Both the position numbers and the translations under genes were made by a program. Under the pieces are notes generated by a model. That model was given only the letters and a program-made list of their open reading frames with translations, ran no database searches and had not been told where the DNA came from. Positions 1 to 64,000 of a stretch of 64,000 bases of DNA are shown piece by piece. Each line of letters begins with the position of its first letter. Positions within the stretch are counted from its first letter, which is position 1. The DNA comes from Jatrophihabitans cynanchi (GTDB lineage Bacteria > Actinomycetota > Actinomycetes > Mycobacteriales > Jatrophihabitantaceae), in NCBI RefSeq assembly GCF_027247405.1, contig NZ_CP097463.1:2728001-2792000 (forward strand), given 5' to 3'.

Positions 1-88
1 GGGGCGCTGCCCGTGCGTCAAGGAGCCGCGACCCTTGCCACTGGGTGGAGGATGTTGCTGATCATCGACGGTCGTCGGAGGGTACTGC

Positions 89-2062
89 GTGGCAACGCCT
101 GCGGGATTTGAAAACAAGGTCGCGTTCGTATGGAGGATCGCGGACAAGCTGCGCGGTCACCTCAAGCCGCACGAGTACGGGTCGGTGATGCTGCCGACGC
201 TTGTGTTGTTCCGGCTGGACGCGGTCCTGGAGGAGACGAAGCCGCAAGTGCTGGCGAAGGCCACCGGCCTAGACCTGATGTCTCCGGGCGCCGACAAGAT
301 CCTCCGCAAGGTGGCTGGGCAGCCGTTCTACAACACCAGCCCGCTGACGCTGAAGTCGATGCTGTCGGACGACAAGAACATCGCCGCGCAGTTGCGGCAG
401 TACATCGCGGCGTTCAGCCCGGCGGCGACCGAGGTGCTCGACGCCTATCGCTACGACGAGACCATCACCCGACTGGACAAGGCCGGCGTGCTGTACGCCG
501 TGCTCGGCGACTTCGCCGACATCGAACTGCACCCGAACTACGTCTCCAACGAGGCGATGGGCTACATCTTCGAGGAACTCCTCCGGAAGTTCTCGGAAAT
601 GAGCAACGAGACGGCCGGTGAGCACTACACGCCGCGTGAGGTCATCCGGCTCATGGTGGACCTGCTGTTCGCCGAGGACGCCGACGCACTGACCGGCCCG
701 GCGCCGGTGCGCACGCTGTACGACCCGTGCGCAGGCACCAGCGGGATGCTCTCGGTCGCGGCGAACTACCTCACCGAGCTCAACCCGAACGCGCTGCTGG
801 AGGTCTACGGGCAGGAACTGAACCCGGAGACCTGGGCCGTCGCGCGGTCGGAGTTGATGATGCGTGGTGTCGAACCCGACCGCATGGCGCTGGGCAACAG
901 CCTCACCCAGGACGGCTACCCGGGGCTTCGCGCGGACTACCAGCTCACGAACCCACCCTACGGCGTGGACTGGAAGACCTACGCCGACCCGATCAAGACC
1001 GAGGCCACCACGAAGGGGTTCGCCGGCCGCTTCGGCGCCGGCCTGCCCCGGATCAGCGACGGCTCGTTCCTGTTCCTCCAGCACATGATCAGCAAGATGA
1101 AGCCGATTGTCGGCGGCCAAGGTGGATCGCGCATCGCGATCGTGCTGTCCGGCTCGCCGCTCTTCTCCGGCGGCGCTGGGTCCGGGGAGTCGGAGATCCG
1201 GCGCTGGATCATCGAGAACGACTGGCTGGAGGGCATCGTCGGCTTGCCGGATCAGATGTTCTACAACACCGGCATCTCCACCTACGTCTGGATCGTGACC
1301 AACCGCAAGCCGGCCGAGCGGGCCGGCACCGTGACGCTTGTCGACGCCCGGGAGCTCGGCACGAAGATGCGGAAGTCGCTCGGCGACAAGCGAAAGGAGC
1401 TCAGCCCGGACGCGATCAGCGAGATCAGCCGCCTGTTCCGTGATGCGCTCGAACTGGCCGGCTCAGACCCGCGCGTGAAGGTGATGCGCAACGAGGAGTT
1501 CGGCTACGCGCGGCTCACCGTCGAGCGCCAGATGCGTCGGGTCTGGCGGATAGATGACACGACCCTCGTCGAGCTGCCTGGGGACCTTGCAGCCGTGGTC
1601 GACAAGTTGCGCGGCCAAGCTTGGACGACTGAGAAGGCGGCGCGCATCGCCGTGGGCGCGTGCGGGCTGGACACCAAGCAGATCAACACCGTCGTCAAGA
1701 CGATCACGGTCTACGACGCCGAAGCCGAACCGATCAAGGCGAAGAAGGGGCACGGCTTCGAGGCCGACCCCGACCTGCGCGAACAGGAGAACATCGCTCT
1801 TCCCTCGGGGTACCTCGACCTGGGCGAGCAGGAGCGGATCAAGGCCGTTCGGGAGGCTGCTGTGAAGCACCTCGCCGAGGAGATCCACCCGTACGTTCCC
1901 GACGCCTGGATCGACCATGACAAGACGAAGATCGGCTACGAGATTCCGTTTGTCCGCCAGTTCTACGTCTACACCCCACCGCGTCCGGTCGCGGAGATCC
2001 GGGCCGACATCGACGCCCTCGAGCTTCAGGTTCAGCGGTTGATGCAAGGACTAGCAGGATGA
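89..2062 (+). CDS. hsdM: Type I restriction-modification methyltransferase subunit HsdM
   Basis: N6-adenine DNA methyltransferase subunit of a type I R-M complex; with HsdS it methylates the recognition site, and with HsdR it forms the restriction enzyme. The 657-residue product has an HsdM N-terminal helical domain (about residues 10-150), then a Rossmann methyltransferase with SAM-binding motif DPCAGTSG at 212-219 and catalytic NPPY at 288-291. A C-terminal extension of about 150 residues makes it longer than many HsdM proteins. The GTG start is preceded by GGAGGG at 78-83. The stop overlaps the hsdS start as ATGA, so the subunits are translationally coupled. Family assignment is secure; the target sequence cannot be read. 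Confidence 0.96.
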   Translation: MATPAGFENKVAFVWRIADKLRGHLKPHEYGSVMLPTLVLFRLDAVLEETKPQVLAKATGLDLMSPGADKILRKVAGQPFYNTSPLTLKSMLSDDKNIAAQLRQYIAAFSPAATEVLDAYRYDETITRLDKAGVLYAVLGDFADIELHPNYVSNEAMGYIFEELLRKFSEMSNETAGEHYTPREVIRLMVDLLFAEDADALTGPAPVRTLYDPCAGTSGMLSVAANYLTELNPNALLEVYGQELNPETWAVARSELMMRGVEPDRMALGNSLTQDGYPGLRADYQLTNPPYGVDWKTYADPIKTEATTKGFAGRFGAGLPRISDGSFLFLQHMISKMKPIVGGQGGSRIAIVLSGSPLFSGGAGSGESEIRRWIIENDWLEGIVGLPDQMFYNTGISTYVWIVTNRKPAERAGTVTLVDARELGTKMRKSLGDKRKELSPDAISEISRLFRDALELAGSDPRVKVMRNEEFGYARLTVERQMRRVWRIDDTTLVELPGDLAAVVDKLRGQAWTTEKAARIAVGACGLDTKQINTVVKTITVYDAEAEPIKAKKGHGFEADPDLREQENIALPSGYLDLGEQERIKAVREAAVKHLAEEIHPYVPDAWIDHDKTKIGYEIPFVRQFYVYTPPRPVAEIRADIDALELQVQRLMQGLAG

Positions 2063-3306
2063 GTAGTAGACCGGGTTGGCAAGGTATCCCGGCCTCGATC
2101 CCGCAGGTTCCATTCCGGCGTGTCATGACGCGGCTCGACCGGCCGGTACCGGCTGACGCAGAGATCGTCACGGCATACACCGACGGCCAAGTCACTCTCC
2201 GACGTAACCGGGCGAAGATCGGTTACCACGAGGCGACGGATCTCTCTGGGTACCAAGGTGTCGAGGTTGGCGATTTCGTCGTCCACGGTTTGGACATCCT
2301 GCGTGGGTCGGTCGGAGTTTCCGAGTCCCGTGGTGCTATGTCGAGCGTCTGCACAGTCTGTCGGCCGTCACCAGATGTCGATGGTCGATACGTCGCGTAT
2401 GCGATTCGAATGCAGGCAGCCAGCGGCTATACCCGGGCCCTCGCCCGAGGGATCCGCGAAGGCGGCGCTGACTTCAGGCGCTGGGACACCATGGCGGAGC
2501 TCCCGGTGCCTGTGCCACCTGTCGCTGATCAGCGCAGGATCGCGGATTTCCTCGACGACCAGCTCTCTCGCATCGACAAGATTATCGCCGCTCGACGGCA
2601 ACAACTCGATCAACTTGGCGAGTACCTCCAGGCCGCTATAGATGCCGCCTTTCTTCCAGGCCCTGGTGGTGGGGCGCCCGCAGGCCGATTCGTGCGAGTG
2701 CTGTCGGGGTGGGCCTTTCCGAGCGGTAGTTACTCGGCGGATCCCACCGACATCCGCCTGCTGCGAGGCACAAATGTCGGGGTCGGCCTCGTCCGCTGGG
2801 ACGACGTCGTCTACTGGCCAACCGATCGGATGACTGGACTCGCGCCGTTCAGGCTTGCCGACGGTGACATCGTGCTTGGCATGGACAGGCCTTGGATCGG
2901 CGACGGACTGCGTATAGCCCGGTTGACCGCCGAAGACCTACCGTGCCTGCTCTTGCAGCGCGTTGCCAAGCTCACGCCCTCATCGGCAATACGTCCGGCC
3001 TTCGTGTTTTGGGCCTACCGCGCGACTGCCTTTCGCCAGCAGGTGGAGTCCGAGTTGACAGGTCTCGCCGTACCGCATCTCAGCGCAGAGCAGATCTTGT
3101 CGTATCGGCTGCCCATCGCAGACATCGCCGAGCAGGATCGCCTCGTCCGGGGAGTCGAGGAGAAGGCTGGGTGGCAGCGATCGCTGAAGAGCTCGATCGA
3201 ATCCGCGATTCGTCTCGCGGAGGAGTTCAGGCGCTCCTTGATCACGGCGGCGGTAACCGGCGAGTTCGACATCTCGTCAGCGGATGGATCGCGGGTGCCG
3301 GCATGA
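2059..3306 (+). CDS. hsdS: Type I restriction-modification specificity subunit HsdS
   Basis: DNA recognition subunit, 415 residues, with the usual two-half layout: target recognition domain 1 (about 15-150), a central helical spacer (about 153-193, containing ADQRRIADFLDDQLSRID), target recognition domain 2 (about 200-350), and a second spacer helix near the C-terminus (about 355-405, AEQDRLVRGVEEKAG). This predicts a bipartite site with two half-sites. It overlaps hsdM and hsdR by 4 bases each (ATGA), fixing both boundaries. The recognition domains are too variable to predict the sequence. No inverted repeats or second partial hsdS that would indicate phase variation were seen nearby. Confidence 0.95.
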   Translation: MSSRPGWQGIPASIPQVPFRRVMTRLDRPVPADAEIVTAYTDGQVTLRRNRAKIGYHEATDLSGYQGVEVGDFVVHGLDILRGSVGVSESRGAMSSVCTVCRPSPDVDGRYVAYAIRMQAASGYTRALARGIREGGADFRRWDTMAELPVPVPPVADQRRIADFLDDQLSRIDKIIAARRQQLDQLGEYLQAAIDAAFLPGPGGGAPAGRFVRVLSGWAFPSGSYSADPTDIRLLRGTNVGVGLVRWDDVVYWPTDRMTGLAPFRLADGDIVLGMDRPWIGDGLRIARLTAEDLPCLLLQRVAKLTPSSAIRPAFVFWAYRATAFRQQVESELTGLAVPHLSAEQILSYRLPIADIAEQDRLVRGVEEKAGWQRSLKSSIESAIRLAEEFRRSLITAAVTGEFDISSADGSRVPA

Positions 3307-6300
3307 GCAACGTGAGGTCGGAGTCCGCGTTCGAGGCCTCGATCGAGGCGCATCTCCTCGCCAACGGTTGGGACGAGGGCACGGCGGGATACGACGTAGC
3401 GCTGGGCTTGATGCCGATCGAGCTGGCAGCATTCGTCGCAGCGTCGCAGCCGGAGGAGTGGGAGCAGCTGTCCCTGCGCTTGGGCGGCCCGGCAGCCGCG
3501 ACGGCGAAGGTGGCGCAGTACGTCGCCAAGCAGCTCACCGACCGTGGCACCGTCGATGTGCTCCGGCGCGAGACCAAGATGAACGGCGTCGCGTTTCGGG
3601 TGGCGTTCTTCGCGCCGGCGAACGGGCTGACGGCGTCGTTGTGGGAGCGGTACCGCGCGAACCGGCTGACGGTGGTGCGGCAGTTGCATCACAGCGAGTC
3701 GAAGCCGGGCGACTCGCTCGACATGACCCTGTTCGTGAACGGCATCCCGACGGCGACGGCGGAGTTGAAGAACCCGCTCACGCAGCAGACGGTCGCGCAC
3801 GCGATGAAGCAGTACCAGCAGGACCGTAACCCGAACGATCTGATCTTCCGGCACCGGGCGGTGGTGCACTTCGCGGTCGACCCGAATCAGGTGTACATGA
3901 CAACGCGGCTGGCCGGGGACAAGACCCGGTTCCTGCCGTTCAACCAGGGCAGCGGCGGCTCCGGGCAGAAGGGCGGAGCCGGCAACCCAGTGAACCCGGC
4001 CGGCTACGAGACCGCGTACTTATGGGAGCGGGTCTGGCACCCCGACGCCTGGCTCGGTCTACTGGGCGAGTTCGTGCACGTCGAGGACGTCTTCGACGAC
4101 GACGGCAAGAAGACCGGCGAGACCCGCACGCTGTTCCCGCGCTTCCATCAGTGGGATGCGGTGCAGAAGCTGCTGGCCGCGACCCGGGCGGCCGGTCCGG
4201 GAGTGAACCGGCTGGTGCAGCACTCGGCCGGGTCCGGGAAGTCGAACACCATCGCCTGGACCGCACACCACCTGTCGCGGCTGCACACCCCGTCGTTCCA
4301 CGGCGAGCTCACCGACGAGGTGAAGGCGGCCGCGCTCGGCGTTGACCAGCCGATCTTCAACAAGGTCATCGTCATCACCGACCGCGTGGTGCTCGACCGG
4401 CAACTGCAGGCCACCGTGGCCGGGTTCGAGCACACACCAGGCACGATCGTGAAGATCGACGAGGACTCCCAGCAGCTGCGCGCGGCGCTGGCCGGACACA
4501 CCGCCCGCATCATCATCACCACCCTGCAGAAGTTCCCCGTCGTGGCCGAGATGGCTGCCCAGGACGTCGACGGGAACGTCGCCGGCCAGCGGTTCGCGGT
4601 CATCGTCGACGAAGCGCACTCCTCCACCTCGGGCGACGCGATGAAGGACCTGAAGAAGGTCCTCTCGACCGGCGGCGGGGACTCGGTCCTGCTGACCGAG
4701 GAGGAGGCGGCCAACCCGCTGAGCGTCGCGGAGACGGCGGAGGCGAAGGCCGAGGCGGAGACGCCGGACGCCACCGATGTGCTGGCGGCGTCGATGACCG
4801 CGCGCGGCGCGCAGAAGAATCTGGCCTTCTTCGCCTTCACCGCGACGCCGAAGCCCAAGACCCTGGAGCTGTTCGGCGACCTTGCAACGGGGTCGGACGG
4901 CGAGCCGGTGCGGGTGCCGTTCCACCTGTACTCGATGCGGCAGGCGATCGAGGAGGAGTTCATCCTCGACGTGCTGGCCAACTACACCACCTACGACACG
5001 TACTACCGGCTGGCGAACACCGAACCGACCGAGGACCCGGACGTGCCGGTGAGCAAGGCTTCGGCGGCGCTGGCCCGGTTCGTGTCGCTGCACCCGACGA
5101 ACCTGGCGCAGAAGGCGGAGATCATCGTCGAGCACTTCCGGCAGAAGACCGCCGGCAAGATCGGCGGCCGCGCCAAGGCGATGGTGGTCACCCGGTCCCG
5201 GCTGCACGCCGTCCGGTACAAGCAGGCCATCGACGCCTACATCACGAAGAAGCGCTACGACACCGGCCCGAACAAGATCGCCACCCTGGTCGCGTTCTCC
5301 GGCACCGTCACCGACCCGGCCCAGCCGACGGTGGCCTGGACCGAGCCCGGGATGAACGGCTTCGGCGAGGCGCAGCTGCCGAAGCGGTTCGCCAGCGACG
5401 ACTACCAGGTGCTGGTGGTGGCCGAGAAGTACCAGACCGGGTTCGACCAGCCGCTGCTGCACACGATGTACGTGGACAAGAAGCTTGCCGGGGTCAAGGC
5501 GGTGCAGACGCTGTCCCGCTTGAACCGCACCCACCCCGGGAAGGCCGACACGTTCGTGCTGGACTTCGCCAACAGCGCCGAGGAGATCCAGGACGCGTTC
5601 GCGCCGTTCTTCGAGCAGTCCAGCGCGGCGCCTACCGACCCGAACGTGCTGTACGGGTTGGAGCTCACCATCAAGGCGGCGCAGGTCATCCACCCGGACG
5701 AACAAGCAGCGGCCGTGGCGGCGCTGCTGTCCGGGTCCACGGCGAGGCAGAAGGACGTCTACGCCAACCTCAACCCGGCCGCGAACCGGTTTGTCGCCCT
5801 ACCAGAGGACGAGCAGCGGGACAGCTTCCGGCAGGCGCTGAAGTCGTACGTGCGGGCGTACTCGTTCCTGGCCCAGGTCATGCCCTGGACCGACCGCGAC
5901 CTCGAGTCGCTGTACCTCTACGGGCGAGCGCTGCTTCCTCTGCTGCCCACGGCCCCGGACGAGCCGCTCCCGCAGATCAGCGACAGCGTTCTACTCACCC
6001 ATCTGCGGACCGAGGCGCAGGCGCAGGAGGAGAACATCGCGCTCACCACCGGCACCGACGAGCCCGGGGTCGCGTTGCCCGGCGGCGGCATCGGGAAGAA
6101 GTACGAGTCGCCGGTGGAGAAGCTGTCGCAGCTGATCGCGACGCTCAACGACAAGTTCGGAATGAACCTCACCGACGCCGACAAGGTGTGGTTCGAGCAG
6201 CAGAAGCAGGCCGTCAAGGAGAACGAGCACGCCCGCGTCGTCGCGCTGAACAACGACCGCGACCAGTACCGGGTCGTGCTGGAGAAGATCGCCGAAGACG

Positions 6301-6434
6301 CCATCATCGAGCGGCACGAGTCCAACGGGCAGCTGTTCAACGCCTTCTTCGACAAACCCGGCTTCCGGGAGAAGCTGCTGGAGTATCTCGCCGAGTCCTA
6401 CGACGAGATCCGCGAAGAGGGCGAGGCGTCCTGA
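3303..6434 (+). CDS. hsdR: Type I restriction endonuclease / translocase subunit HsdR
   Basis: Motor and nuclease subunit, 1043 residues. The N-terminal nuclease shows D140 and E154-x-K156 (AELKN), the PD-(D/E)xK core. A superfamily 2 helicase follows: Walker A QHSAGSGKS with lysine 313, DEAH at 436-439, FTATPK, and a motif VI-like AVQTLSRLNR. The C-terminal part is the helical subunit-binding region. The open frame extends upstream to 2892 inside hsdS, but the ATG at 3303 overlapping the hsdS stop is the expected start, and the upstream translation has no HsdR character. All catalytic motifs are intact, so restriction is probably functional. Confidence 0.96.
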   Translation: MSNVRSESAFEASIEAHLLANGWDEGTAGYDVALGLMPIELAAFVAASQPEEWEQLSLRLGGPAAATAKVAQYVAKQLTDRGTVDVLRRETKMNGVAFRVAFFAPANGLTASLWERYRANRLTVVRQLHHSESKPGDSLDMTLFVNGIPTATAELKNPLTQQTVAHAMKQYQQDRNPNDLIFRHRAVVHFAVDPNQVYMTTRLAGDKTRFLPFNQGSGGSGQKGGAGNPVNPAGYETAYLWERVWHPDAWLGLLGEFVHVEDVFDDDGKKTGETRTLFPRFHQWDAVQKLLAATRAAGPGVNRLVQHSAGSGKSNTIAWTAHHLSRLHTPSFHGELTDEVKAAALGVDQPIFNKVIVITDRVVLDRQLQATVAGFEHTPGTIVKIDEDSQQLRAALAGHTARIIITTLQKFPVVAEMAAQDVDGNVAGQRFAVIVDEAHSSTSGDAMKDLKKVLSTGGGDSVLLTEEEAANPLSVAETAEAKAEAETPDATDVLAASMTARGAQKNLAFFAFTATPKPKTLELFGDLATGSDGEPVRVPFHLYSMRQAIEEEFILDVLANYTTYDTYYRLANTEPTEDPDVPVSKASAALARFVSLHPTNLAQKAEIIVEHFRQKTAGKIGGRAKAMVVTRSRLHAVRYKQAIDAYITKKRYDTGPNKIATLVAFSGTVTDPAQPTVAWTEPGMNGFGEAQLPKRFASDDYQVLVVAEKYQTGFDQPLLHTMYVDKKLAGVKAVQTLSRLNRTHPGKADTFVLDFANSAEEIQDAFAPFFEQSSAAPTDPNVLYGLELTIKAAQVIHPDEQAAAVAALLSGSTARQKDVYANLNPAANRFVALPEDEQRDSFRQALKSYVRAYSFLAQVMPWTDRDLESLYLYGRALLPLLPTAPDEPLPQISDSVLLTHLRTEAQAQEENIALTTGTDEPGVALPGGGIGKKYESPVEKLSQLIATLNDKFGMNLTDADKVWFEQQKQAVKENEHARVVALNNDRDQYRVVLEKIAEDAIIERHESNGQLFNAFFDKPGFREKLLEYLAESYDEIREEGEAS

Positions 6435-6435
6435 C

Positions 6436-6825
6436 ATGGCCGCGCCTGCCCACACTCGCTGCAAGCACGAGCTGCTACCGGGCCAGTGCGCCGACTGCGC
6501 GCGACCACCGGCCAGGCAGAAAGCGGTAACGCCCTTGACCGGTTCGGCCGCCGCAGCGCAGGTTGAGCGGCTGGTCAAGGCGCTACTCGCCCAGCAGGGC
6601 GGCATCGGCAAGAGCAAGGCGGTGCGCAAGGACCTCGCGAAGCGGGTGCTCGACGCCGAGGCGGCCCTGAGCAAGACGGACCGGCGACGCGCGAGGCGGA
6701 TCGCGATCGAGCGTCAGCCGGCGTTTCGTCCCACCAGGGCGCAGCTGGCGCACGAGGACAGGGTGGCTGGCATCTACCAGCCGTGGGCGTCGCCGCAGAA
6801 CGTCGGCCGCGGCAAGCGCAGCTGA
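6436..6825 (+). CDS. Small Cys-containing protein encoded after hsdR, function unknown
   Basis: A 129-residue basic protein starting one base after the hsdR stop, so almost certainly in the same operon. Residues 9-21 contain C9, H11, C18 and C21, a possible small zinc knuckle, followed by a helical, Lys/Arg-rich region (about 40-85) with a KSKAVRKDLAKRV stretch that could bind nucleic acid. I do not recognise the family. Position and charge suggest an accessory of the restriction operon, but that is inference. Confidence 0.75.
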   Translation: MAAPAHTRCKHELLPGQCADCARPPARQKAVTPLTGSAAAAQVERLVKALLAQQGGIGKSKAVRKDLAKRVLDAEAALSKTDRRRARRIAIERQPAFRPTRAQLAHEDRVAGIYQPWASPQNVGRGKRS

Positions 6826-6855
6826 CCAAATCGCCGAGAGGGGCAGGACGACACG

Positions 6856-7374
6856 ATGGGCAGACTCGACGACGACTGGCTCGCATCGGCTAGCGCCAGT
6901 GACCTGCTTGCCGGATACGCAGCCATCCTGCGAACGTTGCGCGAGCGGGGCGTCGTGCGCTCGGCCAACGCCCCAGTCGGGGACTACGCGGAGCTGCTGG
7001 TGGCTCAAGCGCTGAACGGCGAGCTGGTGGAGAATTTCTCGGTGAAGTCCTACGACCTGGACTGCCCCGAATACCAGCGCGTGCAGGTGAAGGCGCGCCT
7101 GGTCTCGTCGCCCCGGAGATCCGGGCAGCTCCAGACCTCGCCATTCCGCTCCTGGGACTTCGACCACGCTGCCCTGGTGTTGGTCGACGCCGACACCTAC
7201 ATGGTGGAACAGGCGGTCCTGCTGCCAGTCGAGGCGGTGCAGGCCGTCGCGTCGCACCGCTCGCACGTCAACGGCGCGGTGGTGCAGATGAACGCCGCGA
7301 CCATGCAGCACCCGCAGGCGGTGGACATCACCGACCGGATGCGTGCGGCTGCTGCAACGTCCCCCACTTCGTGA
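6856..7374 (+). CDS. PD-(D/E)xK nuclease-like (DUF6998-like) protein
   Basis: A 172-residue protein 30 bases after the preceding gene, likely the last gene of the restriction operon. The region GDYAELLVAQALNGEL (42-57), followed by D67 and the strand QVKAR (77-81), matches the E...D...(Q/E)xK arrangement of restriction-endonuclease-like folds, with E46, D67, Q77 and K79 as candidate active-site residues. This resembles the DUF6998-type family often found near restriction or defence genes. Whether it cleaves DNA, RNA or nothing is unknown. It could be an extra nuclease of the type I system or a separate small defence gene carried beside it. Confidence 0.75.
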   Translation: MGRLDDDWLASASASDLLAGYAAILRTLRERGVVRSANAPVGDYAELLVAQALNGELVENFSVKSYDLDCPEYQRVQVKARLVSSPRRSGQLQTSPFRSWDFDHAALVLVDADTYMVEQAVLLPVEAVQAVASHRSHVNGAVVQMNAATMQHPQAVDITDRMRAAAATSPTS

Positions 7375-7404
7375 GATGGGCCGTCCGCGGCCCTTCTTGC
7401 GGCG

Positions 7405-7995
7405 CTACAGCCAGTGGAACAGCTCGGGGACGATGACGCCGTCCCAGAGGAAGTCCACGAGTGGCCGGGCGCGTGCGATGGCGTCCTCGGCGCTGCGCGG
7501 CTCGGCGTGGCCCTGTTCTGGTTCGGGCCCGCTGATCCACCACGCGGCGAGCGCGGCGGCGGTCGGCAGCCACTGGGTGGGGTCGGGTAGTTCCCGGCGG
7601 TGACCGTCGAGGCGTGCCCTGGCCGCCTCGTGCAGGTCGTCGATCTGGTCCGACCGCATGCCCGGACAGGCCGAGCCGATGGCGGCGAGCATCTCCTCGG
7701 TGGTGGGGTCGAGGTCGGGGGCCATGGCCATGCCGGCCGCGATGTGGACGATCAGGGCGTCGAGCAGCGGGCCGTGCCAGGTGGTGTCGTCGCGGCGCTG
7801 GAAGGCGGCGAGCAGGCAAAGCCGGTGGTGGGGGAGCCAGAAGGGCGGGTCCGCGATGAGCTGGCGGAGCACGTTCTCCGCGGCGGTCAGTTCCCAGCCT
7901 GCGGCGACCGTGTCGCGCAGCCGCCGCACGGTGAAGTCGTCGGTGAGCGTGTCGTCGGGGCCGTCGTTGATGAGGGGAGTGAGCGGGTGGTCCAT
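7405..7995 (-). CDS. Hypothetical protein, mostly helical
   Basis: A 196-residue acidic protein with no motif I recognise. ATG at 7995 is preceded by an AAGGA ribosome binding site, and codon use looks coding throughout. It is convergent with the restriction operon (30 bases between stops) and lies downstream, in the same direction, of the recombinase-like gene at 8370-9548. A boxA-like leader (8268-8291) precedes it by about 270 bases. Its link to the recombinase/transposase block is inferred only from position. Confidence 0.65.
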   Translation of the reverse strand: MDHPLTPLINDGPDDTLTDDFTVRRLRDTVAAGWELTAAENVLRQLIADPPFWLPHHRLCLLAAFQRRDDTTWHGPLLDALIVHIAAGMAMAPDLDPTTEEMLAAIGSACPGMRSDQIDDLHEAARARLDGHRRELPDPTQWLPTAAALAAWWISGPEPEQGHAEPRSAEDAIARARPLVDFLWDGVIVPELFHWL

Positions 7996-8369
7996 GGGTG
8001 TCCTTGGATAGGCGAAGTTGGAGGGCAGCGGGGCGTCCGGGCCGCGGACGCGGTCGATGCTGAGTGGCAGCGCTGGCTGCCGGGCGGGCGCGTGGAGGGT
8101 TGATCACCTCCTGGTCCACGCGGGGTCGGTGCCCGAGAGCCTTGGTCGACGGGTGGTAGGCGCGGGTGCGTGGTGGTCACCTCCTCGGTGCACCCGCGGT
8201 CAGAGTGGGATGGGGACGTCGGGCGTGGAGCCTCCTTTCCGGTCGTGGTTGTTAGGGCCGCGTCGTCGGTTTCGCTGTGGAGTTCTCAAGGAGCCGGTGA
8301 CGCGTGAGCGTCGAGTCCGAAGGTCCGCGGCCGTCCAGGCGGCGCAATCGCCACCGCGGCCGGACGCGG
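7996..8369. other. Long untranslated leader region between 7995 and 8370
   Basis: This 374-base stretch has no convincing gene. On the minus strand it holds a boxA-like sequence (8275-8291), GGAAAGGAGG (8229-8238), GAGGAGGTGACC near 8180-8191, and AGGAGGTGATCA (8101-8112), the last matching the anti-Shine-Dalgarno end of 16S rRNA over 12 bases. No Shine-Dalgarno copy here opens a recognisable protein. It looks like a leader for the gene at 7405-7995. Confidence 0.5.
8268..8291 (-). promoter_or_regulatory. boxA-like antitermination leader element (left copy)
   Basis: The minus strand reads CCTTGAGAACTCCACAG followed by CGAAACC. The core is close to TTGAGAACTCAACAG, the boxA region known from actinobacterial rRNA leaders and spacers. 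The same 17 bases occur at 17226-17242 in the opposite orientation, about 8.9 kb away. Both copies point outward and both are followed 36-44 bases later by AAAGGAGG. It could be a NusB/NusE antitermination site or a shared end repeat of the block. Confidence 0.5.
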
Positions 8370-9548
8370 TCAGGAGGTGTACAGGGCGCGTTCGCCGAGT
8401 TGGAACAGCTGCCGGTACAGGGTGGTGGGCTGGACGCCGGCGTAGGCGGCGGCCGCGGTGAGCCCGTGCTTGCGGCCGTGGTCGGCGGCGGCCCAGTACC
8501 GGAAGGATCCGGCGGACAGGCCCGGTTCGCGGCGGAGGTCGGCGACCTTGAGGAGCTTGCGGACCTGCTGGTCGGCACAGACCTGGGCGCTGGTGGAGGT
8601 GAGCGGCTGGTTGCCGCCGTACAGCACGGACGCGTCGGCGGGTACGGGCTGGGCGCGGCGGCGTTCGGCCTGCCAGGCGGTCAGCGCGGCGACGTCCCAT
8701 GGGTCGAGGCGGTTGGTGCGGGTGGCGATGGCGGTCTCGGCCCAGCCGCGGTCGGCCGGGCGGCCGGGCAGGGCGATGGTGGCGCCGGCGAGGTCGAGGT
8801 CGCGCCAGAGGATCTGCGGGGCCTCGCTGGTGGTGGCGGTGCTGGAGCAGATGGCCAGCGCAGCGGCGGCCAGGTGCCGGGTGCGGCTGGTCTGCGCGAA
8901 CGACGCAGCCAACCGCACCAACAGCACCTCGTCGTGCGTGGCCGGGCGGACGTGGACCTGCTGGTCGTAGCCGTTCCGGTTCCGGTGGGCGGTGGCCGCG
9001 CCGCGGCGGGTGCCGCGCTGGTCGACGCGGACCTGACCGGGCACCGGCAGCAGGCCGTGGACGGGGCTGAGCGCCGGGCCGGTCGCGCTGAACCCGGTGG
9101 GCACGCCGTGGTCGGCCAGGGCCAGGTACGCGGCGTGGATGGTGTTCTTGGCCAGCACGGCGGCGTCGGCGTCCAGGCCGTCCTCGAGGACGAACTGGTG
9201 CGCCAGCGCCGGGGGGATGTCGGCCCAGCGGGTGATGCGGTGCTGGCCGGCGGCGATACCGACCAGGGTGATCAGCACCGAGGTCATCGCGTCGGTGGCG
9301 GCCGGGTCGGGCGAGACCTCGTCCCAGCTCCGGACGACCAGCGGCAGCGAGTCGACGATGCTGCCGGCCAGCGCCGCGCTCGTGTCGTAGACGGGCCGGC
9401 GGGCCAGGGCGAGGTCGGCGTGGCTGCAGCCGGGGTCGACGCGCAGCAGCAGCGAGCCGAAGGCGGACTGGCCGACGCCGACCGGAGCCGGGTCGCTGGG
9501 GGGTGCGGGGGTGCCGCCCGGCGTGGGGGCGGGGGCCGCGGTGGTCAC
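8370..9548 (-). CDS. Degenerate tyrosine-recombinase-like protein (copy A)
   Basis: A 392-residue protein whose C-terminal half follows the phage-integrase fold: a helix pair resembling the box I region (ATTSEAPQILWRDLDL, where the catalytic arginine is replaced), a strand pair, then SFRYWAA around 349-355 in place of HxLRH. Arg350 is kept, but the histidines are not. The LGH motif reads YAGV and a tyrosine occurs at 378 (TTLYRQL), closer than usual. GTG at 9548 follows a GAAGGA site. It lies 53 bases after 9602-10090, probably in one operon. It looks like a recombinase fold with most catalytic residues lost; strand-exchange activity is doubtful. Confidence 0.6.
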   Translation of the reverse strand: MTTAAPAPTPGGTPAPPSDPAPVGVGQSAFGSLLLRVDPGCSHADLALARRPVYDTSAALAGSIVDSLPLVVRSWDEVSPDPAATDAMTSVLITLVGIAAGQHRITRWADIPPALAHQFVLEDGLDADAAVLAKNTIHAAYLALADHGVPTGFSATGPALSPVHGLLPVPGQVRVDQRGTRRGAATAHRNRNGYDQQVHVRPATHDEVLLVRLAASFAQTSRTRHLAAAALAICSSTATTSEAPQILWRDLDLAGATIALPGRPADRGWAETAIATRTNRLDPWDVAALTAWQAERRRAQPVPADASVLYGGNQPLTSTSAQVCADQQVRKLLKVADLRREPGLSAGSFRYWAAADHGRKHGLTAAAAYAGVQPTTLYRQLFQLGERALYTS

Positions 9549-9601
9549 GGGATTCCTTCAGCGGGTGGTCGTTGGGGGATGCGGTGAGTGCCGGTGTGCG
9601 T

Positions 9602-10090
9602 TCAGGGGCGGAACTCGCGGGCGACGGCGTAGGCGGCGCGGACCAGCGACACCGGGTCGTGGTGCAGCAGGGTGAGCTCGCCCTCGGTGACCGGGGCCGG
9701 GAAGGCGCACACCAGGCGCGCGATCCGGGTCTGGACGGCGTGCAGCGCCAGATCGTCGTCGGGCGTGGCGAGCCTGCGGGCGGCGTAGCGCCGGACCCAG
9801 CACGCCAGGCCATGCTGCTCGGACATCCACCTGCTGAGCTGCGCCGGCCAGCCGTCCTCGACGGCCTCCACGACGTAGCCGGTCAGCGCGAGGAACAGCG
9901 TGGCGGCCATCGACGGGTCGACCGCCGAGCGCAGCAATGCGCTGCGGTGGCGGTTCAAGTCCATGGCATTGCTCAGCGCGGCGTCGATCGTGCGCGCGGT
10001 GGCCTCGTCGAACTCGCTCGGGATGACGATCTCGTGCTGGGTGATGGCGGTGCCGAAGTCCACCGCGGCGGTGCTGGTCGTGCTGGTCAT
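9602..10090 (-). CDS. Hypothetical protein upstream of recombinase-like gene A
   Basis: A 162-residue, mainly helical protein with no recognised domain. ATG at 10090 follows GGAGAGC, a good ribosome binding site. It is the first gene of a probable minus-strand operon with 8370-9548. The DNA upstream of its start carries tandem repeats (10223-10266), which may be its operator. Function is unknown; the pairing suggests it works with the recombinase-like protein. Confidence 0.65.
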   Translation of the reverse strand: MTSTTSTAAVDFGTAITQHEIVIPSEFDEATARTIDAALSNAMDLNRHRSALLRSAVDPSMAATLFLALTGYVVEAVEDGWPAQLSRWMSEQHGLACWVRRYAARRLATPDDDLALHAVQTRIARLVCAFPAPVTEGELTLLHHDPVSLVRAAYAVAREFRP

Positions 10091-10222
10091 GGAAGCTCTC
10101 CACTGTCGTTCGGAGGATTCGCGGCCCGATGACCGCTGAAACCAGCCTCATCGAGCGGGGCGCGGAAAGCGTCCGACGAGAACCTGATCTTCCGCGTACG
10201 GCGTGCGCCCCGCCCCGTGCGG

Positions 10223-10266
10223 CTTTCGCCGTACCTCCGTACGGTTTTCGCCGTACCTCCGTACGG
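10223..10266. repeat. Two tandem 22-bp repeats with inverted CCGTAC/GTACGG arms
   Basis: Units at 10223-10244 and 10245-10266 agree at 21 of 22 positions. Each contains CCGTACCTCCGTACGG, an inverted repeat with a 4-base loop. They lie about 130-175 bases upstream of the start at 10090. They could be operator or iteron-like sites or a recombination site; two copies are too few for CRISPR. Confidence 0.7.
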
Positions 10267-10274
10267 CATCGGCG

Positions 10275-10637
10275 CTACCGAACTGCGAAGTTGCGATGAG
10301 TGAGACCGAAGTTGCGTGCTCTCGCTCCGGACCAAACCGCGGAAGTTACACGGCTCGCACCGGCCTGATCGTGTGGGTGTCGGCTCTTGCCGGACCCGGC
10401 GAAGGGCAGCGATGTCAGCGCCGTGGTGTGCCTGGCCGAGTACTGCACGTCGCCGCGGCGCTGCTGATCGAACCAGGCCGCCCACGCTCGGACGAGCTCG
10501 TAGACGTCGACGGTGCCGATCTCGCGGGTCAGCCCCGGCGCCTCGACTGCGTCGGCAGCGGTGGTGTCGGCGGGATCTCGCCCGTGTGGAGCCGGCAGAC
10601 GGGACACGCGCACGTTGGCGAGATCAGCGGCCTCCAC
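10275..10637 (-). CDS. Doubtful hypothetical protein
   Basis: A 120-codon frame starting with GTG at 10637. The middle part (GTVDVYELVRAWAAWFDQQRRGDVQ, split here as residues about 41-65) looks protein-like, with aromatic and acidic residues, but the C-terminal third covers the CGAAGTTGCG repeats and looks non-coding. Only a weak GGGGGT lies upstream. It could be a decayed gene remnant. No family recognised. Confidence 0.3.
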   Translation of the reverse strand: MEAADLANVRVSRLPAPHGRDPADTTAADAVEAPGLTREIGTVDVYELVRAWAAWFDQQRRGDVQYSARHTTALTSLPFAGSGKSRHPHDQAGASRVTSAVWSGARARNFGLTHRNFAVR

Positions 10638-10878
10638 CGAGCTGACCCCCGCGGGCGTGGGTCAGAGACGCTCGCGCAAGGCGGTGGTCGGGTCGCGGCG
10701 AGATAGCAGGGTGCCCTTCGAGCCTCGCGGTCGAACAGATGCTCGCGAACCACCGCAGGGCCAGGCGAGGGGTCCGGCCGGCGGAGGTGTGCACGCCACG
10801 CTTGTGCGGGGCGGGCGATGGGCGGGGTCGGTGCGCGACCGGTTGGCGGGTAGGTGAGTGTGAGGCGTTGACGGCCGG

Positions 10879-11421
10879 TCACGCGGCCCACCGGGCAGCG
10901 TCGGCACGCGCGGCGGTGAGCACGGGTTGCACGTCGGAGCCGCTGCGCAGCCAGGCTGCTGCCGACACATTGCCGGGCAGGTACGGCGCCGGTGCGGCCA
11001 GCCATCGTGCCGCGCGCCAGCGTCGGTCGTCGCCGGGCGTGATCAGCACGTCGAGGAGTTCGCGAAGGTGCGGCAGCGGGTTCCCGCGGTCGTCGAACTG
11101 CAGCGCGGGGTAGCGCCAGAAGCCGGACTCGGTCCGGCAGGCCAGCAGCGTGTGCGCCTTGTTGCGCTTGTCGATGGCCTGCTTGCTGATGCCGAGCCAG
11201 CGCGACAGCCCGCGGGTGTCGTAGCAGGGGCCGACCAGGGCCGCGGTCGGGTGCCGGCCGATCGGGATGGCTGCACCGACGCGCGCGGTCAGCTCCTCGG
11301 CGCTGCCCAGATCCTCTGGGCCCAGACCGTTCTCGGTGGCGAGCGCGAGCCGCGTTTCGATCGTGGCCACCAGCTGCTCGCGCAGACTCGCGAAGCTGGC
11401 ACTGAACGTCGCGTACATCAC
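10879..11421 (-). CDS. HTH protein resembling Xre/MbcA-type antitoxins
   Basis: A 180-residue protein with a helix-turn-helix at about 68-95 (TRGLSRWLGISKQAIDKRNKA), then FWRYPALQFDD and a helical C-terminus with WLAAPAPYLPG and AAAWL. This order resembles the DNA-binding plus toxin-contact layout of Xre/MbcA/ParS-like antitoxins. The start is GTG at 11421 or the adjacent ATG at 11418, after GAGAGGG. No RES-type toxin lies beside it. The divergent neighbour at 11578 is unrelated to known toxins as far as I can see, so a regulator of the block is equally possible. Confidence 0.6.
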   Translation of the reverse strand: MMYATFSASFASLREQLVATIETRLALATENGLGPEDLGSAEELTARVGAAIPIGRHPTAALVGPCYDTRGLSRWLGISKQAIDKRNKAHTLLACRTESGFWRYPALQFDDRGNPLPHLRELLDVLITPGDDRRWRAARWLAAPAPYLPGNVSAAAWLRSGSDVQPVLTAARADAARWAA

Positions 11422-11577
11422 CGCCGCACCCTCTCGGTCAACCGCGTCAACCTCTACCGTACGACGCAGTCAGCGCGGACAGGGCCGACTTCGAGGGGCC
11501 GCCCGATACCGCGGCCAGGTGCTGGCTCCGGATTGGCGTCGATCGCCTGTGTCGCAGCGAGACCTCACACTCTCGTC

Positions 11578-11937
11578 GTGGCAAGCACTGAGGCATCGAA
11601 CACCCCGTCCGCAACGCCCGCGGAGACGACGTCCGCGCTGTACCCGGGGTTGGGCGGACGCTGGCTGGTGAGGACCAGGCGCAGTTCGCACGTCTGGGAC
11701 TTGGACGCGTCGACCTACCAACGGCTGCCGGGGTCCACGGCCAAGCGCATGCCGCATGACGGCCGGGAGTTGCGGATCACCCGAGTGACGGCGTGGCCGG
11801 CGGTCGGCCGGTCGGCGTTGGTGTTCTTCGACGATCCGCACCTGGACGCGCTCGAGCACTGGCGGCAGTGCTCGACCATCCAGAGCATCACCCGACTCGC
11901 ACCCGGCGAACCCTCCGAAGACCAACCCCAACGCTGA
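11578..11937 (+). CDS. Hypothetical protein divergent from the HTH gene
   Basis: A 119-residue protein starting at GTG 11578. After a low-complexity N-terminus it has a compact region, LGGRWLVRTRRSSHVWDLD (25-43), ITRVTAWPAVG and SALVFFDDPHLDALEHWR, which looks folded and coding. The frame is open further upstream, but that part overlaps the divergent gene in antisense and was left out. Family unknown. Confidence 0.5.
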   Translation: MASTEASNTPSATPAETTSALYPGLGGRWLVRTRRSSHVWDLDASTYQRLPGSTAKRMPHDGRELRITRVTAWPAVGRSALVFFDDPHLDALEHWRQCSTIQSITRLAPGEPSEDQPQR

Positions 11938-12137
11938 AGCAGCGGTCCTTGCCACCATGCGCTGATCCGGCCCGGATGAGCCACGCCGCGGTGAATGCAC
12001 GGGCGGTTTGGGCTGCCCCCCTTGCGGGGGACGAAGCCGCACCGAGGGGTAGCGGCGCGCACCAATCCATCCGAGCGGTGCGCCGCGTCGCCGGCCAGCA
12101 AGCCCGCCGGCCGGGACGCCTAGCCCGTGGAGGGCTC

Positions 12138-12482
12138 ATGTCACCAAACGAGCAGTTCGATCAGGCCCCGGACGACCTGCCTCCCGGCGGGTCGAGCGTG
12201 ATGCCGCTGCCGCCTCGGCTCGCGGTTGCTGTCGCCCGACGGCACGCGCTGGCCGCGCACTGGGCCGAGTCCATGGCCCATGGCGGCCCGGGCGCGGAGA
12301 TCTTCCAGGAGTTGGCCGACCTGGAAGAGGCCATCGCCGAGGCCTGGCCCCGCTTCTGGGACGAGCACGCCCATGACTGGGCGATCCGCGACGCCGGGCT
12401 GATCCACAGTGAGGCGACGCCTACCGCCGCCTGCCGCACCTGCACCCTGCAATCGGCAGCGTGGAGGCGCGAGGCTGCCTGA
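12138..12482 (+). CDS. Hypothetical acidic protein
   Basis: A 114-residue protein with ATG at 12138 and GGAGGG 5-10 bases upstream. The central helix (LADLEEAIAEAWPRFWDEHA) is strongly acidic. A pair of cysteines, CRTC, is near the C-terminus. It is co-directional with, and 151 bases before, the DDE-like gene at 12634. No known domain. The open frame before 12138 lacks coding character. Confidence 0.55.
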   Translation: MSPNEQFDQAPDDLPPGGSSVMPLPPRLAVAVARRHALAAHWAESMAHGGPGAEIFQELADLEEAIAEAWPRFWDEHAHDWAIRDAGLIHSEATPTAACRTCTLQSAAWRREAA

Positions 12483-12633
12483 CCGCAGCGTCGGTCAGCA
12501 ACGTTGGTGATCTCGAGGAGGGGCGGAACAGCAGATCCGCCCCTCCCTCACGTCCGGGAAACGGGGGCGATTGCGCCGGCCGGCGGCCTTCGGACCGGTC
12601 ACGACGTCCCGCACCGACGTCGAAGGCGCAATC

Positions 12634-14607
12634 ATGTCCATCCACCCGTCCTTCACTGCCACGCCGACCGTGGCCACGCCGTCCCCGGTCCTCGCGAAGC
12701 CGGAGAGCACCACCGACCGGACACCCATCGTCCCCGACAGCGCGCGGGAACACGCGCCGAAAGACGCGCGCAGAGCAGGCTTCACCGCGAACAGTCCCGC
12801 AACACCCATCACCGCCGACACCCGGCCCACGCTGCAGCAGTTGACGCTGCCGGGGCCGCGGCGAGATGACGAGGGCCGTGGCGGCGCGATGGCCGGGCTC
12901 AACCTGATGCGGCTGATCATCCGCTGCCCACTGTTGCCGGCCTGGTCGAGCCGCATCATCCGCTCCCGCAAGGGGCGCCCCTCGGGACTGAAGAAGCCCG
13001 ACCTGTTCTGGACCTTCTACCTCCTCGCGACGCGGGAGTTCGGCAGCCACGAACAGCTGGACCAGGAGCTGAAGACCCACTGGTCGGCGATCCGCGACGA
13101 GTTCTGGTTCGAACATGGCGTCCTGCTGCCCGACGCGAAAGCGGACGGGGAGGTGTACGGCTACATGGACTTCAAGAGCTGGCGCAAGCACAACGTCATC
13201 GAGGCCGGCCGGGTCGAGGCGATGCTGCGCCAACTCACCGTTGTCTCGGCGCCGCTGGCCGCCGCCATCCGCGCCGCCGAGGAACCGACCGGCGCCGTGC
13301 GCGACCCGCTGAACCCAATGCCGTGGGACTGCCTGTCCGCCGACGGCACCGTCATGGACACCGCCTCCAGCGTGTACGAGCACAGCTACGTCGACCAGGA
13401 CGGTCACACCGTGAAGAAGATCCAGGGAAGCCGCGCGAAGACAGGCAAGCCCCGGCTGTACCAGCCGACGCGCAACACCGGCCACAAGCGCTCCGGCGGC
13501 GGTCGCGGTCTGTTCAACGTCGCCGCGGTCACCAAGGGCGTCGACACCTACACCCGCGTCGCGCTCGGCGTCGCCATCGGCGACCACACCCAGGGCGAGG
13601 TGCCCATCGCGATGGGCCTGCTCGAGCAGATCTACGACGTGGTCGGCAACCAGTTCCCCGTCCTGCTCTACGACGGCGCGCTCACCCCCGTGTTGTGGCA
13701 CGAGCTCACCCGCCGCTACGGCATCTACTGCGTCAACGCCAACTACGCCCGGCCTCGGCAGAAGGGCGAGCCCGCCTTCGACGCGCCGGACGAGCTCCTC
13801 GGCGCCCCGGCCGGTGCCGGCAAACGGCTCTACGGCCGACGCCGCAACGACCCCAAACGCACCTACATCACCGGGCTGCCACCCGAACGCCACACCGGGC
13901 CGGACGGCCACACCCACCTGCATCACCTGGTCGCCGACGACGGCGGCGTCTACGAGCTCGACCGGGCGTGGCGCCGCAGCGACCCCGGCGTCCGCCAGCA
14001 GCTGCTCGTCCCAACCCGCCTCGAGCGGTTGGTCGACGACCGGGACGAGTACTACTTCGCGGTCACCCTGACCGGAAAGTGCACGCACAGCAGTTTCGAC
14101 GTCACCTTCCACCTGCGCGACCACCAGCCCGAGCCCGGCGGGGAGCTGTCCTGGAAGTCGCAGGTCGCCAACATCCGGATCTTGCCCGAGGCGCTGATCG
14201 AGCGCTACGCGGTCGTGTTCGGTCGCCGCAACCAGATCGAGTCGTTCTTCTCCTGGCTGGAGCAGCGGTTCCGGCACAAGGACCGTCACGCCTCCTACGG
14301 CATCGACTCCGAACGCCTCGACCTCGCCGCCGTCGCCCTGCTCGAGAACGTCCGGGCCTGGGGGCACCTCGCGCTACGCCACCCCCGCCACGCCGAAGCC
14401 CTCGCCGCGCAGCTCGCCGAGATCGCGCACACCACCACCGTGGCCGGCGACTCCCCGCCCACCCCAACGCCCCGGCGCTCGGTCCTGGACGGCAGCCCGT
14501 CCACGCCGATCGTCCGGGCGAGTGTGCCCGTCGGCGTGCCCGTCACGCTGCCTCGTGTCGAGGTGCCCGCAGGCGTCGGAGCGTGGCCTGCCGGTCGGAG
14601 GCAGTAG
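12634..14607 (+). CDS. DDE-transposase-like protein A
   Basis: A 657-residue protein with an RNase H-like transposase core. Candidate catalytic acids are D237 (SADGTVMD), D347 (LLYDGAL) and E536 (RRNQIESFFSWLEQRF), spaced as in IS4-like DDE enzymes with an insertion between the second and third. The first ~85 residues are low-complexity Thr/Pro/Ala. ATG at 12634 follows GAAGG; the frame is open to 12571. The 3' end overlaps the convergent gene 14543-16057 by 65 bases. It shares YDGAL and RN-(x)n-E-x-F with that protein, so the two are divergent relatives. I cannot assign a named IS family. Confidence 0.7.
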   Translation: MSIHPSFTATPTVATPSPVLAKPESTTDRTPIVPDSAREHAPKDARRAGFTANSPATPITADTRPTLQQLTLPGPRRDDEGRGGAMAGLNLMRLIIRCPLLPAWSSRIIRSRKGRPSGLKKPDLFWTFYLLATREFGSHEQLDQELKTHWSAIRDEFWFEHGVLLPDAKADGEVYGYMDFKSWRKHNVIEAGRVEAMLRQLTVVSAPLAAAIRAAEEPTGAVRDPLNPMPWDCLSADGTVMDTASSVYEHSYVDQDGHTVKKIQGSRAKTGKPRLYQPTRNTGHKRSGGGRGLFNVAAVTKGVDTYTRVALGVAIGDHTQGEVPIAMGLLEQIYDVVGNQFPVLLYDGALTPVLWHELTRRYGIYCVNANYARPRQKGEPAFDAPDELLGAPAGAGKRLYGRRRNDPKRTYITGLPPERHTGPDGHTHLHHLVADDGGVYELDRAWRRSDPGVRQQLLVPTRLERLVDDRDEYYFAVTLTGKCTHSSFDVTFHLRDHQPEPGGELSWKSQVANIRILPEALIERYAVVFGRRNQIESFFSWLEQRFRHKDRHASYGIDSERLDLAAVALLENVRAWGHLALRHPRHAEALAAQLAEIAHTTTVAGDSPPTPTPRRSVLDGSPSTPIVRASVPVGVPVTLPRVEVPAGVGAWPAGRRQ

Positions 14608-16057
14608 CGGCGTGGTGGGCGGCCAGGGCGTTATTGAGCAGCCCGTAGCACAGGACGTCGAGCAGCTGCCGGGCCGCGCCCAGGCTCATCGCCCGGTCCA
14701 CCAGCAGGCTGCGCTTGAAGTGGGCGTTGAACGCCTCGGCGTCGTTGCGCAGCCCGTACAACCGGGTGAAGTCCTCCTCGCCCTCGGCGATGACGCGCAC
14801 CGCATCGGCGCGGCGGTGATCCGGGTCCCCGGGTTCGCCGTGCGGGGTCACCCAGGCCAGGAACACTCCCTGCGGGCAGGGGATCTCGTAGGCGACGTTG
14901 AAGTGGTAGCCACCGTGCAACCGGCGGGACCGCTTGACCTGTTTGCGGGGCAGCCGGCTCACCACGACCGGGGTGCCGGCGTCGTCGGTGCCGATCTCAC
15001 TGACCGCACCGTCGACCGCGGCCAGGGTGTGCCGGCAGACGCCGGTTGGGGTGTCGTGTTCCCACTGGCCGAGCGGGTGCCAGCGTGGCGCCGCCGGGGG
15101 TTTCTGCTGGCCGGCGGCGCGCTGCTTACGGCTCCGGGTCTTGCTCGAGGCGTGGACCTTGTTGACCACCAGCAGCCCGCACTCGCGCATCAGCTCGTCG
15201 ATGTGCACCCCGCGCAACGCGCCGTCGTAGACGACGACCTGCATCCCCGCCCCGGCCACCACGTGCAATGCCTTGATGCCGGCCACGGCCGCCTCGGCCT
15301 CGCCGCCGGGGCGTTCGGTCCGATGGACGCCGAGCACGACCCGCTGATGCGCCCGGTCGCCCCGGGCGTAGAGGGCCACGAAGTTCTGCCCGTGGACTGG
15401 GCCGGCGTGGCCGTGGAAGTCGGCGGCGTCCGGGTCGAAGCGGCGCCGCGGCGACGCGATCGGGTTGCCGTCCGGGTCCAGGTACTCGACCTTGGTGAGG
15501 CCGGTGGCCGGGTCGGTGACCCGCCGGGCCGCCGGCGGCCGGTACATCGGCCGCACCACGGTGCCGTCGCCGTAGACGGTGCGGCTGCGGTCCGGGTGGG
15601 TCAGCGACCCGGGCCCGTCCGGCCGCAGCAACCCGAGCTGCCGGGCCTGCTCGACCGCGGCGCGGGTGAACTCCTCCCGCAGCGCGTCCAACACCTCGGG
15701 GTCGGTGAAGTAGTGGTTGCGGGCGTACTTCCACGCGTCCCACCCCGGTGGCACCGGGCCGGCCGGCGAGATCTCCAGCTCCGGGTCCTCCGCCCGCATC
15801 CAGTCGGCGGCGTCGAGGATGAGCTGCCAGGTGCCGGGGTGGCGCAGCTCGTTCTCCACCCGCACCCCCGACCGGTACACCCGGGCCAGCACCCCGTACC
15901 CGAGCAGCACCCACGCCGGGTGCTGCGCCGGCCGGCCGGTGCCCTGCCGCGTCGGCAACAGCGCCGCCAGCCGGTACAGCGCCGGCAGCGAGAACACCGC
16001 CCGGACCTGATCGGCGGTGGTCAGCACCTCGCTGCGCACCGCCCGCAGCTTCCTCAT
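14543..16057 (-). CDS. DDE-transposase-like protein B
   Basis: A 504-residue relative of the protein at 12634-14607, on the opposite strand. Candidate acids are D164 (VYGDGTVV), D278 (VVYDGALRG) and E441 (LRNDAEAFNAHFKR). ATG at 16057 overlaps the stop of the recombinase-like gene 16054-17073 as ATGA, so the pair is translationally coupled. The frame stays open upstream, but the overlap fixes the start. The last 65 bases are antisense to the end of protein A's gene. Coupling of a DDE-like to a recombinase-like gene is unusual and suggests they act together. Confidence 0.7.
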   Translation of the reverse strand: MRKLRAVRSEVLTTADQVRAVFSLPALYRLAALLPTRQGTGRPAQHPAWVLLGYGVLARVYRSGVRVENELRHPGTWQLILDAADWMRAEDPELEISPAGPVPPGWDAWKYARNHYFTDPEVLDALREEFTRAAVEQARQLGLLRPDGPGSLTHPDRSRTVYGDGTVVRPMYRPPAARRVTDPATGLTKVEYLDPDGNPIASPRRRFDPDAADFHGHAGPVHGQNFVALYARGDRAHQRVVLGVHRTERPGGEAEAAVAGIKALHVVAGAGMQVVVYDGALRGVHIDELMRECGLLVVNKVHASSKTRSRKQRAAGQQKPPAAPRWHPLGQWEHDTPTGVCRHTLAAVDGAVSEIGTDDAGTPVVVSRLPRKQVKRSRRLHGGYHFNVAYEIPCPQGVFLAWVTPHGEPGDPDHRRADAVRVIAEGEEDFTRLYGLRNDAEAFNAHFKRSLLVDRAMSLGAARQLLDVLCYGLLNNALAAHHAATASDRQATLRRLRAPRHEAA

Positions 16058-17073
16058 CGGCCCTCCCCTCCCCGGCTGCGGCGACCTCGACCGGTCGCGG
16101 CGGCCCGCCAGTCGAGGCCGATGTCGGTCGCGGCCTCGTCCAGCGACCGGTGCCCGAGCGCCAGCGCCGCCTGCTCGATCGAGCCAGTCCGCTCGTAGAT
16201 GACGCGCCCGGCCCAGTGCCGCACCGACCCCGGCCGCACGTCCGGCTCCCGGCCCAGGCCGGCCTGGTTCAACACCGCCCGCAGCGCCGTGCAGGCGGCC
16301 GCCTGCGCCTTCGCCCCGCCCGGCGGCCGGCGCCCGCCGTAGGCCAGCAGCGTCTGCCCGTCCGCGCCGGCCGCGTGCAGCTCCACCACGCGCCGCGCGA
16401 CGACCGCCCGACCCCACTCGCTCAGCACGCCCACCCTGGGCTCGTGCCGGCGGGTGCCTGGCAGCGCCACCCCGGTCGCTCCGACCCCATGGCGGACGTC
16501 GGCGACCCGCACGGCCGCGATCTCGCTGCTCACCGCGGTCGCTTCGGCCAGCGCCCACACCGTCGCCCGCACCGGTGACCACAGCTGCGGATGCCCGTAC
16601 GCGCTCAACCGGGCCAGGCCGAGCTCGTCGTCGGTCAGCGGCCTGGCGGCCAGCTCGCCGCGCGGCGGCAGCTGCAGGTCGAGCGTCGGGTCGCCGTTCG
16701 CCAGTCCGAGCGCGCGCAGTGACCGGTACAACGCCCGCAGCGCGGTCCGCCGCGCGTGCATCGTCGCCAACTGCGGCGCCCTCCCGGACCCGGTAGCCGC
16801 CCGGACGAACTCCTCCGCCTGCCGCGGCGTCACCGCCGCGAACGACGACGTGCCCCGGAAGGCGAGCCGCTGGGCGAACCGCGACACCGTCTCGCCCATC
16901 CGAAGCTGCGTCTGCTCGGTCAACGCCACCGAACTCGCCCAATGCGCCTGGACCCGCGCGAGCGTCTCCTTCAAATCACACCGTGTGCCGGACGTGTTGC
17001 ACCCCGAACCCGGCGACGCCGTCCTGCTCAGATGGCTGGACACCTCTTGCGTCGACATCACCCGTCGGCCCAT
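16054..17073 (-). CDS. Degenerate tyrosine-recombinase-like protein (copy B)
   Basis: A 339-residue protein with an N-terminal SAM-like core-binding region (about 35-135) and a C-terminal integrase-like domain. Box I reads TAVSSEIAAVRVADV (179-193), with Ser182 where the catalytic Arg should be. Box II reads PGSVRHWAGRVIY, with R285 and H286 present but the first His replaced. LGHRS keeps H308, but Asp317 lies at the nucleophilic Tyr position. ATG at 17073 follows GAAGGGG. It is coupled to the DDE-like gene by ATGA. By these residues it should be catalytically dead and may act in DNA binding or complex architecture. Confidence 0.65.
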   Translation of the reverse strand: MGRRVMSTQEVSSHLSRTASPGSGCNTSGTRCDLKETLARVQAHWASSVALTEQTQLRMGETVSRFAQRLAFRGTSSFAAVTPRQAEEFVRAATGSGRAPQLATMHARRTALRALYRSLRALGLANGDPTLDLQLPPRGELAARPLTDDELGLARLSAYGHPQLWSPVRATVWALAEATAVSSEIAAVRVADVRHGVGATGVALPGTRRHEPRVGVLSEWGRAVVARRVVELHAAGADGQTLLAYGGRRPPGGAKAQAAACTALRAVLNQAGLGREPDVRPGSVRHWAGRVIYERTGSIEQAALALGHRSLDEAATDIGLDWRAAATGRGRRSRGGEGR

Positions 17074-17225
17074 CCCGACCCCTTCCCGGCCACCGATTGG
17101 ACGGCCGAAGGGTGCGGGCCACCGACGTCACGGCATTCGCTCGGCGGGGTCGTCGCGCTGCGAGCCGTGGCTGATTGCGCCGCGGCCTTGGTCGGCGACG
17201 TTCAGTCACGCACTACGCGGCAGCA

Positions 17226-17250
17226 CCTTGAGAACTCCACAGTGGAAACC
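17226..17250 (+). promoter_or_regulatory. boxA-like antitermination leader element (right copy)
   Basis: Plus strand CCTTGAGAACTCCACAG, then TGGAAACC. The first 17 bases are identical to the minus-strand copy ending at 8275. It is followed 44 bases later by AAAGGAGGTGAT. It faces the TIGR04255-HTH-Fic operon. Resemblance to rRNA boxA is by eye. Confidence 0.5.
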
Positions 17251-17482
17251 ACGGCGGCCTGGCCCTCGGTCGGCGGACGGCGCGAGAAAGGAGGTGATAC
17301 GAGCTCGCCCGGCCCGCGAAACGGGCGCAAAGTCGAACGCCGTTCGCGCCTGAGGTTGCACGCTACTTCGCCGGACTCTAGCTGACCGTCAGCGAGCGCC
17401 GCGGCGACGCAACGACGCGTTTCGCAGCTGCCATCCGCTGAACGGCGTCGTGGGTCGTTGGACACACGTCGCGGATACGGCA

Positions 17483-17507
17483 CTGTAGCTACAGTTAGGC
17501 TACAGTT
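17483..17507. promoter_or_regulatory. Probable operator: 12-bp palindrome and direct repeats
   Basis: CTGTAGCTACAG at 17483-17494 is a perfect palindrome. GCTACAGTT occurs at 17488-17496 and 17499-17507, exactly 11 bases (one helical turn) apart. TAGGCT or TACAGT within it could serve as a -10 hexamer for the gene starting at 17525. It fits a binding site for the HTH protein of the same operon. Confidence 0.55.
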
Positions 17508-17524
17508 GAGCCGATGGAGGAGTT

Positions 17525-18316
17525 GTGCTGACGCTTCCCGCTCCTGACCGCCGCCCCCTGCCAAATGCGGCGTTGTCCCTTGTCGTCACGCAAGTCAGGT
17601 TCGACGCGCGGGCTGACGCGGTGTCCGGAGAGGTCTTGGAGGCCCTTCGCGGCCGCCTGGACGAAGCGGGCCACCGGTACACCCAGATGGACCAGCTATC
17701 AGCTCGCGATCTGATCGTCGGTCCGGCCGGGCCGATCGCGGAGACATCTGCGGTGCGCAAAGGTTGGCGGCTCGCCACGCCCGACAACCGATGGCAGCTG
17801 AGTCTGCTACCTGACTCGCTCTCGGTGGAGACAGCGCAGTTCGAGACGTTCGACGAGATGCTGCCCAGGGTCACGGCTGCACTGGACGCGCTGTCTGGCG
17901 TTGATAGGCCCACGGTGGTTACGCGTGTAGGTCTGCGCTTCATAAACCAACTCGAGTCGCCGCATCCCCTCAGCGGCATTGCGGATTGGCGGCCCTGGTT
18001 GGCGCCGGCGCTGCACGGAGCACTAGCAGATGACACTCTCCGCGACGGCGTCGTGGCCGCCGAACAGCGGATGGTGCTGGCCGTCGATGATTTCGTGCGC
18101 TCCGCTGTACGGTCCGGGCCGCTGGTCCACGACGGTGAGACTGCACGCTATCTACTCGACATCGACAGTTTCGTCGAGATGTCGGAGCTGTGGCGAACCG
18201 TCGACCTTCCAGGATTGATTTCCCGCCTGAACGACGTGAGCGTGTCGGTGTTCCAGCACCTACTATCGCCGAGGATGATCAGCTACCTGCAGGGCCACGA
18301 GGGAGGCGAGTCATGA
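17525..18316 (+). CDS. TIGR04255 family protein
   Basis: A 263-residue protein. The N-terminal PNAALSLVVTQVRFDA stretch and the later VVTRVGLRFINQLE are characteristic of the sporadically distributed TIGR04255 family, whose function is not established to my knowledge. GTG at 17525 follows GGAGG at 17517-17521. Its stop overlaps the next gene's start (ATGA). Being first in an operon with an HTH protein and a Fic-like protein suggests a toxin-antitoxin-like or defence role. Confidence 0.75.
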   Translation: MLTLPAPDRRPLPNAALSLVVTQVRFDARADAVSGEVLEALRGRLDEAGHRYTQMDQLSARDLIVGPAGPIAETSAVRKGWRLATPDNRWQLSLLPDSLSVETAQFETFDEMLPRVTAALDALSGVDRPTVVTRVGLRFINQLESPHPLSGIADWRPWLAPALHGALADDTLRDGVVAAEQRMVLAVDDFVRSAVRSGPLVHDGETARYLLDIDSFVEMSELWRTVDLPGLISRLNDVSVSVFQHLLSPRMISYLQGHEGGES

Positions 18317-18999
18317 GCGTTGCCGAGTTTGTCGACGAGGTGACCGGCGTGCCCACTGACGACCTGTGGACGCCCTACTCCAGCACCGGCCTCCTAGATG
18401 CGCTCCACGGCCGGCACCCCCGGGTGCTCGTCGTGCTCGACCAAACCCTCGAGCAGACCCCGGTGACCCCGTGGCCGCTACGGGCGCGACTCATCTCGGT
18501 GCCCGAGGCGTTATCGGTCGTTCCAGGGGCAAGCGGCGCGCCACCGCACCCAGGGGTTGTGGCGACACGGGAACTTGTGTCGTGGCTTGCTCGACCCCAG
18601 GCGGAGATCCTGCAGCTAGTCGGACTCGCCGAGTCGACTGTTGCGTATTGGCGGAATACGCCAACCGCCGAGATGAAGCCGAACAAGGGCGGTCGACTTC
18701 TCCGACTACACGCCGTGGTAGGGCTTCTCGTGGAGCACTTTGGAGTCGATGCGGTCCGGCGTTGGATGCGCGAGCATTCGTATTTCGACACCCTCGCCCC
18801 GGGTGAGGAGATGGTCGCGACCATCGAACGTGATGGTTACGCACGCCTTCGGACGATGAGGCCGCCGCGTCGGGCAGTATCGGAAGCGGATTGGGACGCC
18901 GCCGAAGCCGCCTGGCACAAGGGCGAGGCCGAGGAGGCTCGCCGGGAGCTGAATGACGGCCAGATCGCCATTGCCCCCGAAGAACCGGCCGCGCGGTAA
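18313..18999 (+). CDS. HTH protein of the TIGR04255-Fic operon, antitoxin-like
   Basis: A 228-residue protein starting at the ATG that overlaps the preceding stop. Residues 86-115 (TRELVSWLARPQAEILQLVGLAEST, in part) form a helix-turn-helix ending in VAYWRN, followed by a helical segment RLLRLHAVVGLLVEHFGVDAVRRWM (129-152, given in part) like Xre-type antitoxins. The C-terminus is helical and charged. Its 3' end overlaps the Fic-like gene by 47 bases. It probably autoregulates through the repeats at 17483-17507 and may neutralise or guide the Fic-like partner; both are inference. Confidence 0.7.
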   Translation: MSVAEFVDEVTGVPTDDLWTPYSSTGLLDALHGRHPRVLVVLDQTLEQTPVTPWPLRARLISVPEALSVVPGASGAPPHPGVVATRELVSWLARPQAEILQLVGLAESTVAYWRNTPTAEMKPNKGGRLLRLHAVVGLLVEHFGVDAVRRWMREHSYFDTLAPGEEMVATIERDGYARLRTMRPPRRAVSEADWDAAEAAWHKGEAEEARRELNDGQIAIAPEEPAAR

Positions 19000-19648
19000 G
19001 CGACCGTCCCGCGGACCCGCTTGGCCGTGGGACGACACGCCGGCGAACGAGAAGCTCATCGCAGCCAACCTCGCGACTGCAAGGAAGGCGGCAACCGCGC
19101 TCGGCCGCGTCGGCAGGCTGCCGACAGCCGACGACGTCCGCGACTGGCACATCGCCGCCCTGTCCGGCGTCCGGGTGGCCGACTCGTCCGTGGTGGGGCG
19201 CTTTCGCGGGGAGGACCCGGGCCCCACGACAGCGGTCGCCTACGTCGGGCTCATGGCCGGCTTGGCTCCGGCCGGGGTGCCGAAGGCAATCCACCGGTTC
19301 TTCCGGCAATTAGCGTCGCGCGTCGACCAGCTCGATCCCCGGCGCGATGAGGACGGAGGGTTGAGCGACGACCTCTACGACGATGTGCTCGACCTTCTAG
19401 CCTGGGTGCATGGGCAGTGGGTTCGAATCCACCCCTTCGTGAACCTCAACGGGAGCACCGCTCGCCTTCTGACGGTCTCGGTCGCCGCGTACTTCGGCCT
19501 ACCGTTGCCGCTGCCCGGGAAGCCCCGCCCCACGAAGACCTTCGGGAGCGGGCTCGGGCTGAGCATCGAGTACGGACACGCCGCTGGGCTGCAGATGGCC
19601 GGAACGGATGAACCGATGCGTCTGTACCTTGCACAACTCCTTGCATGA
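18953..19648 (+). CDS. Fic/DOC-like protein with altered active-site motif
   Basis: A 231-residue protein. Residues 160-171 read HPFVNLNGSTAR, aligning with the Fic motif HPFx(D/E/N)GNGRxxR: the catalytic His160 and Pro-Phe remain, but the first Gly is Leu and the phosphate-binding Arg is Ser. Fic enzymes transfer AMP or other phosphate groups to target proteins; these changes should weaken or change nucleotide handling. No inhibitory (S/T)xxxE(G/N) helix was identified. The start at 18953 lies inside the preceding gene; TTG at 18971 is an alternative. Third gene of the tight operon. Confidence 0.72.
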   Translation: MTARSPLPPKNRPRGKRPSRGPAWPWDDTPANEKLIAANLATARKAATALGRVGRLPTADDVRDWHIAALSGVRVADSSVVGRFRGEDPGPTTAVAYVGLMAGLAPAGVPKAIHRFFRQLASRVDQLDPRRDEDGGLSDDLYDDVLDLLAWVHGQWVRIHPFVNLNGSTARLLTVSVAAYFGLPLPLPGKPRPTKTFGSGLGLSIEYGHAAGLQMAGTDEPMRLYLAQLLA

Positions 19649-19760
19649 GATGCCCCCACCGCGCAGTCCGCCACGCCACCGGCTCCCGGGCTCCTGACCG
19701 CAGGCGGACCCGGACCGCGGCGTCGGTGTGCGCGGGCGTATGGATTGCGCCGGAGCTGAG

Positions 19761-19997
19761 TCACGCAATTCGGAGCTGCTGCTCCTGACTGGTGATGTGC
19801 CATCCGTTGCAGGATCCGCAGTAGTACTTCCGTCGCTCGCCTCGCCGGCTCGAGTCGCCGGTGAGTTCCGCGATAGCGCGTGCGGTCGCAGCACGATGCA
19901 CTGCCTGCGTCGCGCTGAGCTGATCTGGGAACCGAACCTTGCGTGTTACGGGGCACCTGCTTACCGGCGGTACCCCGTGACGCCGTCCGTGCGTCAC
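19761..19997 (-). CDS. Small CxxC/WH zinc-ribbon-like actinobacterial protein
   Basis: A 78-residue basic protein. The C-terminal half (ERRKYYCGSCNGWHITSQ) matches a small actinobacterial family that ends in YxCxxCxxWHLTS and often sits in accessory regions. The proposed GTG start at 19997 overlaps the preceding stop as GTGA, indicating translational coupling. Residues from about 16 (VRFPDQLSATQAVHRAATARAIAEL) look like the conserved helical core. Probably nucleic-acid or metal binding; function unknown. Confidence 0.6.
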   Translation of the reverse strand: MTHGRRHGVPPVSRCPVTRKVRFPDQLSATQAVHRAATARAIAELTGDSSRRGERRKYYCGSCNGWHITSQEQQLRIA

Positions 19998-20224
19998 AAC
20001 ACGACAACCGCGGTCAAGGCCGCCGCGCTGACACCGGCGGCGCCGACGACCGTCCAGCGCAGCACCTCCTTCGCGACCTTCACCTGTGTGGAGTCGGACT
20101 GCTGCGGCGCCATCTGGTCGAAGAACTCCCGGACGTCCCCCGCGAATCCGCCGACGACCGGGACCGAATAGATCCCACCGGTCGGTCGGGATTGCTTGGC
20201 GATCTCGATCTCGCCGCGTTCCAT
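19994..20224 (-). CDS. Small membrane-anchored protein
   Basis: A 76-residue protein with a soluble N-terminus and a single C-terminal hydrophobic helix (WTVVGAAGVSAAALTAVVVL), a tail-anchor layout. ATG at 20224 is chosen; the frame is open to 20302. It shares a GTGA overlap with the downstream zinc-ribbon gene. The divergent XRE-type gene and the inverted repeat between them suggest common control. Small membrane proteins beside a regulator can be toxins; nothing proves this here. Confidence 0.6.
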   Translation of the reverse strand: MERGEIEIAKQSRPTGGIYSVPVVGGFAGDVREFFDQMAPQQSDSTQVKVAKEVLRWTVVGAAGVSAAALTAVVVL

Positions 20225-20254
20225 GGTGACCACTTCCAATCCCTGAGCTGGCTG

Positions 20255-20317
20255 ACTTGTTGTCAGTAGTTGGAGAATTGCACGGCCAGCACGGTTGCGC
20301 AACTACTTCAAACAAGT
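20255..20317. promoter_or_regulatory. 18-bp inverted-repeat operator between divergent genes
   Basis: The arm ACTTGTTGTCAGTAGTTG (20255-20272) and the reverse complement of 20300-20317 (ACTTGTTTGAAGTAGTTG) agree at 15 of 18 positions. The right arm would overlap the upstream promoter region of the XRE gene. This is a plausible autoregulatory site. Confidence 0.6.
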
Positions 20318-20326
20318 GAGTTGTTG

Positions 20327-20332
20327 TAATCT
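20327..20332 (+). promoter_or_regulatory. -10 hexamer TAATCT for a leaderless transcript
   Basis: TAATCT ends 6 bases before the GTG start at 20339 and there is no Shine-Dalgarno sequence, so transcription should begin at or next to the start codon. Confidence 0.55.
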
Positions 20333-20338
20333 GTAGAC

Positions 20339-21079
20339 GTGGATCCAGTCGCTCTCGCTCGAGCGCAAGCCGAGACCTATCGGGTTGCCGCCGATGCTGA
20401 CGAAGCGCTCGTCGTGGGGCCCGGGTGCCCCGACAACGCACGTCTGGGTGAATACCTCAAGGCACTGCGTGTGCAGGCCGGGTTCGCCTCCCGGGCCCAG
20501 GCTGCCGATGCCCTGGGGCTGTCGAGCGAGTACTTGCGGCTCGTCGAGAAGGGTGAACGCACACCCGCCCTCGGGCAGCTGCGCAACTTCTTGACTGTCT
20601 ACAGCGCGGACGGCGCCGTCGAAAAGCCGCTGGCGAACGGTGCGCGCCCGGACCTGGTGCTCTTCAATCCTGCCGACGGTAAGACCGCGGTCGTCGAGTT
20701 CAAAAGCCGCATTCGCGAGGCGCGCCGTCCGGTGGTGCTCGACACGAACGTCATCGCGGAGGGATTGGCGACGTTTGCGGAAGTGCAGAAGCGCCTACTT
20801 GAATCGATCAACCCGGACGGTGCGAGGCAGGGGCTGGCCGTGGTTGCGGCAGCGCAGAAACGCCTACTGGAATCGATCAACCATGACGGTCCCGGGCAGG
20901 GCGAAGTGGTCCCGGCAGAAGCATCGTTCCAGCGCGACGCGCTGATCGGATCGATCGTAGGGCGACTAGCCGTCGCGGACGCCACCACGCTGAAGAAGAT
21001 CGCCGAGCTGCTCGACTCGGTGCAGGCTTCCGCGACAGAGTTGGAGGCCCCGGAGGCAACCCGACCCGGTCCCGCGTGA
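20339..21079 (+). CDS. XRE-type transcriptional regulator with internal duplication
   Basis: A 246-residue protein with a Cro/CI helix-turn-helix at about 36-75 (YLKALRVQAGFASRAQAADALGLSSEYLRLVEKGERTP, in part). The rest has no known domain. A 23-codon tandem duplication (69-base period, units from about 20776 and 20845) gives two copies of AQKRLLESIN-like sequence, with slight divergence. GTG start, leaderless promoter. Probably represses itself and the divergent minigenes through the 20255-20317 inverted repeat. Confidence 0.75.
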   Translation: MDPVALARAQAETYRVAADADEALVVGPGCPDNARLGEYLKALRVQAGFASRAQAADALGLSSEYLRLVEKGERTPALGQLRNFLTVYSADGAVEKPLANGARPDLVLFNPADGKTAVVEFKSRIREARRPVVLDTNVIAEGLATFAEVQKRLLESINPDGARQGLAVVAAAQKRLLESINHDGPGQGEVVPAEASFQRDALIGSIVGRLAVADATTLKKIAELLDSVQASATELEAPEATRPGPA

Positions 21080-21588
21080 GTCGCAGGCAGTATTCGTGCG
21101 GCTAGACCGAAACTCGGCACCGACCCTCCGCGACGGCTGGCTGGCAGCCGTTGGCCCGGCGTTCCAGTCCGAGAGTGGGAGCGTTCCATGATCGGCACGC
21201 CGACGTCTTCGGACTGCGAGTGAGCGCTCGAGGTCGAAGATCAGGACGGACCGCAAATGCTGGGGTAGAGCGACTTTCTCCCATACGCCAGAGGCCCGGG
21301 GGACAGGGACCTTGCTCGGGACAACCCTCAGGTGAACCCTCGGGAAAGCCTCGTCCCCATTCCGCCGACGTCCAGTGTGGCAGACGGGACCCAGCGTGCT
21401 GTACGCACGGACGAGGCCGAAGGGACGACCTGCCGGAGTCCCGACCCGGCGAGCGTCCGGCGAACCTTGTGGGCGAGTCGGCCGTCACGCACACCTCGCC
21501 CGCGAGGGCGTCGACGCCCTCGCAGCGGGATTCGCCGGGTAGATCGTCAGCAAGAGCGGGGCCGCGTGCGACCCGATCGAGACGGCGA
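21080..21588. other. Gap at the junction of accessory and core regions
   Basis: About 510 bases with open frames but none with credible protein character. No tRNA or obvious integration repeat could be seen. It marks the change from restriction/recombinase genes to conserved chromosomal genes, so it may contain an old insertion boundary. Confidence 0.5.
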
Positions 21589-22323
21589 CTATCGAACGCT
21601 GTGCTGGTGGAACTGCCCGAAGCGGTGCTCGTCGTGGTGCCAGCCGTGCACGGGTAGCACCAGCACCACGGCCAACGCCGAAGCCAGAAGCGCGGCGGTG
21701 AGCATTGCGGCCCGACCCCGTCGACCCGGTACGCCGCCCCTGGATGCCACGCGCTGGGTGCGGCCGCTCATGAGGAAGACGGCCGGAACGAACCGCGCGA
21801 GCAGGTGCAGTCCGGTGCAGACCGCGAACAAGACGAAGAACGCCTGGTGAATCGTGATCGGGCTGACCTGCTGGCCGAGCAGCGCGAACAGGGACTGCTG
21901 GCTCTGTTCCTCGCCGATCGCTATCAGTGCGATACCTGACCCCAGCACTCCGAGCGTCGTGAAGACCACGAGCGGTCCGAGGAGGCGCAGCAGGGTCGGC
22001 GGCGGCCCGGCGCGCACGTACGCCGCCTGGCCGGTGTAGTACCGCACGATCCGCCATCCCGTGCTGGCGGACTTCATCAGGGTCAGAGCGACCATGACGA
22101 TGCCGATGCCGACGTGCCAACCGATCAACCCGGTGACGTCGAGCAGGGTGACCAGTTCGGCGATGATGACGGCGAGCAGCAGGACTCCCGTCCAGGCGGT
22201 CAGCCGGGCGTTGCCGGCCGGCCCGCCGCTGCGCGGCAGGACGGGATCGTGGCGGCCGCCGCGGCCGATGGCCTCGGCCACGACGCCGTCGAGCAGGGCG
22301 TAACCAGAGGGGCCGGATGTCAC
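21589..22323 (-). CDS. Integral membrane protein, possible b-type haem protein
   Basis: A 244-residue protein with about five hydrophobic segments. Histidines inside helices (IGWHVGIGIVMVAL, ITIHQAFFVLFAVCTGLHLL) suggest bis-His haem ligation as in cytochrome b561 or ferric-reductase-like membrane proteins. GTG start at 22323. The C-terminus ends in a His-rich tail (HGWHHDEHRFGQFHQH) that may bind metal. No operon partner is evident. The redox role is inferred from helix and histidine placement only. Confidence 0.7.
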   Translation of the reverse strand: MTSGPSGYALLDGVVAEAIGRGGRHDPVLPRSGGPAGNARLTAWTGVLLLAVIIAELVTLLDVTGLIGWHVGIGIVMVALTLMKSASTGWRIVRYYTGQAAYVRAGPPPTLLRLLGPLVVFTTLGVLGSGIALIAIGEEQSQQSLFALLGQQVSPITIHQAFFVLFAVCTGLHLLARFVPAVFLMSGRTQRVASRGGVPGRRGRAAMLTAALLASALAVVLVLPVHGWHHDEHRFGQFHQHSVR

Positions 22324-22494
22324 GACCGCAGTGTGCCCGCGCGAGCTGAGAATCCGGTTGCTGACGGCGTCCGGCGACCGCGGGCCGACGCTCGAACCGG
22401 GTGCTCGTCCATGGGCCGGGTGATCCAGGTCGCCGAATCGTCGCTGGTACTCGGCTTGAGGATTCGCATTGGCCCGGGCTGGGATGATTCCCGC

Positions 22495-23142
22495 ATGCTG
22501 ATTTCGACGGGGGCGGCGCTCGGCATGGCAGTAACCGCGTTGGGGATGGTACTGACGCCGGGACCGAACATGATGTACCTGGTGTCGCGCAGCATCAGCC
22601 AGGGCCGGACGGCCGGCCTGATCTCACTGATCGGCACCGGAGTCGGCTTCATCGTGTACATGACGATGGCCAACGTGGGGCTGGCGGTGGTGTTCGTCGC
22701 GGTGCCGTGGTTGTTCATCGGGTTCAAGGCCGCCGGCGCCGCCTACCTGGGTTACCTGGCATGGCAGGCATTGAAGCCCGGCGGCCGGGGCCTGTTCGAG
22801 ACCCGCGAGCTCGGACGGGACTCGTCGGCGAAGCTGTTCCAGATGGGCCTGATCACCAATCTGCTGAACCCCAAAGCCGCGATCATGTATCTGGCGCTGA
22901 TCCCGCAGTTCATCGACCCGCGCCGGGGTCACACGGTCGAGCAGGGCTTCAGCCTCGGCGCGGAGCAGATCGCCGTCAGCATGACCGTGAACGCCTTGAT
23001 CGTGATCGCTGCCGGTGCGATCGCCGGGTTCATCCGGCACCGCCCGAGCTGGGCGAGCTGGCAACGCAGGATCACGGGCACGCTGCTCGGCGGGGTCGCG
23101 CTGCTGCTCGCGCGCGAGGTGCCTGCCCGAGCGCGCGTCTAG
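22495..23142 (+). CDS. LysE/RhtB family amino-acid exporter
   Basis: A 215-residue inner membrane protein with about six hydrophobic segments and the family signature LTPGPNMMYLVSRSISQGRTAG near the N-terminus (residues ~17-38, given in part), then GAAYLGYLAW and NLLNPKAAIMYLALIPQFI. Such proteins export basic or neutral amino acids. The ATG at 22495 is preferred because the upstream frame is not protein-like. In mycobacteria a LysE gene lies between ybjN and gpm; here it lies ahead of murB. Confidence 0.9.
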   Translation: MLISTGAALGMAVTALGMVLTPGPNMMYLVSRSISQGRTAGLISLIGTGVGFIVYMTMANVGLAVVFVAVPWLFIGFKAAGAAYLGYLAWQALKPGGRGLFETRELGRDSSAKLFQMGLITNLLNPKAAIMYLALIPQFIDPRRGHTVEQGFSLGAEQIAVSMTVNALIVIAAGAIAGFIRHRPSWASWQRRITGTLLGGVALLLAREVPARARV

Positions 23143-23223
23143 CGGCGGAATCACCAACAGACTCGAACCAAGGCGGCCGCTGTGCGGATACCGAAGCGGA
23201 GGCCGCATCGACGGGAGGTCCCG

Positions 23224-24312
23224 TCAGCCGCGGGCCCTGGTGAGGCCCAGATAGACCGGCCGGTAGGACGAGAGCCGATGCGCCTTGCCGTCCACCCAGT
23301 TCGAGCACACGGTGACCAATAGCCCGCCGCCGGAAACCCTGGCCTCCGGATGCGCGCTCGCCATGTACCGGACCTGGCCGGACGCAGGCGCGGGCACCGC
23401 GCCGATCACCTCGCGCGTGTACGGACCGCGCGGCGCCGGAGCATCCAGCCGCACGATCGCCCGGCCGCTCTTGGTCACGTAGTGCCAGCCGTCCGGATCG
23501 GCGTACGCACTGCCCCCGGCCGGTCCGATCGCGTCAGCGACCGGACGGCGGCCCAGCGACCACTCGCCGCGTGCCGCGCCGGCCGCCGTCGCGGTCGCCA
23601 CGTACAGCGCGCGCCGCAGCCCGGTGCCGGAGATGCCGTACATCACGATCGTCGAGCCGCGCCGCGCGAACCCGGTGCCCCACACGATGTTGTCCTTGAG
23701 CGCCGGCCATTTCGCCAGCCAGTGCGAGAACCGCAGGTCGCCGTCGGGCTCGAGCGTCACGATCGCGCCGCGCAACCCGACCTGTCGAAAGCACAGCCCG
23801 CACGCGCCGGTGAGCTTCTGCTGCCCGGTCGCGACGAGCAGATGAGTGTTGTCCAGCGCAATCGCGCCGGACGGCCAGGAGATCCGCGCCGGGTTGTCGT
23901 TGGGCAGTAACTGCGCGCCGCGCGCGGACACGTGGAAGCACCCCGCGTCCTGTACCACGGCGCTGGAATGGACCAGGCCGGAAAGGTGCGCGGGGTCAGG
24001 GCCGGTGAGGGTGTCCCCGTACAGCCAGACGATGCGTCCATCGGGCATCGGCACCGAGACGGACAGGTCGGCAGCGCCCCATTGCTGGCTCGGCAGAGCG
24101 CCGAGGGCGGCGGCGAACGCCGCGGGAGTATCGGGAGCGGGCTTGGCGCATCGGGCGATTGCGGGAGCGGAGCGTGCGCTGGTCGCCGCGGCACCCGCCG
24201 GCCCCGAGGTCCTGGAGGCGGGCGCCGTCGGAGCAGTCGGCGACGGCTGAGCGGACGAGCACGCGGTGGTGAGGATCGCGAGCAGGACGCACCCGGCGAG
24301 AAGCCGCAGCAT
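23224..24312 (-). CDS. Lipoprotein, DUF4185-like beta-propeller
   Basis: A 362-residue secreted lipoprotein. From ATG 24312 the signal sequence ends in lipobox LTTAC with Cys18 as the lipid anchor, followed by a Ser/Thr/Pro/Ala linker. The mature part (MPDGRIVWLYGDTLTG, HSSAVVQDAG, repeated YGIS/WHYV blades) resembles DUF4185-type propeller proteins related to glycoside hydrolases. An earlier start at 24402 is possible but adds residues before the signal peptide. Likely extracytoplasmic; substrate unknown. Confidence 0.75.
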   Translation of the reverse strand: MLRLLAGCVLLAILTTACSSAQPSPTAPTAPASRTSGPAGAAATSARSAPAIARCAKPAPDTPAAFAAALGALPSQQWGAADLSVSVPMPDGRIVWLYGDTLTGPDPAHLSGLVHSSAVVQDAGCFHVSARGAQLLPNDNPARISWPSGAIALDNTHLLVATGQQKLTGACGLCFRQVGLRGAIVTLEPDGDLRFSHWLAKWPALKDNIVWGTGFARRGSTIVMYGISGTGLRRALYVATATAAGAARGEWSLGRRPVADAIGPAGGSAYADPDGWHYVTKSGRAIVRLDAPAPRGPYTREVIGAVPAPASGQVRYMASAHPEARVSGGGLLVTVCSNWVDGKAHRLSSYRPVYLGLTRARG

Positions 24313-24627
24313 GCCTCGGGCGGTGAACGGTGTCCGGCCGCGGGGTCGGCGGCACGTCACCCCGCACGCGTACCGACCTGGACGAGCACGTGACGTGCTC
24401 ATCAGCGAGCGTGACCGACTTCTCGGTCAGCCGACATCCGGAGCGGTCGGCACCCCGGTTCTGCCCCCGCGGCGGTCGAGGGCGGCGGCGCGGACCGGCA
24501 TGCGCGGCGGCGGAATCGCGCGCCGGCGTGCTCTGATCCTCACGCCTTCATGATCGGCACGCCGGACGGCGTCCTTAGTCCGCGGCCGTGCTCCGGTCCG
24601 GCCGGCGGGGGAGAGTCAGCGCGCGGG
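24313..24627. other. Gap without visible genes
   Basis: About 315 bases upstream of the lipoprotein start. It probably contains that gene's promoter on the minus strand; no gene or clear repeat seen. Confidence 0.45.
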
Positions 24628-24852
24628 TCAGCCCTGCTTGTTGCCCAGCGCGACCAGCACGCCGGCCAGTGCGAAGTACTTGTTGCTGCCGAGATCGGCG
24701 ATCGTCTTGATGCCGAGCGCCTCGCGCAGCTGTTCGTCGTGCTTCTCGGTCAGGCCGGCGAGCGCGGACGGCGGTGCGGCGAGGATCTCGTCCAGCGACT
24801 TGTTCTCGTACGCCTTGTCCAGGCCCTTTTCGAGGTTGACGGAGATTGCCAT
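24628..24852 (-). CDS. Small conserved helical protein
   Basis: A 74-residue protein, ATG at 24852 with AAGGA upstream. It contains SALAGLTEKHDEQLREALGIKTIADLGSNK, a helix-hairpin-helix-like segment (LGIKTIADLG), and a hydrophobic C-terminal helix (YFALAGVLVALGNKQG). I recognise it only as a type of small actinobacterial protein. It lies 62 bases downstream of the methyltransferase gene and may share its transcript. Confidence 0.7.
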   Translation of the reverse strand: MAISVNLEKGLDKAYENKSLDEILAAPPSALAGLTEKHDEQLREALGIKTIADLGSNKYFALAGVLVALGNKQG

Positions 24853-24914
24853 GGTCCGGTCCTTCCCTCGTCCGGCCGCTGCTGCGGCACGGTCCTGCGC
24901 GCCAGCCTTGCCCA

Positions 24915-25745
24915 TCACCGGCGGCCGGGCAAGAGCGGTGCGATCGCCGGCCACGCGACGGTGAGTTCACCGTGCCGCGCGCGGTCGGTCCGCACCGGCC
25001 AGCGGTCCTGCAACCCGGTGCAGGCGGCGATCCAGCGCTGTCGCCTGCCGAACGGGGCGAGCGCTGCCGCCGCGTCCCACGCCGCGTCCAGGTCGCTCAG
25101 GAAGGCGTGGATCGGCTGCCCCGGAACGTTGCGGTGGATCAGCAGCTTCGGCAACCGCTCGGCCAGATCACCCGGGCGCACAAGGGATTCGACGCGGCAG
25201 GCGAGCGTGAGGCTCACCGGCCCGGACGCGTCGAGCAACACCCAGCCGGCCAGCCGGCCGAGCTCGTCGCTGGTGCCTTCGACGATCAGGCCGCCCGGGG
25301 CGAGCCCGGCCCGCATCCGCGTCCACGCCTCGGCGGCCGCGTCCTCGTCGTACTGGCGCAGCACGTTCGCGGCCCGTACCAGGTCGGGGCGGTGCGCGGC
25401 GAACTCGAAGCCGCCGCGGGCGAAGGTCAGCCGCGGTGGCGCGGCGGCGGGCAGGGCCGTGGCCACCCGCATCGGGTCGAGCTCGAGGCCGAGCACCCGC
25501 ACGTCCGGGCAGACGCGCTGCAACCGTGCCGCCAGCTCGATCGAGGTGATCGGGCTCGCCCCGAAGCCCAGGTCGACGACAAGCGGCGCCTCGACAGCGC
25601 GCAGTGCCCCGCCCAGCGTCGCGGTGATCCAGTTGTCCATGCGGCGCAGCCGATTCGGGTTCGTGGTGCCGCGCGTCGGCAACCCCAGTACGCGAGCGCG
25701 GCCGGCCGCCAGCCGGGACCGCGACTTGCGGGGTGCGTTGATCAC
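24915..25745 (-). CDS. SAM-dependent methyltransferase-like protein
   Basis: A 276-residue protein with a class I methyltransferase core: motif I VVDLGFGASPITSIELA, motif II VLGLELDP, and GLAPGGLIVEGTSDELG downstream. The GTG start at 25745 leaves 26 bases to the divergent murB start, so the two promoters must overlap. The substrate is unknown. A similar predicted methyltransferase lies beside murB in other actinobacteria, which supports the call. Confidence 0.8.
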   Translation of the reverse strand: MINAPRKSRSRLAAGRARVLGLPTRGTTNPNRLRRMDNWITATLGGALRAVEAPLVVDLGFGASPITSIELAARLQRVCPDVRVLGLELDPMRVATALPAAAPPRLTFARGGFEFAAHRPDLVRAANVLRQYDEDAAAEAWTRMRAGLAPGGLIVEGTSDELGRLAGWVLLDASGPVSLTLACRVESLVRPGDLAERLPKLLIHRNVPGQPIHAFLSDLDAAWDAAAALAPFGRRQRWIAACTGLQDRWPVRTDRARHGELTVAWPAIAPLLPGRR

Positions 25746-25757
25746 GAACGCAAAGGG

Positions 25758-25763
25758 TAGCGT
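25758..25763 (+). promoter_or_regulatory. -10 hexamer TAGCGT upstream of murB
   Basis: TAGCGT ends 8 bases before the GTG start of murB, with no ribosome binding site, fitting a leaderless transcript. Confidence 0.4.
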
Positions 25764-25771
25764 CGCGGATC

Positions 25772-26785
25772 GTGCCCGACCTGCTCGCCGACCTGACCAC
25801 GCTGCGCCTCGGCGGACCCGCCGCACGCACGGTCACGGTGGCGAGCGCGGACGAGCTGGTCGATGCCGTGCAGACCGCCGACGCCGCCGGTGAACCGGTG
25901 CTCGTGGTCGGCGGTGGCAGCAACCTGGTGGTGGCCGACGCGGGTTGGCCCGGCGCGGTGATCGTGATCCGTAGCGAGGGAATCGGCTGGACCGGGCTCG
26001 GCGACCGCGTGAGCGTCACGGCACAGGCCGGCGTGGTCTGGGACGACCTGGTCGCGATCACGGTCCGGGAAGGCTGGTCCGGGCTCGCGCCGATGTCGGG
26101 AATCCCCGGCCTCGCCGGCGCCACGCCGATCCAGAACGTAGGCGCGTACGGCAGCGAGGTCGCCGACGTCATCAGCACGCTGACCGTGCTCGACCGGCGC
26201 ACCGGCGCAGTCGAACGGTGGGATCCGGACCGGTGTGGATTCGGCTTCCGCACCAGCGCGTTCAAGCACACCGACCGGTACGTGGTACTCGACGTGACGT
26301 TCGAACTGGTTCGCAGCGAACTGAGCGGCCCGGTGCGCTACCTCGAACTGGCCCGCCGGCTCGGCGTCGAGCCGGGCGAACAGGTTGCGCTGGCGCGGAT
26401 GCGCGAGGTCGTGCTGGACCTGCGACGCAGCAAGGGCATGCTGCTGGACGCGGTCGATCACGACACGTGGAGCGTCGGCTCGTTCTTCGTCAACCCGTTC
26501 GTCGAGCCGGGCCTCGTCCCGGACGGCTGCCCGCACTGGGTGGTCGACGAGCAGGTGAAGCTGTCCGCCGCCTGGCTCATCGAGAACGCCGGCTTCGGCA
26601 AGGGGTTCAGCGGCGGACGCGAGCACGTCAGCGTCTCGACCAAGCACACCCTCGCGCTCACGAACCGGGGCGGCGCGACGACCGCGGAGCTTCTCGATCT
26701 CGCGGCCGAGATCCGCACCGGCGTCCAGGCCCGGTTCGGCGTCACGCTGCGCCCCGAGGCGCACCTGGCCGGCGTCACGCTCTGA
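25772..26785 (+). CDS. murB: UDP-N-acetylmuramate dehydrogenase
   Basis: Reduces UDP-N-acetylglucosamine enolpyruvate to UDP-N-acetylmuramate in peptidoglycan synthesis, using FAD and NADPH in the cytoplasm. The 337-residue product has an FAD-binding PCMH domain (about 10-180), with VVGGGSNLVVAD and SGIPGLAGATPIQNVGAYG, and the MurB C-terminal domain with GSFFVNP carrying the proton-donor Ser237 and RPEAHLAG with a conserved Glu. The length is typical of a type I MurB. Likely leaderless GTG start. The position matches murB (Rv0482) in mycobacteria. Confidence 0.97.
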   Translation: MPDLLADLTTLRLGGPAARTVTVASADELVDAVQTADAAGEPVLVVGGGSNLVVADAGWPGAVIVIRSEGIGWTGLGDRVSVTAQAGVVWDDLVAITVREGWSGLAPMSGIPGLAGATPIQNVGAYGSEVADVISTLTVLDRRTGAVERWDPDRCGFGFRTSAFKHTDRYVVLDVTFELVRSELSGPVRYLELARRLGVEPGEQVALARMREVVLDLRRSKGMLLDAVDHDTWSVGSFFVNPFVEPGLVPDGCPHWVVDEQVKLSAAWLIENAGFGKGFSGGREHVSVSTKHTLALTNRGGATTAELLDLAAEIRTGVQARFGVTLRPEAHLAGVTL

Positions 26786-26944
26786 TTCGCCCGTGACGGC
26801 CCCGATCCCACTGCCGGCCCCGGTGCCGAAGGCAACTGCGCGCCGGCTCGTGGTCGCCGATTCGTGCTGTGCCGTGACTCGGGCATGATTTGCGGGGTAC
26901 ACGTGTTACGTCAGCCACGGGTCGGCACAGGAGAGGGGCGACGG

Positions 26945-28216
26945 GTGCATCGCATCGCGCGCGCTGGCCTCCCCCGACGGGTCGCCATGCTCAGCGTGCA
27001 CACCTCCCCGCTGGACGCCCCCGGCGGTGGCGACGCGGGCGGCATGAACGTCTACATCGTCGAGACGGCCAAACGGCTGGCGGCCGACGGCGTCGAGGTC
27101 GAGATCTTCACCCGCGCGACGTCCAGCGACCAGCCGCCGCGGGTCGAGCTGGAGCCGGGCGTGCTCGTCCGGCACGTGACCGCCGGGCCGTTCGAAGGGC
27201 TGGCCAAGGGCGACCTGCCGGCCCAGCTGTGCGCCTTCACCGCAGGTGTGATGCGCGCCGAGGCGTTCCAGGACCCGGGCTGGTACGACGTGATCCACTC
27301 GCACTACTGGCTGTCCGGGCAGGTCGGCTGGCTGGCCCGCGAGCGTTGGGGTGTGCCGCTCGTGCATTCGGCACACACCCTGGCCAAGGTAAAGAACGCG
27401 CTGCTCGCGGCCGGTGACGTCCCCGAGCCGCGGGCCCGCATCATCGGCGAGGAGCAGGTGGTGGCCGAGGCGGACCGGTTGATCGCGTCCACCGCCGAAG
27501 AGGCCGACGAGCTGGTCAGGCTCTACACGGCCGACCCGGCACGGGTGCGGACGATCGCCCCCGGCGTCGACCTGGACACGTTCACGCCCGGCGACCGGGC
27601 CGCCGCGCGGTCGGCCCTCGGGTTGCGCGCGGACGTGCCGACGCTGCTGTTCGTCGGGCGGATCCAGCCGCTGAAGGCGCCGGACGTGCTGTTGCGCGCC
27701 GCGTCGCTGCTGCAGGCCCGCGTGCCCGCACTGCAGGTCGTCGTGCTCGGCGCACCCAGCGGCTCCGGCCTGGACGAGCCGAACTGGCTCACCGGCATCG
27801 CCGATTCGCTGTCGCTGCAGGACACCGTCCGCTTCGTCCCGCCGGCCGACCGGGCTACCGTCGCGCAGTTCTACCGCGCCGCGGACCTGACCGTCGTGCC
27901 CAGCTACAACGAGTCGTTCGGATTGGTCGCGCTCGAGTCGCAGGCCTGCGGAACCCCGGTGGCGGCCGCAGCCGTCGGCGGGCTGACGACCGCGGTGGCC
28001 GACGGAGTCTCCGGGGTGCTCGTCGACGGGCACGAGCCCGAGCAGTGGGCCAAGGTGCTGGGCGATCTGCTGTGTGCGCCCGCCGAACTCGCGCGGTTGA
28101 CCGACGGCACCCGGGCGAACGCGGAGCGGTTCAGCTGGACGCGCACCACGAGCGCCCTGATCGACGCGTACGCCGAGGCGATCGGCGCGCTGCGGAGTCA
28201 GGCCGTGGCTCGGTGA
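26945..28216 (+). CDS. mshA: D-inositol-3-phosphate glycosyltransferase
   Basis: First committed enzyme of mycothiol synthesis: transfers GlcNAc from UDP-GlcNAc to 1D-myo-inositol 3-phosphate. The 423-residue GT4 retaining glycosyltransferase shows [18 protein letters not shown] near the N-terminus, [14 protein letters not shown] in the donor domain, and the [17 protein letters not shown]-x7-E signature. The GTG start at 26945 has GGAGAGGGG 6 bases upstream; an open frame to 26864 exists but lacks this site. The stop overlaps the ybjN-like start as GTGA. Presence of mshA supports an actinobacterial source. Confidence 0.95.
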
Positions 28217-28713
28217 GCGACCGGGCGAGCGCGCAGGACGTGATCGCCGACGTGCTGCACGATCAGGAGCTCGAGCACGAGCGGCTGGACGAGCGCACCT
28301 TCGCCGTCGCGCTCCCCGGCGAGAAGCGGCTGAAGACGGCTTGTGTGCTGACCGTGGCCACGCACGCGCTGGAGATCGAGGCGTTCGTGATGCGCAAGCC
28401 GGACGAGAACGCGGAGCAGGTGTACGCCTACCTGCTGCAGCGCAACGCCCGCATGTACGCGGTGTGCTGGGCGATCGACTCGGCCGGGGACGTCTACCTG
28501 ACCGGCCGTGTGCCGCTGTCGTCGATCACACCCGAGGAGATCGATCGCATCCTGGGCTGCGTGCTCGAGTACGCCGACGGCACGTTCAACACCCTGCTCG
28601 AGATGGGCTTCGCGACCTCGATCCGCCGCGAGTGGGCCTGGCGGGTCAAGCGCGGCGAGTCGCTGGCGAACCTGCAGGCGTTCAAGGCCTTCGCCGAACG
28701 CCCCGCCGAGTGA
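28213..28713 (+). CDS. YbjN domain-containing protein
   Basis: A 166-residue cytoplasmic protein of the YbjN family, which adopts a type III secretion chaperone-like fold and has no established reaction. The central [26 protein letters not shown]-type region (about 54-80) and [22 protein letters not shown] follow the family. GTG at 28213 overlaps the mshA stop by GTGA. The same mshA-ybjN pair occurs in mycobacteria (Rv0486-Rv0487). Confidence 0.9.
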
Positions 28714-28768
28714 ACGATGCCCGGACCGCCACGCTGTGGGGGTGTTCACGGCTGGCAGGATTGAGGGC

Positions 28769-29509
28769 GTGCCGACCCTGATCCTGCTCCGCCACGGCGA
28801 GAGCGACTGGAACAACAAGAACCTGTTCACCGGCTGGGTGGACGTCGACCTGAGCGAGGCAGGCGTGGCCGAGGGCCGCCGCGGCGGCGAACTGCTGCGC
28901 GAGCACGGCTTGCTGCCGGACGTGGTGCACACGTCGTTGCTGCGCCGCGCGATCCGCACCGCGAACATCGCGCTGGACGTCGCCGACCGGCACTGGCTGC
29001 CGGTGCGTCGCTCGTGGCGGCTCAACGAACGGCACTACGGCGCCTTGCAGGGCAAGGACAAGGCGCAGGTTCGCGACGAGTTCGGCGACGAGCAGTTCAT
29101 GCTGTGGCGCCGCTCGTACGACACCCCGCCGCCGCCGCTGGCCGACGACGACCCGCACAGCCAGGTCGGCGACGCGCGGTACGCGGATCTGCTGGACAGC
29201 GTGCCGCGCACCGAGTGCCTCAAGGACGTCGTGGCGCGGCTGCTGCCGTACTGGTACGACGCGATCGTGCCCGACCTGCGCAACGGCACCGTGCTGGTGG
29301 CCGCGCACGGCAACTCGCTGCGGGCGCTGATCAAGTACCTGGACAAGATGTCCGACGACGCCGTGGTCGCCCTGAACGTGCCCACCGGCATCCCGCTGCG
29401 GTACGAGCTGGACGCGAGCACGATGCTGCCGACCCGGCCCGGCGAGTACCTCGACCCGGACGCCGCGGCCGCCGCGATCCAGGCCGTCGCAAACCAGGGC
29501 AAGAAGTAG
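28769..29509 (+). CDS. gpmA: 2,3-bisphosphoglycerate-dependent phosphoglycerate mutase
   Basis: Glycolytic enzyme interconverting 3- and 2-phosphoglycerate. The 246-residue protein has LLRHGES (catalytic His9), [14 protein letters not shown], the proton-donor region and the second catalytic His in [13 protein letters not shown] at 28769 gives the usual N-terminus immediately before the RHG strand; an earlier GTG near 28739 is less likely. It lies between ybjN and senX3, as gpm1 does in mycobacteria. Confidence 0.95.
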
Positions 29510-29597
29510 CGTCTCGCGGGGTCGTCGCGGTTCCGCCGGTCACCTCGCCGGACCTCGACGTTCGGCGCGCGCGGAGGCGGTCCGTACCATCGTCGGC

Positions 29598-30818
29598 GTG
29601 TGGGGCTTCGCGATCGCGGTCGGTGTGATGTGCCTGGTGCTCGGCGTGTTCGCCGGGGTCAGGCTGTCCGAGCGGCGGGCCGCCGACCGCGCGGCTCGGG
29701 CCCCGCAGCCCTCGGCGAGCCGGCCGCGTCTCGTCGCACAGCTTCCCGCGTTGTCCTCGCTCGTCATCGAGGCGCTGGACAGCGGCGTCGTGGTGCTGGA
29801 CGAGCAGGAGCGGGTGGTGCTGGTGAACCCGGCGGCGCGCGCCATGGACGTCGTCGCGGTCGACCAGCTGGCGTTCGAGCCGCTGCGCGAGGTCGCCCGC
29901 CGTGCCCGCGAGGTGGGCGGCGCGATCGCCGAGGCCGTCGATCTGCCGATCGGCCGGCTGGGACGCGAACCGATCGCGCTGGCGGTCACCGCGGTGCCGA
30001 TCAGTGACGGGCAGAACCCGAATTCGACCGCGCTGCTGCTGACCGACCTGAGCGAGCAGCGCCGCCTGGACGCGGTGCGCCGCGACTTCGTCGCCAACGT
30101 CTCGCACGAGCTGAAGACGCCGGTCGGGGCCCTGACCCTGCTGGCCGAGGCGGTTCAGGACGCCGCCGACGCTCCCGAGGCGGTGGCCCGCTTCGCCGGC
30201 CGGATGCAGCACGAGAGCTCCCGGCTGGCCAAGCTCGTCGGCGAGCTGATGGAGCTGTCCCGGGTGCAGGGCGTCGATCCGATGCCGGGCGGCTCCGAGG
30301 CCGACGTGGCAGTGCTCGTCGCCGACGCCGTGGATCGCGAGCGGCTCGCTGCGGAAACGGCGTCGATCGCCATCGACGTGCAGTGCGAGGACGACCTGGT
30401 GGTGCGCGGCAATGCCGAGCAGCTCACCGCCGCGATCGCGAACCTGGTCGAGAACGCGGTCGCCTACAGCGAGCCGGACACGAGGGTCAGCGTCACCGCG
30501 CGTGCCGGGGCCGATCACCAGGCCCGTCCGATCGTCGACATCGTGGTCACCGACCAGGGCATCGGGATCGACAGCACCGACCAGGACCGCATCTTCGAGC
30601 GCTTCTACCGCGTCGACCCGGCACGCTCGCGGGCCACGGGTGGCACCGGCCTCGGCCTGGCGATCGTCAAGAACATCGTCACCAACCACCTCGGCCGGGT
30701 CAGCGTGAGCAGCGTCCCGGGTGCCGGCTCGACGTTCACGATCCGTTTGCCGCGCGTTCACTCAGTTGCTGGATCGTCGGTGCTGGAGCCGGAGGTCGGC
30801 GCCGCATCGTCCGTGTGA
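29598..30818 (+). CDS. senX3: Phosphate-responsive sensor histidine kinase SenX3-like
   Basis: A 406-residue membrane histidine kinase. It has one clear N-terminal membrane helix, a PAS-like region (about 50-145), HisKA with phospho-acceptor His170 (NVSHELKTP), and HATPase_c with NLVENAVAYSEPD and TGGTGLGLAIVKN. In mycobacteria and corynebacteria SenX3/PhoR-like kinases respond to phosphate through the Pst system and PhoU; that role is by homology and position. GTG start at 29598, with TACCAT 7 bases before, suggests leaderless transcription. regX3 follows after 10 bases. Confidence 0.92.
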   Translation: MWGFAIAVGVMCLVLGVFAGVRLSERRAADRAARAPQPSASRPRLVAQLPALSSLVIEALDSGVVVLDEQERVVLVNPAARAMDVVAVDQLAFEPLREVARRAREVGGAIAEAVDLPIGRLGREPIALAVTAVPISDGQNPNSTALLLTDLSEQRRLDAVRRDFVANVSHELKTPVGALTLLAEAVQDAADAPEAVARFAGRMQHESSRLAKLVGELMELSRVQGVDPMPGGSEADVAVLVADAVDRERLAAETASIAIDVQCEDDLVVRGNAEQLTAAIANLVENAVAYSEPDTRVSVTARAGADHQARPIVDIVVTDQGIGIDSTDQDRIFERFYRVDPARSRATGGTGLGLAIVKNIVTNHLGRVSVSSVPGAGSTFTIRLPRVHSVAGSSVLEPEVGAASSV

Positions 30819-30828
30819 AAGGGGTCAG

Positions 30829-31509
30829 GTGACCCGCGTACTGATGGTCGAGGACGAGGAGTCCTTCTCCGACGCGCTGTCCTTCCAGCTGCGCCGTGAG
30901 GGTTTCGAGGTGGAGATCGCCGCGGACGGCCACGACGCCCTGACGGCTTTCGACCGGGGCGGCGCGGACATCGTGCTGCTGGATCTCATGCTGCCGGGAC
31001 TGTCCGGCACCGAGGTGTGTCGCGCGCTTCGCGCCAGGTCGGCCGTGCCGATCATCATGGTCACCGCGCGGGACGCGGAGGTCGACAAGATCGTCGGGCT
31101 CGAGCTCGGCGCAGACGACTACGTCACCAAGCCGTACTCCTCACGCGAGTTGATCGCCCGGATCCGCGCCGTGCTGCGCCGCGGCATGGAGCCGGACGAA
31201 CTGTTGCCTTCGGTGGTGGAGGCCGGGCCGGTGCGGATGGACGTCGAGCGGCACACCGTCTCGGTCGAGGGGCGGCCGGTGGCGATGCCGCTGAAGGAGT
31301 TCGACCTGCTGGAGCTGCTGCTGCGCAACGCCGGACGGGTGCTCACCCGCGGCCAGCTGATCGACCGGGTCTGGGGCTCGGACTACGTCGGCGACACCAA
31401 GACCCTCGACGTCCACGTCAAACGGCTGCGCGCCAAGATCGAGCCCGATCCGGGAACGCCCAAGTACCTGGTGACCGTGCGGGGGCTGGGTTACAAGTTC
31501 GAGGCCTGA
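30829..31509 (+). CDS. regX3: Response regulator RegX3-like, OmpR family
   Basis: Partner of the upstream kinase; activates phosphate-starvation genes in relatives. The 226-residue protein has a receiver domain with phospho-acceptor Asp52 (LLLDLMLPG) and Lys in VTKPYSS, and a winged-helix DNA-binding domain ending in [12 protein letters not shown] and [13 protein letters not shown] at 30829 has AAAGGGG upstream. Its last 19 bases overlap the end of the convergent gene at 31491-32300. Confidence 0.94.
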
Positions 31510-32300
31510 GTAGCGGCCGCTGCCGCGGTCGCGGGATGGACGGCGACCAGCCCGAGCTTGAGCCGGTCGGCGCACAGCCGGGCCAGCTCGTCGTACGCGG
31601 CAGGGCCGAGCAACGCCGTCAGCTCCGGGGCGTACGAGGCGTACATCGGCTCGCCGCCGACGTGCGCCTCGGGCGAGGACGTGCAGTACCAGTCCAGGTC
31701 GTGGCCGCCCTCGCCCCAGCCGCGCCGGTCGAACTCGCTCACCGTCGAGCGCAGGATCCGCGTCCCGTCCGGACGGTCGACCCACTCCTGCTCGCGGCGC
31801 ACCGGCAGCTGCCAGCACACCTCCGGCTTGGTCTCCAGCGGGTTGCGGCCCTGCCGCAGGGCGAGCGCGTGCAGTGCGCAGCCGATGCCGCCCGGGAAGC
31901 CCTCGCGGTTGGCGAAGATGCAGGCGCCGTCGACCACGCGGGTCTTCTTGCGCCGCTCGTCCTCGACCTCGTCCTTGACGAAGATGTCCAGCTTGGGCCG
32001 GCCGGACGCGCGCGCCTCGTCGTAGAACTGCCAGATGTCCGGCGTCAGCTCCTGGGCGTACGCGCGCACCCGCTTCTCGTCGGCGCGATCGGAGAAGAAC
32101 GCGCCGTGGTTGCAACACCCGGTGCTCGCCTGGCCGGCGATCGTCCCGTGACAGCCGCGGCCGAAGATGCAGGTCCACCGCGAGCACAGCCAGGTCAGGT
32201 CTGCCCGGATCCAGTGCGACTCGTCGGCCGGGTCGGCGAACTCGATCCACTCGCGCGGGAAGTCGAGCGGGACCTCGGCGACGTGATCAACGGCAGGCAC
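31491..32300 (-). CDS. Cysteine-rich conserved protein, possible metal-cluster binder
   Basis: A 269-residue protein from GTG 32300. Cysteines 39, 44, 50, 62 and 63 ([21 protein letters not shown]) and later CIF, GCALHAL and [11 protein letters not shown] recall YkgJ/DUF3109-like proteins that bind zinc or an iron-sulfur cluster. It is a conserved actinobacterial type, but I do not know its reaction. The 3' end overlaps regX3 tail-to-tail by 19 bases. The start is 26 bases from the divergent ppx start. Confidence 0.75.
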
Positions 32301-32314
32301 GGTGTTCAGCGTAA

Positions 32315-32320
32315 TAGTCT
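32315..32320 (+). promoter_or_regulatory. -10 hexamer TAGTCT upstream of ppx
   Basis: Ends 6 bases before the ATG at 32327 without a ribosome binding site; consistent with leaderless transcription. Confidence 0.45.
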
Positions 32321-32326
32321 TCGCGA

Positions 32327-33259
32327 ATGCGGCTCGGTGTGCTGGACGTGGGGTCCAACACCGTGCACCTGCTCGTGGTCGACGCGTACCGCGGTGCCGA
32401 GCCGACGCCGCAGCGCTCGCACAAGAGCGAGCTGCGCCTGTTCGAGCTGCTCGGCCGCGACGGCGAGCTGGCCAAGCGCGACGTGTCCGCGCTCGTCGAC
32501 GCGGTGGCCGAGGCGAAGAAGGAGGCCAAGGCGCTCGACTGCGACGAGCTGCTCGCCTTCGCGACCTCGGCGGTGCGTGATGCCGGCAACTCGGCCGCGG
32601 TGCTCGAGCGGGTGCTGGCACAGACCGGCGTCGAGCTGGCCGTGCTGTCCGGCGAGGACGAGGCCCGGCTGACCTTCCTGGCCGTGCGCCGCTGGTACGG
32701 CTGGAGCGCCGGCCGGCTGATCTGCCTGGACATCGGCGGTGGCTCGCTCGAACTCGGCGCCGGAAGCGACGAGGACCCGGACGTCGCCATCTCGCTGCCG
32801 CTGGGGGCGGCCCGGCTCACCCGGGACTGGTTCGACGCCGATCCGCCGGACAAGGGCCAGATCGCGGCACTCGGCGCGTACGCCGCCGAGCAACTCGCCG
32901 AGCCGGCGACCCGGCTGCTGGCCGGTGGGGCCCCGGACCGGGTCGTCGCGACCAGCAAGACGTTCCGCACGCTGGCCCGACTGGCCGGCGCCGCGCCCAG
33001 CTCGGCGGGCCCGCGCGAGCGGCGCACATTGACCCGGGTCGGGCTCACCCAGATCACGGCGTTCATCTCGCGGATGAACTCCGGCGACCTCGCGGAGCTG
33101 GACGGGGTGAGCGCCGGCCGCGCGCACCAGGTGCTGGCCGGTGCGGTGGTAGCCGCGGCGGCGCTGGATGCTTTGGGCGTGGGCGAACTCGAGCTGTGCC
33201 CGTGGGCGCTCCGCGAGGGTGTGATCCTGCGCCGGCTGGACTGGCTCACCGGCAGCTGA
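32327..33259 (+). CDS. ppx: Ppx/GppA-family exopolyphosphatase / guanosine pentaphosphatase-like
   Basis: A 310-residue actin-like ATPase-fold phosphatase. N-terminal [13 protein letters not shown] and [10 protein letters not shown] are the two phosphate-binding motifs. It is the short, two-domain type like mycobacterial Ppx1 (Rv0496), lacking the extra C-terminal HD domains of E. coli Ppx. Hydrolyses polyphosphate or pppGpp in relatives. The position after the phosphate-sensing senX3-regX3 pair is shared with mycobacteria. Confidence 0.92.
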
Positions 33260-33274
33260 CGCGGCCGTCCCGGC

Positions 33275-33280
33275 TACCCT
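33275..33280 (+). promoter_or_regulatory. -10 hexamer TACCCT upstream of the isomerase gene
   Basis: Ends 6 bases before the ATG at 33287; no Shine-Dalgarno sequence. Confidence 0.4.
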
Positions 33281-33286
33281 GCGGCC

Positions 33287-34162
33287 ATGGCCCACGATCC
33301 GTCGCACGCGCCGCGCGTGGCGGTCGGCCTGTCCACCGCCTCGGTGTATCCGGAGGGCACCGCGGCCGCGTTCGAGCTGGCCGGCAAGCTCGGCTACGAC
33401 GGCGTCGAGGTCATGGTGTGGACCGACCCGGTCAGCCAGGACCCGTACGCGCTGCTCCGGCTCTCGCAGCACTACCAGGTGCCGATCCTGGCCGTGCACG
33501 CCCCGTGCCTGCTGATCACCCAGCGGGTCTGGACGACCGACCCGTGGGCCAAGTTGCAGCGGGCGCAGTTCGCGGCCGAACTGCTCGGCGCGAAGACGGT
33601 CGTCGTCCACCCGCCGTTTCGCTGGCAGCGCGACTACGCGCGCGGCTTCCGGCGTGGCATCGAGCAACTGGCCGGCGAGACCGACGTCCGGTTCGCGGTG
33701 GAGAACATGTTCCCGCTGCGGGTGCGGGGCCGCGAGATCTCCGCCTACCAGCCGAGCTGGGACGTGGCGGGCGGGGCCGAGACCGACGCCGGGGAGTACC
33801 GCGACTACACCCTGGACCTATCGCACGCGGCGGTGTCCCAGTCGGACGCGCTGGCGATGCTGGAGGCGATGGGTGATCGGCTCAGCCACGTGCACATGGC
33901 CGACGGCACCGGGCTGACCAAGGACGAACACCTGATCCCCGGGCGCGGGACCCAGCCGTGCGCCGAGGTGTTGCGCGAGCTTGCCGCGCGCCGGTTCGAC
34001 GGCACCGTGATCGTCGAGGTGAACACGCGGCGCGCGTTGGACCGGGCAGAACGCGAACGCGACCTGGCCGAGGCGCTCGCGTTCTGCCGCGGGCAGCTGG
34101 CCGCGGCGGGCCGGCCGTCCGGCGCCGGGTCGCGTCCCATCGACCACGCGACGCCGGACTGA
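33287..34162 (+). CDS. Sugar phosphate isomerase/epimerase-like TIM-barrel protein
   Basis: A 291-residue AP endonuclease 2-type TIM barrel. [29 protein letters not shown] opens the barrel (part of residues 13-42), and metal-binding candidates appear in [26 protein letters not shown] and HVHMAD, ending with VIVEVNT. Substrate unknown. It lies 27 bases after ppx, and matches Rv0498 in position. The last codons and stop fall within a 19-bp tandem repeat. Confidence 0.85.
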
Positions 34163-34198
34163 CCACGCGACGCCGGACTGACCACCCGGCGCCGCTCT
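34142..34198 (+). repeat. 19-bp tandem repeat spanning a stop codon
   Basis: Perfect copies of GACCACGCGACGCCGGACT at 34142-34160 and 34161-34179, then a diverged third copy at 34180-34198. The isomerase stop (34160-34162) falls at the junction of the first two. This looks like local slippage. Confidence 0.8.
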
Positions 34199-34231
34199 GA
34201 CCACCACGTCCTCAGCCGGCCTTCGCCCTCT

Positions 34232-34304
34232 CGTTGAGTGGCGGCTTTCCGGTTGAGTGGCGGGCTATAGGTCGCCACTCAACGCCGAACCCGCCACTCA
34301 ACGG
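34232..34304. repeat. Nested inverted repeat, TTGAGTGGCGG family
   Basis: GTTGAGTGGCGG occurs twice (34233-34244, 34252-34263), followed by its complement twice (34273-34283 and 34291-34302). Inner and outer arms nest into a long hairpin. It sits between the isomerase and proline dehydrogenase genes. It may be a terminator or an intergenic palindromic repeat. Confidence 0.75.
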
Positions 34305-34344
34305 GGACAACGGGGGAACTACGGGTGGACGATCGGGTGCCCGA

Positions 34345-34350
34345 TAGCCT
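34345..34350 (+). promoter_or_regulatory. -10 hexamer TAGCCT upstream of proline dehydrogenase
   Basis: Ends 7 bases before the preferred ATG at 34358; supports that start over GTG 34325, as a leaderless transcript. Confidence 0.4.
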
Positions 34351-34357
34351 TCCAGGC

Positions 34358-35302
34358 ATGTTGCGGACGGCGATCCTGGCGGCATCTCGCAGTGCGCGCG
34401 TGCAGCGCCTGGTCACCGCGGCGCCGGTGTCCCGCGGCGTCGTCAACCGGTTCGTCGGCGGTGCGGACACCGACGCGGCCGTCGCGGCCACCCGCGAGCT
34501 GGTGCACGCCGGGCTGACCGTCACCCTCGATCACCTCGGCGAGGACACCACCGACCGCCGGCAGGCCGTAGCCGTCGTCAGCGCCTACCGGCAGCTGCTC
34601 GGCCGGCTCGCCGACGCCGGGCTGACCGCGCGGCTCGGCCCGCTCACCGCGACGGCCGAGGTCAGCGTCAAGCTCAGCGCGATCGGCCAGGCGCTGGGAA
34701 CGGACGGCGACAAGCTCGCGCTCGAGCACGCGCGCGAGATCTGCCAGGCCGCGCGGGCCGCCGGCGCCACGGTCACCCTGGACATGGAGGACCACACGAC
34801 GACGGACTCCACCCTCGGCATCCTGCGCGAGCTGCGGGCCGACTTCCCGGACACCGGCGCCGTGCTGCAGGCCTACCTGCGCCGCACCGAGGGCGACTGC
34901 CGCGACCTCGCCACGGCCGGCAGCCGGGTCCGGCTGTGCAAGGGCGCCTACCGCGAGCCGGCGTCCGTCGCCTACACCAAGCGGCTGGACGTCGACCTGT
35001 CGTACGTCCGCTGCCTGAACGTGCTGATGGCGGGCGAGGGCTACCCGATGCTGGCCACCCACGATCCGCGGCTGATCGAGATCGGCGCCGAGCGTGCCAA
35101 GTTCTACGCGACCGAGGCGTTCGAGTTCCAGATGCTGTACGGCGTCCGGCCGGACGAGCAGCGCCGGCTCGCCGAGAACGGCAACACGGTTCGCGTCTAC
35201 GTCCCCTACGGTGCGCAGTGGTACGGCTACCTCATGCGGCGGCTCGCCGAGCGCCCGGCCAACGTCGAGTTCTTCGCCCGGGCGCTCACCTCGCGGCACT
35301 GA
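34358..35302 (+). CDS. Proline dehydrogenase
   Basis: FAD-dependent oxidation of proline to pyrroline-5-carboxylate. The 314-residue single-domain TIM barrel has the family motifs RLCKGAYREP, LATHDPRLIEIG and FEFQMLYGVRPDEQRR, with RVYVPYGAQWYGYLMRRLAERP carrying the C-terminal substrate-binding arginines (about 283-304, given in part). It is the monofunctional actinobacterial type, not a PutA fusion. The next gene, proC, runs the opposite reaction direction towards proline. Confidence 0.93.
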   Translation: MLRTAILAASRSARVQRLVTAAPVSRGVVNRFVGGADTDAAVAATRELVHAGLTVTLDHLGEDTTDRRQAVAVVSAYRQLLGRLADAGLTARLGPLTATAEVSVKLSAIGQALGTDGDKLALEHAREICQAARAAGATVTLDMEDHTTTDSTLGILRELRADFPDTGAVLQAYLRRTEGDCRDLATAGSRVRLCKGAYREPASVAYTKRLDVDLSYVRCLNVLMAGEGYPMLATHDPRLIEIGAERAKFYATEAFEFQMLYGVRPDEQRRLAENGNTVRVYVPYGAQWYGYLMRRLAERPANVEFFARALTSRH

Positions 35303-35319
35303 CTGGAAGGCAGATCGGC

Positions 35320-36141
35320 ATGGGCGAACTGGCGCTACCGGACGGACTGGCGATACTGGGCGGCGGCAAGATCGGGGAGGCGCTGCTGTCGGGACTGCTG
35401 CGCGGCGAGCGCGGTCCGGCGGACATCGTGGTGTCCGAGAAGCACGCCGAGCGGGCCGCCTACCTGGAGCGGACGCACGGGGTGCGCGCCCTGGACGTGG
35501 CAGGGGCGGCCGGCGCGGCAGCGACCCTGGTGCTGGCCGTCAAGCCGCAGGACATCGACTCGCTGCTCGCCGAGCTGGCCGACGCGATCACCCCGGCCCA
35601 CCTGATCGTCTCGGTGGCCGCGGGCGTGACCACGGCACACATCCAGTCCCGGCTACCCGCGGGCGTTCCGGTGGTGCGCTGCATGCCGAACACCCCGGCG
35701 CTGGTGGACCAGGCGATGACCGCGATCTGTGCCGGTGATCACGCCGGCGAGCAGCACCTGGCGGTGGCCGAGTCGCTGCTGCAGGCGGTCGGCAAGGTGG
35801 TGCGAGTGCCCGAGTCGCAGCTGGACGCGGTGACCGCGCTGTCCGGCTCCGGGCCGGCGTACTTCTTCTACCTGGTCGAGGCGATGATCGACGCCGGCAT
35901 CCTGCTGGGGCTGCCGCGCGCGCTGGCGGCGGAGCTGATCGTGCAGACCGCGATCGGCTCGGCGGTGATGCTGCGCGACTCCGGCGAGCACCCGGTGCAG
36001 CTGCGCGAGGCGGTCACCAGCCCCGGCGGCACCACCATCGCCGCGATCCGGGAACTGGAGGTGCACGGGGTGCGGGCCGCCCTGCTCGCCGCGATCGAGG
36101 CCGCCTGCCTGCGCAGCCGCGAACTCGGTGCCGCCGAGTAG
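35320..36141 (+). CDS. proC: Pyrroline-5-carboxylate reductase
   Basis: Last step of proline synthesis, NAD(P)H-dependent. The 273-residue product begins with the Rossmann motif ILGGGKIGEALLSGLL, then LAVKPQD, RCMPNTPALV, TALSGSGPAYFFYLVEA and VTSPGGTT, the P5CR signature. ATG at 35320 has GGAAGG upstream; the gene begins 17 bases after the proline dehydrogenase stop. The position matches Rv0500. Confidence 0.96.
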   Translation: MGELALPDGLAILGGGKIGEALLSGLLRGERGPADIVVSEKHAERAAYLERTHGVRALDVAGAAGAAATLVLAVKPQDIDSLLAELADAITPAHLIVSVAAGVTTAHIQSRLPAGVPVVRCMPNTPALVDQAMTAICAGDHAGEQHLAVAESLLQAVGKVVRVPESQLDAVTALSGSGPAYFFYLVEAMIDAGILLGLPRALAAELIVQTAIGSAVMLRDSGEHPVQLREAVTSPGGTTIAAIRELEVHGVRAALLAAIEAACLRSRELGAAE

Positions 36142-36322
36142 CCCGCACATCGGGGCATAACGGGGTGAACGGTGCGGCGCCACGTCATGATCAGCAGGAC
36201 CGGTGGGGGGCAGGGGTCGCTTCTGCCCCACCCGTACCGCTAGTCTCAGGCCAGCACGTGCGTGTCCCGTTCGTCGGTGGGGAAGCCGACGCACTGACAC
36301 GTGCCGAAGGTGTCGGTGAGAC

Positions 36323-36577
36323 ATGAGCACGTCCGGAAAGCGCAAGAGCGGCGATTCGCCGGAGCCGGCCGCGGTACACCCGGCCGACCCCGCCCTCGCC
36401 GAGGTCAGGTTCCTGACCGTCGCCGAGGTGGCGTCGGTGATGCGCGTGTCCAAAATGACCGTGTACCGCATGGTGCACAGCGGCGATCTGCCCGCCGTGC
36501 GCGTCGGCCGCTCGTTCCGCGTCCCGGAGAAGGCAGTCCACGAATACCTGCGTGCCGCGTTCATCGAAGCCGGATAA
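36323..36577 (+). CDS. Excisionase-type helix-turn-helix DNA-binding protein
   Basis: An 84-residue protein with a MerR/excisionase-like winged helix: LTVAEVASVMRVSKMTVYRM, HSGDLPAVRVGRSFRVPEKAV. The same gene lies between proC and the bS22 gene in mycobacteria (Rv0500A), and a relative near bldN occurs in streptomycetes. Likely a chromosomal transcription factor, not a phage excisionase, given the conserved location. Confidence 0.88.
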   Translation: MSTSGKRKSGDSPEPAAVHPADPALAEVRFLTVAEVASVMRVSKMTVYRMVHSGDLPAVRVGRSFRVPEKAVHEYLRAAFIEAG

Positions 36578-36700
36578 TCGCCCCTTCGCCGATCGGCGTG
36601 CGGGGAACCCCCGCGCGTTGGGTACAGTGTGAGTTCGGTCCGGAAGTCCGTCCGGGCGTTACCTAGCTAGCCCGCCCGGGCTGTTGACGAGGGTTTTCTT

Positions 36701-36799
36701 ATGGGTTCAGTCATCAAGAAGCGGCGCAAGCGGATGGCCAAGAAGAAGCACCGCAAGCTGCTGAAGAAGACTCGCGTCCAGCGCCGCAACAAGAAGTAG
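36701..36799 (+). CDS. Small ribosomal protein bS22 (AURKAIP1/COX24 domain)
   Basis: A 32-residue, strongly basic protein beginning [20 protein letters not shown], with [11 protein letters not shown] at the end. This is the actinobacterial bS22 (Rv0500B type) that binds the 30S subunit near the decoding region. ATG at 36701 follows GAGG. TACAGT near 36616-36621 may be its -10. The HAD gene converges 3 bases downstream. Confidence 0.92.
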
Positions 36800-36802
36800 C
36801 GC

Positions 36803-37741
36803 TCAGCGCCGGGCGGCCACCGCCCGGACGACGCCCGGACCCAGCTGCACCCACCGGGCACTGGACGACGCCCGTCCGGTGCCCGCTGCGGCGCGCCCGG
36901 GCGCTGCCGGACGGGCGCCCCACCGCCCGCTGCGCCGCAGCGCGCCGGCCGCGACCACCCCGCCGCCGAGCGCGCCCAGCCCGAGCGCTGCCGGGATGCC
37001 GACCCGTGCCGCCCTGCGGCCCGAGCGGAAGTCGCGGATCTGCCAGCCGCGCGCCTTGGCCTCGGCCCGCAGCGCCGAGTCCGGGTTCACCGCCACCGGG
37101 TGCCCGACCAGCGAGAGCATCGGGACGTCGTTGATCGAGTCCGAGTAGGCGCTGCACTGCGTCAGGTCCAGGCCCTCGCGGGCAGCCAGGTCGCGCACCG
37201 CCTGCGCCTTGGCCTCGCCGTGCAGCACGTCGCCGACCAACCGCCCGGTGTAGGCGCCGTCGAGGGTCTGCGAGACGGTCCCGAGCGCGCCGGTCAGACC
37301 CAGCCGGGTCGCGATGATCCGGGCCAGCTCGACCGGGGTGGCGGTCACCAGCCAGACCCGCTCGCCCGCGGCCAGGTGCTGCCGGGCGAGTGCGTGCGTG
37401 CCGGACCAGATCCGTCCGGCCATCTCCTCGTCGTAGATCTCCTCGCCCAGGGCGACGATCTCGCTGACCTGCTTGCCCGCGACGAACGCCAGCGCCGAAT
37501 CGCGGGTGGAGTGCATGTCCCCGGCGTTCTCGCCGGTGAGCCGCAACCGCGCCTGACGCACGGCGAACCGCGCCAGGTCCCGGCCGGTGAAGAACTTGCG
37601 GCTCGCCAGCCCGCGCGCGAAGTGGTACATCGACGCGCCGATCAGCATCGTGTTGTCGACGTCGAAGAACGCCGCCCGGTGCGGTTCCGGCCCCACGGCG
37701 AGCGGCTCGGCCGGGCCATCGGCTGCTCCCGCGGACGTCAC
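36803..37741 (-). CDS. HAD-IB family phosphatase, SerB-like
   Basis: A 312-residue HAD phosphatase with DVDNT (nucleophile and acid Asp), VTATP as motif II, a conserved Lys region and [11 protein letters not shown] as motif III/IV. Annotated in relatives as SerB1 (Rv0505c); substrate may be phosphoserine or another monophosphate ester. The last ~70 residues are a low-complexity Ala/Gly/Arg tail with a possible membrane-adjacent helix ([20 protein letters not shown]). Confidence 0.88.
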
Positions 37742-37786
37742 CGAGCCAGCGTAACCAAGGTGGGCTGACCGCCAGGTGGCGCGCTG

Positions 37787-39043
37787 CTAGATGCCGATGT
37801 GGATGCCGCAGGTGCCCACGCCGATGCCGATCGGGCCGAGCGAGATGGAGGCGCCACAGCTGTCGGTGGTGACCGACGGGGTGGGCAACGGCAGGCTCGG
37901 TAGCGGCAGGCCGGGCAGCGGCAGGCTCGGCGTCGGCAACGGCACCGGCCCGCCGGTGGAGCCGCTCGACCCCGGCGGGCTGCTACCCGGGGCAGCGGAC
38001 GTGCCGCCACCGGGCGTGATCCCGGTCCCCCCCGGCGCGGCCGGGCTGTGGCTCTGGTCCGGCCGCGGGCTGCTGGTCGAGCCGGTACTGCCCGGCGTGG
38101 CGCCCGAGCTGTGGCCGGGCCTGCCCGGCTGGGCCGGCCCGGCGCACGCGGTGCACGGCAGCGGGCCGAGGTCGTCGCTGTGCGCGTTGTCCAGGCAACC
38201 GCACCCGATCACGGCCTGCAGTTGCCTGGCCCGCGCGTACGCCGAGGCGATTAGGGTGGCCGAGGACGCCGCGGCATCGTGCAGCGAGCCCGCCGGGATT
38301 CGCGCCACGATCGCGTCCAGCCGGCCCTGCTGCGCCGGCGCCCAGCCGGTCATCACCTGCAGCGGCGCCGCCGAACGGGCGCTGACGGCCTGGCTGCCGA
38401 GCAGTTGCGCGGCCTGCCGGACGTCGTCGTCGGCCGAACCCAGCGTGCTGCGGACGAGCGAGGCGGTGCGCTCGGTGATGGCGCCGTCGGCCTGCGGCCC
38501 GGTGCCGGATGCGGATGCGTTGCCCAGCAACGAGCTGACCTCATCGGCGCGCGTCTTGGCGAAGGAGAGCAGGTCCTTCGCGCGCGAGACCTTGCCGCTG
38601 GTGAGGGACAGCTGGGCGTTCTCGCCGGCGCGTTTGAGGCCGTACAGGGCGTCGCCGGGCAGCGCGCTGCGGCTGAGCCAGACCGCCCCGGTGAGGGCGA
38701 TCGTCAGCACCGTCAGGGCGGCCACGGCGAACCGCACCTTGCGGGCGAGGTGCAGCTGCGGGACGCGCCGGGCCGCCGCGCGGGCACGGGACAGGCGCCC
38801 CGCCGGGGCAGCGGCCCCGGGCTTGCGCTGCGGCTGCTCGGTGGACCCCTCGGCGACCAGCCGCGGCGTGACCGCGACCAGCTGCTCGCGCAGCTCGGCC
38901 CGGAACTCGGCGCGCGGTGCGGGGCCGGGCTCGAGGCTGCTCAGCGCGGCGACGAGCTCGCGGATCTGCGGGTCCTTCGAGCGCGCCGGATCTTCGAACC
39001 TGCGCAGCGCGGCCCCCAGCAGCGGGACACGATGCTCAGCCAT
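37787..39043 (-). CDS. DUF5667 membrane protein, candidate anti-sigma factor (RsbN-like)
   Basis: A 418-residue protein with a cytoplasmic N-terminus (about 1-100), one membrane helix (VRFAVAALTVLTIALTGAVWL, in part, near 103-122), then the DUF5667 helical domain (SALPGDALYGLKRAGENAQL...) and a Pro/Ser/Gly-rich C-terminus. ATG 39043 follows GGGGGAA; the frame is open to 39067. In Streptomyces, RsbN next to bldN is a DUF5667 anti-sigma factor for BldN; the same order here (sigma gene immediately upstream, 93 bases) supports that role. Confidence 0.75.
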   Translation of the reverse strand: MAEHRVPLLGAALRRFEDPARSKDPQIRELVAALSSLEPGPAPRAEFRAELREQLVAVTPRLVAEGSTEQPQRKPGAAAPAGRLSRARAAARRVPQLHLARKVRFAVAALTVLTIALTGAVWLSRSALPGDALYGLKRAGENAQLSLTSGKVSRAKDLLSFAKTRADEVSSLLGNASASGTGPQADGAITERTASLVRSTLGSADDDVRQAAQLLGSQAVSARSAAPLQVMTGWAPAQQGRLDAIVARIPAGSLHDAAASSATLIASAYARARQLQAVIGCGCLDNAHSDDLGPLPCTACAGPAQPGRPGHSSGATPGSTGSTSSPRPDQSHSPAAPGGTGITPGGGTSAAPGSSPPGSSGSTGGPVPLPTPSLPLPGLPLPSLPLPTPSVTTDSCGASISLGPIGIGVGTCGIHIGI

Positions 39044-39136
39044 GACCTGGTTCCCCCACTGCGGCACTGCAGACGGTGGGCGCGGCGATGCACGCGCTCG
39101 AATGGTTCAACGAGCGAGCAAATGCCGCGTTACGCG

Positions 39137-39928
39137 TCATCGCAGCTCACCGCCGACCAGTTCGGCCAGCTTGCGCACGGCGCGGTGCTGCAGGGCCTTG
39201 ATCGCTCCGTCGTTCTTGCCCATGACCGCCGCGGTCTCGCTGACCGAGAAGCCCTGGATGAAGCGGAGCAGCACGCACTCGCGCTGCTCGTCGCCGAGCT
39301 GGCGCACCGCCGCCATCAGCCGTTCGTTGGTCAGCGCCTCGAGCACCGCCGCCTCGGGGCTCGGCGCGCGGTCGTCGCCTTCGAAGGTGTCGGCGGTGGT
39401 GATCTCCAGCCGGTGCCGCGCGGACTTCATGTGGTCGAACACGATGTTGCGGGCAATGGTGACGAACCAGGCGCCGATGTCGCGCCCCTGATAGGTGATG
39501 GTGCCGATGCGGCGCAGGGCGCGCAGGAACGTCTCGCTGGTGAAGTCCTCGGCCAGGGCGCGGTCGTTCACCCGGAAGTAGATGAAGCGGTACACCGAGT
39601 CGACGTAGCGGTCGTACAGCTGCCCGAAGGCGTCGCCGTCGCCCTGCTGGGCCCGGCTGACCAGTTGCCAGACCTCGCTGTGCTGCTCCTCGACCGGCTC
39701 GGGCGTCGCCTGCCAGCCGCGGGCCCGCAGGCCGCCCCGCGGCGCGGGGCGGTGCTGGCCGGTGGTGACGTCGACGGCCATGGCGAGATCGAGCGGGACC
39801 GGTCCGTCCACGGCCAGGGCCGGGCGCAGCCGCAACTCGACAGCAGCGGCGGCGACCAGTTCGGCGAGCGCTCGCCAGCCCCGCGCGGGGTCGTTCGACC
39901 CGCGCTCGAACCGTGCTGCACCCGGCAT
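39137..39928 (-). CDS. bldN: ECF sigma factor, BldN-like, with N-terminal pro-extension
   Basis: A 263-residue sigma factor. Sigma region 2 begins near residue 85 (LVSRAQQGDGDAFGQLYDRYVDSVYRFIYFRV, in part; DFTSETFLRALRRI; GAWFVTIARNIVFDH) and region 4 lies near 195-255 (ECVLLRFIQGFSVSETAAVMGKNDGAIK, in part). These blocks are very close to Streptomyces BldN. As in BldN, about 80 residues precede region 2; there the extension is removed by proteolysis. ATG at 39928 follows AAAGGG. The gene precedes the candidate anti-sigma gene. Confidence 0.88.
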   Translation of the reverse strand: MPGAARFERGSNDPARGWRALAELVAAAAVELRLRPALAVDGPVPLDLAMAVDVTTGQHRPAPRGGLRARGWQATPEPVEEQHSEVWQLVSRAQQGDGDAFGQLYDRYVDSVYRFIYFRVNDRALAEDFTSETFLRALRRIGTITYQGRDIGAWFVTIARNIVFDHMKSARHRLEITTADTFEGDDRAPSPEAAVLEALTNERLMAAVRQLGDEQRECVLLRFIQGFSVSETAAVMGKNDGAIKALQHRAVRKLAELVGGELR

Positions 39929-40081
39929 GCGTAGCACCCTTTCCACGGCGGGCGAAGATGGGGGAACTCCGCCGTGTGTGAAAACAGGCGCCAACGGTAC
40001 CGTTGAATCGCGGTTCTGGGTACCTTTCGGACGCGACAGTCCCTGCCCGGGCCGGCCGGCGGCGTCGGGAGAGGGGGAGCG

Positions 40082-41575
40082 GTGAACGGCTCGCGTGCCT
40101 GCGGACCCTCGGACCTGGTGCGTCACCGGGCGTCCGAACGGCCCGGCGCCACCGCCCTGGTCGACGCCACCACCAGGCTGAGCTGGGCCGAGCTGGACGC
40201 GCAGGTGAACCGGGCGGCGGCGGCGCTGCGCGCGGCGGGGCCGGCTCCCGGAGACCGGGTCGCGCTGAGCCTGGGCACCGGCACCGACTTCGCGGTGCTG
40301 TACCTCGGTGCGCTTCGAGCCGGTCTGATCGCGGTTCCGCTGAACCCGGCCTACACCGGCCCCGAACTCGCGCACGTCACCGCCGATTGCGGCGCGGCCC
40401 TGCACCTGGACGCGACCGCCGGGCGCGCGCTGCTCGCGGCCGCGCCGGCAGCCGAGGACCCGCGCGCCGACCGCACCGGCGAGAGCGCGGCCGTCCTGCT
40501 CTACACGAGCGGCACCGACGGCCGCACCCGCGGCGCGATCCTGTCGGTGCGGGCGCTGATGGCGAACCTGGACCAGCTGGCCGGTATCGAGCCCGCGCTA
40601 CTCACCGGCACCGACGTGCTCTACGTGCCGCTGCCGCTCAGCCATGTCTTCGGCCTCAACGCCGGGCTGGGCATGGCGTTGCGGGTGGGCGCGACCGCCG
40701 TCCTCGCCGACCGGTTCGACCCCGCCGCCAGCCTGGACGCGATCCGCGCCGAGCGGGCCACCGCGGTGATCGGCGTGCCGGGGCAGTACGCCGCCTGGCT
40801 GGGCCGGCCCGGTGTCGCCGCGGCGTTCTCCGGCGTGCGGATCGCGATCTCCGGCTCGGCCACCCTCACCCCCGCCGTCGTCGAGGGCTACGCCGCGCTC
40901 GGAGTGCCGCTGCGCAACGGGTACGGCCTGACCGAGGCCGCGCCGGTGCTGGCTATCACCGGCCCCGGGGAGCTGCCGTCGGCGGGCTCGGTGGGCCGGC
41001 CGATCCCCGGCGTCGAGGTCGAACTGCGCGACGCCGACGGCAGCGTGAGCGAGCCGGGCGACCCGGGCCGGGTGTTCGTGCGCGGCCCCAACCTGTTCTC
41101 CGGCTACTGGACCGGCGGGGCCGACGCGGCCGATGGCGCCGCCGGGTCCGGGGGACCGGACGCCGACGGCTGGTTCGGCACCGGCGACCTGGCGGTACTG
41201 GACGACTCCGGCGCGCTGCGACTGGTGGGACGCTCGGCCGAACTGGTCGTGGTCAACGGCTTCAACGTGTACCCGGCCGAGGTGGAGTCCGTTCTCGCCG
41301 CCGAGCCGGGCGTGGCCGAGGTCGCCGTGATCGGCGTCCCGGACGAGCGGGCCGGCGAGGCCGTGCAGGCGTACGTGGTGCCGGTGGCCGGGGCGGCGCT
41401 GCATCCGGACGACCTGCTGGCGGCCGCGTCCCGCTCGCTGGCCCGGTTCAAGCTGCCCGCGAACATCACCGTGGTCGACGCGCTCCCGCACACCGTGACC
41501 GGCAAGATCACCAAGTGGATGCTCGCTGCGAGGGTCGCCGGGAGCACCGAAGGGGAGCGCGATGGCGACGGCTGA
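40082..41575 (+). CDS. AMP-forming acyl-CoA synthetase / ligase-like protein
   Basis: A 497-residue adenylate-forming enzyme with P-loop-like LLYTSGTDGRTRGA, GYGLTEAAPV, the GDLAVLDDSGALRLVGRSAE Asp/Arg region and a C-terminal domain with TGKITKWML holding the catalytic Lys. Activates a carboxylic acid as acyl-AMP and probably forms a CoA thioester; substrate unknown. GTG at 40082 after GGGGAGC. Its end overlaps the glutaredoxin-like gene by 14 bases, so the two are co-transcribed. Confidence 0.88.
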   Translation: MNGSRACGPSDLVRHRASERPGATALVDATTRLSWAELDAQVNRAAAALRAAGPAPGDRVALSLGTGTDFAVLYLGALRAGLIAVPLNPAYTGPELAHVTADCGAALHLDATAGRALLAAAPAAEDPRADRTGESAAVLLYTSGTDGRTRGAILSVRALMANLDQLAGIEPALLTGTDVLYVPLPLSHVFGLNAGLGMALRVGATAVLADRFDPAASLDAIRAERATAVIGVPGQYAAWLGRPGVAAAFSGVRIAISGSATLTPAVVEGYAALGVPLRNGYGLTEAAPVLAITGPGELPSAGSVGRPIPGVEVELRDADGSVSEPGDPGRVFVRGPNLFSGYWTGGADAADGAAGSGGPDADGWFGTGDLAVLDDSGALRLVGRSAELVVVNGFNVYPAEVESVLAAEPGVAEVAVIGVPDERAGEAVQAYVVPVAGAALHPDDLLAAASRSLARFKLPANITVVDALPHTVTGKITKWMLAARVAGSTEGERDGDG

Positions 41576-41810
41576 GCACGAGGTCACGCTGATCACCCGG
41601 ACCGGCTGCCACCTGTGCCAGGACGCCGAGGCCACCTTGCGCCGGCTGGCCGGCGAACTCGGCTTCGGCTACCGCGAGCTGGACGTGGACGCCGACCCGG
41701 CGCGGCGCGCGGAGTACTCCGACCGGGTGCCGGTGATCCTCGTCGACGGCAAGGAGCACGGCTACTGGCGGGTCGAAGAGCCACGCTTGCGGGCGGCGCT
41801 GGCCCGCTGA
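41562..41810 (+). CDS. Glutaredoxin-like (DUF836-type) protein
   Basis: An 82-residue thioredoxin-fold protein with CHLC (Cys16, Cys19) at the start of helix 1 and the cis-Pro in DRVPVILVDG. GGGGAG precedes the ATG at 41562. It lies immediately upstream of the rex-hem operon, the same location as in mycobacteria (Rv0508) and Streptomyces. Redox partner unknown. Confidence 0.9.
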   Translation: MATAEHEVTLITRTGCHLCQDAEATLRRLAGELGFGYRELDVDADPARRAEYSDRVPVILVDGKEHGYWRVEEPRLRAALAR

Positions 41811-41858
41811 GCGGCCCCGCAGGCGGCCCGCAGGGCCTATAACACAGCCGTCCTCGAT

Positions 41859-41876
41859 TTGGGAAAAGATTCACGA
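41859..41876. promoter_or_regulatory. Rex operator (ROP) upstream of rex
   Basis: TTGGGAAAAGATTCACGA matches the Rex consensus TTGTGAAN4TTCACAA at 12 of 14 defined positions. It lies about 94-111 bases before the rex start. Rex represses its own rex-hemACD operon in Streptomyces at high NAD+/NADH, so autoregulation is expected. Confidence 0.65.
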
Positions 41877-41969
41877 GCGGCGTAGCTTCGACGCTGTCCT
41901 TCCAGCTTCTACCACACCGCTCCGGACGCCTGTGCGGCACCTGTCCGGCGCGGCGCACGCGGGGTGTTG

Positions 41970-42653
41970 ATGACGGTCGAGCGCAGCGTCGCGGCTGATT
42001 CGCGCACGGTGCCCGAGGCAACGGTGGCCCGGCTGGCCACCTACCTTCGCGTTCTCGGCGCGCTCAGCGACCGGTCGATCACCACCGTCTCGTCCGAGGA
42101 GCTGGCCGCCGCGGCCGGGGTCAATTCGGCCAAACTGCGCAAGGACCTTTCCTACCTCGGCTCGTACGGCATCCGCGGCGTCGGCTACGACGTGCGCACC
42201 CTCACCGACGAGATCGCCCGCATCCTCGGCGTCACCGTGCGGCGTGCGGTCGCGCTGATCGGCGTCGGCAACCTGGGGCAGGCGCTGGCCGGCTACGACG
42301 GGTTCGCCTCGCGCGGCTTCCGCATCGCCGCGCTGCTGGACGCCTCGCCCACCCTGATCGGCTCCACGGTCCGTGAACTGGTGGTCCGCGACATCGCCGA
42401 GCTGGAGCAGGTGGTCACCGAGCAGGAGATCGCGATCGCCGTGCTGGCGGTGCCGGCGTCGGCCGCGCAGGACGTCTGCGATCGGGTGGTCGCTGCGGGA
42501 GTCACCAGCATCCTGAACTTCGCACCCGTGGTGTTGGCGGTGCCGGCGCACGTCGACCTGCGCAAGGTCGACCTGGCCGCTGAGCTGCAGATCCTCTCCT
42601 TCCACGAGAACCGCAAGTCCGCCGCGGCCCTCATCGCAGGTGGTATGGCGTGA
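41970..42653 (+). CDS. rex: Redox-sensing transcriptional repressor Rex
   Basis: A 227-residue NADH sensor. N-terminal winged helix (VARLATYLRVL, SSEELAAAAGVNSAKLRKDLSYLG, part) followed by a Rossmann domain with LIGVGNLGQALAGYDGF and NFAPVVLAVP, and a C-terminal dimerisation helix. It leaves DNA when NADH is bound. ATG at 41970 is preferred; GTG at 41964 is possible. Overlaps hemA as GTGA. A Rex operator lies upstream. Confidence 0.95.
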   Translation: MTVERSVAADSRTVPEATVARLATYLRVLGALSDRSITTVSSEELAAAAGVNSAKLRKDLSYLGSYGIRGVGYDVRTLTDEIARILGVTVRRAVALIGVGNLGQALAGYDGFASRGFRIAALLDASPTLIGSTVRELVVRDIAELEQVVTEQEIAIAVLAVPASAAQDVCDRVVAAGVTSILNFAPVVLAVPAHVDLRKVDLAAELQILSFHENRKSAAALIAGGMA

Positions 42654-43945
42654 GCATCCTGGTGGTCGGGCTGTCGTACCGGACCGCGCCCGTCTCGCTG
42701 CTGGAGAAGGCGGCCGTCCCGGTCGACGACCTGCGCAAGACGCTGGAGGAGTTGCAGCGCGCCGAAACGATCAGCGAGGCGCTGCTGCTGTCGACCTGCA
42801 ACCGGGTCGAGGTGTACGCCGACGTCGCCCGCTTCCACCCCGCGGTCGCCGACGTCAGCTCGGTGCTGTCGCGCCATTCGGGCGTTCCGGTCGCCGACCT
42901 GTCCGAGCACCTGTACGTGCACTTCGCCGAGGCCGCGGTCGAACACATGCTCTCCGTCGCGTCCGGGCTCGACTCGATGGTGGTCGGCGAGTCGCAGATC
43001 CTCGGCCAGCTGCGCTCGGCGTACGCGCTGGGCGCCGACCTCGGTTCGATCGGCAGCGTCCTGCACGATCTGGCGCAGACGGCGCTGCGGGTCGGCAAGC
43101 GGGTGCACTCGGACACCGGTATCGACAAGGCAGGGGCGTCGGTCGTCTCGGTCGCGCTCGATCACGCCGAGGAGATCCTGGGCGAGCTGGCCGGGCACCG
43201 CGCGGTCATCGTCGGTGCCGGCTCGATGGGCGCGCTGGCCGGCGCGTCGCTGCGGCGCCGCGGCGTCACCGACTTCGTGATCGCCAACCGTTCGCTCGAA
43301 CGGGCCGAGCGGCTGTCCGCGGCGCTCGGCGGCCGGGCGGTCGGGCTGGCTGAGCTGGAGGTTGAGCTCGCCGGCGCGGACCTGCTGGTGTCCTCGACGG
43401 GCGCGAGCGGCCTGGTGGTCGACGCCGAGGCGATCGGCCCCCGCGCCGGCCGCCCGCTCGTGGTGCTCGACCTGGCCCTGCCCCGCGACGTCTCGCCCGC
43501 GGTCGGCGATCAGCCCGCGGTCAGCTACATCGACATCGAGGCGCTGCGCAGCCGCGGCGCGATGGTGAGCGACGAGGACGTGCGCGCGGCCACCGCGATC
43601 GTCAGCGCCGAGCTCGGCCGCTACCTCGCCGAGCAGCAGCAGCTGGCCGTCGCGCCGACCGTCACTGCGTTGCGGGCCCGCGCCAACCAGGTGATCGAAG
43701 GCGAGCTGTCCCGGCTGGACGGGCGGCTGCCCGGGCTGGACTCGGACGTGCGCAGCGAGGTCGCCGACGCCGTGCGCCGTGCGGTCGAGAAGGTGCTGCA
43801 CACCCCGACCGTGCGGGTGAAGGAACTGGCGGCGACCCCCGGCGGCGACCAGTACGCCAGCGCGCTGCGGGAACTGTTCGGCCTGGATCCGGCGCGGGCC
43901 GAGTCGGTCGCCGCGGTCAAGACCAACCCCGAGGCCGCGTCATGA
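42650..43945 (+). CDS. hemA: Glutamyl-tRNA reductase
   Basis: First step of C5-pathway haem synthesis: reduces glutamyl-tRNA to glutamate-1-semialdehyde with NADPH. The 431-residue protein has catalytic Cys50 in LLLSTCNRVEVYA, GLDSMVVGESQILGQ, an NADPH-binding VIVGAGSMGALAG and a C-terminal dimerisation helix. GTG start overlaps the rex stop. No separate haem regulatory motif was found. Confidence 0.97.
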   Translation: MSILVVGLSYRTAPVSLLEKAAVPVDDLRKTLEELQRAETISEALLLSTCNRVEVYADVARFHPAVADVSSVLSRHSGVPVADLSEHLYVHFAEAAVEHMLSVASGLDSMVVGESQILGQLRSAYALGADLGSIGSVLHDLAQTALRVGKRVHSDTGIDKAGASVVSVALDHAEEILGELAGHRAVIVGAGSMGALAGASLRRRGVTDFVIANRSLERAERLSAALGGRAVGLAELEVELAGADLLVSSTGASGLVVDAEAIGPRAGRPLVVLDLALPRDVSPAVGDQPAVSYIDIEALRSRGAMVSDEDVRAATAIVSAELGRYLAEQQQLAVAPTVTALRARANQVIEGELSRLDGRLPGLDSDVRSEVADAVRRAVEKVLHTPTVRVKELAATPGGDQYASALRELFGLDPARAESVAAVKTNPEAAS

Positions 43946-44892
43946 CGGCGACCAGGACGATCCGCATCGGCACCCGCGCCTCGGTGCTGGCCCGCACCCA
44001 GACCCAGCACGTCGCCGACGCACTGGGCGCCTCGGTCCAGATCGTGCCGATCGTGACGGCCGGCGACCGGTCCGCCGCCTCGGTGTCCCAGCTGGGGGGC
44101 ACCGGGGTGTTCGTGTCCGCGCTGCGCGAGGCGCTGCTCGCCGGCGAGATCGACGTCGCCGTGCACTCGTTCAAGGACCTGCCGACCGCACCGGCCGACG
44201 GCATCGTCATCGGCGCCGTGCCGGTGCGCGAGGACCCGCGTGACGCGCTGGTGGCCCGTGACGGCCTGACGCTGGGCGAGTTGCCGCAGGGCGCGCGCGT
44301 CGGCACCGGCGCGCCGCGGCGGGCGGCCCAGCTGCGTGCGCTCGGGCTCGGGCTGCAGATACTCGACCTGCGCGGCAACGTGGACACCCGGCTGGGCAAG
44401 GTGAGCTCGGGCGAGCTGGACGCGGTGGTCCTGGCACTCGCCGGGCTGCGCCGGCTCGGCCGCGACGGCGAGGTCAGCGAGATCCTCGACCCGATCCAGG
44501 TGCTGCCCGCGCCGGCTCAGGGCGCGCTGGCCATCGAGTGCCGGGCCGACGACGAGCACGTGCTCGCCGCGGTGGCGGCGCTCGAGCACGCGGACTCGCG
44601 GGCGGCCGTGGCGGCCGAGCGGGCGGTGCTCGCGGCGCTGGAAGCCGGCTGTTCCGCACCGGTGGGTGCCCTGGCCGTGGTCGCCGAGGGCGACGACGGC
44701 CCCGAAGTGTTCCTCCGCGCGTCGGTGACGGCAGTGGACGGCAGCGCCGCCGTCCGGCAGTCCGCGACCGGTGCGGTAACCGATGCCGAAGGCGTGGGAC
44801 GGCGACTGGCCGCCGGCCTGCTCGCCGACGGCGCAGACCAGATGATGGCCGCGACACAGGAAAGCGGCCGAGATGGGGAGAGTTCCACATGA
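43942..44892 (+). CDS. hemC: Porphobilinogen deaminase (hydroxymethylbilane synthase)
   Basis: Joins four porphobilinogen units into hydroxymethylbilane. The 316-residue product shows IGTRASVLARTQT, VAVHSFKDLPT, RGNVDTRLGKV and the cofactor-attachment Cys in LEAGCSAPVGA. Start overlaps the hemA stop as ATGA and stop overlaps the next gene as ATGA. Confidence 0.97.
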   Translation: MTATRTIRIGTRASVLARTQTQHVADALGASVQIVPIVTAGDRSAASVSQLGGTGVFVSALREALLAGEIDVAVHSFKDLPTAPADGIVIGAVPVREDPRDALVARDGLTLGELPQGARVGTGAPRRAAQLRALGLGLQILDLRGNVDTRLGKVSSGELDAVVLALAGLRRLGRDGEVSEILDPIQVLPAPAQGALAIECRADDEHVLAAVAALEHADSRAAVAAERAVLAALEAGCSAPVGALAVVAEGDDGPEVFLRASVTAVDGSAAVRQSATGAVTDAEGVGRRLAAGLLADGADQMMAATQESGRDGESST

Positions 44893-46427
44893 CCCGAGTG
44901 CGCAAGACCGTCGGCCGTGTCACCTTTGTCGGTGCCGGCCCCGGTGACCCGGGCCTGCTCGCGGTGCACGCGGCCGAAGCGCTGCGCCGCGCTGACGTCG
45001 TGTTCGCCGACGCGCAGGTGAGCCCGGCCGTGGTCGCGTTGGCCGCCGCCGAGGTGCGTGCCGTCGAGGGGACGCCCGCCGATACCGCCAAGCTGTTGCT
45101 CGCCGAGGCCCGCAACGGGCTGTCCGTCGTCCGGCTCGTGGCCGGCGACCCGCTGGCCGACGAGGCCGTGGCGAAGGAGGCGCTGGCGGTGGCCCGCACC
45201 GTCGTCCCGTTCGATGTCGTGCCCGGCGTCCCGGTCGGTGTCGGCGCCGCCGCCTACGCCGGCGTGCCGTACGGGCCGTTGCGCACCGAGGCCGACATCA
45301 GCGATGCCGCGGCGCTGGACTACGAGAGCCTGGCCGGCGCGCCGGGCACCCTGGTGCTCACCGTCCCGGCCGCCGACGCGCAGCTGCTCGGTGAGCAGCT
45401 GGTCGCCAACGGCCTCAAGCCGGACACCCCGGTCACGGTCAGCTGCGGCGCGACCACCACCGGCCAGCAGACCGTCACCGGGAGCCTCGGCGATCTGGAG
45501 CTGGCCGCCGTCGGGATGAGCGGCACCCTGGTCGTCACCGTCGGCAAGGCCGCGACCCAGCACGAGAAGCTGGCCTGGTGGGAGGCGCGCGCGCTGTACG
45601 GCTGGCGGGTGCTGGTGCCGCGCACCAAGGAGCAGGCCGGTGCCATGAGCGAACGGTTGCGCTCGTTCGGGGCGGTCCCGGTGGAGGTGCCGACGATCGC
45701 CGTCGAGCCGCCGCGCACGCCGACTCAGATGGAGCGGGCGATCAAGGGCCTGGTCACCGGCCGGTACGAGTGGATCGTGTTCACCTCGACCAACGCGGTG
45801 CGTGCCGTGCGGGAGAAGTTCGAGGCGTTCGGGCTGGACGCCCGCGCGTTCGCAGGGGTCAAGATCGCGTGCGTCGGGGAGGCCACCGCCGAGGCGGTCC
45901 GCTCGTTCGGCATCACCCCGGAGCTGGTGCCCTCCGGGGAGCAGTCGTCCGAGGGTCTGCTGGCCGACTTCCCGCCGTACGACGACATCCTGGACCCGAT
46001 CGACCGGGTGCTGCTGCCGCGCGCGGACATCGCCACCGAGACGCTGGCCGCCGGCCTGCGTGAGCGCGGCTGGGAGATCGACGACGTGACCGCGTACCGC
46101 ACGGTGCGCGCCGCGCCGCCGGCTGCCGAGATCCGTGACTCGATCAAGTCCGGCGGTTTCCAGGCGGTGTGCTTCACGTCCTCGTCCACCGTGCGGAACC
46201 TGGTCGGCATCGCCGGCAAGCCGCACGCGCGGACCGTCGTGGCGTGCATCGGCCCGCAGACCGCGGCCACCGCGAAGGAGTTCGGCCTGCGGGTGGACGT
46301 GCAGCCCGAGAGCGCCACGGTGCCTGCGCTGATCGACGCGCTGGCCGAATTCGCCGTCGCCAAGGTCGCCGAGGAGCGCGAGAAGGCCGCCGCGGCCGCT
46401 GCGAAGAAGGCCGCCCGGAGAAGGTGA
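44889..46427 (+). CDS. hemD: Uroporphyrinogen-III synthase fused to a SUMT-like domain
   Basis: A 512-residue two-domain protein. Residues about 1-240 resemble uroporphyrinogen-III C-methyltransferase (VGAGPGDPGLLAVHAAEAL), but the substrate loop normally reading RLKGGDPF is RLVAGDPLADEA, so methyltransferase activity is doubtful. Residues about 245-490 are the HemD cyclase (VLVPRTKEQAGAMSERL, FTSTNAVRA, FTSSSTVRNLVG). The C-terminus is an Ala/Lys/Arg tail. Fusion of this kind is normal in actinobacteria. Overlaps hemC (ATGA) and hemB (GTGA). Confidence 0.93.
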   Translation: MTRVRKTVGRVTFVGAGPGDPGLLAVHAAEALRRADVVFADAQVSPAVVALAAAEVRAVEGTPADTAKLLLAEARNGLSVVRLVAGDPLADEAVAKEALAVARTVVPFDVVPGVPVGVGAAAYAGVPYGPLRTEADISDAAALDYESLAGAPGTLVLTVPAADAQLLGEQLVANGLKPDTPVTVSCGATTTGQQTVTGSLGDLELAAVGMSGTLVVTVGKAATQHEKLAWWEARALYGWRVLVPRTKEQAGAMSERLRSFGAVPVEVPTIAVEPPRTPTQMERAIKGLVTGRYEWIVFTSTNAVRAVREKFEAFGLDARAFAGVKIACVGEATAEAVRSFGITPELVPSGEQSSEGLLADFPPYDDILDPIDRVLLPRADIATETLAAGLRERGWEIDDVTAYRTVRAAPPAAEIRDSIKSGGFQAVCFTSSSTVRNLVGIAGKPHARTVVACIGPQTAATAKEFGLRVDVQPESATVPALIDALAEFAVAKVAEEREKAAAAAAKKAARRR

Positions 46428-47434
46428 TCCCCGCGTCGAACCTTCCTGAGTTGCCGGGGTTCCCGGTATCGCGGTTGCGGCGGCTGCGGCGCACGGCCGC
46501 GCTGCGGCGGCTGGTGTCGGACGTCGTGGTGCGTCCGGCCGAGCTGGTGCTGCCGATGTTCGTGCGCGAGGGCGTGTCCGAGCCGGTACCGATCTCGTCC
46601 ATGCCGGGCGTCGTCCAGCACTCGCAGGAGTCGCTGGTCAAGGCCGCCGTGGCCGCGGTCGAGGCCGGGGTCGGCGGGCTGATGCTCTTCGGCGTGCCGG
46701 CCTCGAAGGACGCGCGCGGCTCGGGCGCCGACGACCCGGACGGCGTGCTCAACGTCGCGCTGCGCCGGCTGCGCGCGGAGTTGGGCGATGACACGGTGCT
46801 GATGGCCGACCTGTGCCTGGACGAGTTCACCGAGCACGGGCACTGCGGGGTGCTCGCCGCGGACGGGTCGGTCGACAACGACGCGACGCTGCAGCGGTAT
46901 GCCGCGATGGCCCTGGCGCAGGCCGAGGCGGGCGCGCACCTGCTCGGCACCAGCGGGATGATGGACGGCCAGGTGGGCGCCGTGCGGGCGGCGCTCGACG
47001 CGGCCGGGTCGAGCGACACCGGCATCCTGGGTTACGCGCCCAAGTACGCCTCGGCGTTCTACGGGCCGTTCCGCGAGGCGGTCAACTCCTCGTTGCAGGG
47101 CGATCGCCGGACCTACCAGCAGGACGCGTCGCGGACGGTCGCCGAAGCCCTGGCCGAGGTTGCCCTGGACGTCGCCGAGGGTGCCGACCTGGTGATGGTC
47201 AAGCCCGCGCTGCCGTACCTGGACGTGCTGCGTGCGGTCGCCGACGCATCGCCGGTCCCGGTCGCGGCGTACCAGATCAGCGGGGAGTACGCGATGATCG
47301 AGGCGGCCGCCGAGCGTGGCTGGCTGGATCGCGATCGCGCCGTCGTGGAGACCCTGACCTCGATCAAGCGAGCTGGGGCGTCGCTGATTCTCACCTATTG
47401 GGCTGCCGAATTTGCTAACAAGGAGTTAACATAG
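46424..47434 (+). CDS. hemB: Delta-aminolevulinic acid dehydratase
   Basis: Condenses two 5-aminolevulinate molecules to porphobilinogen. The 336-residue protein has the metal-site loop ADLCLDEFTEHGHCGVL, and the two Schiff-base lysine regions YAPKYASAFYGPFR and VMVKPALPYLD. GTG at 46424 overlaps the hemD stop. The hem genes therefore form an unbroken overlapping run from rex. Confidence 0.96.
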   Translation: MIPASNLPELPGFPVSRLRRLRRTAALRRLVSDVVVRPAELVLPMFVREGVSEPVPISSMPGVVQHSQESLVKAAVAAVEAGVGGLMLFGVPASKDARGSGADDPDGVLNVALRRLRAELGDDTVLMADLCLDEFTEHGHCGVLAADGSVDNDATLQRYAAMALAQAEAGAHLLGTSGMMDGQVGAVRAALDAAGSSDTGILGYAPKYASAFYGPFREAVNSSLQGDRRTYQQDASRTVAEALAEVALDVAEGADLVMVKPALPYLDVLRAVADASPVPVAAYQISGEYAMIEAAAERGWLDRDRAVVETLTSIKRAGASLILTYWAAEFANKELT

Positions 47435-47438
47435 CGGG

Positions 47439-48362
47439 GTGAGCGCGCCGGGCCGTCCGATCTACCACGAGGCGGGCCGCAGCTATGGCTCCGCGCTGGT
47501 CCTGTCCGTCCTGATCGCGCTCGGGTTCCTCGCCGACCTGCTGATCGGCGGCGGCCTGGCGCACCTGATCGCCTGGATCGTCGCGTTCGTCGTCGTGGTC
47601 GGGATCGACCTGATCGTGGTGCACGCCGCGCGCACGTTCGGCTCGGTGACCGTCACGGAGACCGCGCTGGTCGTGGGCGAGGGGCGCGTGGACCGTGAGC
47701 GGCTCGTGGCGATCGTGCGCAGTGCGGACGACGGCGCGCCGGTGCTCGGTCGCAGCAGCGCCCAAGGCGTGCCGCGCGGCAAGGCGGTACTGGCCGCGCG
47801 GCTCAGCGACGGCAGCACGCTGCTCGTGCCGACGCGTCACCCGGACCGGCTCGCCGAGGTGCTGTCCCTGTCGCTGGACGTCCCCCAGGTGCGCCCGGCC
47901 GAGCCCGCGGACGCGCCTGCGATCCGCGAGATCGAGCAGGGCGCCGCGGCGCTGTTCCGCGTCGCCGGCCTCGAGTTCCCCGGGCCGTGGTCGGATCTGA
48001 CGCGAACCCGAGGATCGCTCGCGACGTACGTGTGCGGCGAGCCGCCGGCGGGGTTCGTCCAGCTGACCGAGCTGGACGGCGCGGCGCACATCGAGCAACT
48101 CGCGGTGCTGCCGGGGCGGATGCGCTCGGGGCTCGGTGGCGCCTTGCTGGAGGCCGCCTGTGGCTGGGCGCGCGAGCGCGGCCGGCCCGCGATCACCATC
48201 ACGATCTACCCGGGCGTGGAACCGGTCCGCGAGTTCTTCCGCGGGCATGGCTTCGCCGAGACGTCCGAACTCGGACCCGAGCTGCTCGAACTGCGCGACT
48301 GGGAGCGGGCGATCGGGCTGGACGCCGCCGGCGAGCGGGTCGTGCTGCGCCGCGAGCTCTAG
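47439..48362 (+). CDS. DUF3093-like membrane domain fused to a GNAT acetyltransferase
   Basis: A 307-residue protein with two parts. Residues 1-145 have two membrane helices ([39 protein letters not shown]) and then a small soluble region like DUF3093. Residues 150-300 are a GNAT acetyltransferase with [20 protein letters not shown] as the acetyl-CoA loop and [14 protein letters not shown]3093-type membrane gene follows hemB in mycobacteria; fusion to GNAT is unusual. GTG start 4 bases after hemB. The acetyl acceptor is unknown. Confidence 0.78.
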
Positions 48363-48378
48363 CCGCCGATGGCGCGGG

Positions 48379-49143
48379 CTAGCGCGGCGCCATCCGGATC
48401 GCTCCGTCCAGGCGGATCACCTCGCCGTTGAGCATGGGGTTGCGCACGATGTGCTCGACGAGCGCGGCGTACTCGCCCGGATCGCCCAACCGGGACGGGT
48501 GTGGCACCTGGGCGCCCAGGCTGGCCTGCGCCTCCTCGGGCAGCCCTTCGAGCATCGGCGTCTTGAACAGCCCGGGGGCGATCGTCATCACCCGGATCTG
48601 CTTGTCGGCCAGGTCCCGCGCGATGGGCAGCGTCATGCCGACCACCCCGCCCTTGGACGCGGAGTAGGCGGCCTGCCCGATCTGCCCGTCGAACGCGGCG
48701 ACGCTCGCGGTGTTGACGATGACGCCGCGCTCGCCGTCGACCGGGTCGGTGGCGGCGATGCGTTCGGCGGCGAGCCGGATCATGTTGAACGTGCCGATCA
48801 GGTTCACCGTGACGACGCGGGCGAACGCGTCCAGCGGCAGGACGGCGCCCTTGCCGCTGATCACCCGGCCGGGCGTGCCGATGCCGGCGCAGTTCACCGC
48901 GATGCGGATCGGTCCGAGCGCGGCCGCGGTGTCCAGCGCCGCGGCGACGTCCGCCTCGCTCGTGACGTCGGCGGCCGCGAAGCCGGCCGCGGCGCCGAGC
49001 CGCTCGGCGGCCTGCGCTCCCGGCGAGCCCGGCAGGTCGACGAGCACCACCTGCGCGCCCTCGCCCGCGAGCCGCTTGGCGGTGGCGAATCCGAGGCCGG
49101 AGGCCCCTCCGGTGACGACGGCGACGCTGCCCTGGATCTGCAT
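48379..49143 (-). CDS. Short-chain dehydrogenase, 3-hydroxyacyl-CoA dehydrogenase type 2-like
   Basis: A 254-residue SDR enzyme: cofactor motif [18 protein letters not shown], catalytic Ser in [14 protein letters not shown], YxxxK in YSASKGG, and [17 protein letters not shown] as the HSD10-like substrate loop. Probably NAD+-dependent oxidation of a 3-hydroxyacyl-CoA. ATG 49143 sits 42 bases from the divergent hemL start. The C-terminal end converges with the GNAT fusion gene. Confidence 0.9.
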
Positions 49144-49185
49144 GCCCGCGATCCTCTCGCACGCCCCGACTGGGACACTGAGCGG

Positions 49186-50493
49186 GTGAGCGATGCACCG
49201 AAGTCGGCCGAACTGTTCGAGCGCGCGCAGCGCGTCACCCCGGGCGGCGTGAACTCGCCGGTGCGGGCGTTCCGCGCGGTCGGTGGCACTCCCCGGTTCA
49301 TGGTCAGCGGGTCCGGGCCGTACCTGGTCGACGCCGACGGGCGGCAGTACGTGGACCTGGTCTCGTCCTGGGGGCCGATGATCCTCGGGCACGCGCATCC
49401 GGCGGTCGTCGCCGCGGTGCAGGCCGCGGCGGCGGGTGGGCTGTCCTTCGGGACGCCGACGCTCGGCGAGATCGAGTTGGCCGAGCTGATCATCGCGCGG
49501 GTCGACGCACCGTCGCTGCAGCAGGTGCGGCTGGTGAACTCCGGCACCGAGGCCACCATGTCGGCGATCCGGCTGGCCCGCGGCGTGACCGGGCGGCACC
49601 GGGTGGTGAAGTTCGCCGGCTGCTACCACGGCCACGTCGACGCGCTGCTGGCCGCGGCCGGCTCGGGGGTCGCGACGTTCGCGCACCCGGACTCCGAGGG
49701 CGTCACCGGCGCGCAGACGGCCGAGACGATCGTGCTGCCGTACAACGATCTCGCCGCCGTCGAGGAGTGCTTCGCCGCGTACGGTGCCGAGATCGCGTGC
49801 GTGATCACCGAGGCGGCGGCCGGCAACATGGGCGCTGTCGCACCGCTTGCCGGCTTCAACGCCGGACTGCGCGAGGTCACCTACAAGCACGGCGCGTTGC
49901 TGATCATGGACGAGGTGATGACCGGGTTCCGCGTCTCGGCCGCGGGCTGGTACGGCCTCGATCCGGTCGAGGCGGACCTGTTCACGTTCGGCAAGGTGAT
50001 GAGCGGCGGGCTGCCCGCGGCGGCGTTCGGGGGGCGCGCCGACGTCATGGGTCAGCTCTCGCCGGCGGGGCCCGTCTACCAGGCCGGGACGCTGTCCGGG
50101 AACCCGGTGGCGGTGGCCGCCGGGCTGGCGTCGCTGCGTGCCGCGGACGCGTCGGTGTACGCCGCGCTGGACGCGAACGCGCACACGGTCGGGCGGCTGC
50201 TCGGCGCCGCGCTCGACGAGGCGGGTGTCGCGCACCAGGTGCAGTACGCGGGCAGCCTGTTCTCGGTGTTCTTCGCCGACGCGCCGGTGACCGACTTCGC
50301 CGGGGCGCAGGCCTGCGCGACATGGCGGTACAAGCCGTTCTTCCACGCGATGCTGGACGCGGGGGTGTACCTGCCGCCGAGCGCGTTCGAGGCGTGGTTC
50401 GTGAACGCGGCCATGGACGACGGCGCACTGGCCCGGATCGCCGACGCGCTTCCCGGCGCGGCGCGCGCCGCCGCGGCCGCGACTGCGAGCTGA
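49186..50493 (+). CDS. hemL: Glutamate-1-semialdehyde 2,1-aminomutase
   Basis: Converts glutamate-1-semialdehyde to 5-aminolevulinate, feeding HemB. The 435-residue PLP enzyme has [46 protein letters not shown] and PLP-binding Lys270 in [21 protein letters not shown] at 49186 gives the usual N-terminus. Separated from the main hem cluster by the GNAT and SDR genes, as in mycobacteria (hemL, Rv0524). Confidence 0.96.
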
Positions 50494-50593
50494 CGCGCCC
50501 GCGCTCGCCGCCCAGGTCAGTGCGGTCAACCCCGGCCCGCCTAAGCCCATGGGGAGACTGGTCCGGCGGCCGGCCCGCGGGCGGTTTGGCAGG

Positions 50594-51244
50594 ATGGCGC
50601 GGGTGACCACGACCATCCACCTGTTGCGGCACGGCGAGGTGTTCAACCCCGGCCGGGTGCTCTACGGACGGCTGCCCGGCTTCGCGCTGTCTGACCTGGG
50701 CATCGCGCAGGCCAAGCTCGCGGCCGAGTACCTGGCGCGCCGGCCGGTCGGCTACCTCGTGTCGTCCCCGCTGGAGCGTGCGCAGCAGACGGCGCAGCCG
50801 CTCGCGGAGGCATTGGGGCTGACGATCGACACGGACGAGCGGCTGATCGAGGCGGACAACCACCTGCAGGGCAAACAGGTCGCCGGCGGCAAGGGGCTGT
50901 TCCGCGACCCGGCGCTGTTCAAGTACTACCGCAACCCGTTCACGCCCTCGTGGGGCGAGCCGTACGCGCAGATCGCGACCCGCGTGCTCGCCGCCGCCCG
51001 CGCTGCCTGCGACGCCGCGCAGCGGATCGGCCAAGACGCGGAGGCGGTCTGCGTCAGCCATCAGTTGCCGATCGTCATCGCCCGCCGTCGCGCCGAGGGC
51101 CGCCGGCTCTTCCACGACCCGCGCCGGCGCCGGTGCAGCCTCGCCTCGGTCACCTCGTTCACCTTCGCCGGCGACGCGATCGTGCGCATCGACTACGCCG
51201 AACCGGCGGCCACGCTGCCACCCGGTCACGGCGCCGGGGCCTGA
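50594..51244 (+). CDS. Histidine phosphatase (phosphoglycerate mutase-like) family protein
   Basis: A 216-residue protein with LLRHGEV (catalytic His), [16 protein letters not shown] and the second His in [10 protein letters not shown]. Position matches Rv0525 between hemL and the cytochrome maturation genes. It is not a glycolytic mutase by its spacing and length; substrate unknown. ATG 50594 chosen; GTG 50603 is an alternative. Confidence 0.88.
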
Positions 51245-51352
51245 GCCGGTTCCGCGTTCGCACCGTGCTCGTTCCATGCTCGTTCCGCGGCGGGTCACAG
51301 CAGGCTGAGCCGCTGTCGGCGCGCCGAACGCGGTACCGCACACTGGACGGCG

Positions 51353-51928
51353 ATGAACCGCCGCCTGCTCCCCGTGCTGGTGCTCGCCGCCGCCCTCGCG
51401 CTGGCCGGCTGCACCGGCAAGGACGCCGTCGACCAGACCGCCGGCGGGCAGTTCCGCTTCGTCAGCGGCACCCAGCTGGGCAAGACGTACGCCCCTGGCG
51501 ATCGCAAGAAGCCGGGCGATTTCACCGTCGACAAGCTGGACGGCGGGACGATGACGCTCTCGCAGACAGCGGGCAAGGTCGTCGTGCTGAACTTCTGGGC
51601 AACCTGGTGCGGGCCGTGCACGACCGAGACGCCACAGTTCGACAACGTCTACCGGCAGTACAAGGGCAAGGGCGTCGCCTTCGTCGGCATCGACACCAAG
51701 GACACCCGCAGCAAGGCGCAGGCCTTCGTGCAGGACAACGACATCAGCTACCCGATGGTGTTCGACGAGCAGGGTGAGGTCGCGGTGCGCCTCGGCAAGA
51801 TCCCGGCGCTCGGCCTGCCGTTCACCGTGCTGCTCGACAAGAAGGGACGCGTCGCCGCGGTCTACCTCAAGCAACTCGCGCCGAAGGACCTCGAGCCGGT
51901 GCTCGACAAACTGCTCGCGGAGTCCTAG
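51353..51928 (+). CDS. resA: TlpA/ResA-like thioredoxin-fold lipoprotein
   Basis: A 191-residue extracytoplasmic thiol-disulfide protein. Signal peptide ends in lipobox LALAGC with Cys20, and the active site is WCGPC with Cys86 and Cys89, followed by GIDTKDTRSKAQAFV and a cis-Pro in GLPFTVLLD. It should keep apocytochrome c haem-binding cysteines reduced, taking electrons from CcdA encoded next. The stop TAG shares one base with the ccdA GTG. Confidence 0.92.
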   Translation: MNRRLLPVLVLAAALALAGCTGKDAVDQTAGGQFRFVSGTQLGKTYAPGDRKKPGDFTVDKLDGGTMTLSQTAGKVVVLNFWATWCGPCTTETPQFDNVYRQYKGKGVAFVGIDTKDTRSKAQAFVQDNDISYPMVFDEQGEVAVRLGKIPALGLPFTVLLDKKGRVAAVYLKQLAPKDLEPVLDKLLAES

Positions 51929-52689
51929 TGCTGCTCGCCGACGCCGGGTTCACTCAAGCGGTCACCGATGGCCCTCTGCTGGTGGCTGCCGGCGTCGCCG
52001 CGCTCGTCGGGCTGGTCGGCTTCCTCTCACCGTGCGTGCTTCCGCTCGTGCCCGGCTACCTGTCGTACGTCGCCGGCCTGAGCGGGTCGGACGAGCGGCC
52101 CAGCCAGCGGCGGATGTTCTCCGGCGCGCTGCTGTTCGTACTCGGCTTCAGCGTGATCTTCGTCCTCGAGGGCGTGCTGTTCGGCAGCCTCGGCTCCGCG
52201 ATCCGCGATCATGCGCTGACGATCGAACGCCTGTTGGGCGTGGTCACGATCGTCATGGGCGTGGTGTTCCTCGGCGGCATCGGCTTCCTGCAGCGTGAGG
52301 TGAAGATCCACAAGCTGCCCGCGCCGGGACTGATCGGCGCGCCGCTGCTCGGTGCCGCGTTCGGGCTGGCCTGGGCGCCGTGCCTGACGCCGACGTTCGG
52401 TGCGGTGTACTCGCTCGCCTTCCAGGAGGGCACCGCGGGCCGGGGCGCGTTCCTCATGCTCTGTTACTGCCTGGGCCTGGGCGTCCCGTTCGTCCTGGTC
52501 GCGCTCGGGGTGGGCTGGATGTCCGGCGCGCTCGGCTTCGTGCGCCGGCACATGCGCACGGTGAGCCGGGTCGGTGGCGTGCTGCTGATCGTGATCGGTG
52601 TGCTGCTGGTGACCGGCGAGTGGAACCACTGGATGGACTCGCTGCGTTCGGGCGTCGGCCCCAACTCGGGCATCGGGTCGAACCTGTGA
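51928..52689 (+). CDS. ccdA: Cytochrome c biogenesis protein CcdA
   Basis: A 253-residue membrane protein with six helices. FLSPCVLPLVPGYLSYV and LAWAPCLTPTFGAVYSLA carry the two Cys-Pro redox cysteines that move electrons from cytoplasmic thioredoxin to the outer thiol protein. GTG at 51928 and GTGA overlap with resB define the ends. Second gene of the system II operon. Confidence 0.95.
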   Translation: MLLADAGFTQAVTDGPLLVAAGVAALVGLVGFLSPCVLPLVPGYLSYVAGLSGSDERPSQRRMFSGALLFVLGFSVIFVLEGVLFGSLGSAIRDHALTIERLLGVVTIVMGVVFLGGIGFLQREVKIHKLPAPGLIGAPLLGAAFGLAWAPCLTPTFGAVYSLAFQEGTAGRGAFLMLCYCLGLGVPFVLVALGVGWMSGALGFVRRHMRTVSRVGGVLLIVIGVLLVTGEWNHWMDSLRSGVGPNSGIGSNL

Positions 52690-54254
52690 GTGTCTCGATG
52701 CGCACGATCGTGCGGCCGGTGCGGATGGCGTGGCGGCGACTGACCAGCATGCGGACGGCGCTGATCCTGCTGTTCCTGCTCGCCGTTGCCGCGGTGCCCG
52801 GCTCGATCCTGCCGCAACGGCCGCTGAACCCGGACAAGACGAACGCCTACATCGCCGCGCACGGCGGTTGGGGCCGGTTCCTCGACCGCATCGGCATGTA
52901 CGACGTGTTCGGCTCGCCGTGGTTCTCGGCGATCTACGTCCTGCTGTTCGTCTCGCTGGTCGGCTGCCTGATCCCGCGCATCCGGCTGCACGCGCGCGCG
53001 GTGGTGCGCAAGCCGCTGCCCGCGCCGCGCAACCTGGATCGGCTGCCCGAGCACGGTGCCTTCGAGACGGCGGACGACGGCGCGGACTACGCCGCAGCCG
53101 CGCGCGCGACGCTCGGCCGGCGGTGGCGGGTGACCCGCCGCGTCGAACCCAGTGGCGCGATCACGCTCTCCGCCGAGAAGGGCTACAGCCGCGAGACGGG
53201 CAACCTGCTGTTCCACGTCGCCCTGCTCAGCGCGCTGATCCTGATCGCGGTCGGCCGGTTGTACAGCTACCAGGGCACCCGCATCGTGCTGCAGGGCGCC
53301 GACCAGGGCTTCTGCAACACGGTCTCGCAGTACGACTCGTGGAAACCGGGCCGGTTCGCCGCGCAGGGCAAGGTGCACCCGGCGCCGTTCTGCATCGACG
53401 AGCTGACCAAGTTCACCGCGACCTACACCGCCAGTGGCGAACCGTCCGAGTTCACCGCGCACGTCCGGTACCGACCGACCCTCGACTCGTCCCCGAAGCA
53501 GACCGACATCAGCGTCAACCACCCGCTTCGCCTCGAGGGCGATCGCGTCTACCTGATCGGGCACGGGTTCGCGCCGCGCGTCACGATCACCATGCCGGAC
53601 GGGCGGGTCGTCCAGGACACCCAGGCGTTCGTCCCGACCGACGCCACCACGCTGCTGTCCGAAGGCGCGTTCAAGGAGTCCGGCAAGCCGGGCAAGAACC
53701 AGGACGTCGGCATCTCCGGGCTGTTCGCCCCGACCCCGGTCGACAGCGGCAACGGGGTGATCACCTCGGTCTCGCCGCAGGTGAAGAACCCGGTGCTGGC
53801 GATCTTCGTCTACGTCGGCGACCTGAACTACAACGGACTGCCCCAGTCGGTGTACTCGCTGGACACGTCCAAGCTCACCAAGATCGGGGCGGTCAACCTC
53901 ACCGAGGGGCAGTCCAAGAGCTTCAGCAACGGCGTCACCGTGCGCTTCGACGGCTGGGTGCCGTGGGCGAGCATCCAGGTCAGCCACGACCCGACGCAGG
54001 GTCTGCTGCTGATCGCCGCGATCGCCATGGTGGTCGGCCTGCTCGGCTCGCTGGGCATCCGGCGGCGTCGGGTGTGGCTGCGGATCACCCCTGCGTCCGA
54101 GGCGCCGGACGGGGCGCCTACCGTTGTCAGCGTCGGCGGCCTCGCGCGCAGCGACTCGGGTAACTTCAGCACCGAGTTCGCGGCACTGCTGGGGCGGTTG
54201 CGGACAGCGGCGACACCGACGCGCGAGAGCGCCGTCGCAGCAGGAAGGGAGTGA
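52686..54254 (+). CDS. resB: Cytochrome c biogenesis protein ResB
   Basis: A 522-residue membrane protein: helices near 20-40, 78-98 and 178-198, a large extracytoplasmic domain (about 200-440) and a last helix near 443-460. PGSILPQRPLNP and the first-loop region are typical ResB. With CcsB it forms the system II haem-transport and cytochrome c synthase complex. It overlaps ccdA and ccsB by GTGA. Confidence 0.95.
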   Translation: MSVSMRTIVRPVRMAWRRLTSMRTALILLFLLAVAAVPGSILPQRPLNPDKTNAYIAAHGGWGRFLDRIGMYDVFGSPWFSAIYVLLFVSLVGCLIPRIRLHARAVVRKPLPAPRNLDRLPEHGAFETADDGADYAAAARATLGRRWRVTRRVEPSGAITLSAEKGYSRETGNLLFHVALLSALILIAVGRLYSYQGTRIVLQGADQGFCNTVSQYDSWKPGRFAAQGKVHPAPFCIDELTKFTATYTASGEPSEFTAHVRYRPTLDSSPKQTDISVNHPLRLEGDRVYLIGHGFAPRVTITMPDGRVVQDTQAFVPTDATTLLSEGAFKESGKPGKNQDVGISGLFAPTPVDSGNGVITSVSPQVKNPVLAIFVYVGDLNYNGLPQSVYSLDTSKLTKIGAVNLTEGQSKSFSNGVTVRFDGWVPWASIQVSHDPTQGLLLIAAIAMVVGLLGSLGIRRRRVWLRITPASEAPDGAPTVVSVGGLARSDSGNFSTEFAALLGRLRTAATPTRESAVAAGRE

Positions 54255-55264
54255 CGGTGGCCGGTATCGACGGGTCGATGGCGCACCTGTCCGACGGGTT
54301 GTTCACGACCTCGATCGCGGTCTACGCGGTCGCCATGGTCGGGTACACCGCCGAGTACGCGTTCGGCCGCAAGGGCCGGGTCGCGGCGACCATGCCGGTG
54401 CGCGAGCGCGAACTGGTCGGCGGAGGAGGTCCCCCCGCGATCGAGACGATTCCCAGCACCGTCTTGCCACCACCGGCCGAGCGCTCCTTCGCCGACCGCG
54501 TCGGGCGCTTCTCGTTCGCGATCACCGTGCTCGGTGCGCTGTTCCACACCACGTCCATCGCCGTCCGCGCGATCGCCGTGGACGCGGTGCCGTGGAGCAA
54601 CATGTACGAGTTCGCCTCGGTGTCCGGTCTCGTCGGGGTGATCGCGTTCATCGCGCTGTTGTGGCGGGCGCCGCAGATCCGGCATCTGGGCGGGCTGATC
54701 CTGCTGCCGGTGATCCTGGTGATGTTCCTGGCCGGGACGGTGCTGTATTCCAAGGCGCAGCCCCTGGTGCCCGCGCTGCAGTCGTACTGGCTGGCGATCC
54801 ACGTGACGCTGGTGGCGATCGCCGAGGGCGCGTTCATGACCAGCGCCGTGCTCAGCCTGCTGTACCTGGCCAAGCAGCGCTACGACCGGGTGAGCGTGCA
54901 GCCGGGGTTCCGGCGCGGCGCGTTCGCGAACCTCGCCGCGCGGCTGCCCGACGCCACGTCGATGGACAAGGCGGCGTACCGCATCGTCGCGTTCTCGTTC
55001 CCGCTGTACACGGTCGCGATCATCTGCGGCGCGATCTGGGCCGAGGCGGCGTGGGGACGGTACTGGGGCTGGGATCCCAAGGAGACCTGGGCGTTCGTCG
55101 TCTGGGTCATCTACGCCTGCTACCTGCACGCGCGCGCGACCGCGGGCTGGAAGGGCCGCGCAGCCGCCTGGGTGAACCTGGCCGCGTTCGGCTCGATCAT
55201 CTTCAACTTCCTGATCGTCAACATGGTGATCTCCGGGCTGCACTCCTACGCCGGCCTGAGCTGA
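54251..55264 (+). CDS. ccsB: Cytochrome c biogenesis protein CcsB
   Basis: A 337-residue haem-handling membrane protein with about eight helices. The tryptophan-rich WGWDPKETW motif at 272-280 binds haem for transfer to apocytochrome c. Histidines such as that in LFHTTSIAVRAI are candidate ligands. It completes the resA-ccdA-resB-ccsB operon, matching Rv0526-Rv0529. Confidence 0.96.
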   Translation: MTVAGIDGSMAHLSDGLFTTSIAVYAVAMVGYTAEYAFGRKGRVAATMPVRERELVGGGGPPAIETIPSTVLPPPAERSFADRVGRFSFAITVLGALFHTTSIAVRAIAVDAVPWSNMYEFASVSGLVGVIAFIALLWRAPQIRHLGGLILLPVILVMFLAGTVLYSKAQPLVPALQSYWLAIHVTLVAIAEGAFMTSAVLSLLYLAKQRYDRVSVQPGFRRGAFANLAARLPDATSMDKAAYRIVAFSFPLYTVAIICGAIWAEAAWGRYWGWDPKETWAFVVWVIYACYLHARATAGWKGRAAAWVNLAAFGSIIFNFLIVNMVISGLHSYAGLS

Positions 55265-55270
55265 GCCCTC

Positions 55271-55296
55271 GAGCAGGCTTTGATCGGGCCTGGCTC
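55271..55296. terminator. Possible bidirectional terminator hairpin
   Basis: GAGCAGGC and GCCTGGCTC pair around a short loop with one bulge, between the convergent ccsB and histidine kinase genes, touching the kinase stop. There is no U-tract, so the call is weak. Confidence 0.35.
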
Positions 55297-56617
55297 AACG
55301 GGCGGCGCCGAGGTCCAGGATCACGCGTGCGCCCCCGTGCGGCGAGCTTCCGACGGCCATCTCGCCGCCGCTGAGTTCGGCGCAGCGCCGGGCGATCGAC
55401 AGGCCCAGGCCGGTCGAGCCGCGATCGCTGCGGCCGCGGACCAGCGCGTGGGCGGGAAGTCCCGGTCCCGCGTCGGACACCTCGAGCCGGGCACCGCGCG
55501 CCGTCTCGGCCAGCCGCACGTCGAATGCGGTGCCTTCGGGCGTGTGCGCGATGACGTTCTCCAGCAACGCGTCCACGGCTGCGCCGAGATCCTCGGCTGA
55601 TGCCCTTACCGGCAAAGGGGAACCGGCCAGCTCGATGGTGGCCGGCCGATTCTGCTCCTCGGTGAGCGCGGACCAGAACGCGACGCGGCCGGCGACTACG
55701 GCGGCGGCGTCGCAGGAGGGCATGCGCCCCTCACGCTGGGGGCGGCGCGCGGTGCGGATGACCGCGGTGAGCATCCGCTCCAAGGAGCTGACGTGCGTGC
55801 TGACCCGATCGGCCTCGACCGGGTCGCGCAGCGCTTCGGCGTCCAGCCGCAGCGCGGTGAGCGGTGTGCGGAGCCGGTGCGAGAGGTCGGCGACGGTCTC
55901 CCGCTCCTCTGCGATCAGCTGGTCGATGCGGTCGCCGAGCTGGTTCAGCGCGGCGCCGACCTCCGCGATCTCGCGCGGCCCGTCGGTCGGGGCCCGCGCG
56001 CTGACGTCGCCGGCGCTGATCCGGTGCGCCGTCTCGGCGGTGCGCTCGAGCGGACGGACCAGGCGCCGGGTGAGCAGCTCGGCGGCGACCGCCGCGAGCA
56101 ACAGCAGGCCCACCGCGCTGCCGGCGAGCAGCAGCCACCACCTCGTCTCGCCCGCGTGCAGCTGCGCGTCGGATGCGAACACCCGCACGATGTCGATGCT
56201 CGGCTGCTGCGGGTCGCTCAGGATGGGCAGCTGCGCCAGCTTGCCGCCACGGAAGTCGACCGCGCTTTGCAGCGGGCCGGCGCGTCGCGAGGTCGGGTCG
56301 TCGCGGCGGAAGGTGCGGACCTCTGGGAGGTCCGCGGGGTCGCCCGGCGGCTGCCGGCCGACCACGGTGCCGTCGGGAAGCTGGACGCTCGCCGCGCTGT
56401 CGCCGCCCAGGTGCCCCAGGAACTCCTCCAGCTGCACGGTCGTCGGTGCCGGGAAGCTGCCGCGCACGTAGTTCGCGATCCGGTTCGCCTTGTCCTGTAC
56501 GGATTTCGCAGCGTCCTGGTAGACGACGTGACGCACCAGCAAGGCAAGCGGGATGACGAACGCGAGCAGCACGACCGTGGTCACGCCGACCACGAGCAGC
56601 ATGATGCGCTTTCTCAT
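55295..56617 (-). CDS. Sensor histidine kinase of a MacAB-linked two-component system
   Basis: A 440-residue kinase with two membrane helices (about 6-28 and 160-182) enclosing an extracytoplasmic sensor of about 130 residues, then HAMP, HisKA with His247 (DLSHRLRTP), and HATPase_c with VSDAGPGLP and STGLGLSIARR. The N-box is somewhat divergent (LLENVIAHTPEG). It follows its response regulator by 10 bases on the minus strand. It is divergent from the exporter operon, which it may control. Confidence 0.92.
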   Translation of the reverse strand: MRKRIMLLVVGVTTVVLLAFVIPLALLVRHVVYQDAAKSVQDKANRIANYVRGSFPAPTTVQLEEFLGHLGGDSAASVQLPDGTVVGRQPPGDPADLPEVRTFRRDDPTSRRAGPLQSAVDFRGGKLAQLPILSDPQQPSIDIVRVFASDAQLHAGETRWWLLLAGSAVGLLLLAAVAAELLTRRLVRPLERTAETAHRISAGDVSARAPTDGPREIAEVGAALNQLGDRIDQLIAEERETVADLSHRLRTPLTALRLDAEALRDPVEADRVSTHVSSLERMLTAVIRTARRPQREGRMPSCDAAAVVAGRVAFWSALTEEQNRPATIELAGSPLPVRASAEDLGAAVDALLENVIAHTPEGTAFDVRLAETARGARLEVSDAGPGLPAHALVRGRSDRGSTGLGLSIARRCAELSGGEMAVGSSPHGGARVILDLGAAR

Positions 56618-56627
56618 GGACCGGGTT

Positions 56628-57311
56628 TCATGTCGGTGGTGTCGCAAGGCGCACGCCGACACCGCGCACGCTGTACAGGTAGTGCGGCGCCGCTGCGGTC
56701 TCGCCGAGTTTGCGGCGCAGCCAGGACAGGTGCACATCGACGGTGCGGTCCGATCCGCCCCAGGCCAGTTGCCACACCTCGGCCAGCAGGTCGCGCTTGC
56801 TGACCACCTCACCGGCGCGCCGGGCCAGCGCGACGAGCAGCTCGAACTCCTTGCGGGCCAGCTCGACCGGGCGGCCGTCGACCTGCACCTCGTAGCTGCG
56901 GGTGTCGATCCGCAGCCCGCCGACGGTGATCACCGGATCTTCCTCGGTGCGGCCGGATCGGCGCAGCACCGCCCTGATTCGCGCGTTCAGCTGCAGCGCG
57001 GTGAACGGCTTGATCACGTAGTCGTCAGCGCCCAGTTCGAGCAGGCGCACCATCTCTGACTCCTCGTCACGAGCGGTCGCCACGATCACCGGGATGTCGC
57101 TGACGGCGCGCAGCATCGACAGCACATCCGCGCCGTCCACGTCCGGTAGGCCTAGGTCGAGCAGCACCACGTCCGGTCGGTTCTCCACGGCCGCCGACAG
57201 CGCCGGCAGCCCGGAACCGACCGACGCGACACCGTGCCCGTGATCGCGGAGCGCACGGGTCAACGCCGAGCGGATCGCGGCGTCGTCTTCGACCAGAAGC
57301 ACCTGCGCCAT
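56628..57311 (-). CDS. Response regulator, OmpR family
   Basis: A 227-residue regulator: receiver domain with Asp52 (VLLDLGLPD) and Lys in VIKPFTA, then a winged-helix domain ending DVHLSWLRRKLGE and SVRGVGVRL. First gene of the pair with the kinase. The 236-base region to the divergent exporter gene should hold the binding sites; no clear direct repeats were picked out. Confidence 0.94.
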   Translation of the reverse strand: MAQVLLVEDDAAIRSALTRALRDHGHGVASVGSGLPALSAAVENRPDVVLLDLGLPDVDGADVLSMLRAVSDIPVIVATARDEESEMVRLLELGADDYVIKPFTALQLNARIRAVLRRSGRTEEDPVITVGGLRIDTRSYEVQVDGRPVELARKEFELLVALARRAGEVVSKRDLLAEVWQLAWGGSDRTVDVHLSWLRRKLGETAAAPHYLYSVRGVGVRLATPPT

Positions 57312-57547
57312 GCGCCGCACGGTACGCGGCCTGTGCAGCCGGCGGGGGGCGCACATGTGTTTCTCACGGCGGCTTAGGACGGGCTTATCACTGCACTGAG
57401 GCCGGCCTGACGCTCGCGTCCGGACCATCCATATCGGCGCTGCCCTGGCGTTCTCGTCGTACGGCTGCGCAGGGGGTTGTCGCAGACAAGTCCCAGCATT
57501 CTCCGGCGAGCTGGTCGAGTGCGGATTCAGGAACTGGAGCGATCGCG

Positions 57548-58795
57548 GTGAGGCTGATCAGAGCGGCGGGTCGACGAGTGCGGGCTCATCCGTGGTGGTC
57601 CACCGCGATCGCGGTGCTGGTGGTGGGCGGTGCCGCAACGGGCACGGTGTTCGGACTCGGCGGCGGCGGCGATCCGGCCGTGGCCGCCGCCACGACGACC
57701 CAGACGGTGAGCACCGGGACGATCCGGCAGAGCGTGTCGGCGAGCGGGACGCTGGCTCCCGCTCAGCAGAGCAACCTGAACTTCTCCTCCTCGGGCGTGG
57801 TGACCACGGTGCGGGTCAGTGAAGGGCAGACGGTGCGCAAGGGGCAGATCCTGGCCACCATCGATTCGGCGGCACTGGCCGCCACGGTCGCGCAGGCGAA
57901 GGCCGGCGTCGCGTCGAACAAGGCGAAGGTCGATGACGACGAGGTCAACGACGTCTCCGACACCCAACTGGCCGCTGACAAGGCGGCGCTGACGGCGTCG
58001 CAGAATCAGCTGACCTCGGCGCGCAAGGCGCTCGCCGGCGCGACCATGACCTCGCCGATCGCCGGCGTGGTGGCCGGCGTCAACCTGACCGTCGGCGAGT
58101 CGGTGTCCGGATCCGGTTCCGGGACCGGTGGTTCGTCGAGCGGCGGCGGCGGCGCGAACGGTGCCACCAGCAACGCCTCGTCCACGTCGAGTGCGCAGAT
58201 CCAGGTGATCAGCACGAACGCGTGGGTCGTGAACGCGACGGTGGACGCCAGTTCGGTAGGACTGATCAAGGTCGGCAACCAGGCCCAGCTGCGGGTGACC
58301 GGTGCCGGCGACACCGTGTACGGCACGATCTCCTCCATCGCGGTGACGTCCTCGTCCTCGAGCGGCACGGCCAGCTACCCGGTGGTGATCGGGGTGACCG
58401 GCTCGCCGTCCGGGATGCACGACGGCGCCGGCGTGACCGCGACGCTGATCTACAAGCAGCTCTCTGACGTCGTGGCGATCTCCTCCATCGCGCTGCACCG
58501 AACAGCGGGCGGATCGCAGTACGTCGAGAAGGTGGTCAACGGCAAGACGGTCCGGACGCCCGTTCAGGTCGGCATCAGCTCCGGCCTGCAGACCCAGATC
58601 ACCTCCGGTCTGTCGGCCGGCGACAAGATCCTGGTGCCGCAACTGCAGCGCAGCGGCACCGGTTCCACCACGCGCAGCGGAACCTCGAACCGCGGCGGTC
58701 GCGGCGGCGGATTCGGCGGCGGCACCGGCGGCGGCTTCCCGGGCGGCGGCTTCCCCGGAGGCGGAGGCGCGGGCGGCGGTGGCTTCGGTGGCTAG
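57548..58795 (+). CDS. Efflux adaptor (HlyD/MacA family)
   Basis: A 415-residue periplasmic-adaptor-like protein anchored by an N-terminal helix (near 17-37). It has a split lipoyl/barrel-sandwich domain (SASGTLAPAQQSNL, VSEGQTVRKGQILATID, ATMTSPIAGVVAGVNLTVGE), a short helical hairpin, a beta-barrel and a Gly-rich tail (GGRGGGFGGGTGGGFPGGG). GTG start at 57548. Actinobacteria lack the usual outer membrane partner, so it probably couples to a cell-envelope export role. Confidence 0.88.
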   Translation: MRLIRAAGRRVRAHPWWSTAIAVLVVGGAATGTVFGLGGGGDPAVAAATTTQTVSTGTIRQSVSASGTLAPAQQSNLNFSSSGVVTTVRVSEGQTVRKGQILATIDSAALAATVAQAKAGVASNKAKVDDDEVNDVSDTQLAADKAALTASQNQLTSARKALAGATMTSPIAGVVAGVNLTVGESVSGSGSGTGGSSSGGGGANGATSNASSTSSAQIQVISTNAWVVNATVDASSVGLIKVGNQAQLRVTGAGDTVYGTISSIAVTSSSSSGTASYPVVIGVTGSPSGMHDGAGVTATLIYKQLSDVVAISSIALHRTAGGSQYVEKVVNGKTVRTPVQVGISSGLQTQITSGLSAGDKILVPQLQRSGTGSTTRSGTSNRGGRGGGFGGGTGGGFPGGGFPGGGGAGGGGFGG

Positions 58796-59546
58796 GCGTC
58801 ACCAGCCACAGCTCGGATCGGGCCACCGCGCCCCGGGCGGCCCGGCGCCGGTGATCAAGCTGGAGCGGGTCCGCAAGGTGTACGGCACCGGCACGGTCGA
58901 GGTGGAGGCCCTGCGCGGCGTCAGTCTGTCGATCGCGCAAGGCGAATACGTGGCGATCATGGGCCCGTCCGGGTCGGGCAAGTCCACGTTGATGCACATT
59001 CTGGGCTGCCTGGACGTGCCGACCTCGGGCCGCTACGAGCTGGCCGGCGAGGACGTGTCGACGATGGACGAGCTCGACCTGGCCGTCGCGCGTAACCGGC
59101 AGATCGGGTTCGTGTTCCAGCAGTTCAACCTGCTGCCCTCGTTGACCGCGCTGCGCAACGTGGAACTGCCGCTGTCCTACGCCGGGATGAGCCGCGCGGA
59201 CCGCCTGCAGCGCGCCCAGGATGCCCTGGAGCGGGTGGGGCTCGGCGACCGGCTCGATCACCGGCCGGGCGAGCTGTCCGGCGGGCAGCAGCAGCGGGTC
59301 GCGGTCGCGCGTGCGCTGGCCACCGACCCGGCGCTGCTGTTGGCCGACGAGCCGACCGGCAACCTGGACTCGACCGCCAGCGCGGAAGTGCTGAGCCTGT
59401 TCGGCGAGCTGCATCGGCAGGGCCGCACGGTCGTGCTGATCACCCATGAGGCGGAGGTCGCCAACGCGGCTGCCCGGGTGATCCGGATCCGCGACGGCCT
59501 GATCGCCTCCGACGAGACGGTCGACGTCGCGGGGGCATCGGCATGA
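58779..59546 (+). CDS. MacB-type ABC transporter ATP-binding protein
   Basis: A 255-residue ATPase of the LolD/MacB group: Walker A GPSGSGKS at 62-69, Q-loop FQQFNLLPSLTA, signature LSGGQ at 166-170, and Walker B LLLADE at 186-191. Overlaps the adaptor gene by 17 bases and the permease by 4. The first ~20 residues are a non-conserved extension; GTG 58788 would shorten it. Confidence 0.94.
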   Translation: MASVARRHQPQLGSGHRAPGGPAPVIKLERVRKVYGTGTVEVEALRGVSLSIAQGEYVAIMGPSGSGKSTLMHILGCLDVPTSGRYELAGEDVSTMDELDLAVARNRQIGFVFQQFNLLPSLTALRNVELPLSYAGMSRADRLQRAQDALERVGLGDRLDHRPGELSGGQQQRVAVARALATDPALLLADEPTGNLDSTASAEVLSLFGELHRQGRTVVLITHEAEVANAAARVIRIRDGLIASDETVDVAGASA

Positions 59547-60775
59547 ACTGGCCGGACACGCTGCGCAACGCCTGGGACGCGATCCGCACCCACAAACTGC
59601 GCTCGACGTTGACCTCGCTGGGCATCCTGATCGGCATCGCCGCCGTGGTGCTCACCGTCGGGCTCGGGCAGGGCGCGCAGCAACAGGTGTCCAAGCAGTT
59701 GGCCGCGTTGGGCGGGAACCTGCTGATCGTGTCGCCGGGCAGCTCGACCACGAGCGGCGTCCGTGGCGGCTTCGGCTCGGCGTCCTCGCTGACGACCGCC
59801 GACGGCACGGCGTTGAGTTCCAAGCAGGCCGCGCCGGACATCGCCGCGGTCGCACCCGTCCTGCAGTCCAGCTCGCGGGAGCTGGACAACGGCTCGACGA
59901 ACTGGACCACCACCGTCGTCGGCACCACGCCGGACTGGGCGTCGGTTCGCGGCCGCACGCTCTCGTCCGGACGCTTCATCAGCGCCACGGACGAGAAGAA
60001 CGCTGCGGCGGTCGTGGTGCTCGCGTCCGACACCGCGAGCGAACTGTTCGGGCCGCTGAACCCGGTCGGCCAGAACGTGACCGTCAACAGTGTCCCGTAC
60101 CAGGTGATCGGGGTGCTGGCCTCGGCCGGTTCGGACTCCACCAGCAACCTGGACGACCAGGCGATCATGCCGATCAGCACGGCCGCGCAGCGCGTCGTCG
60201 GCGGCAGGAACCGCACCTCGGTGCAGACCATCTACATCAAGGCGACCAGCGAGGGCCGGTTGTCCGCGGCGTACCAGGAGGCCGATGCGCTGCTGGCCTA
60301 CCGGCATGCGACCACGTCCGGGTCCAGCACCGATTTCACGATCACCACGCAGCAGTCGGTGCTGTCCACGACGTCCTCGGTCAACAGCACGCTCACCGAC
60401 CTGCTCATCGGGGTCGCGGCGCTGTCGCTGATCGTGGGCGGTATCGGGGTCATGAACATCATGCTGGTTTCGGTCAAGGAGCGCACCCGTGAGATCGGGC
60501 TGCGCAAGGCACTAGGCGGCACCCCGGCGCTGATCCGCAGGCAGTTCCTCTCCGAGGCGTCGATGCTCGGCCTCACCGGCGGTCTGCTCGGGGTCGCGGC
60601 CGGTGTCGGTGCGGCGCTGACGTTGCCGCACTTCATCAGCAACCCGGTCGCGATCTCGGTGCCGTGGATCCTGCTCGCCATCGCGGTTGCGATCGCGATC
60701 GGCGTCGGCTTCGGCGTCTATCCCGCGTCCCGGGCCGCTCGGTTGTCCCCGATCGACGCGTTGCGTAGCGAATGA
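59543..60775 (+). CDS. MacB/FtsX-type ABC transporter permease
   Basis: A 410-residue permease: one N-terminal helix (about 20-42), a large extracytoplasmic MacB-like domain (about 45-280), and three C-terminal helices (about 287, 340 and 375) around VKERTREIGLRKALGGTP and FGVYPASRAARLSPIDALRSE. ATG start overlaps the ATPase stop. With the ATPase and adaptor it forms a mechanotransmission-type exporter for peptides, lipids or drugs; substrate unknown. Confidence 0.93.
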   Translation: MNWPDTLRNAWDAIRTHKLRSTLTSLGILIGIAAVVLTVGLGQGAQQQVSKQLAALGGNLLIVSPGSSTTSGVRGGFGSASSLTTADGTALSSKQAAPDIAAVAPVLQSSSRELDNGSTNWTTTVVGTTPDWASVRGRTLSSGRFISATDEKNAAAVVVLASDTASELFGPLNPVGQNVTVNSVPYQVIGVLASAGSDSTSNLDDQAIMPISTAAQRVVGGRNRTSVQTIYIKATSEGRLSAAYQEADALLAYRHATTSGSSTDFTITTQQSVLSTTSSVNSTLTDLLIGVAALSLIVGGIGVMNIMLVSVKERTREIGLRKALGGTPALIRRQFLSEASMLGLTGGLLGVAAGVGAALTLPHFISNPVAISVPWILLAIAVAIAIGVGFGVYPASRAARLSPIDALRSE

Positions 60776-60786
60776 AAGGCAGATCG

Positions 60787-61674
60787 ATGCAGATTCGTCC
60801 GCCCCGGCGACTGCTCGCCGGCGTGGCGGGACTGGCCGCGGTCGCGACCGTGGCCGCCTGCGGCGGCGGCTCCTCGCCGTCGGACCCGGCCACGCCCACC
60901 GGGGGCGCCACCTCGAGTTCGCCGGCCGCTGCCGGGCGGGGCTTCGGACGCGGTGCGCCGCCGGCTGCTTCGGGCACGATCGCCGCGGTCACCGGCACCA
61001 CGATGCAGGTGCAGAGCCGGCAGAACGGGCAGGTGGCCGTGCACTGGACCGCCACCACGAAGTTCACGCAGCAGGTGAAAGTGGCGGCCAGTTCCATCGA
61101 GGCCGGCGACTGTGTCACGGCGACGGCCGGTCCCGGCACCTCGCCCACCGCCACCAGCTTCGCGGCCAGCACGCTCTCGGTGAGCGCGCCGACCGACGGT
61201 TCGTGCACTGGGCGGGACGGTCAGTTCGGCGGAGGCGGCGCACGTCCGTCCGGTTTCCCCACCGGCGCGCGTCCATCGGGCTTTCCCACCGGCGGACCTC
61301 CCTCCGGCTTCCCCACCGGTGCCGCGCGGAACCGGGGCCGCGCGGGTTTCGGGGCCATCGCCCGCGGCTCGGTGACGTCGGTGTCCGGTAACACCCTGGT
61401 GATCGCGGCCCGGGAGTTCGGCTCCGGATCCAGCAGCCCGGCCACGTCCACCACGACGGTGACCCTCAGCTCGGCCACCACGATCACCTCGGAGAAGTCA
61501 GCCACCGCGAGCGCGATCAAGGTAGGCCGCTGCGCGACCGCCCGGGGCAGCGCCGACTCCAGCGGCACGGTCACCGCGACCGCCTTGGTCATCACCGATC
61601 CGGCAAACGGGCAGTGTGGCGCCTTCGGCAGCTTCGGCAGCTTCGGTGGCGGAGACGGGGGCAACGGTGGCTGA
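60787..61674 (+). CDS. DUF5666-like secreted lipoprotein
   Basis: A 295-residue lipoprotein with lipobox around TVAAC (Cys25). Two beta-strand-rich DUF5666-type segments, SGTIAAVTGTTMQVQ and GSVTSVSGNTLVIAA, flank a linker of three 9-residue ARPSGFPTG-like repeats (27-base DNA period, 61243-61323). ATG 60787 is preferred; ATG 60772 overlaps the permease stop. Probably works with the exporter outside the membrane. Confidence 0.82.
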   Translation: MQIRPPRRLLAGVAGLAAVATVAACGGGSSPSDPATPTGGATSSSPAAAGRGFGRGAPPAASGTIAAVTGTTMQVQSRQNGQVAVHWTATTKFTQQVKVAASSIEAGDCVTATAGPGTSPTATSFAASTLSVSAPTDGSCTGRDGQFGGGGARPSGFPTGARPSGFPTGGPPSGFPTGAARNRGRAGFGAIARGSVTSVSGNTLVIAAREFGSGSSSPATSTTTVTLSSATTITSEKSATASAIKVGRCATARGSADSSGTVTATALVITDPANGQCGAFGSFGSFGGGDGGNGG

Positions 61675-63508
61675 GGTCGCCTCGGCTCGACGGCGGCGCG
61701 CTCGACGGCGCCGGGTAAGCGCACTGGGCGTCGGGCTGGTCGTGCTCGTCGGTGGCGGGTCGGCCGCGCTGGCCGCGACCGGCGAGGATCCCGCCCAGCC
61801 GGTCACTGCCACCGCGGTGACCGGCTCGGTGACCCAGGTCGTGGAAGCGTCCGGCACCGTCGGCTCGTCCTCGCAAGCCAGCGCGTCGTTCGCAACCAAC
61901 GGCACGGTCAGCACGGTCAAGGTCAAGGCGGGCCAGCAGGTCAGTAAGGGGCAGGTGCTGGCCAAGCTGGATACCAGTTCGTTGGACAGCGACGTCGACT
62001 CCGCCGGCGCCACCGTCGCGACCGCCAAGCAGAAGCTCGCGGCCGACAAGGCCGGCCAGACCAGCGCCGCCGGCTCGGGCATCGGTACTGCGTCCGGTAC
62101 TGCCTCCGGTACTGCCGACAGCCTGGCGGCAACCGACTCGGCCTTCCAGACGCTGCTGCCCTCGCCGAGTTCTCCCGGCACCGGCACGAACGGCACCGGC
62201 ACGAGCGGTACCGGCAAGAACGGCACGCCCGGCGGCAGCACCCTCAGCCGGCTGCTGGCGCAGATCGCCGCCGGGCAGCAGCAGGTGCTGGCCGCGCAGC
62301 AGGCCGTCGACGCCGGCCAGCAGGACGTGGACGCAACCCAGCAGGTCGTCGACCAGGACGTCGTCCAGAACACGAAACTGCGTGACGCGCAGAAGAGCAC
62401 CTGCGCCGGCGGCTCGAGCGATCCGGCGTGTACCAGCGCGCAAGCGGACTACGAGGCGTTCGCGGACACCCTCAGCACCGACATGGCCGCCCTGGACAAG
62501 GCGGTCACCGCTCAGGACGGCAAGATCAGCAGCCTGGATGGCGCCGTCAAGGCACTGGACGGGCTGCTGAGCATGCTGCCCGCAGCGATCGAAGCGGCCA
62601 GCAACGGCACCGGGTTGACCGGCTCGCCCGGCTCGTCCGGCACGGGGTCGTCCGGCACCGGGTCGTCCGGTACCGGGTCGTCCGGCACCGGGTCGTCCGG
62701 CACCGGCGGTACCACCCGACAGAGCGGCAGTCCCCAGAACTCGCAGACCGGCGGAAGCGCCCCTCAGCAGAGCAGCAGCGAGCCCGCCAGCGCCAGCCGG
62801 CTCGCCGCCGACCAGGCCTCGATCGACGCCGCCGAGGCGCAACTCAAGCTCGCCCGGCAGAACCTCAGGGCCGCGACGCTGACCAGCCCGATCAGCGGCA
62901 CTGTCGCGACCGTCGGCTTCACGGTGGGATCCGGATCAAACGGGCAGAGCATCACCATCCTCGGCACCGGCAACCAGATCGTGCAGATCAACGTGCCGCT
63001 CAGCCAGATCGAGCAGGTGAAGCTCGGCCAGTCGGCGAGCCTGGCGGTGGACGGGCAGACCAGTGCGCTGCACGGGACGGTCACCAAGATCGGCCTGCTG
63101 AGCAGCACGTCCGCAGGCACGACGACGTTCCCGGTCACGGTGACCCTGGCCGCGAACTCGCCGAAGCTGTTCGACGGCGTCGGTGCGGACGCCACCGTCA
63201 CGACCGGGACGGTCAGCAACGCCGTGACCGTCCCCAACTCCGCGATCACCACGGTCGGCAGCCGGCACCTCGTGACCGTCGTCCGTGGCGGCAGGAGCAC
63301 CACCACGCAGGTGACGCTCGGGCTGGCGGGCGCCGCGACCAGCCAGGTCACGGCCGGCGTCAAAGCCGGGGACAAGGTCCAGCTCGCGCTACCGGGCAAG
63401 GCGTTGCCGAGCAGCGCCACCAGCAACTCCACGTCCATCCGGCGCTTCGGCGGTACCTTTCCCGGCGGCTTCACCGGGCGGCTCGCCACCTTCGGCGGCG
63501 GGGGTTGA
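61667..63508 (+). CDS. Second HlyD-like adaptor with long repeat-rich insertion
   Basis: A 613-residue protein with a basic N-terminus (RRRRARRRR), one membrane helix, a lipoyl half (VEASGTVGSSSQ, VKAGQQVSKGQVLAKLD), a very long helical/low-complexity insert (about 110-390) with SSGTG repeats, the second lipoyl half (ATLTSPISGTVATVG) and a beta-barrel. GTG 61667 overlaps the lipoprotein gene by 8 bases. It is about 200 residues longer than the adaptor at 57548; the insert may span the thick cell envelope. Confidence 0.85.
   Translation: MAEVASARRRRARRRRVSALGVGLVVLVGGGSAALAATGEDPAQPVTATAVTGSVTQVVEASGTVGSSSQASASFATNGTVSTVKVKAGQQVSKGQVLAKLDTSSLDSDVDSAGATVATAKQKLAADKAGQTSAAGSGIGTASGTASGTADSLAATDSAFQTLLPSPSSPGTGTNGTGTSGTGKNGTPGGSTLSRLLAQIAAGQQQVLAAQQAVDAGQQDVDATQQVVDQDVVQNTKLRDAQKSTCAGGSSDPACTSAQADYEAFADTLSTDMAALDKAVTAQDGKISSLDGAVKALDGLLSMLPAAIEAASNGTGLTGSPGSSGTGSSGTGSSGTGSSGTGSSGTGGTTRQSGSPQNSQTGGSAPQQSSSEPASASRLAADQASIDAAEAQLKLARQNLRAATLTSPISGTVATVGFTVGSGSNGQSITILGTGNQIVQINVPLSQIEQVKLGQSASLAVDGQTSALHGTVTKIGLLSSTSAGTTTFPVTVTLAANSPKLFDGVGADATVTTGTVSNAVTVPNSAITTVGSRHLVTVVRGGRSTTTQVTLGLAGAATSQVTAGVKAGDKVQLALPGKALPSSATSNSTSIRRFGGTFPGGFTGRLATFGGGG
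62633..62707 (+). repeat. Five 15-bp repeats encoding SSGTG
   Basis: Five near-identical copies of TCGTCCGGCACCGGG, in frame, coding for a flexible linker in the adaptor. Prone to slippage and length change. Confidence 0.85.
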
Positions 63509-63550
63509 CCGGCTGACCACTCGGAGCGGGGACGGGTCGGCGGCCAGGGA

Positions 63551-63556
63551 TACTGT
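63551..63556 (+). promoter_or_regulatory. -10 hexamer TACTGT upstream of the ubiD-like gene
   Basis: Ends 5 bases before the GTG at 63562; no ribosome binding site, so probably leaderless. Confidence 0.45.
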
Positions 63557-63561
63557 CGGAC

Positions 63562-64000
63562 GTGGCGTTCTCCGATCTGCAGGACTTCGTGGCCGCGCTG
63601 GAGCGCGACGGCGACCTGGCCAGGGTGTCCGCGCCCGTCGATCCGCACCTGGAGGTGACCGGGATCGTGCAGCGGGTGCTGCGCGAACACGGCCCGGCGC
63701 TGCTGTTCGAGAACCCGACCCGCGGACGGATGCCGTTGCTGATCAACGCGTTCGGCACGCCGCGGCGGATGGCGCGGGCCCTCGGCGTCGACGACCTGGA
63801 CGAGATCGGCGCGCGCCTCGGCGAGCTGCTCAGGCCGGAACTGCCGCGCGGCGTGGGCGGGTTCAAGGATGCACTGGGCAAGGTGTCCCAGCTGCGCGCC
63901 GCGCCGCCGCGGCGGGTGAAGGGCGCGCCGTGCCAGCAGGTCGTGCTCCAGGGTGAGGACATCGACCTGGTCGACCTGCTGCCCGGCGTGCAGTCGTGGC
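63562..64000 (+). CDS. UbiD-family decarboxylase, N-terminal part (cut by window end)
   Basis: The first 146 codons are open to the window edge. The translation starts MAFSDLQDFVAALERDGDL and continues with HGPALLFENPTRGRMPLLINAFGTPRRMARALG (residues ~53-85, in part), matching the N-terminus of UbiD prenylated-FMN decarboxylases. In actinobacteria such a gene near ccsB belongs to menaquinone metabolism (MenA region). The catalytic domain is outside the window, so activity cannot be judged. Confidence 0.88.
   Translation, partial: MAFSDLQDFVAALERDGDLARVSAPVDPHLEVTGIVQRVLREHGPALLFENPTRGRMPLLINAFGTPRRMARALGVDDLDEIGARLGELLRPELPRGVGGFKDALGKVSQLRAAPPRRVKGAPCQQVVLQGEDIDLVDLLPGVQSW

What the first reader, a model, noticed from the sequence alone, without database searches (positions are those of the whole stretch)
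17525..19648. Three-gene TIGR04255-HTH-Fic operon with altered Fic motif
Genes overlap by 4 and 47 bases. The Fic motif is HPFVNLNGSTAR: Gly to Leu and Arg to Ser at nucleotide-binding positions, with the catalytic His kept. TIGR04255 proteins have no settled function. Adjacent to restriction genes, this is a good candidate for a new toxin-antitoxin or abortive-infection system, possibly with a Fic activity other than AMPylation.
Basis: partly seen in the sequence, partly recalled or inferred. Interest (0 to 1): 0.72.

Follow-up and report, generated by a model that had tools for sequence, protein, structure and literature searches.

The report
Swappable toxin operon with altered Fic
A rare three-gene bacterial operon carries a Fic enzyme with a conserved, unusual active site, and relatives of its first two genes elsewhere sit in front of quite different third genes, including one known toxin, so it looks like a built-for-exchange toxin system of the kind that protects bacteria from phages.

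Summary
In detail: three overlapping genes (TIGR04255, a helix-turn-helix protein, Fic) with motif HPFVNLNGSTAR. It is not decay. A genome of the same family (G040) and Nocardioides ferulae carry the same operon with HPFVNINGSTAR and HPFADHNGSTAR; the three Fics form one clade (100/96), whereas all 73 canonical relatives compared keep Gly and Arg there, and 66 of 71 with room have a small RHH-like gene upstream instead. All three CTACAGT of the window sit just upstream of the operon; such half-sites recur at both relatives' promoters, suggesting autoregulation. In 63 TIGR04255 loci the third gene varies: an unnamed SQTCDI family (38), RES with its Xre/MbcA/ParS antitoxin (1), HEPN-like (2), Fic (2), none detected (20). 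Fic operons lie near Wadjet or restriction genes. Best reading: gene 3 is a toxin, gene 2 its antitoxin and repressor, TIGR04255 a sensor or co-regulator of unknown chemistry. The Fic keeps His, Asn, second Gly and Arg2 but lacks Gly1 and Arg1, so canonical AMPylation is doubtful. A Humibacillus operon carries a canonical Fic, so the altered motif is not essential to the context. No activity was measured.

The parts
17482..17506 (.). operator-like repeat: ACTGTAGCTACAGT palindrome plus a third CTACAGT half-site
   Evidence: all 3 CTACAGT of the 64 kb window lie here; CTGTAGN{0,6}CTACAG occurs at one place in the 4.5 Mb genome (reversed control pattern: 4); half-sites also upstream of the G040 and Nocardioides operons
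17516..17522 (+). ribosome-binding site GGAGGAG of gene 1
   Evidence: sequence
17525..18316 (+). gene 1, TIGR04255 family protein (263 aa); presumed sensor or co-regulator
   Evidence: 100.6 bits, cut-off 30; AlphaFold2 pLDDT 84.5
18313..18999 (+). gene 2, helix-turn-helix protein (228 aa), presumed antitoxin and repressor; antitoxin-like stretch about residues 86-157
   Evidence: matches below curated cut-offs; operon relatives
18953..19648 (+). gene 3, Fic protein (231 aa) with altered motif; presumed toxin
   Evidence: PF02661 30 bits, cut-off 24
19430..19465 (+). Fic motif HPFVNLNGSTAR
89..6434 (+). context: type I restriction-modification hsdM, hsdS, hsdR
6856..7374 (+). context: match to a PADLOC methyl-directed restriction enzyme model (mREase_II)
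   Evidence: E 6e-30; no Pfam match at E<=0.001
12571..14607 (+). context: long reading frame that looks like an insertion-sequence transposase
   Evidence: DDE_Tnp_1 E 0.013, below cut-off

Best explanation
A three-gene toxin-antitoxin-like operon. Shown: conserved overlapping gene order, a conserved altered Fic motif, operator-like repeats at the promoter, the same two-gene chassis with different third genes elsewhere, and defence genes nearby. Inferred: the third gene is the toxin (Fic here; RES elsewhere); gene 2 is the antitoxin and binds the CTACAGT repeats to repress the operon; TIGR04255 is a sensor or co-inhibitor that lets the complex release the toxin on infection or stress, stopping growth. 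The Fic keeps the catalytic His, the Asn, the second Gly and Arg2 but lacks Gly1 and Arg1, the arginine that holds the ATP beta-phosphate in AMP transferases; with further changes at positions conserved in its canonical relatives, it probably uses another donor or binding mode, as AnkX and Doc do and as was proposed for EcFicT.
For: Same operon in G040 (Fic 51%, gene 2 44%, TIGR04255 58% identity) and N. ferulae. Motif identical at 9 of 12 positions in all three against 64 of 209 elsewhere (Fisher p 0.003); one clade 100/96; 73 of 73 canonical relatives have G165, R168 and R180 where these have L/I/H, S and Y/Y/L. Operator. Third-gene survey: 38 SQTCDI-type, 1 RES, 2 HEPN-like, 2 Fic, 20 none detected, of 63 (the window by direct reading). 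L137 is TIGR04255 - PF09722 antitoxin (28 bits, cut-off 24.5) - PF08808 RES toxin (51.8, cut-off 23.2). TIGR04255 of four of the five Fic operons is nested with SQTCDI-type ones (12 rows, 8+4, 96/91). Neighbours: Wadjet JetA/C/D matches beside G040's operon, a type IV enzyme about 1 kb from L047's, a type I methylase 5.6 kb from L011's. Role of Arg1: PMC3667792, PMC5033356 (passages).
Against: No toxicity, binding or phage data. Gene 2 fails the curated antitoxin cut-offs and does not align with the L137 antitoxin (a single sequence on that side). No [S/T]xxxE[G/N] inhibitory motif in the 11 operon proteins tested. A canonical Fic occurs in the same chassis (L047), so the altered chemistry is not needed there. 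20 of 63 TIGR04255 loci show no such third gene (some end at a contig edge). The RES case is a single locus and the HEPN call is below the Pfam cut-off (E 0.048 for one, none for the other). The CTACAGT repeat is missing at L047, and the reversed control of the palindrome pattern occurs 4 times in the genome, so the pattern by itself is merely rare. Gly1 alone can vary: a distant second Fic in L044 reads HPFQDFNGRTIR.
Confidence: 0.55

Rival explanations
1. The altered Fic is a pseudo-enzyme kept as a binding partner: it has lost nucleotide transfer and serves as a regulator or scaffold of the TIGR04255-HTH pair.
For: Loss of Gly1 and Arg1 and changes at other positions conserved in canonical relatives.
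Against: His160, Asn166, Gly167 and Arg171 are identical in all three members, and the motif is more conserved than the rest of the protein.
Confidence: 0.2
2. TIGR04255 is the effector, gene 2 the regulator, and the third gene (Fic, RES, SQTCDI, HEPN-like) an interchangeable sensor or modifier.
For: TIGR04255 is the constant part; Arg134, Gly136, Arg138, Arg196, Asp212 and Asp214 are invariant in 13 members and its model is confident; 11 solo copies of one clade (L122-L132) stand without a detected third gene.
Against: RES is an established toxin family (recalled), present here with an Xre/MbcA/ParS-type antitoxin in positions 3 and 2.
Confidence: 0.15
3. An autoregulated operon with a housekeeping or metabolic role, found near defence genes because it travels on mobile elements.
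For: Integrase beside L011's operon and plasmid or viral carriage of the SQTCDI type; lower G+C at 17-21 kb of the window than upstream.
Against: Patchy distribution; direct contact with Wadjet genes in G040; the RES/Xre variant.
Confidence: 0.15
4. Local decay of an ordinary Fic gene.
For: Two residues invariant in 73 relatives are changed.
Against: Gly1 is also lost and Arg1 is also Ser in two diverged relatives; one supported clade.
Confidence: 0.03

Closest known systems
RES-Xre (MbcTA/ParST-type) toxin-antitoxin systems
   Same: Xre-like antitoxin gene followed by the toxin gene; one TIGR04255 operon (L137) carries such a pair
   Different: An extra TIGR04255 gene at the front; in the window the toxin place holds a Fic and gene 2 is below the antitoxin cut-offs
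FicTA class I (VbhTA, EcFicTA, Fic-1-AntF)
   Same: Fic toxin-like protein with an upstream partner; EcFicT also lacks Arg1 (PMC5033356, passages)
   Different: No [S/T]xxxE[G/N] motif found in any operon protein; two unrelated upstream genes; Gly1 also lost and Ser, not a hydrophobic residue, at Arg1
RHH-like gene + Fic pairs (66 of 71 canonical relatives with upstream room)
   Same: Nearest Fic sequences; overlapping upstream gene
   Different: Canonical GNGR motif, RHH-like upstream gene, no TIGR04255
SoFic anti-phage Fic
   Same: Fic domain; AMPylation-type abortive defence is reported for SoFic (PMC12249575, passages)
   Different: Single larger gene; only weak model matches here
Doc and AnkX
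   Same: Fic proteins with other activities (phosphorylation, phosphocholination; PMC5033356, PMC3667792 passages)
   Different: Different motif changes: AnkX keeps Arg1 and lacks Arg2 (HxFxDANGRxxV, PMC3667792), here Arg2 is kept and Arg1 lost

Membership tests
Fic/DOC family (PF02661) | score over the curated cut-off and catalytic His | tested here: met
   30 bits, cut-off 24; His160
Canonical Fic AMP transferase | HxFx(D/E)GNGRxxR signature | tested here: not met
   HPFVNLNGSTAR; signature from PMC3667792
Class I FicTA | partner with [S/T]xxxE[G/N] inhibitory motif | tested here: not met
   pattern absent from 11 proteins of four operons; a divergent inhibitory helix would be missed
TIGR04255 | score over the curated cut-off | tested here: met
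   100.6 bits, cut-off 30
Xre/MbcA/ParS antitoxin (gene 2) | score over curated cut-offs | tested here: not met
   NF049845 25.9 (cut-off 90), TIGR02293 23.2 (57), PF20432 15.2 (25.8)
Type II toxin-antitoxin | autoregulatory operator upstream of the operon | tested here: inconclusive
   CTACAGT repeats at three of four promoters; binding not shown
Type II toxin-antitoxin | toxicity neutralised by the partner | not testable with these tools
   needs an experiment
SoFic | score over NF046030 cut-off | tested here: not met
   11.6 bits, cut-off 550
PADLOC candidate PDC-S04 | model match over full length | tested here: inconclusive
   24.5 bits, E 4e-6, residues 141-182 only
McsB/phosphagen kinase fold (gene 1) | clear structural match | tested here: inconclusive
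   VIA Z 8.1, rmsd 3.9 over 184 residues; Foldseek no PDB match at E<=0.001
MazF/PemK (SQTCDI family) | profile similarity | tested here: inconclusive
   hhalign probability 4% local, 13% global; structure model pLDDT 49.9, unusable

The most novel reading that the evidence does not exclude
TIGR04255 plus an HTH antitoxin is an undescribed general chassis of three-gene immune operons that accept unrelated toxins (SQTCDI, RES, HEPN-like, Fic), and its altered-motif Fic branch performs a modification other than AMPylation.
Probability: 0.3. Interest if true: 0.82.

Novelty: new variant of a known kind. Interest (0 to 1): 0.62.

Why it matters
TIGR04255 is a named family for which I found no function in the held papers. 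Here it is the constant first gene of an operon whose third gene varies, and one variant is a RES/Xre toxin-antitoxin pair, which gives a direct, testable role for TIGR04255 and flags the unnamed SQTCDI family as a possible new toxin. The altered Fic clade is a natural test of what Fic proteins do without Arg1.

Tried and rejected
Decay of the Fic gene: rejected. A fixed TIGR04255-HTH-Fic triad: rejected, 2 of 63 third genes in the samples are Fic. SQTCDI family as MazF/PemK: not supported; as RES relative: hhalign probability 0.2%. Its AlphaFold2 model was too poor to search. TIGR04255 fold: Foldseek in the PDB gave nothing at E<=0.001, VIA gave phosphagen kinases at Z about 7-8 and TBP at about 6, at the edge of what unrelated models reach; among predicted viral proteins seven at E<=0.001, best an unnamed one (E 2e-7), one a TATA-binding protein; no function follows. 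Sequence search of the PDB gave nothing for TIGR04255 or gene 2 and one chance-level row for SQTCDI (E 0.59). Gene 2 against the L137 antitoxin: no match. Plasmid searches with the Fic, with gene 2, with one SQTCDI protein and with one further TIGR04255 protein: none. Viral-contig scans with the Fic, gene 2 and one TIGR04255 protein: none. A phylum sample of 396 genomes gave no Fic of this kind outside the window's genome at E<=1e-8. Papers on TIGR04255 or a tripartite Fic system: none in searches (which asked for at least 4 of 6 terms) and 133 of the held library.

Full report
Observation. Gene 1 is a clear TIGR04255 protein, gene 3 a Fic protein just above the Pfam cut-off, and gene 2 has a helix-turn-helix that resembles RES/Xre-type antitoxins below the curated cut-offs. 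The Fic motif is HPFVNLNGSTAR. The type I restriction genes are in the window (89-6434) but end about 11 kb away.

Is the motif decay? Of 397 genomes sampled from the order, six have a Fic match at E<=0.001. Besides the window's own, only G040, of the same family, has a close one (E 1e-65); it carries the same three genes with HPFVNINGSTAR. The next, G201 (E 1.5e-20), is canonical and has no TIGR04255. A phylum sample of 396 genomes gave only the window's own at E<=1e-8. A pattern-based scan of 84,980 species genomes (478 pattern matches, 115 relatives, best 80 kept; others may lack the two short patterns used) found the operon again in Nocardioides ferulae (HPFADHNGSTAR) and, with an ISL3-type element inside the Fic gene, in Humibacillus xanthopallidus. 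Their TIGR04255 genes are called by similarity to the window's and by my own profile. The three altered Fics are one clade (100/96; motif columns were not left out of the tree). Nine of 12 motif positions are identical in all three against 64 of 209 elsewhere. All 73 canonical relatives compared have Gly165, Arg168 and Arg180; the three have L/I/H, S and Y/Y/L, with further changes such as Trp173 to Leu. His160, Asn166, Gly167 and Arg171 stay. Most simply, the motif changed once and was then conserved.

Results against a tight link. The Humibacillus Fic in the same chassis keeps HPFANGNGRTAR, and a Planctomycetota MAG (L090) has TIGR04255 (by my profile, E 7e-16), a 129-residue protein without a Pfam match, and a canonical Fic (HPFVNGNGRTSR). 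The altered motif is therefore not required by the context. L090 is a very long branch in both trees. A distant second Fic in L044 has HPFQDFNGRTIR, so Gly1 can also vary elsewhere.

Ancestral state. The canonical relatives are a different system: 66 of 71 loci with at least 250 bases upstream have a small gene there that matches one common profile; it looks like a ribbon-helix-helix antitoxin, but of three tested Pfam gives RHH_3 only below cut-off for two and not for the third. None of L011, L047 and L090 has it.

The chassis. TIGR04255 genes were collected from three overlapping samples (31 of 397 genomes at E<=1e-4; 31 of 396 and 21 of 355 at E<=1e-10) and all 71 distinct places were fetched or already in hand. 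My own profile recognises 63 of the 71, counting the window. Third genes on the same strand: SQTCDI-type 38 (L184 and L193 weak), RES 1, HEPN-like 2, Fic 2, none detected 20 (the window by direct reading; the SQTCDI, RES and HEPN-like profiles were seeded from these loci). Four SQTCDI members have no match in Pfam, PADLOC or NCBIfam. An SQTCDI-type gene also follows on four of four plasmids with a TIGR04255 hit (Kocuria, Sinorhizobium, Chroococcidiopsis, Sphingomonas) and on three viral contigs, two of which were found through the third gene. In L137 positions 2 and 3 are an Xre/MbcA/ParS antitoxin and a RES toxin, both over their cut-offs. In L183 and L199 the third gene looks like HEPN, but Pfam gives only E 0.048 for one and nothing for the other. 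In the TIGR04255 tree four of the five Fic-type genes fall in a set with eight SQTCDI-type ones (96/91), the three altered-motif ones as a clade (100/99), and the Fic label needs three changes, at least two forced by starred branches. I read this as exchange of the third gene on a fixed pair.

Regulation. Upstream of the window operon stands ACTGTAGCTACAGT followed by another CTACAGT. These are the only three CTACAGT in 64 kb (1.2 expected; 16 of 100 shuffles reach three anywhere, but here all lie within 25 bases). CTGTAGN{0,6}CTACAG is absent from 100 shuffles of the window and occurs at one place in the whole genome, against 4 for the reversed control pattern, so it is rare but not beyond chance in 4.5 Mb; its place is what counts. 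G040 has two direct copies of CTACAGT and N. ferulae an inverted pair CTGTAG-N5-CTACAG, both ending 18 bases before the start codon; the direct tandem form was found, among 255 fetched loci, only in those of the window and G040. Humibacillus lacks it. An operator for gene 2 is the natural reading but binding was not shown.

Neighbourhood. G040: the operon lies directly upstream, on the same strand, of genes matching Wadjet JetA3, JetC3 and JetD3; the gene in the JetB place had no match. L047: about 1 kb from a gene matching a type IV restriction enzyme model (1155 bits). L011: beside a phage-type integrase, with a type I methylase 5.6 kb on. The window: type I restriction genes, an mREase_II match and transposase-like frames; G+C is 64.5-68.7% at 17-21 kb, 70-76% at 10-17 kb, 68% at 21-23 kb and 72-74% beyond.

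Structure. The TIGR04255 model is confident (pLDDT 84.5, pTM 0.84, seven sequences). Residues invariant in the seven include Arg134, Gly136, Arg138, Asp212 and Asp214; Arg196 is invariant in a 13-member set. Matches to phosphagen kinases and McsB reach Z 8.1, which the tool warns may be only a common arrangement. A nucleotide- or phosphate-binding role is a lead, no more.

Chemistry. In AMP-transferring Fic proteins Arg1 makes a salt bridge to the beta-phosphate, Arg2 to the gamma-phosphate, Asn contacts the alpha-phosphate, and backbone amides form the anion nest (PMC3667792, passages). [quoted passage not shown] The window's Fic lacks Arg1 and Gly1 and keeps the rest, so I expect weakened or different donor use. 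This is inference.

Verdict. A real, conserved, rare variant of a modular toxin-antitoxin-like operon, probably for defence. The modular TIGR04255 chassis seems to be undescribed: full-text searches for TIGR04255, for tripartite toxin-antitoxin with Fic, and for papers holding at least four of six RES/MbcA/Fic/defence terms found none, in a library that lacks most subscription journals and preprints. Papers seen: passages of PMC3667792, PMC5033356 and PMC12249575; listing and start of abstract only for PMC13327609 (Fic-1-AntF) and PMC8401265. The names MbcTA and ParST, and RES as an established toxin, are recalled.

Noticed in passing
L134:6138-6923 and L252:6620-7567: TIR-domain genes (PDC-S66/ThsB-like in L134) follow TIGR04255-HTH operons.
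   Followed up: partly
L122-L132: Solo TIGR04255 genes in one family of the order, in one supported clade; in several of them a reading frame of about 300 residues lies next to it on the opposite strand.
   Followed up: no
L149:5499-6380, L154:7439-8275, L155:7375-8292 and others: Unnamed protein family with QGD...[ST]Q.CD[IL] near the N-terminus; no match in Pfam, NCBIfam or PADLOC for the four tested.
   Followed up: partly
L183:3046-3429 and L199:3084-3464: HEPN-like genes in third position behind TIGR04255.
   Followed up: partly
L156:8477-9610: A separate larger Fic gene lies about 0.5 kb behind a TIGR04255-HTH-SQTCDI operon on a Sphingomonas plasmid.
   Followed up: no
L044:2602-3333: A distant second Fic with motif HPFQDFNGRTIR (Gly1 replaced, Arg1 kept) in the Spartobacteria MAG.
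   Followed up: no
L047:6544-7878: ISL3-family transposase inserted in the Fic gene of the Humibacillus operon.
   Followed up: yes
window 20339-21079: Another HTH protein about 0.7 kb behind the operon, same strand; relation unknown.
   Followed up: no
window 14543-17073: Two long reading frames on the minus strand that look to me like a transposase and a recombinase but have no Pfam match at E<=0.001.
   Followed up: partly
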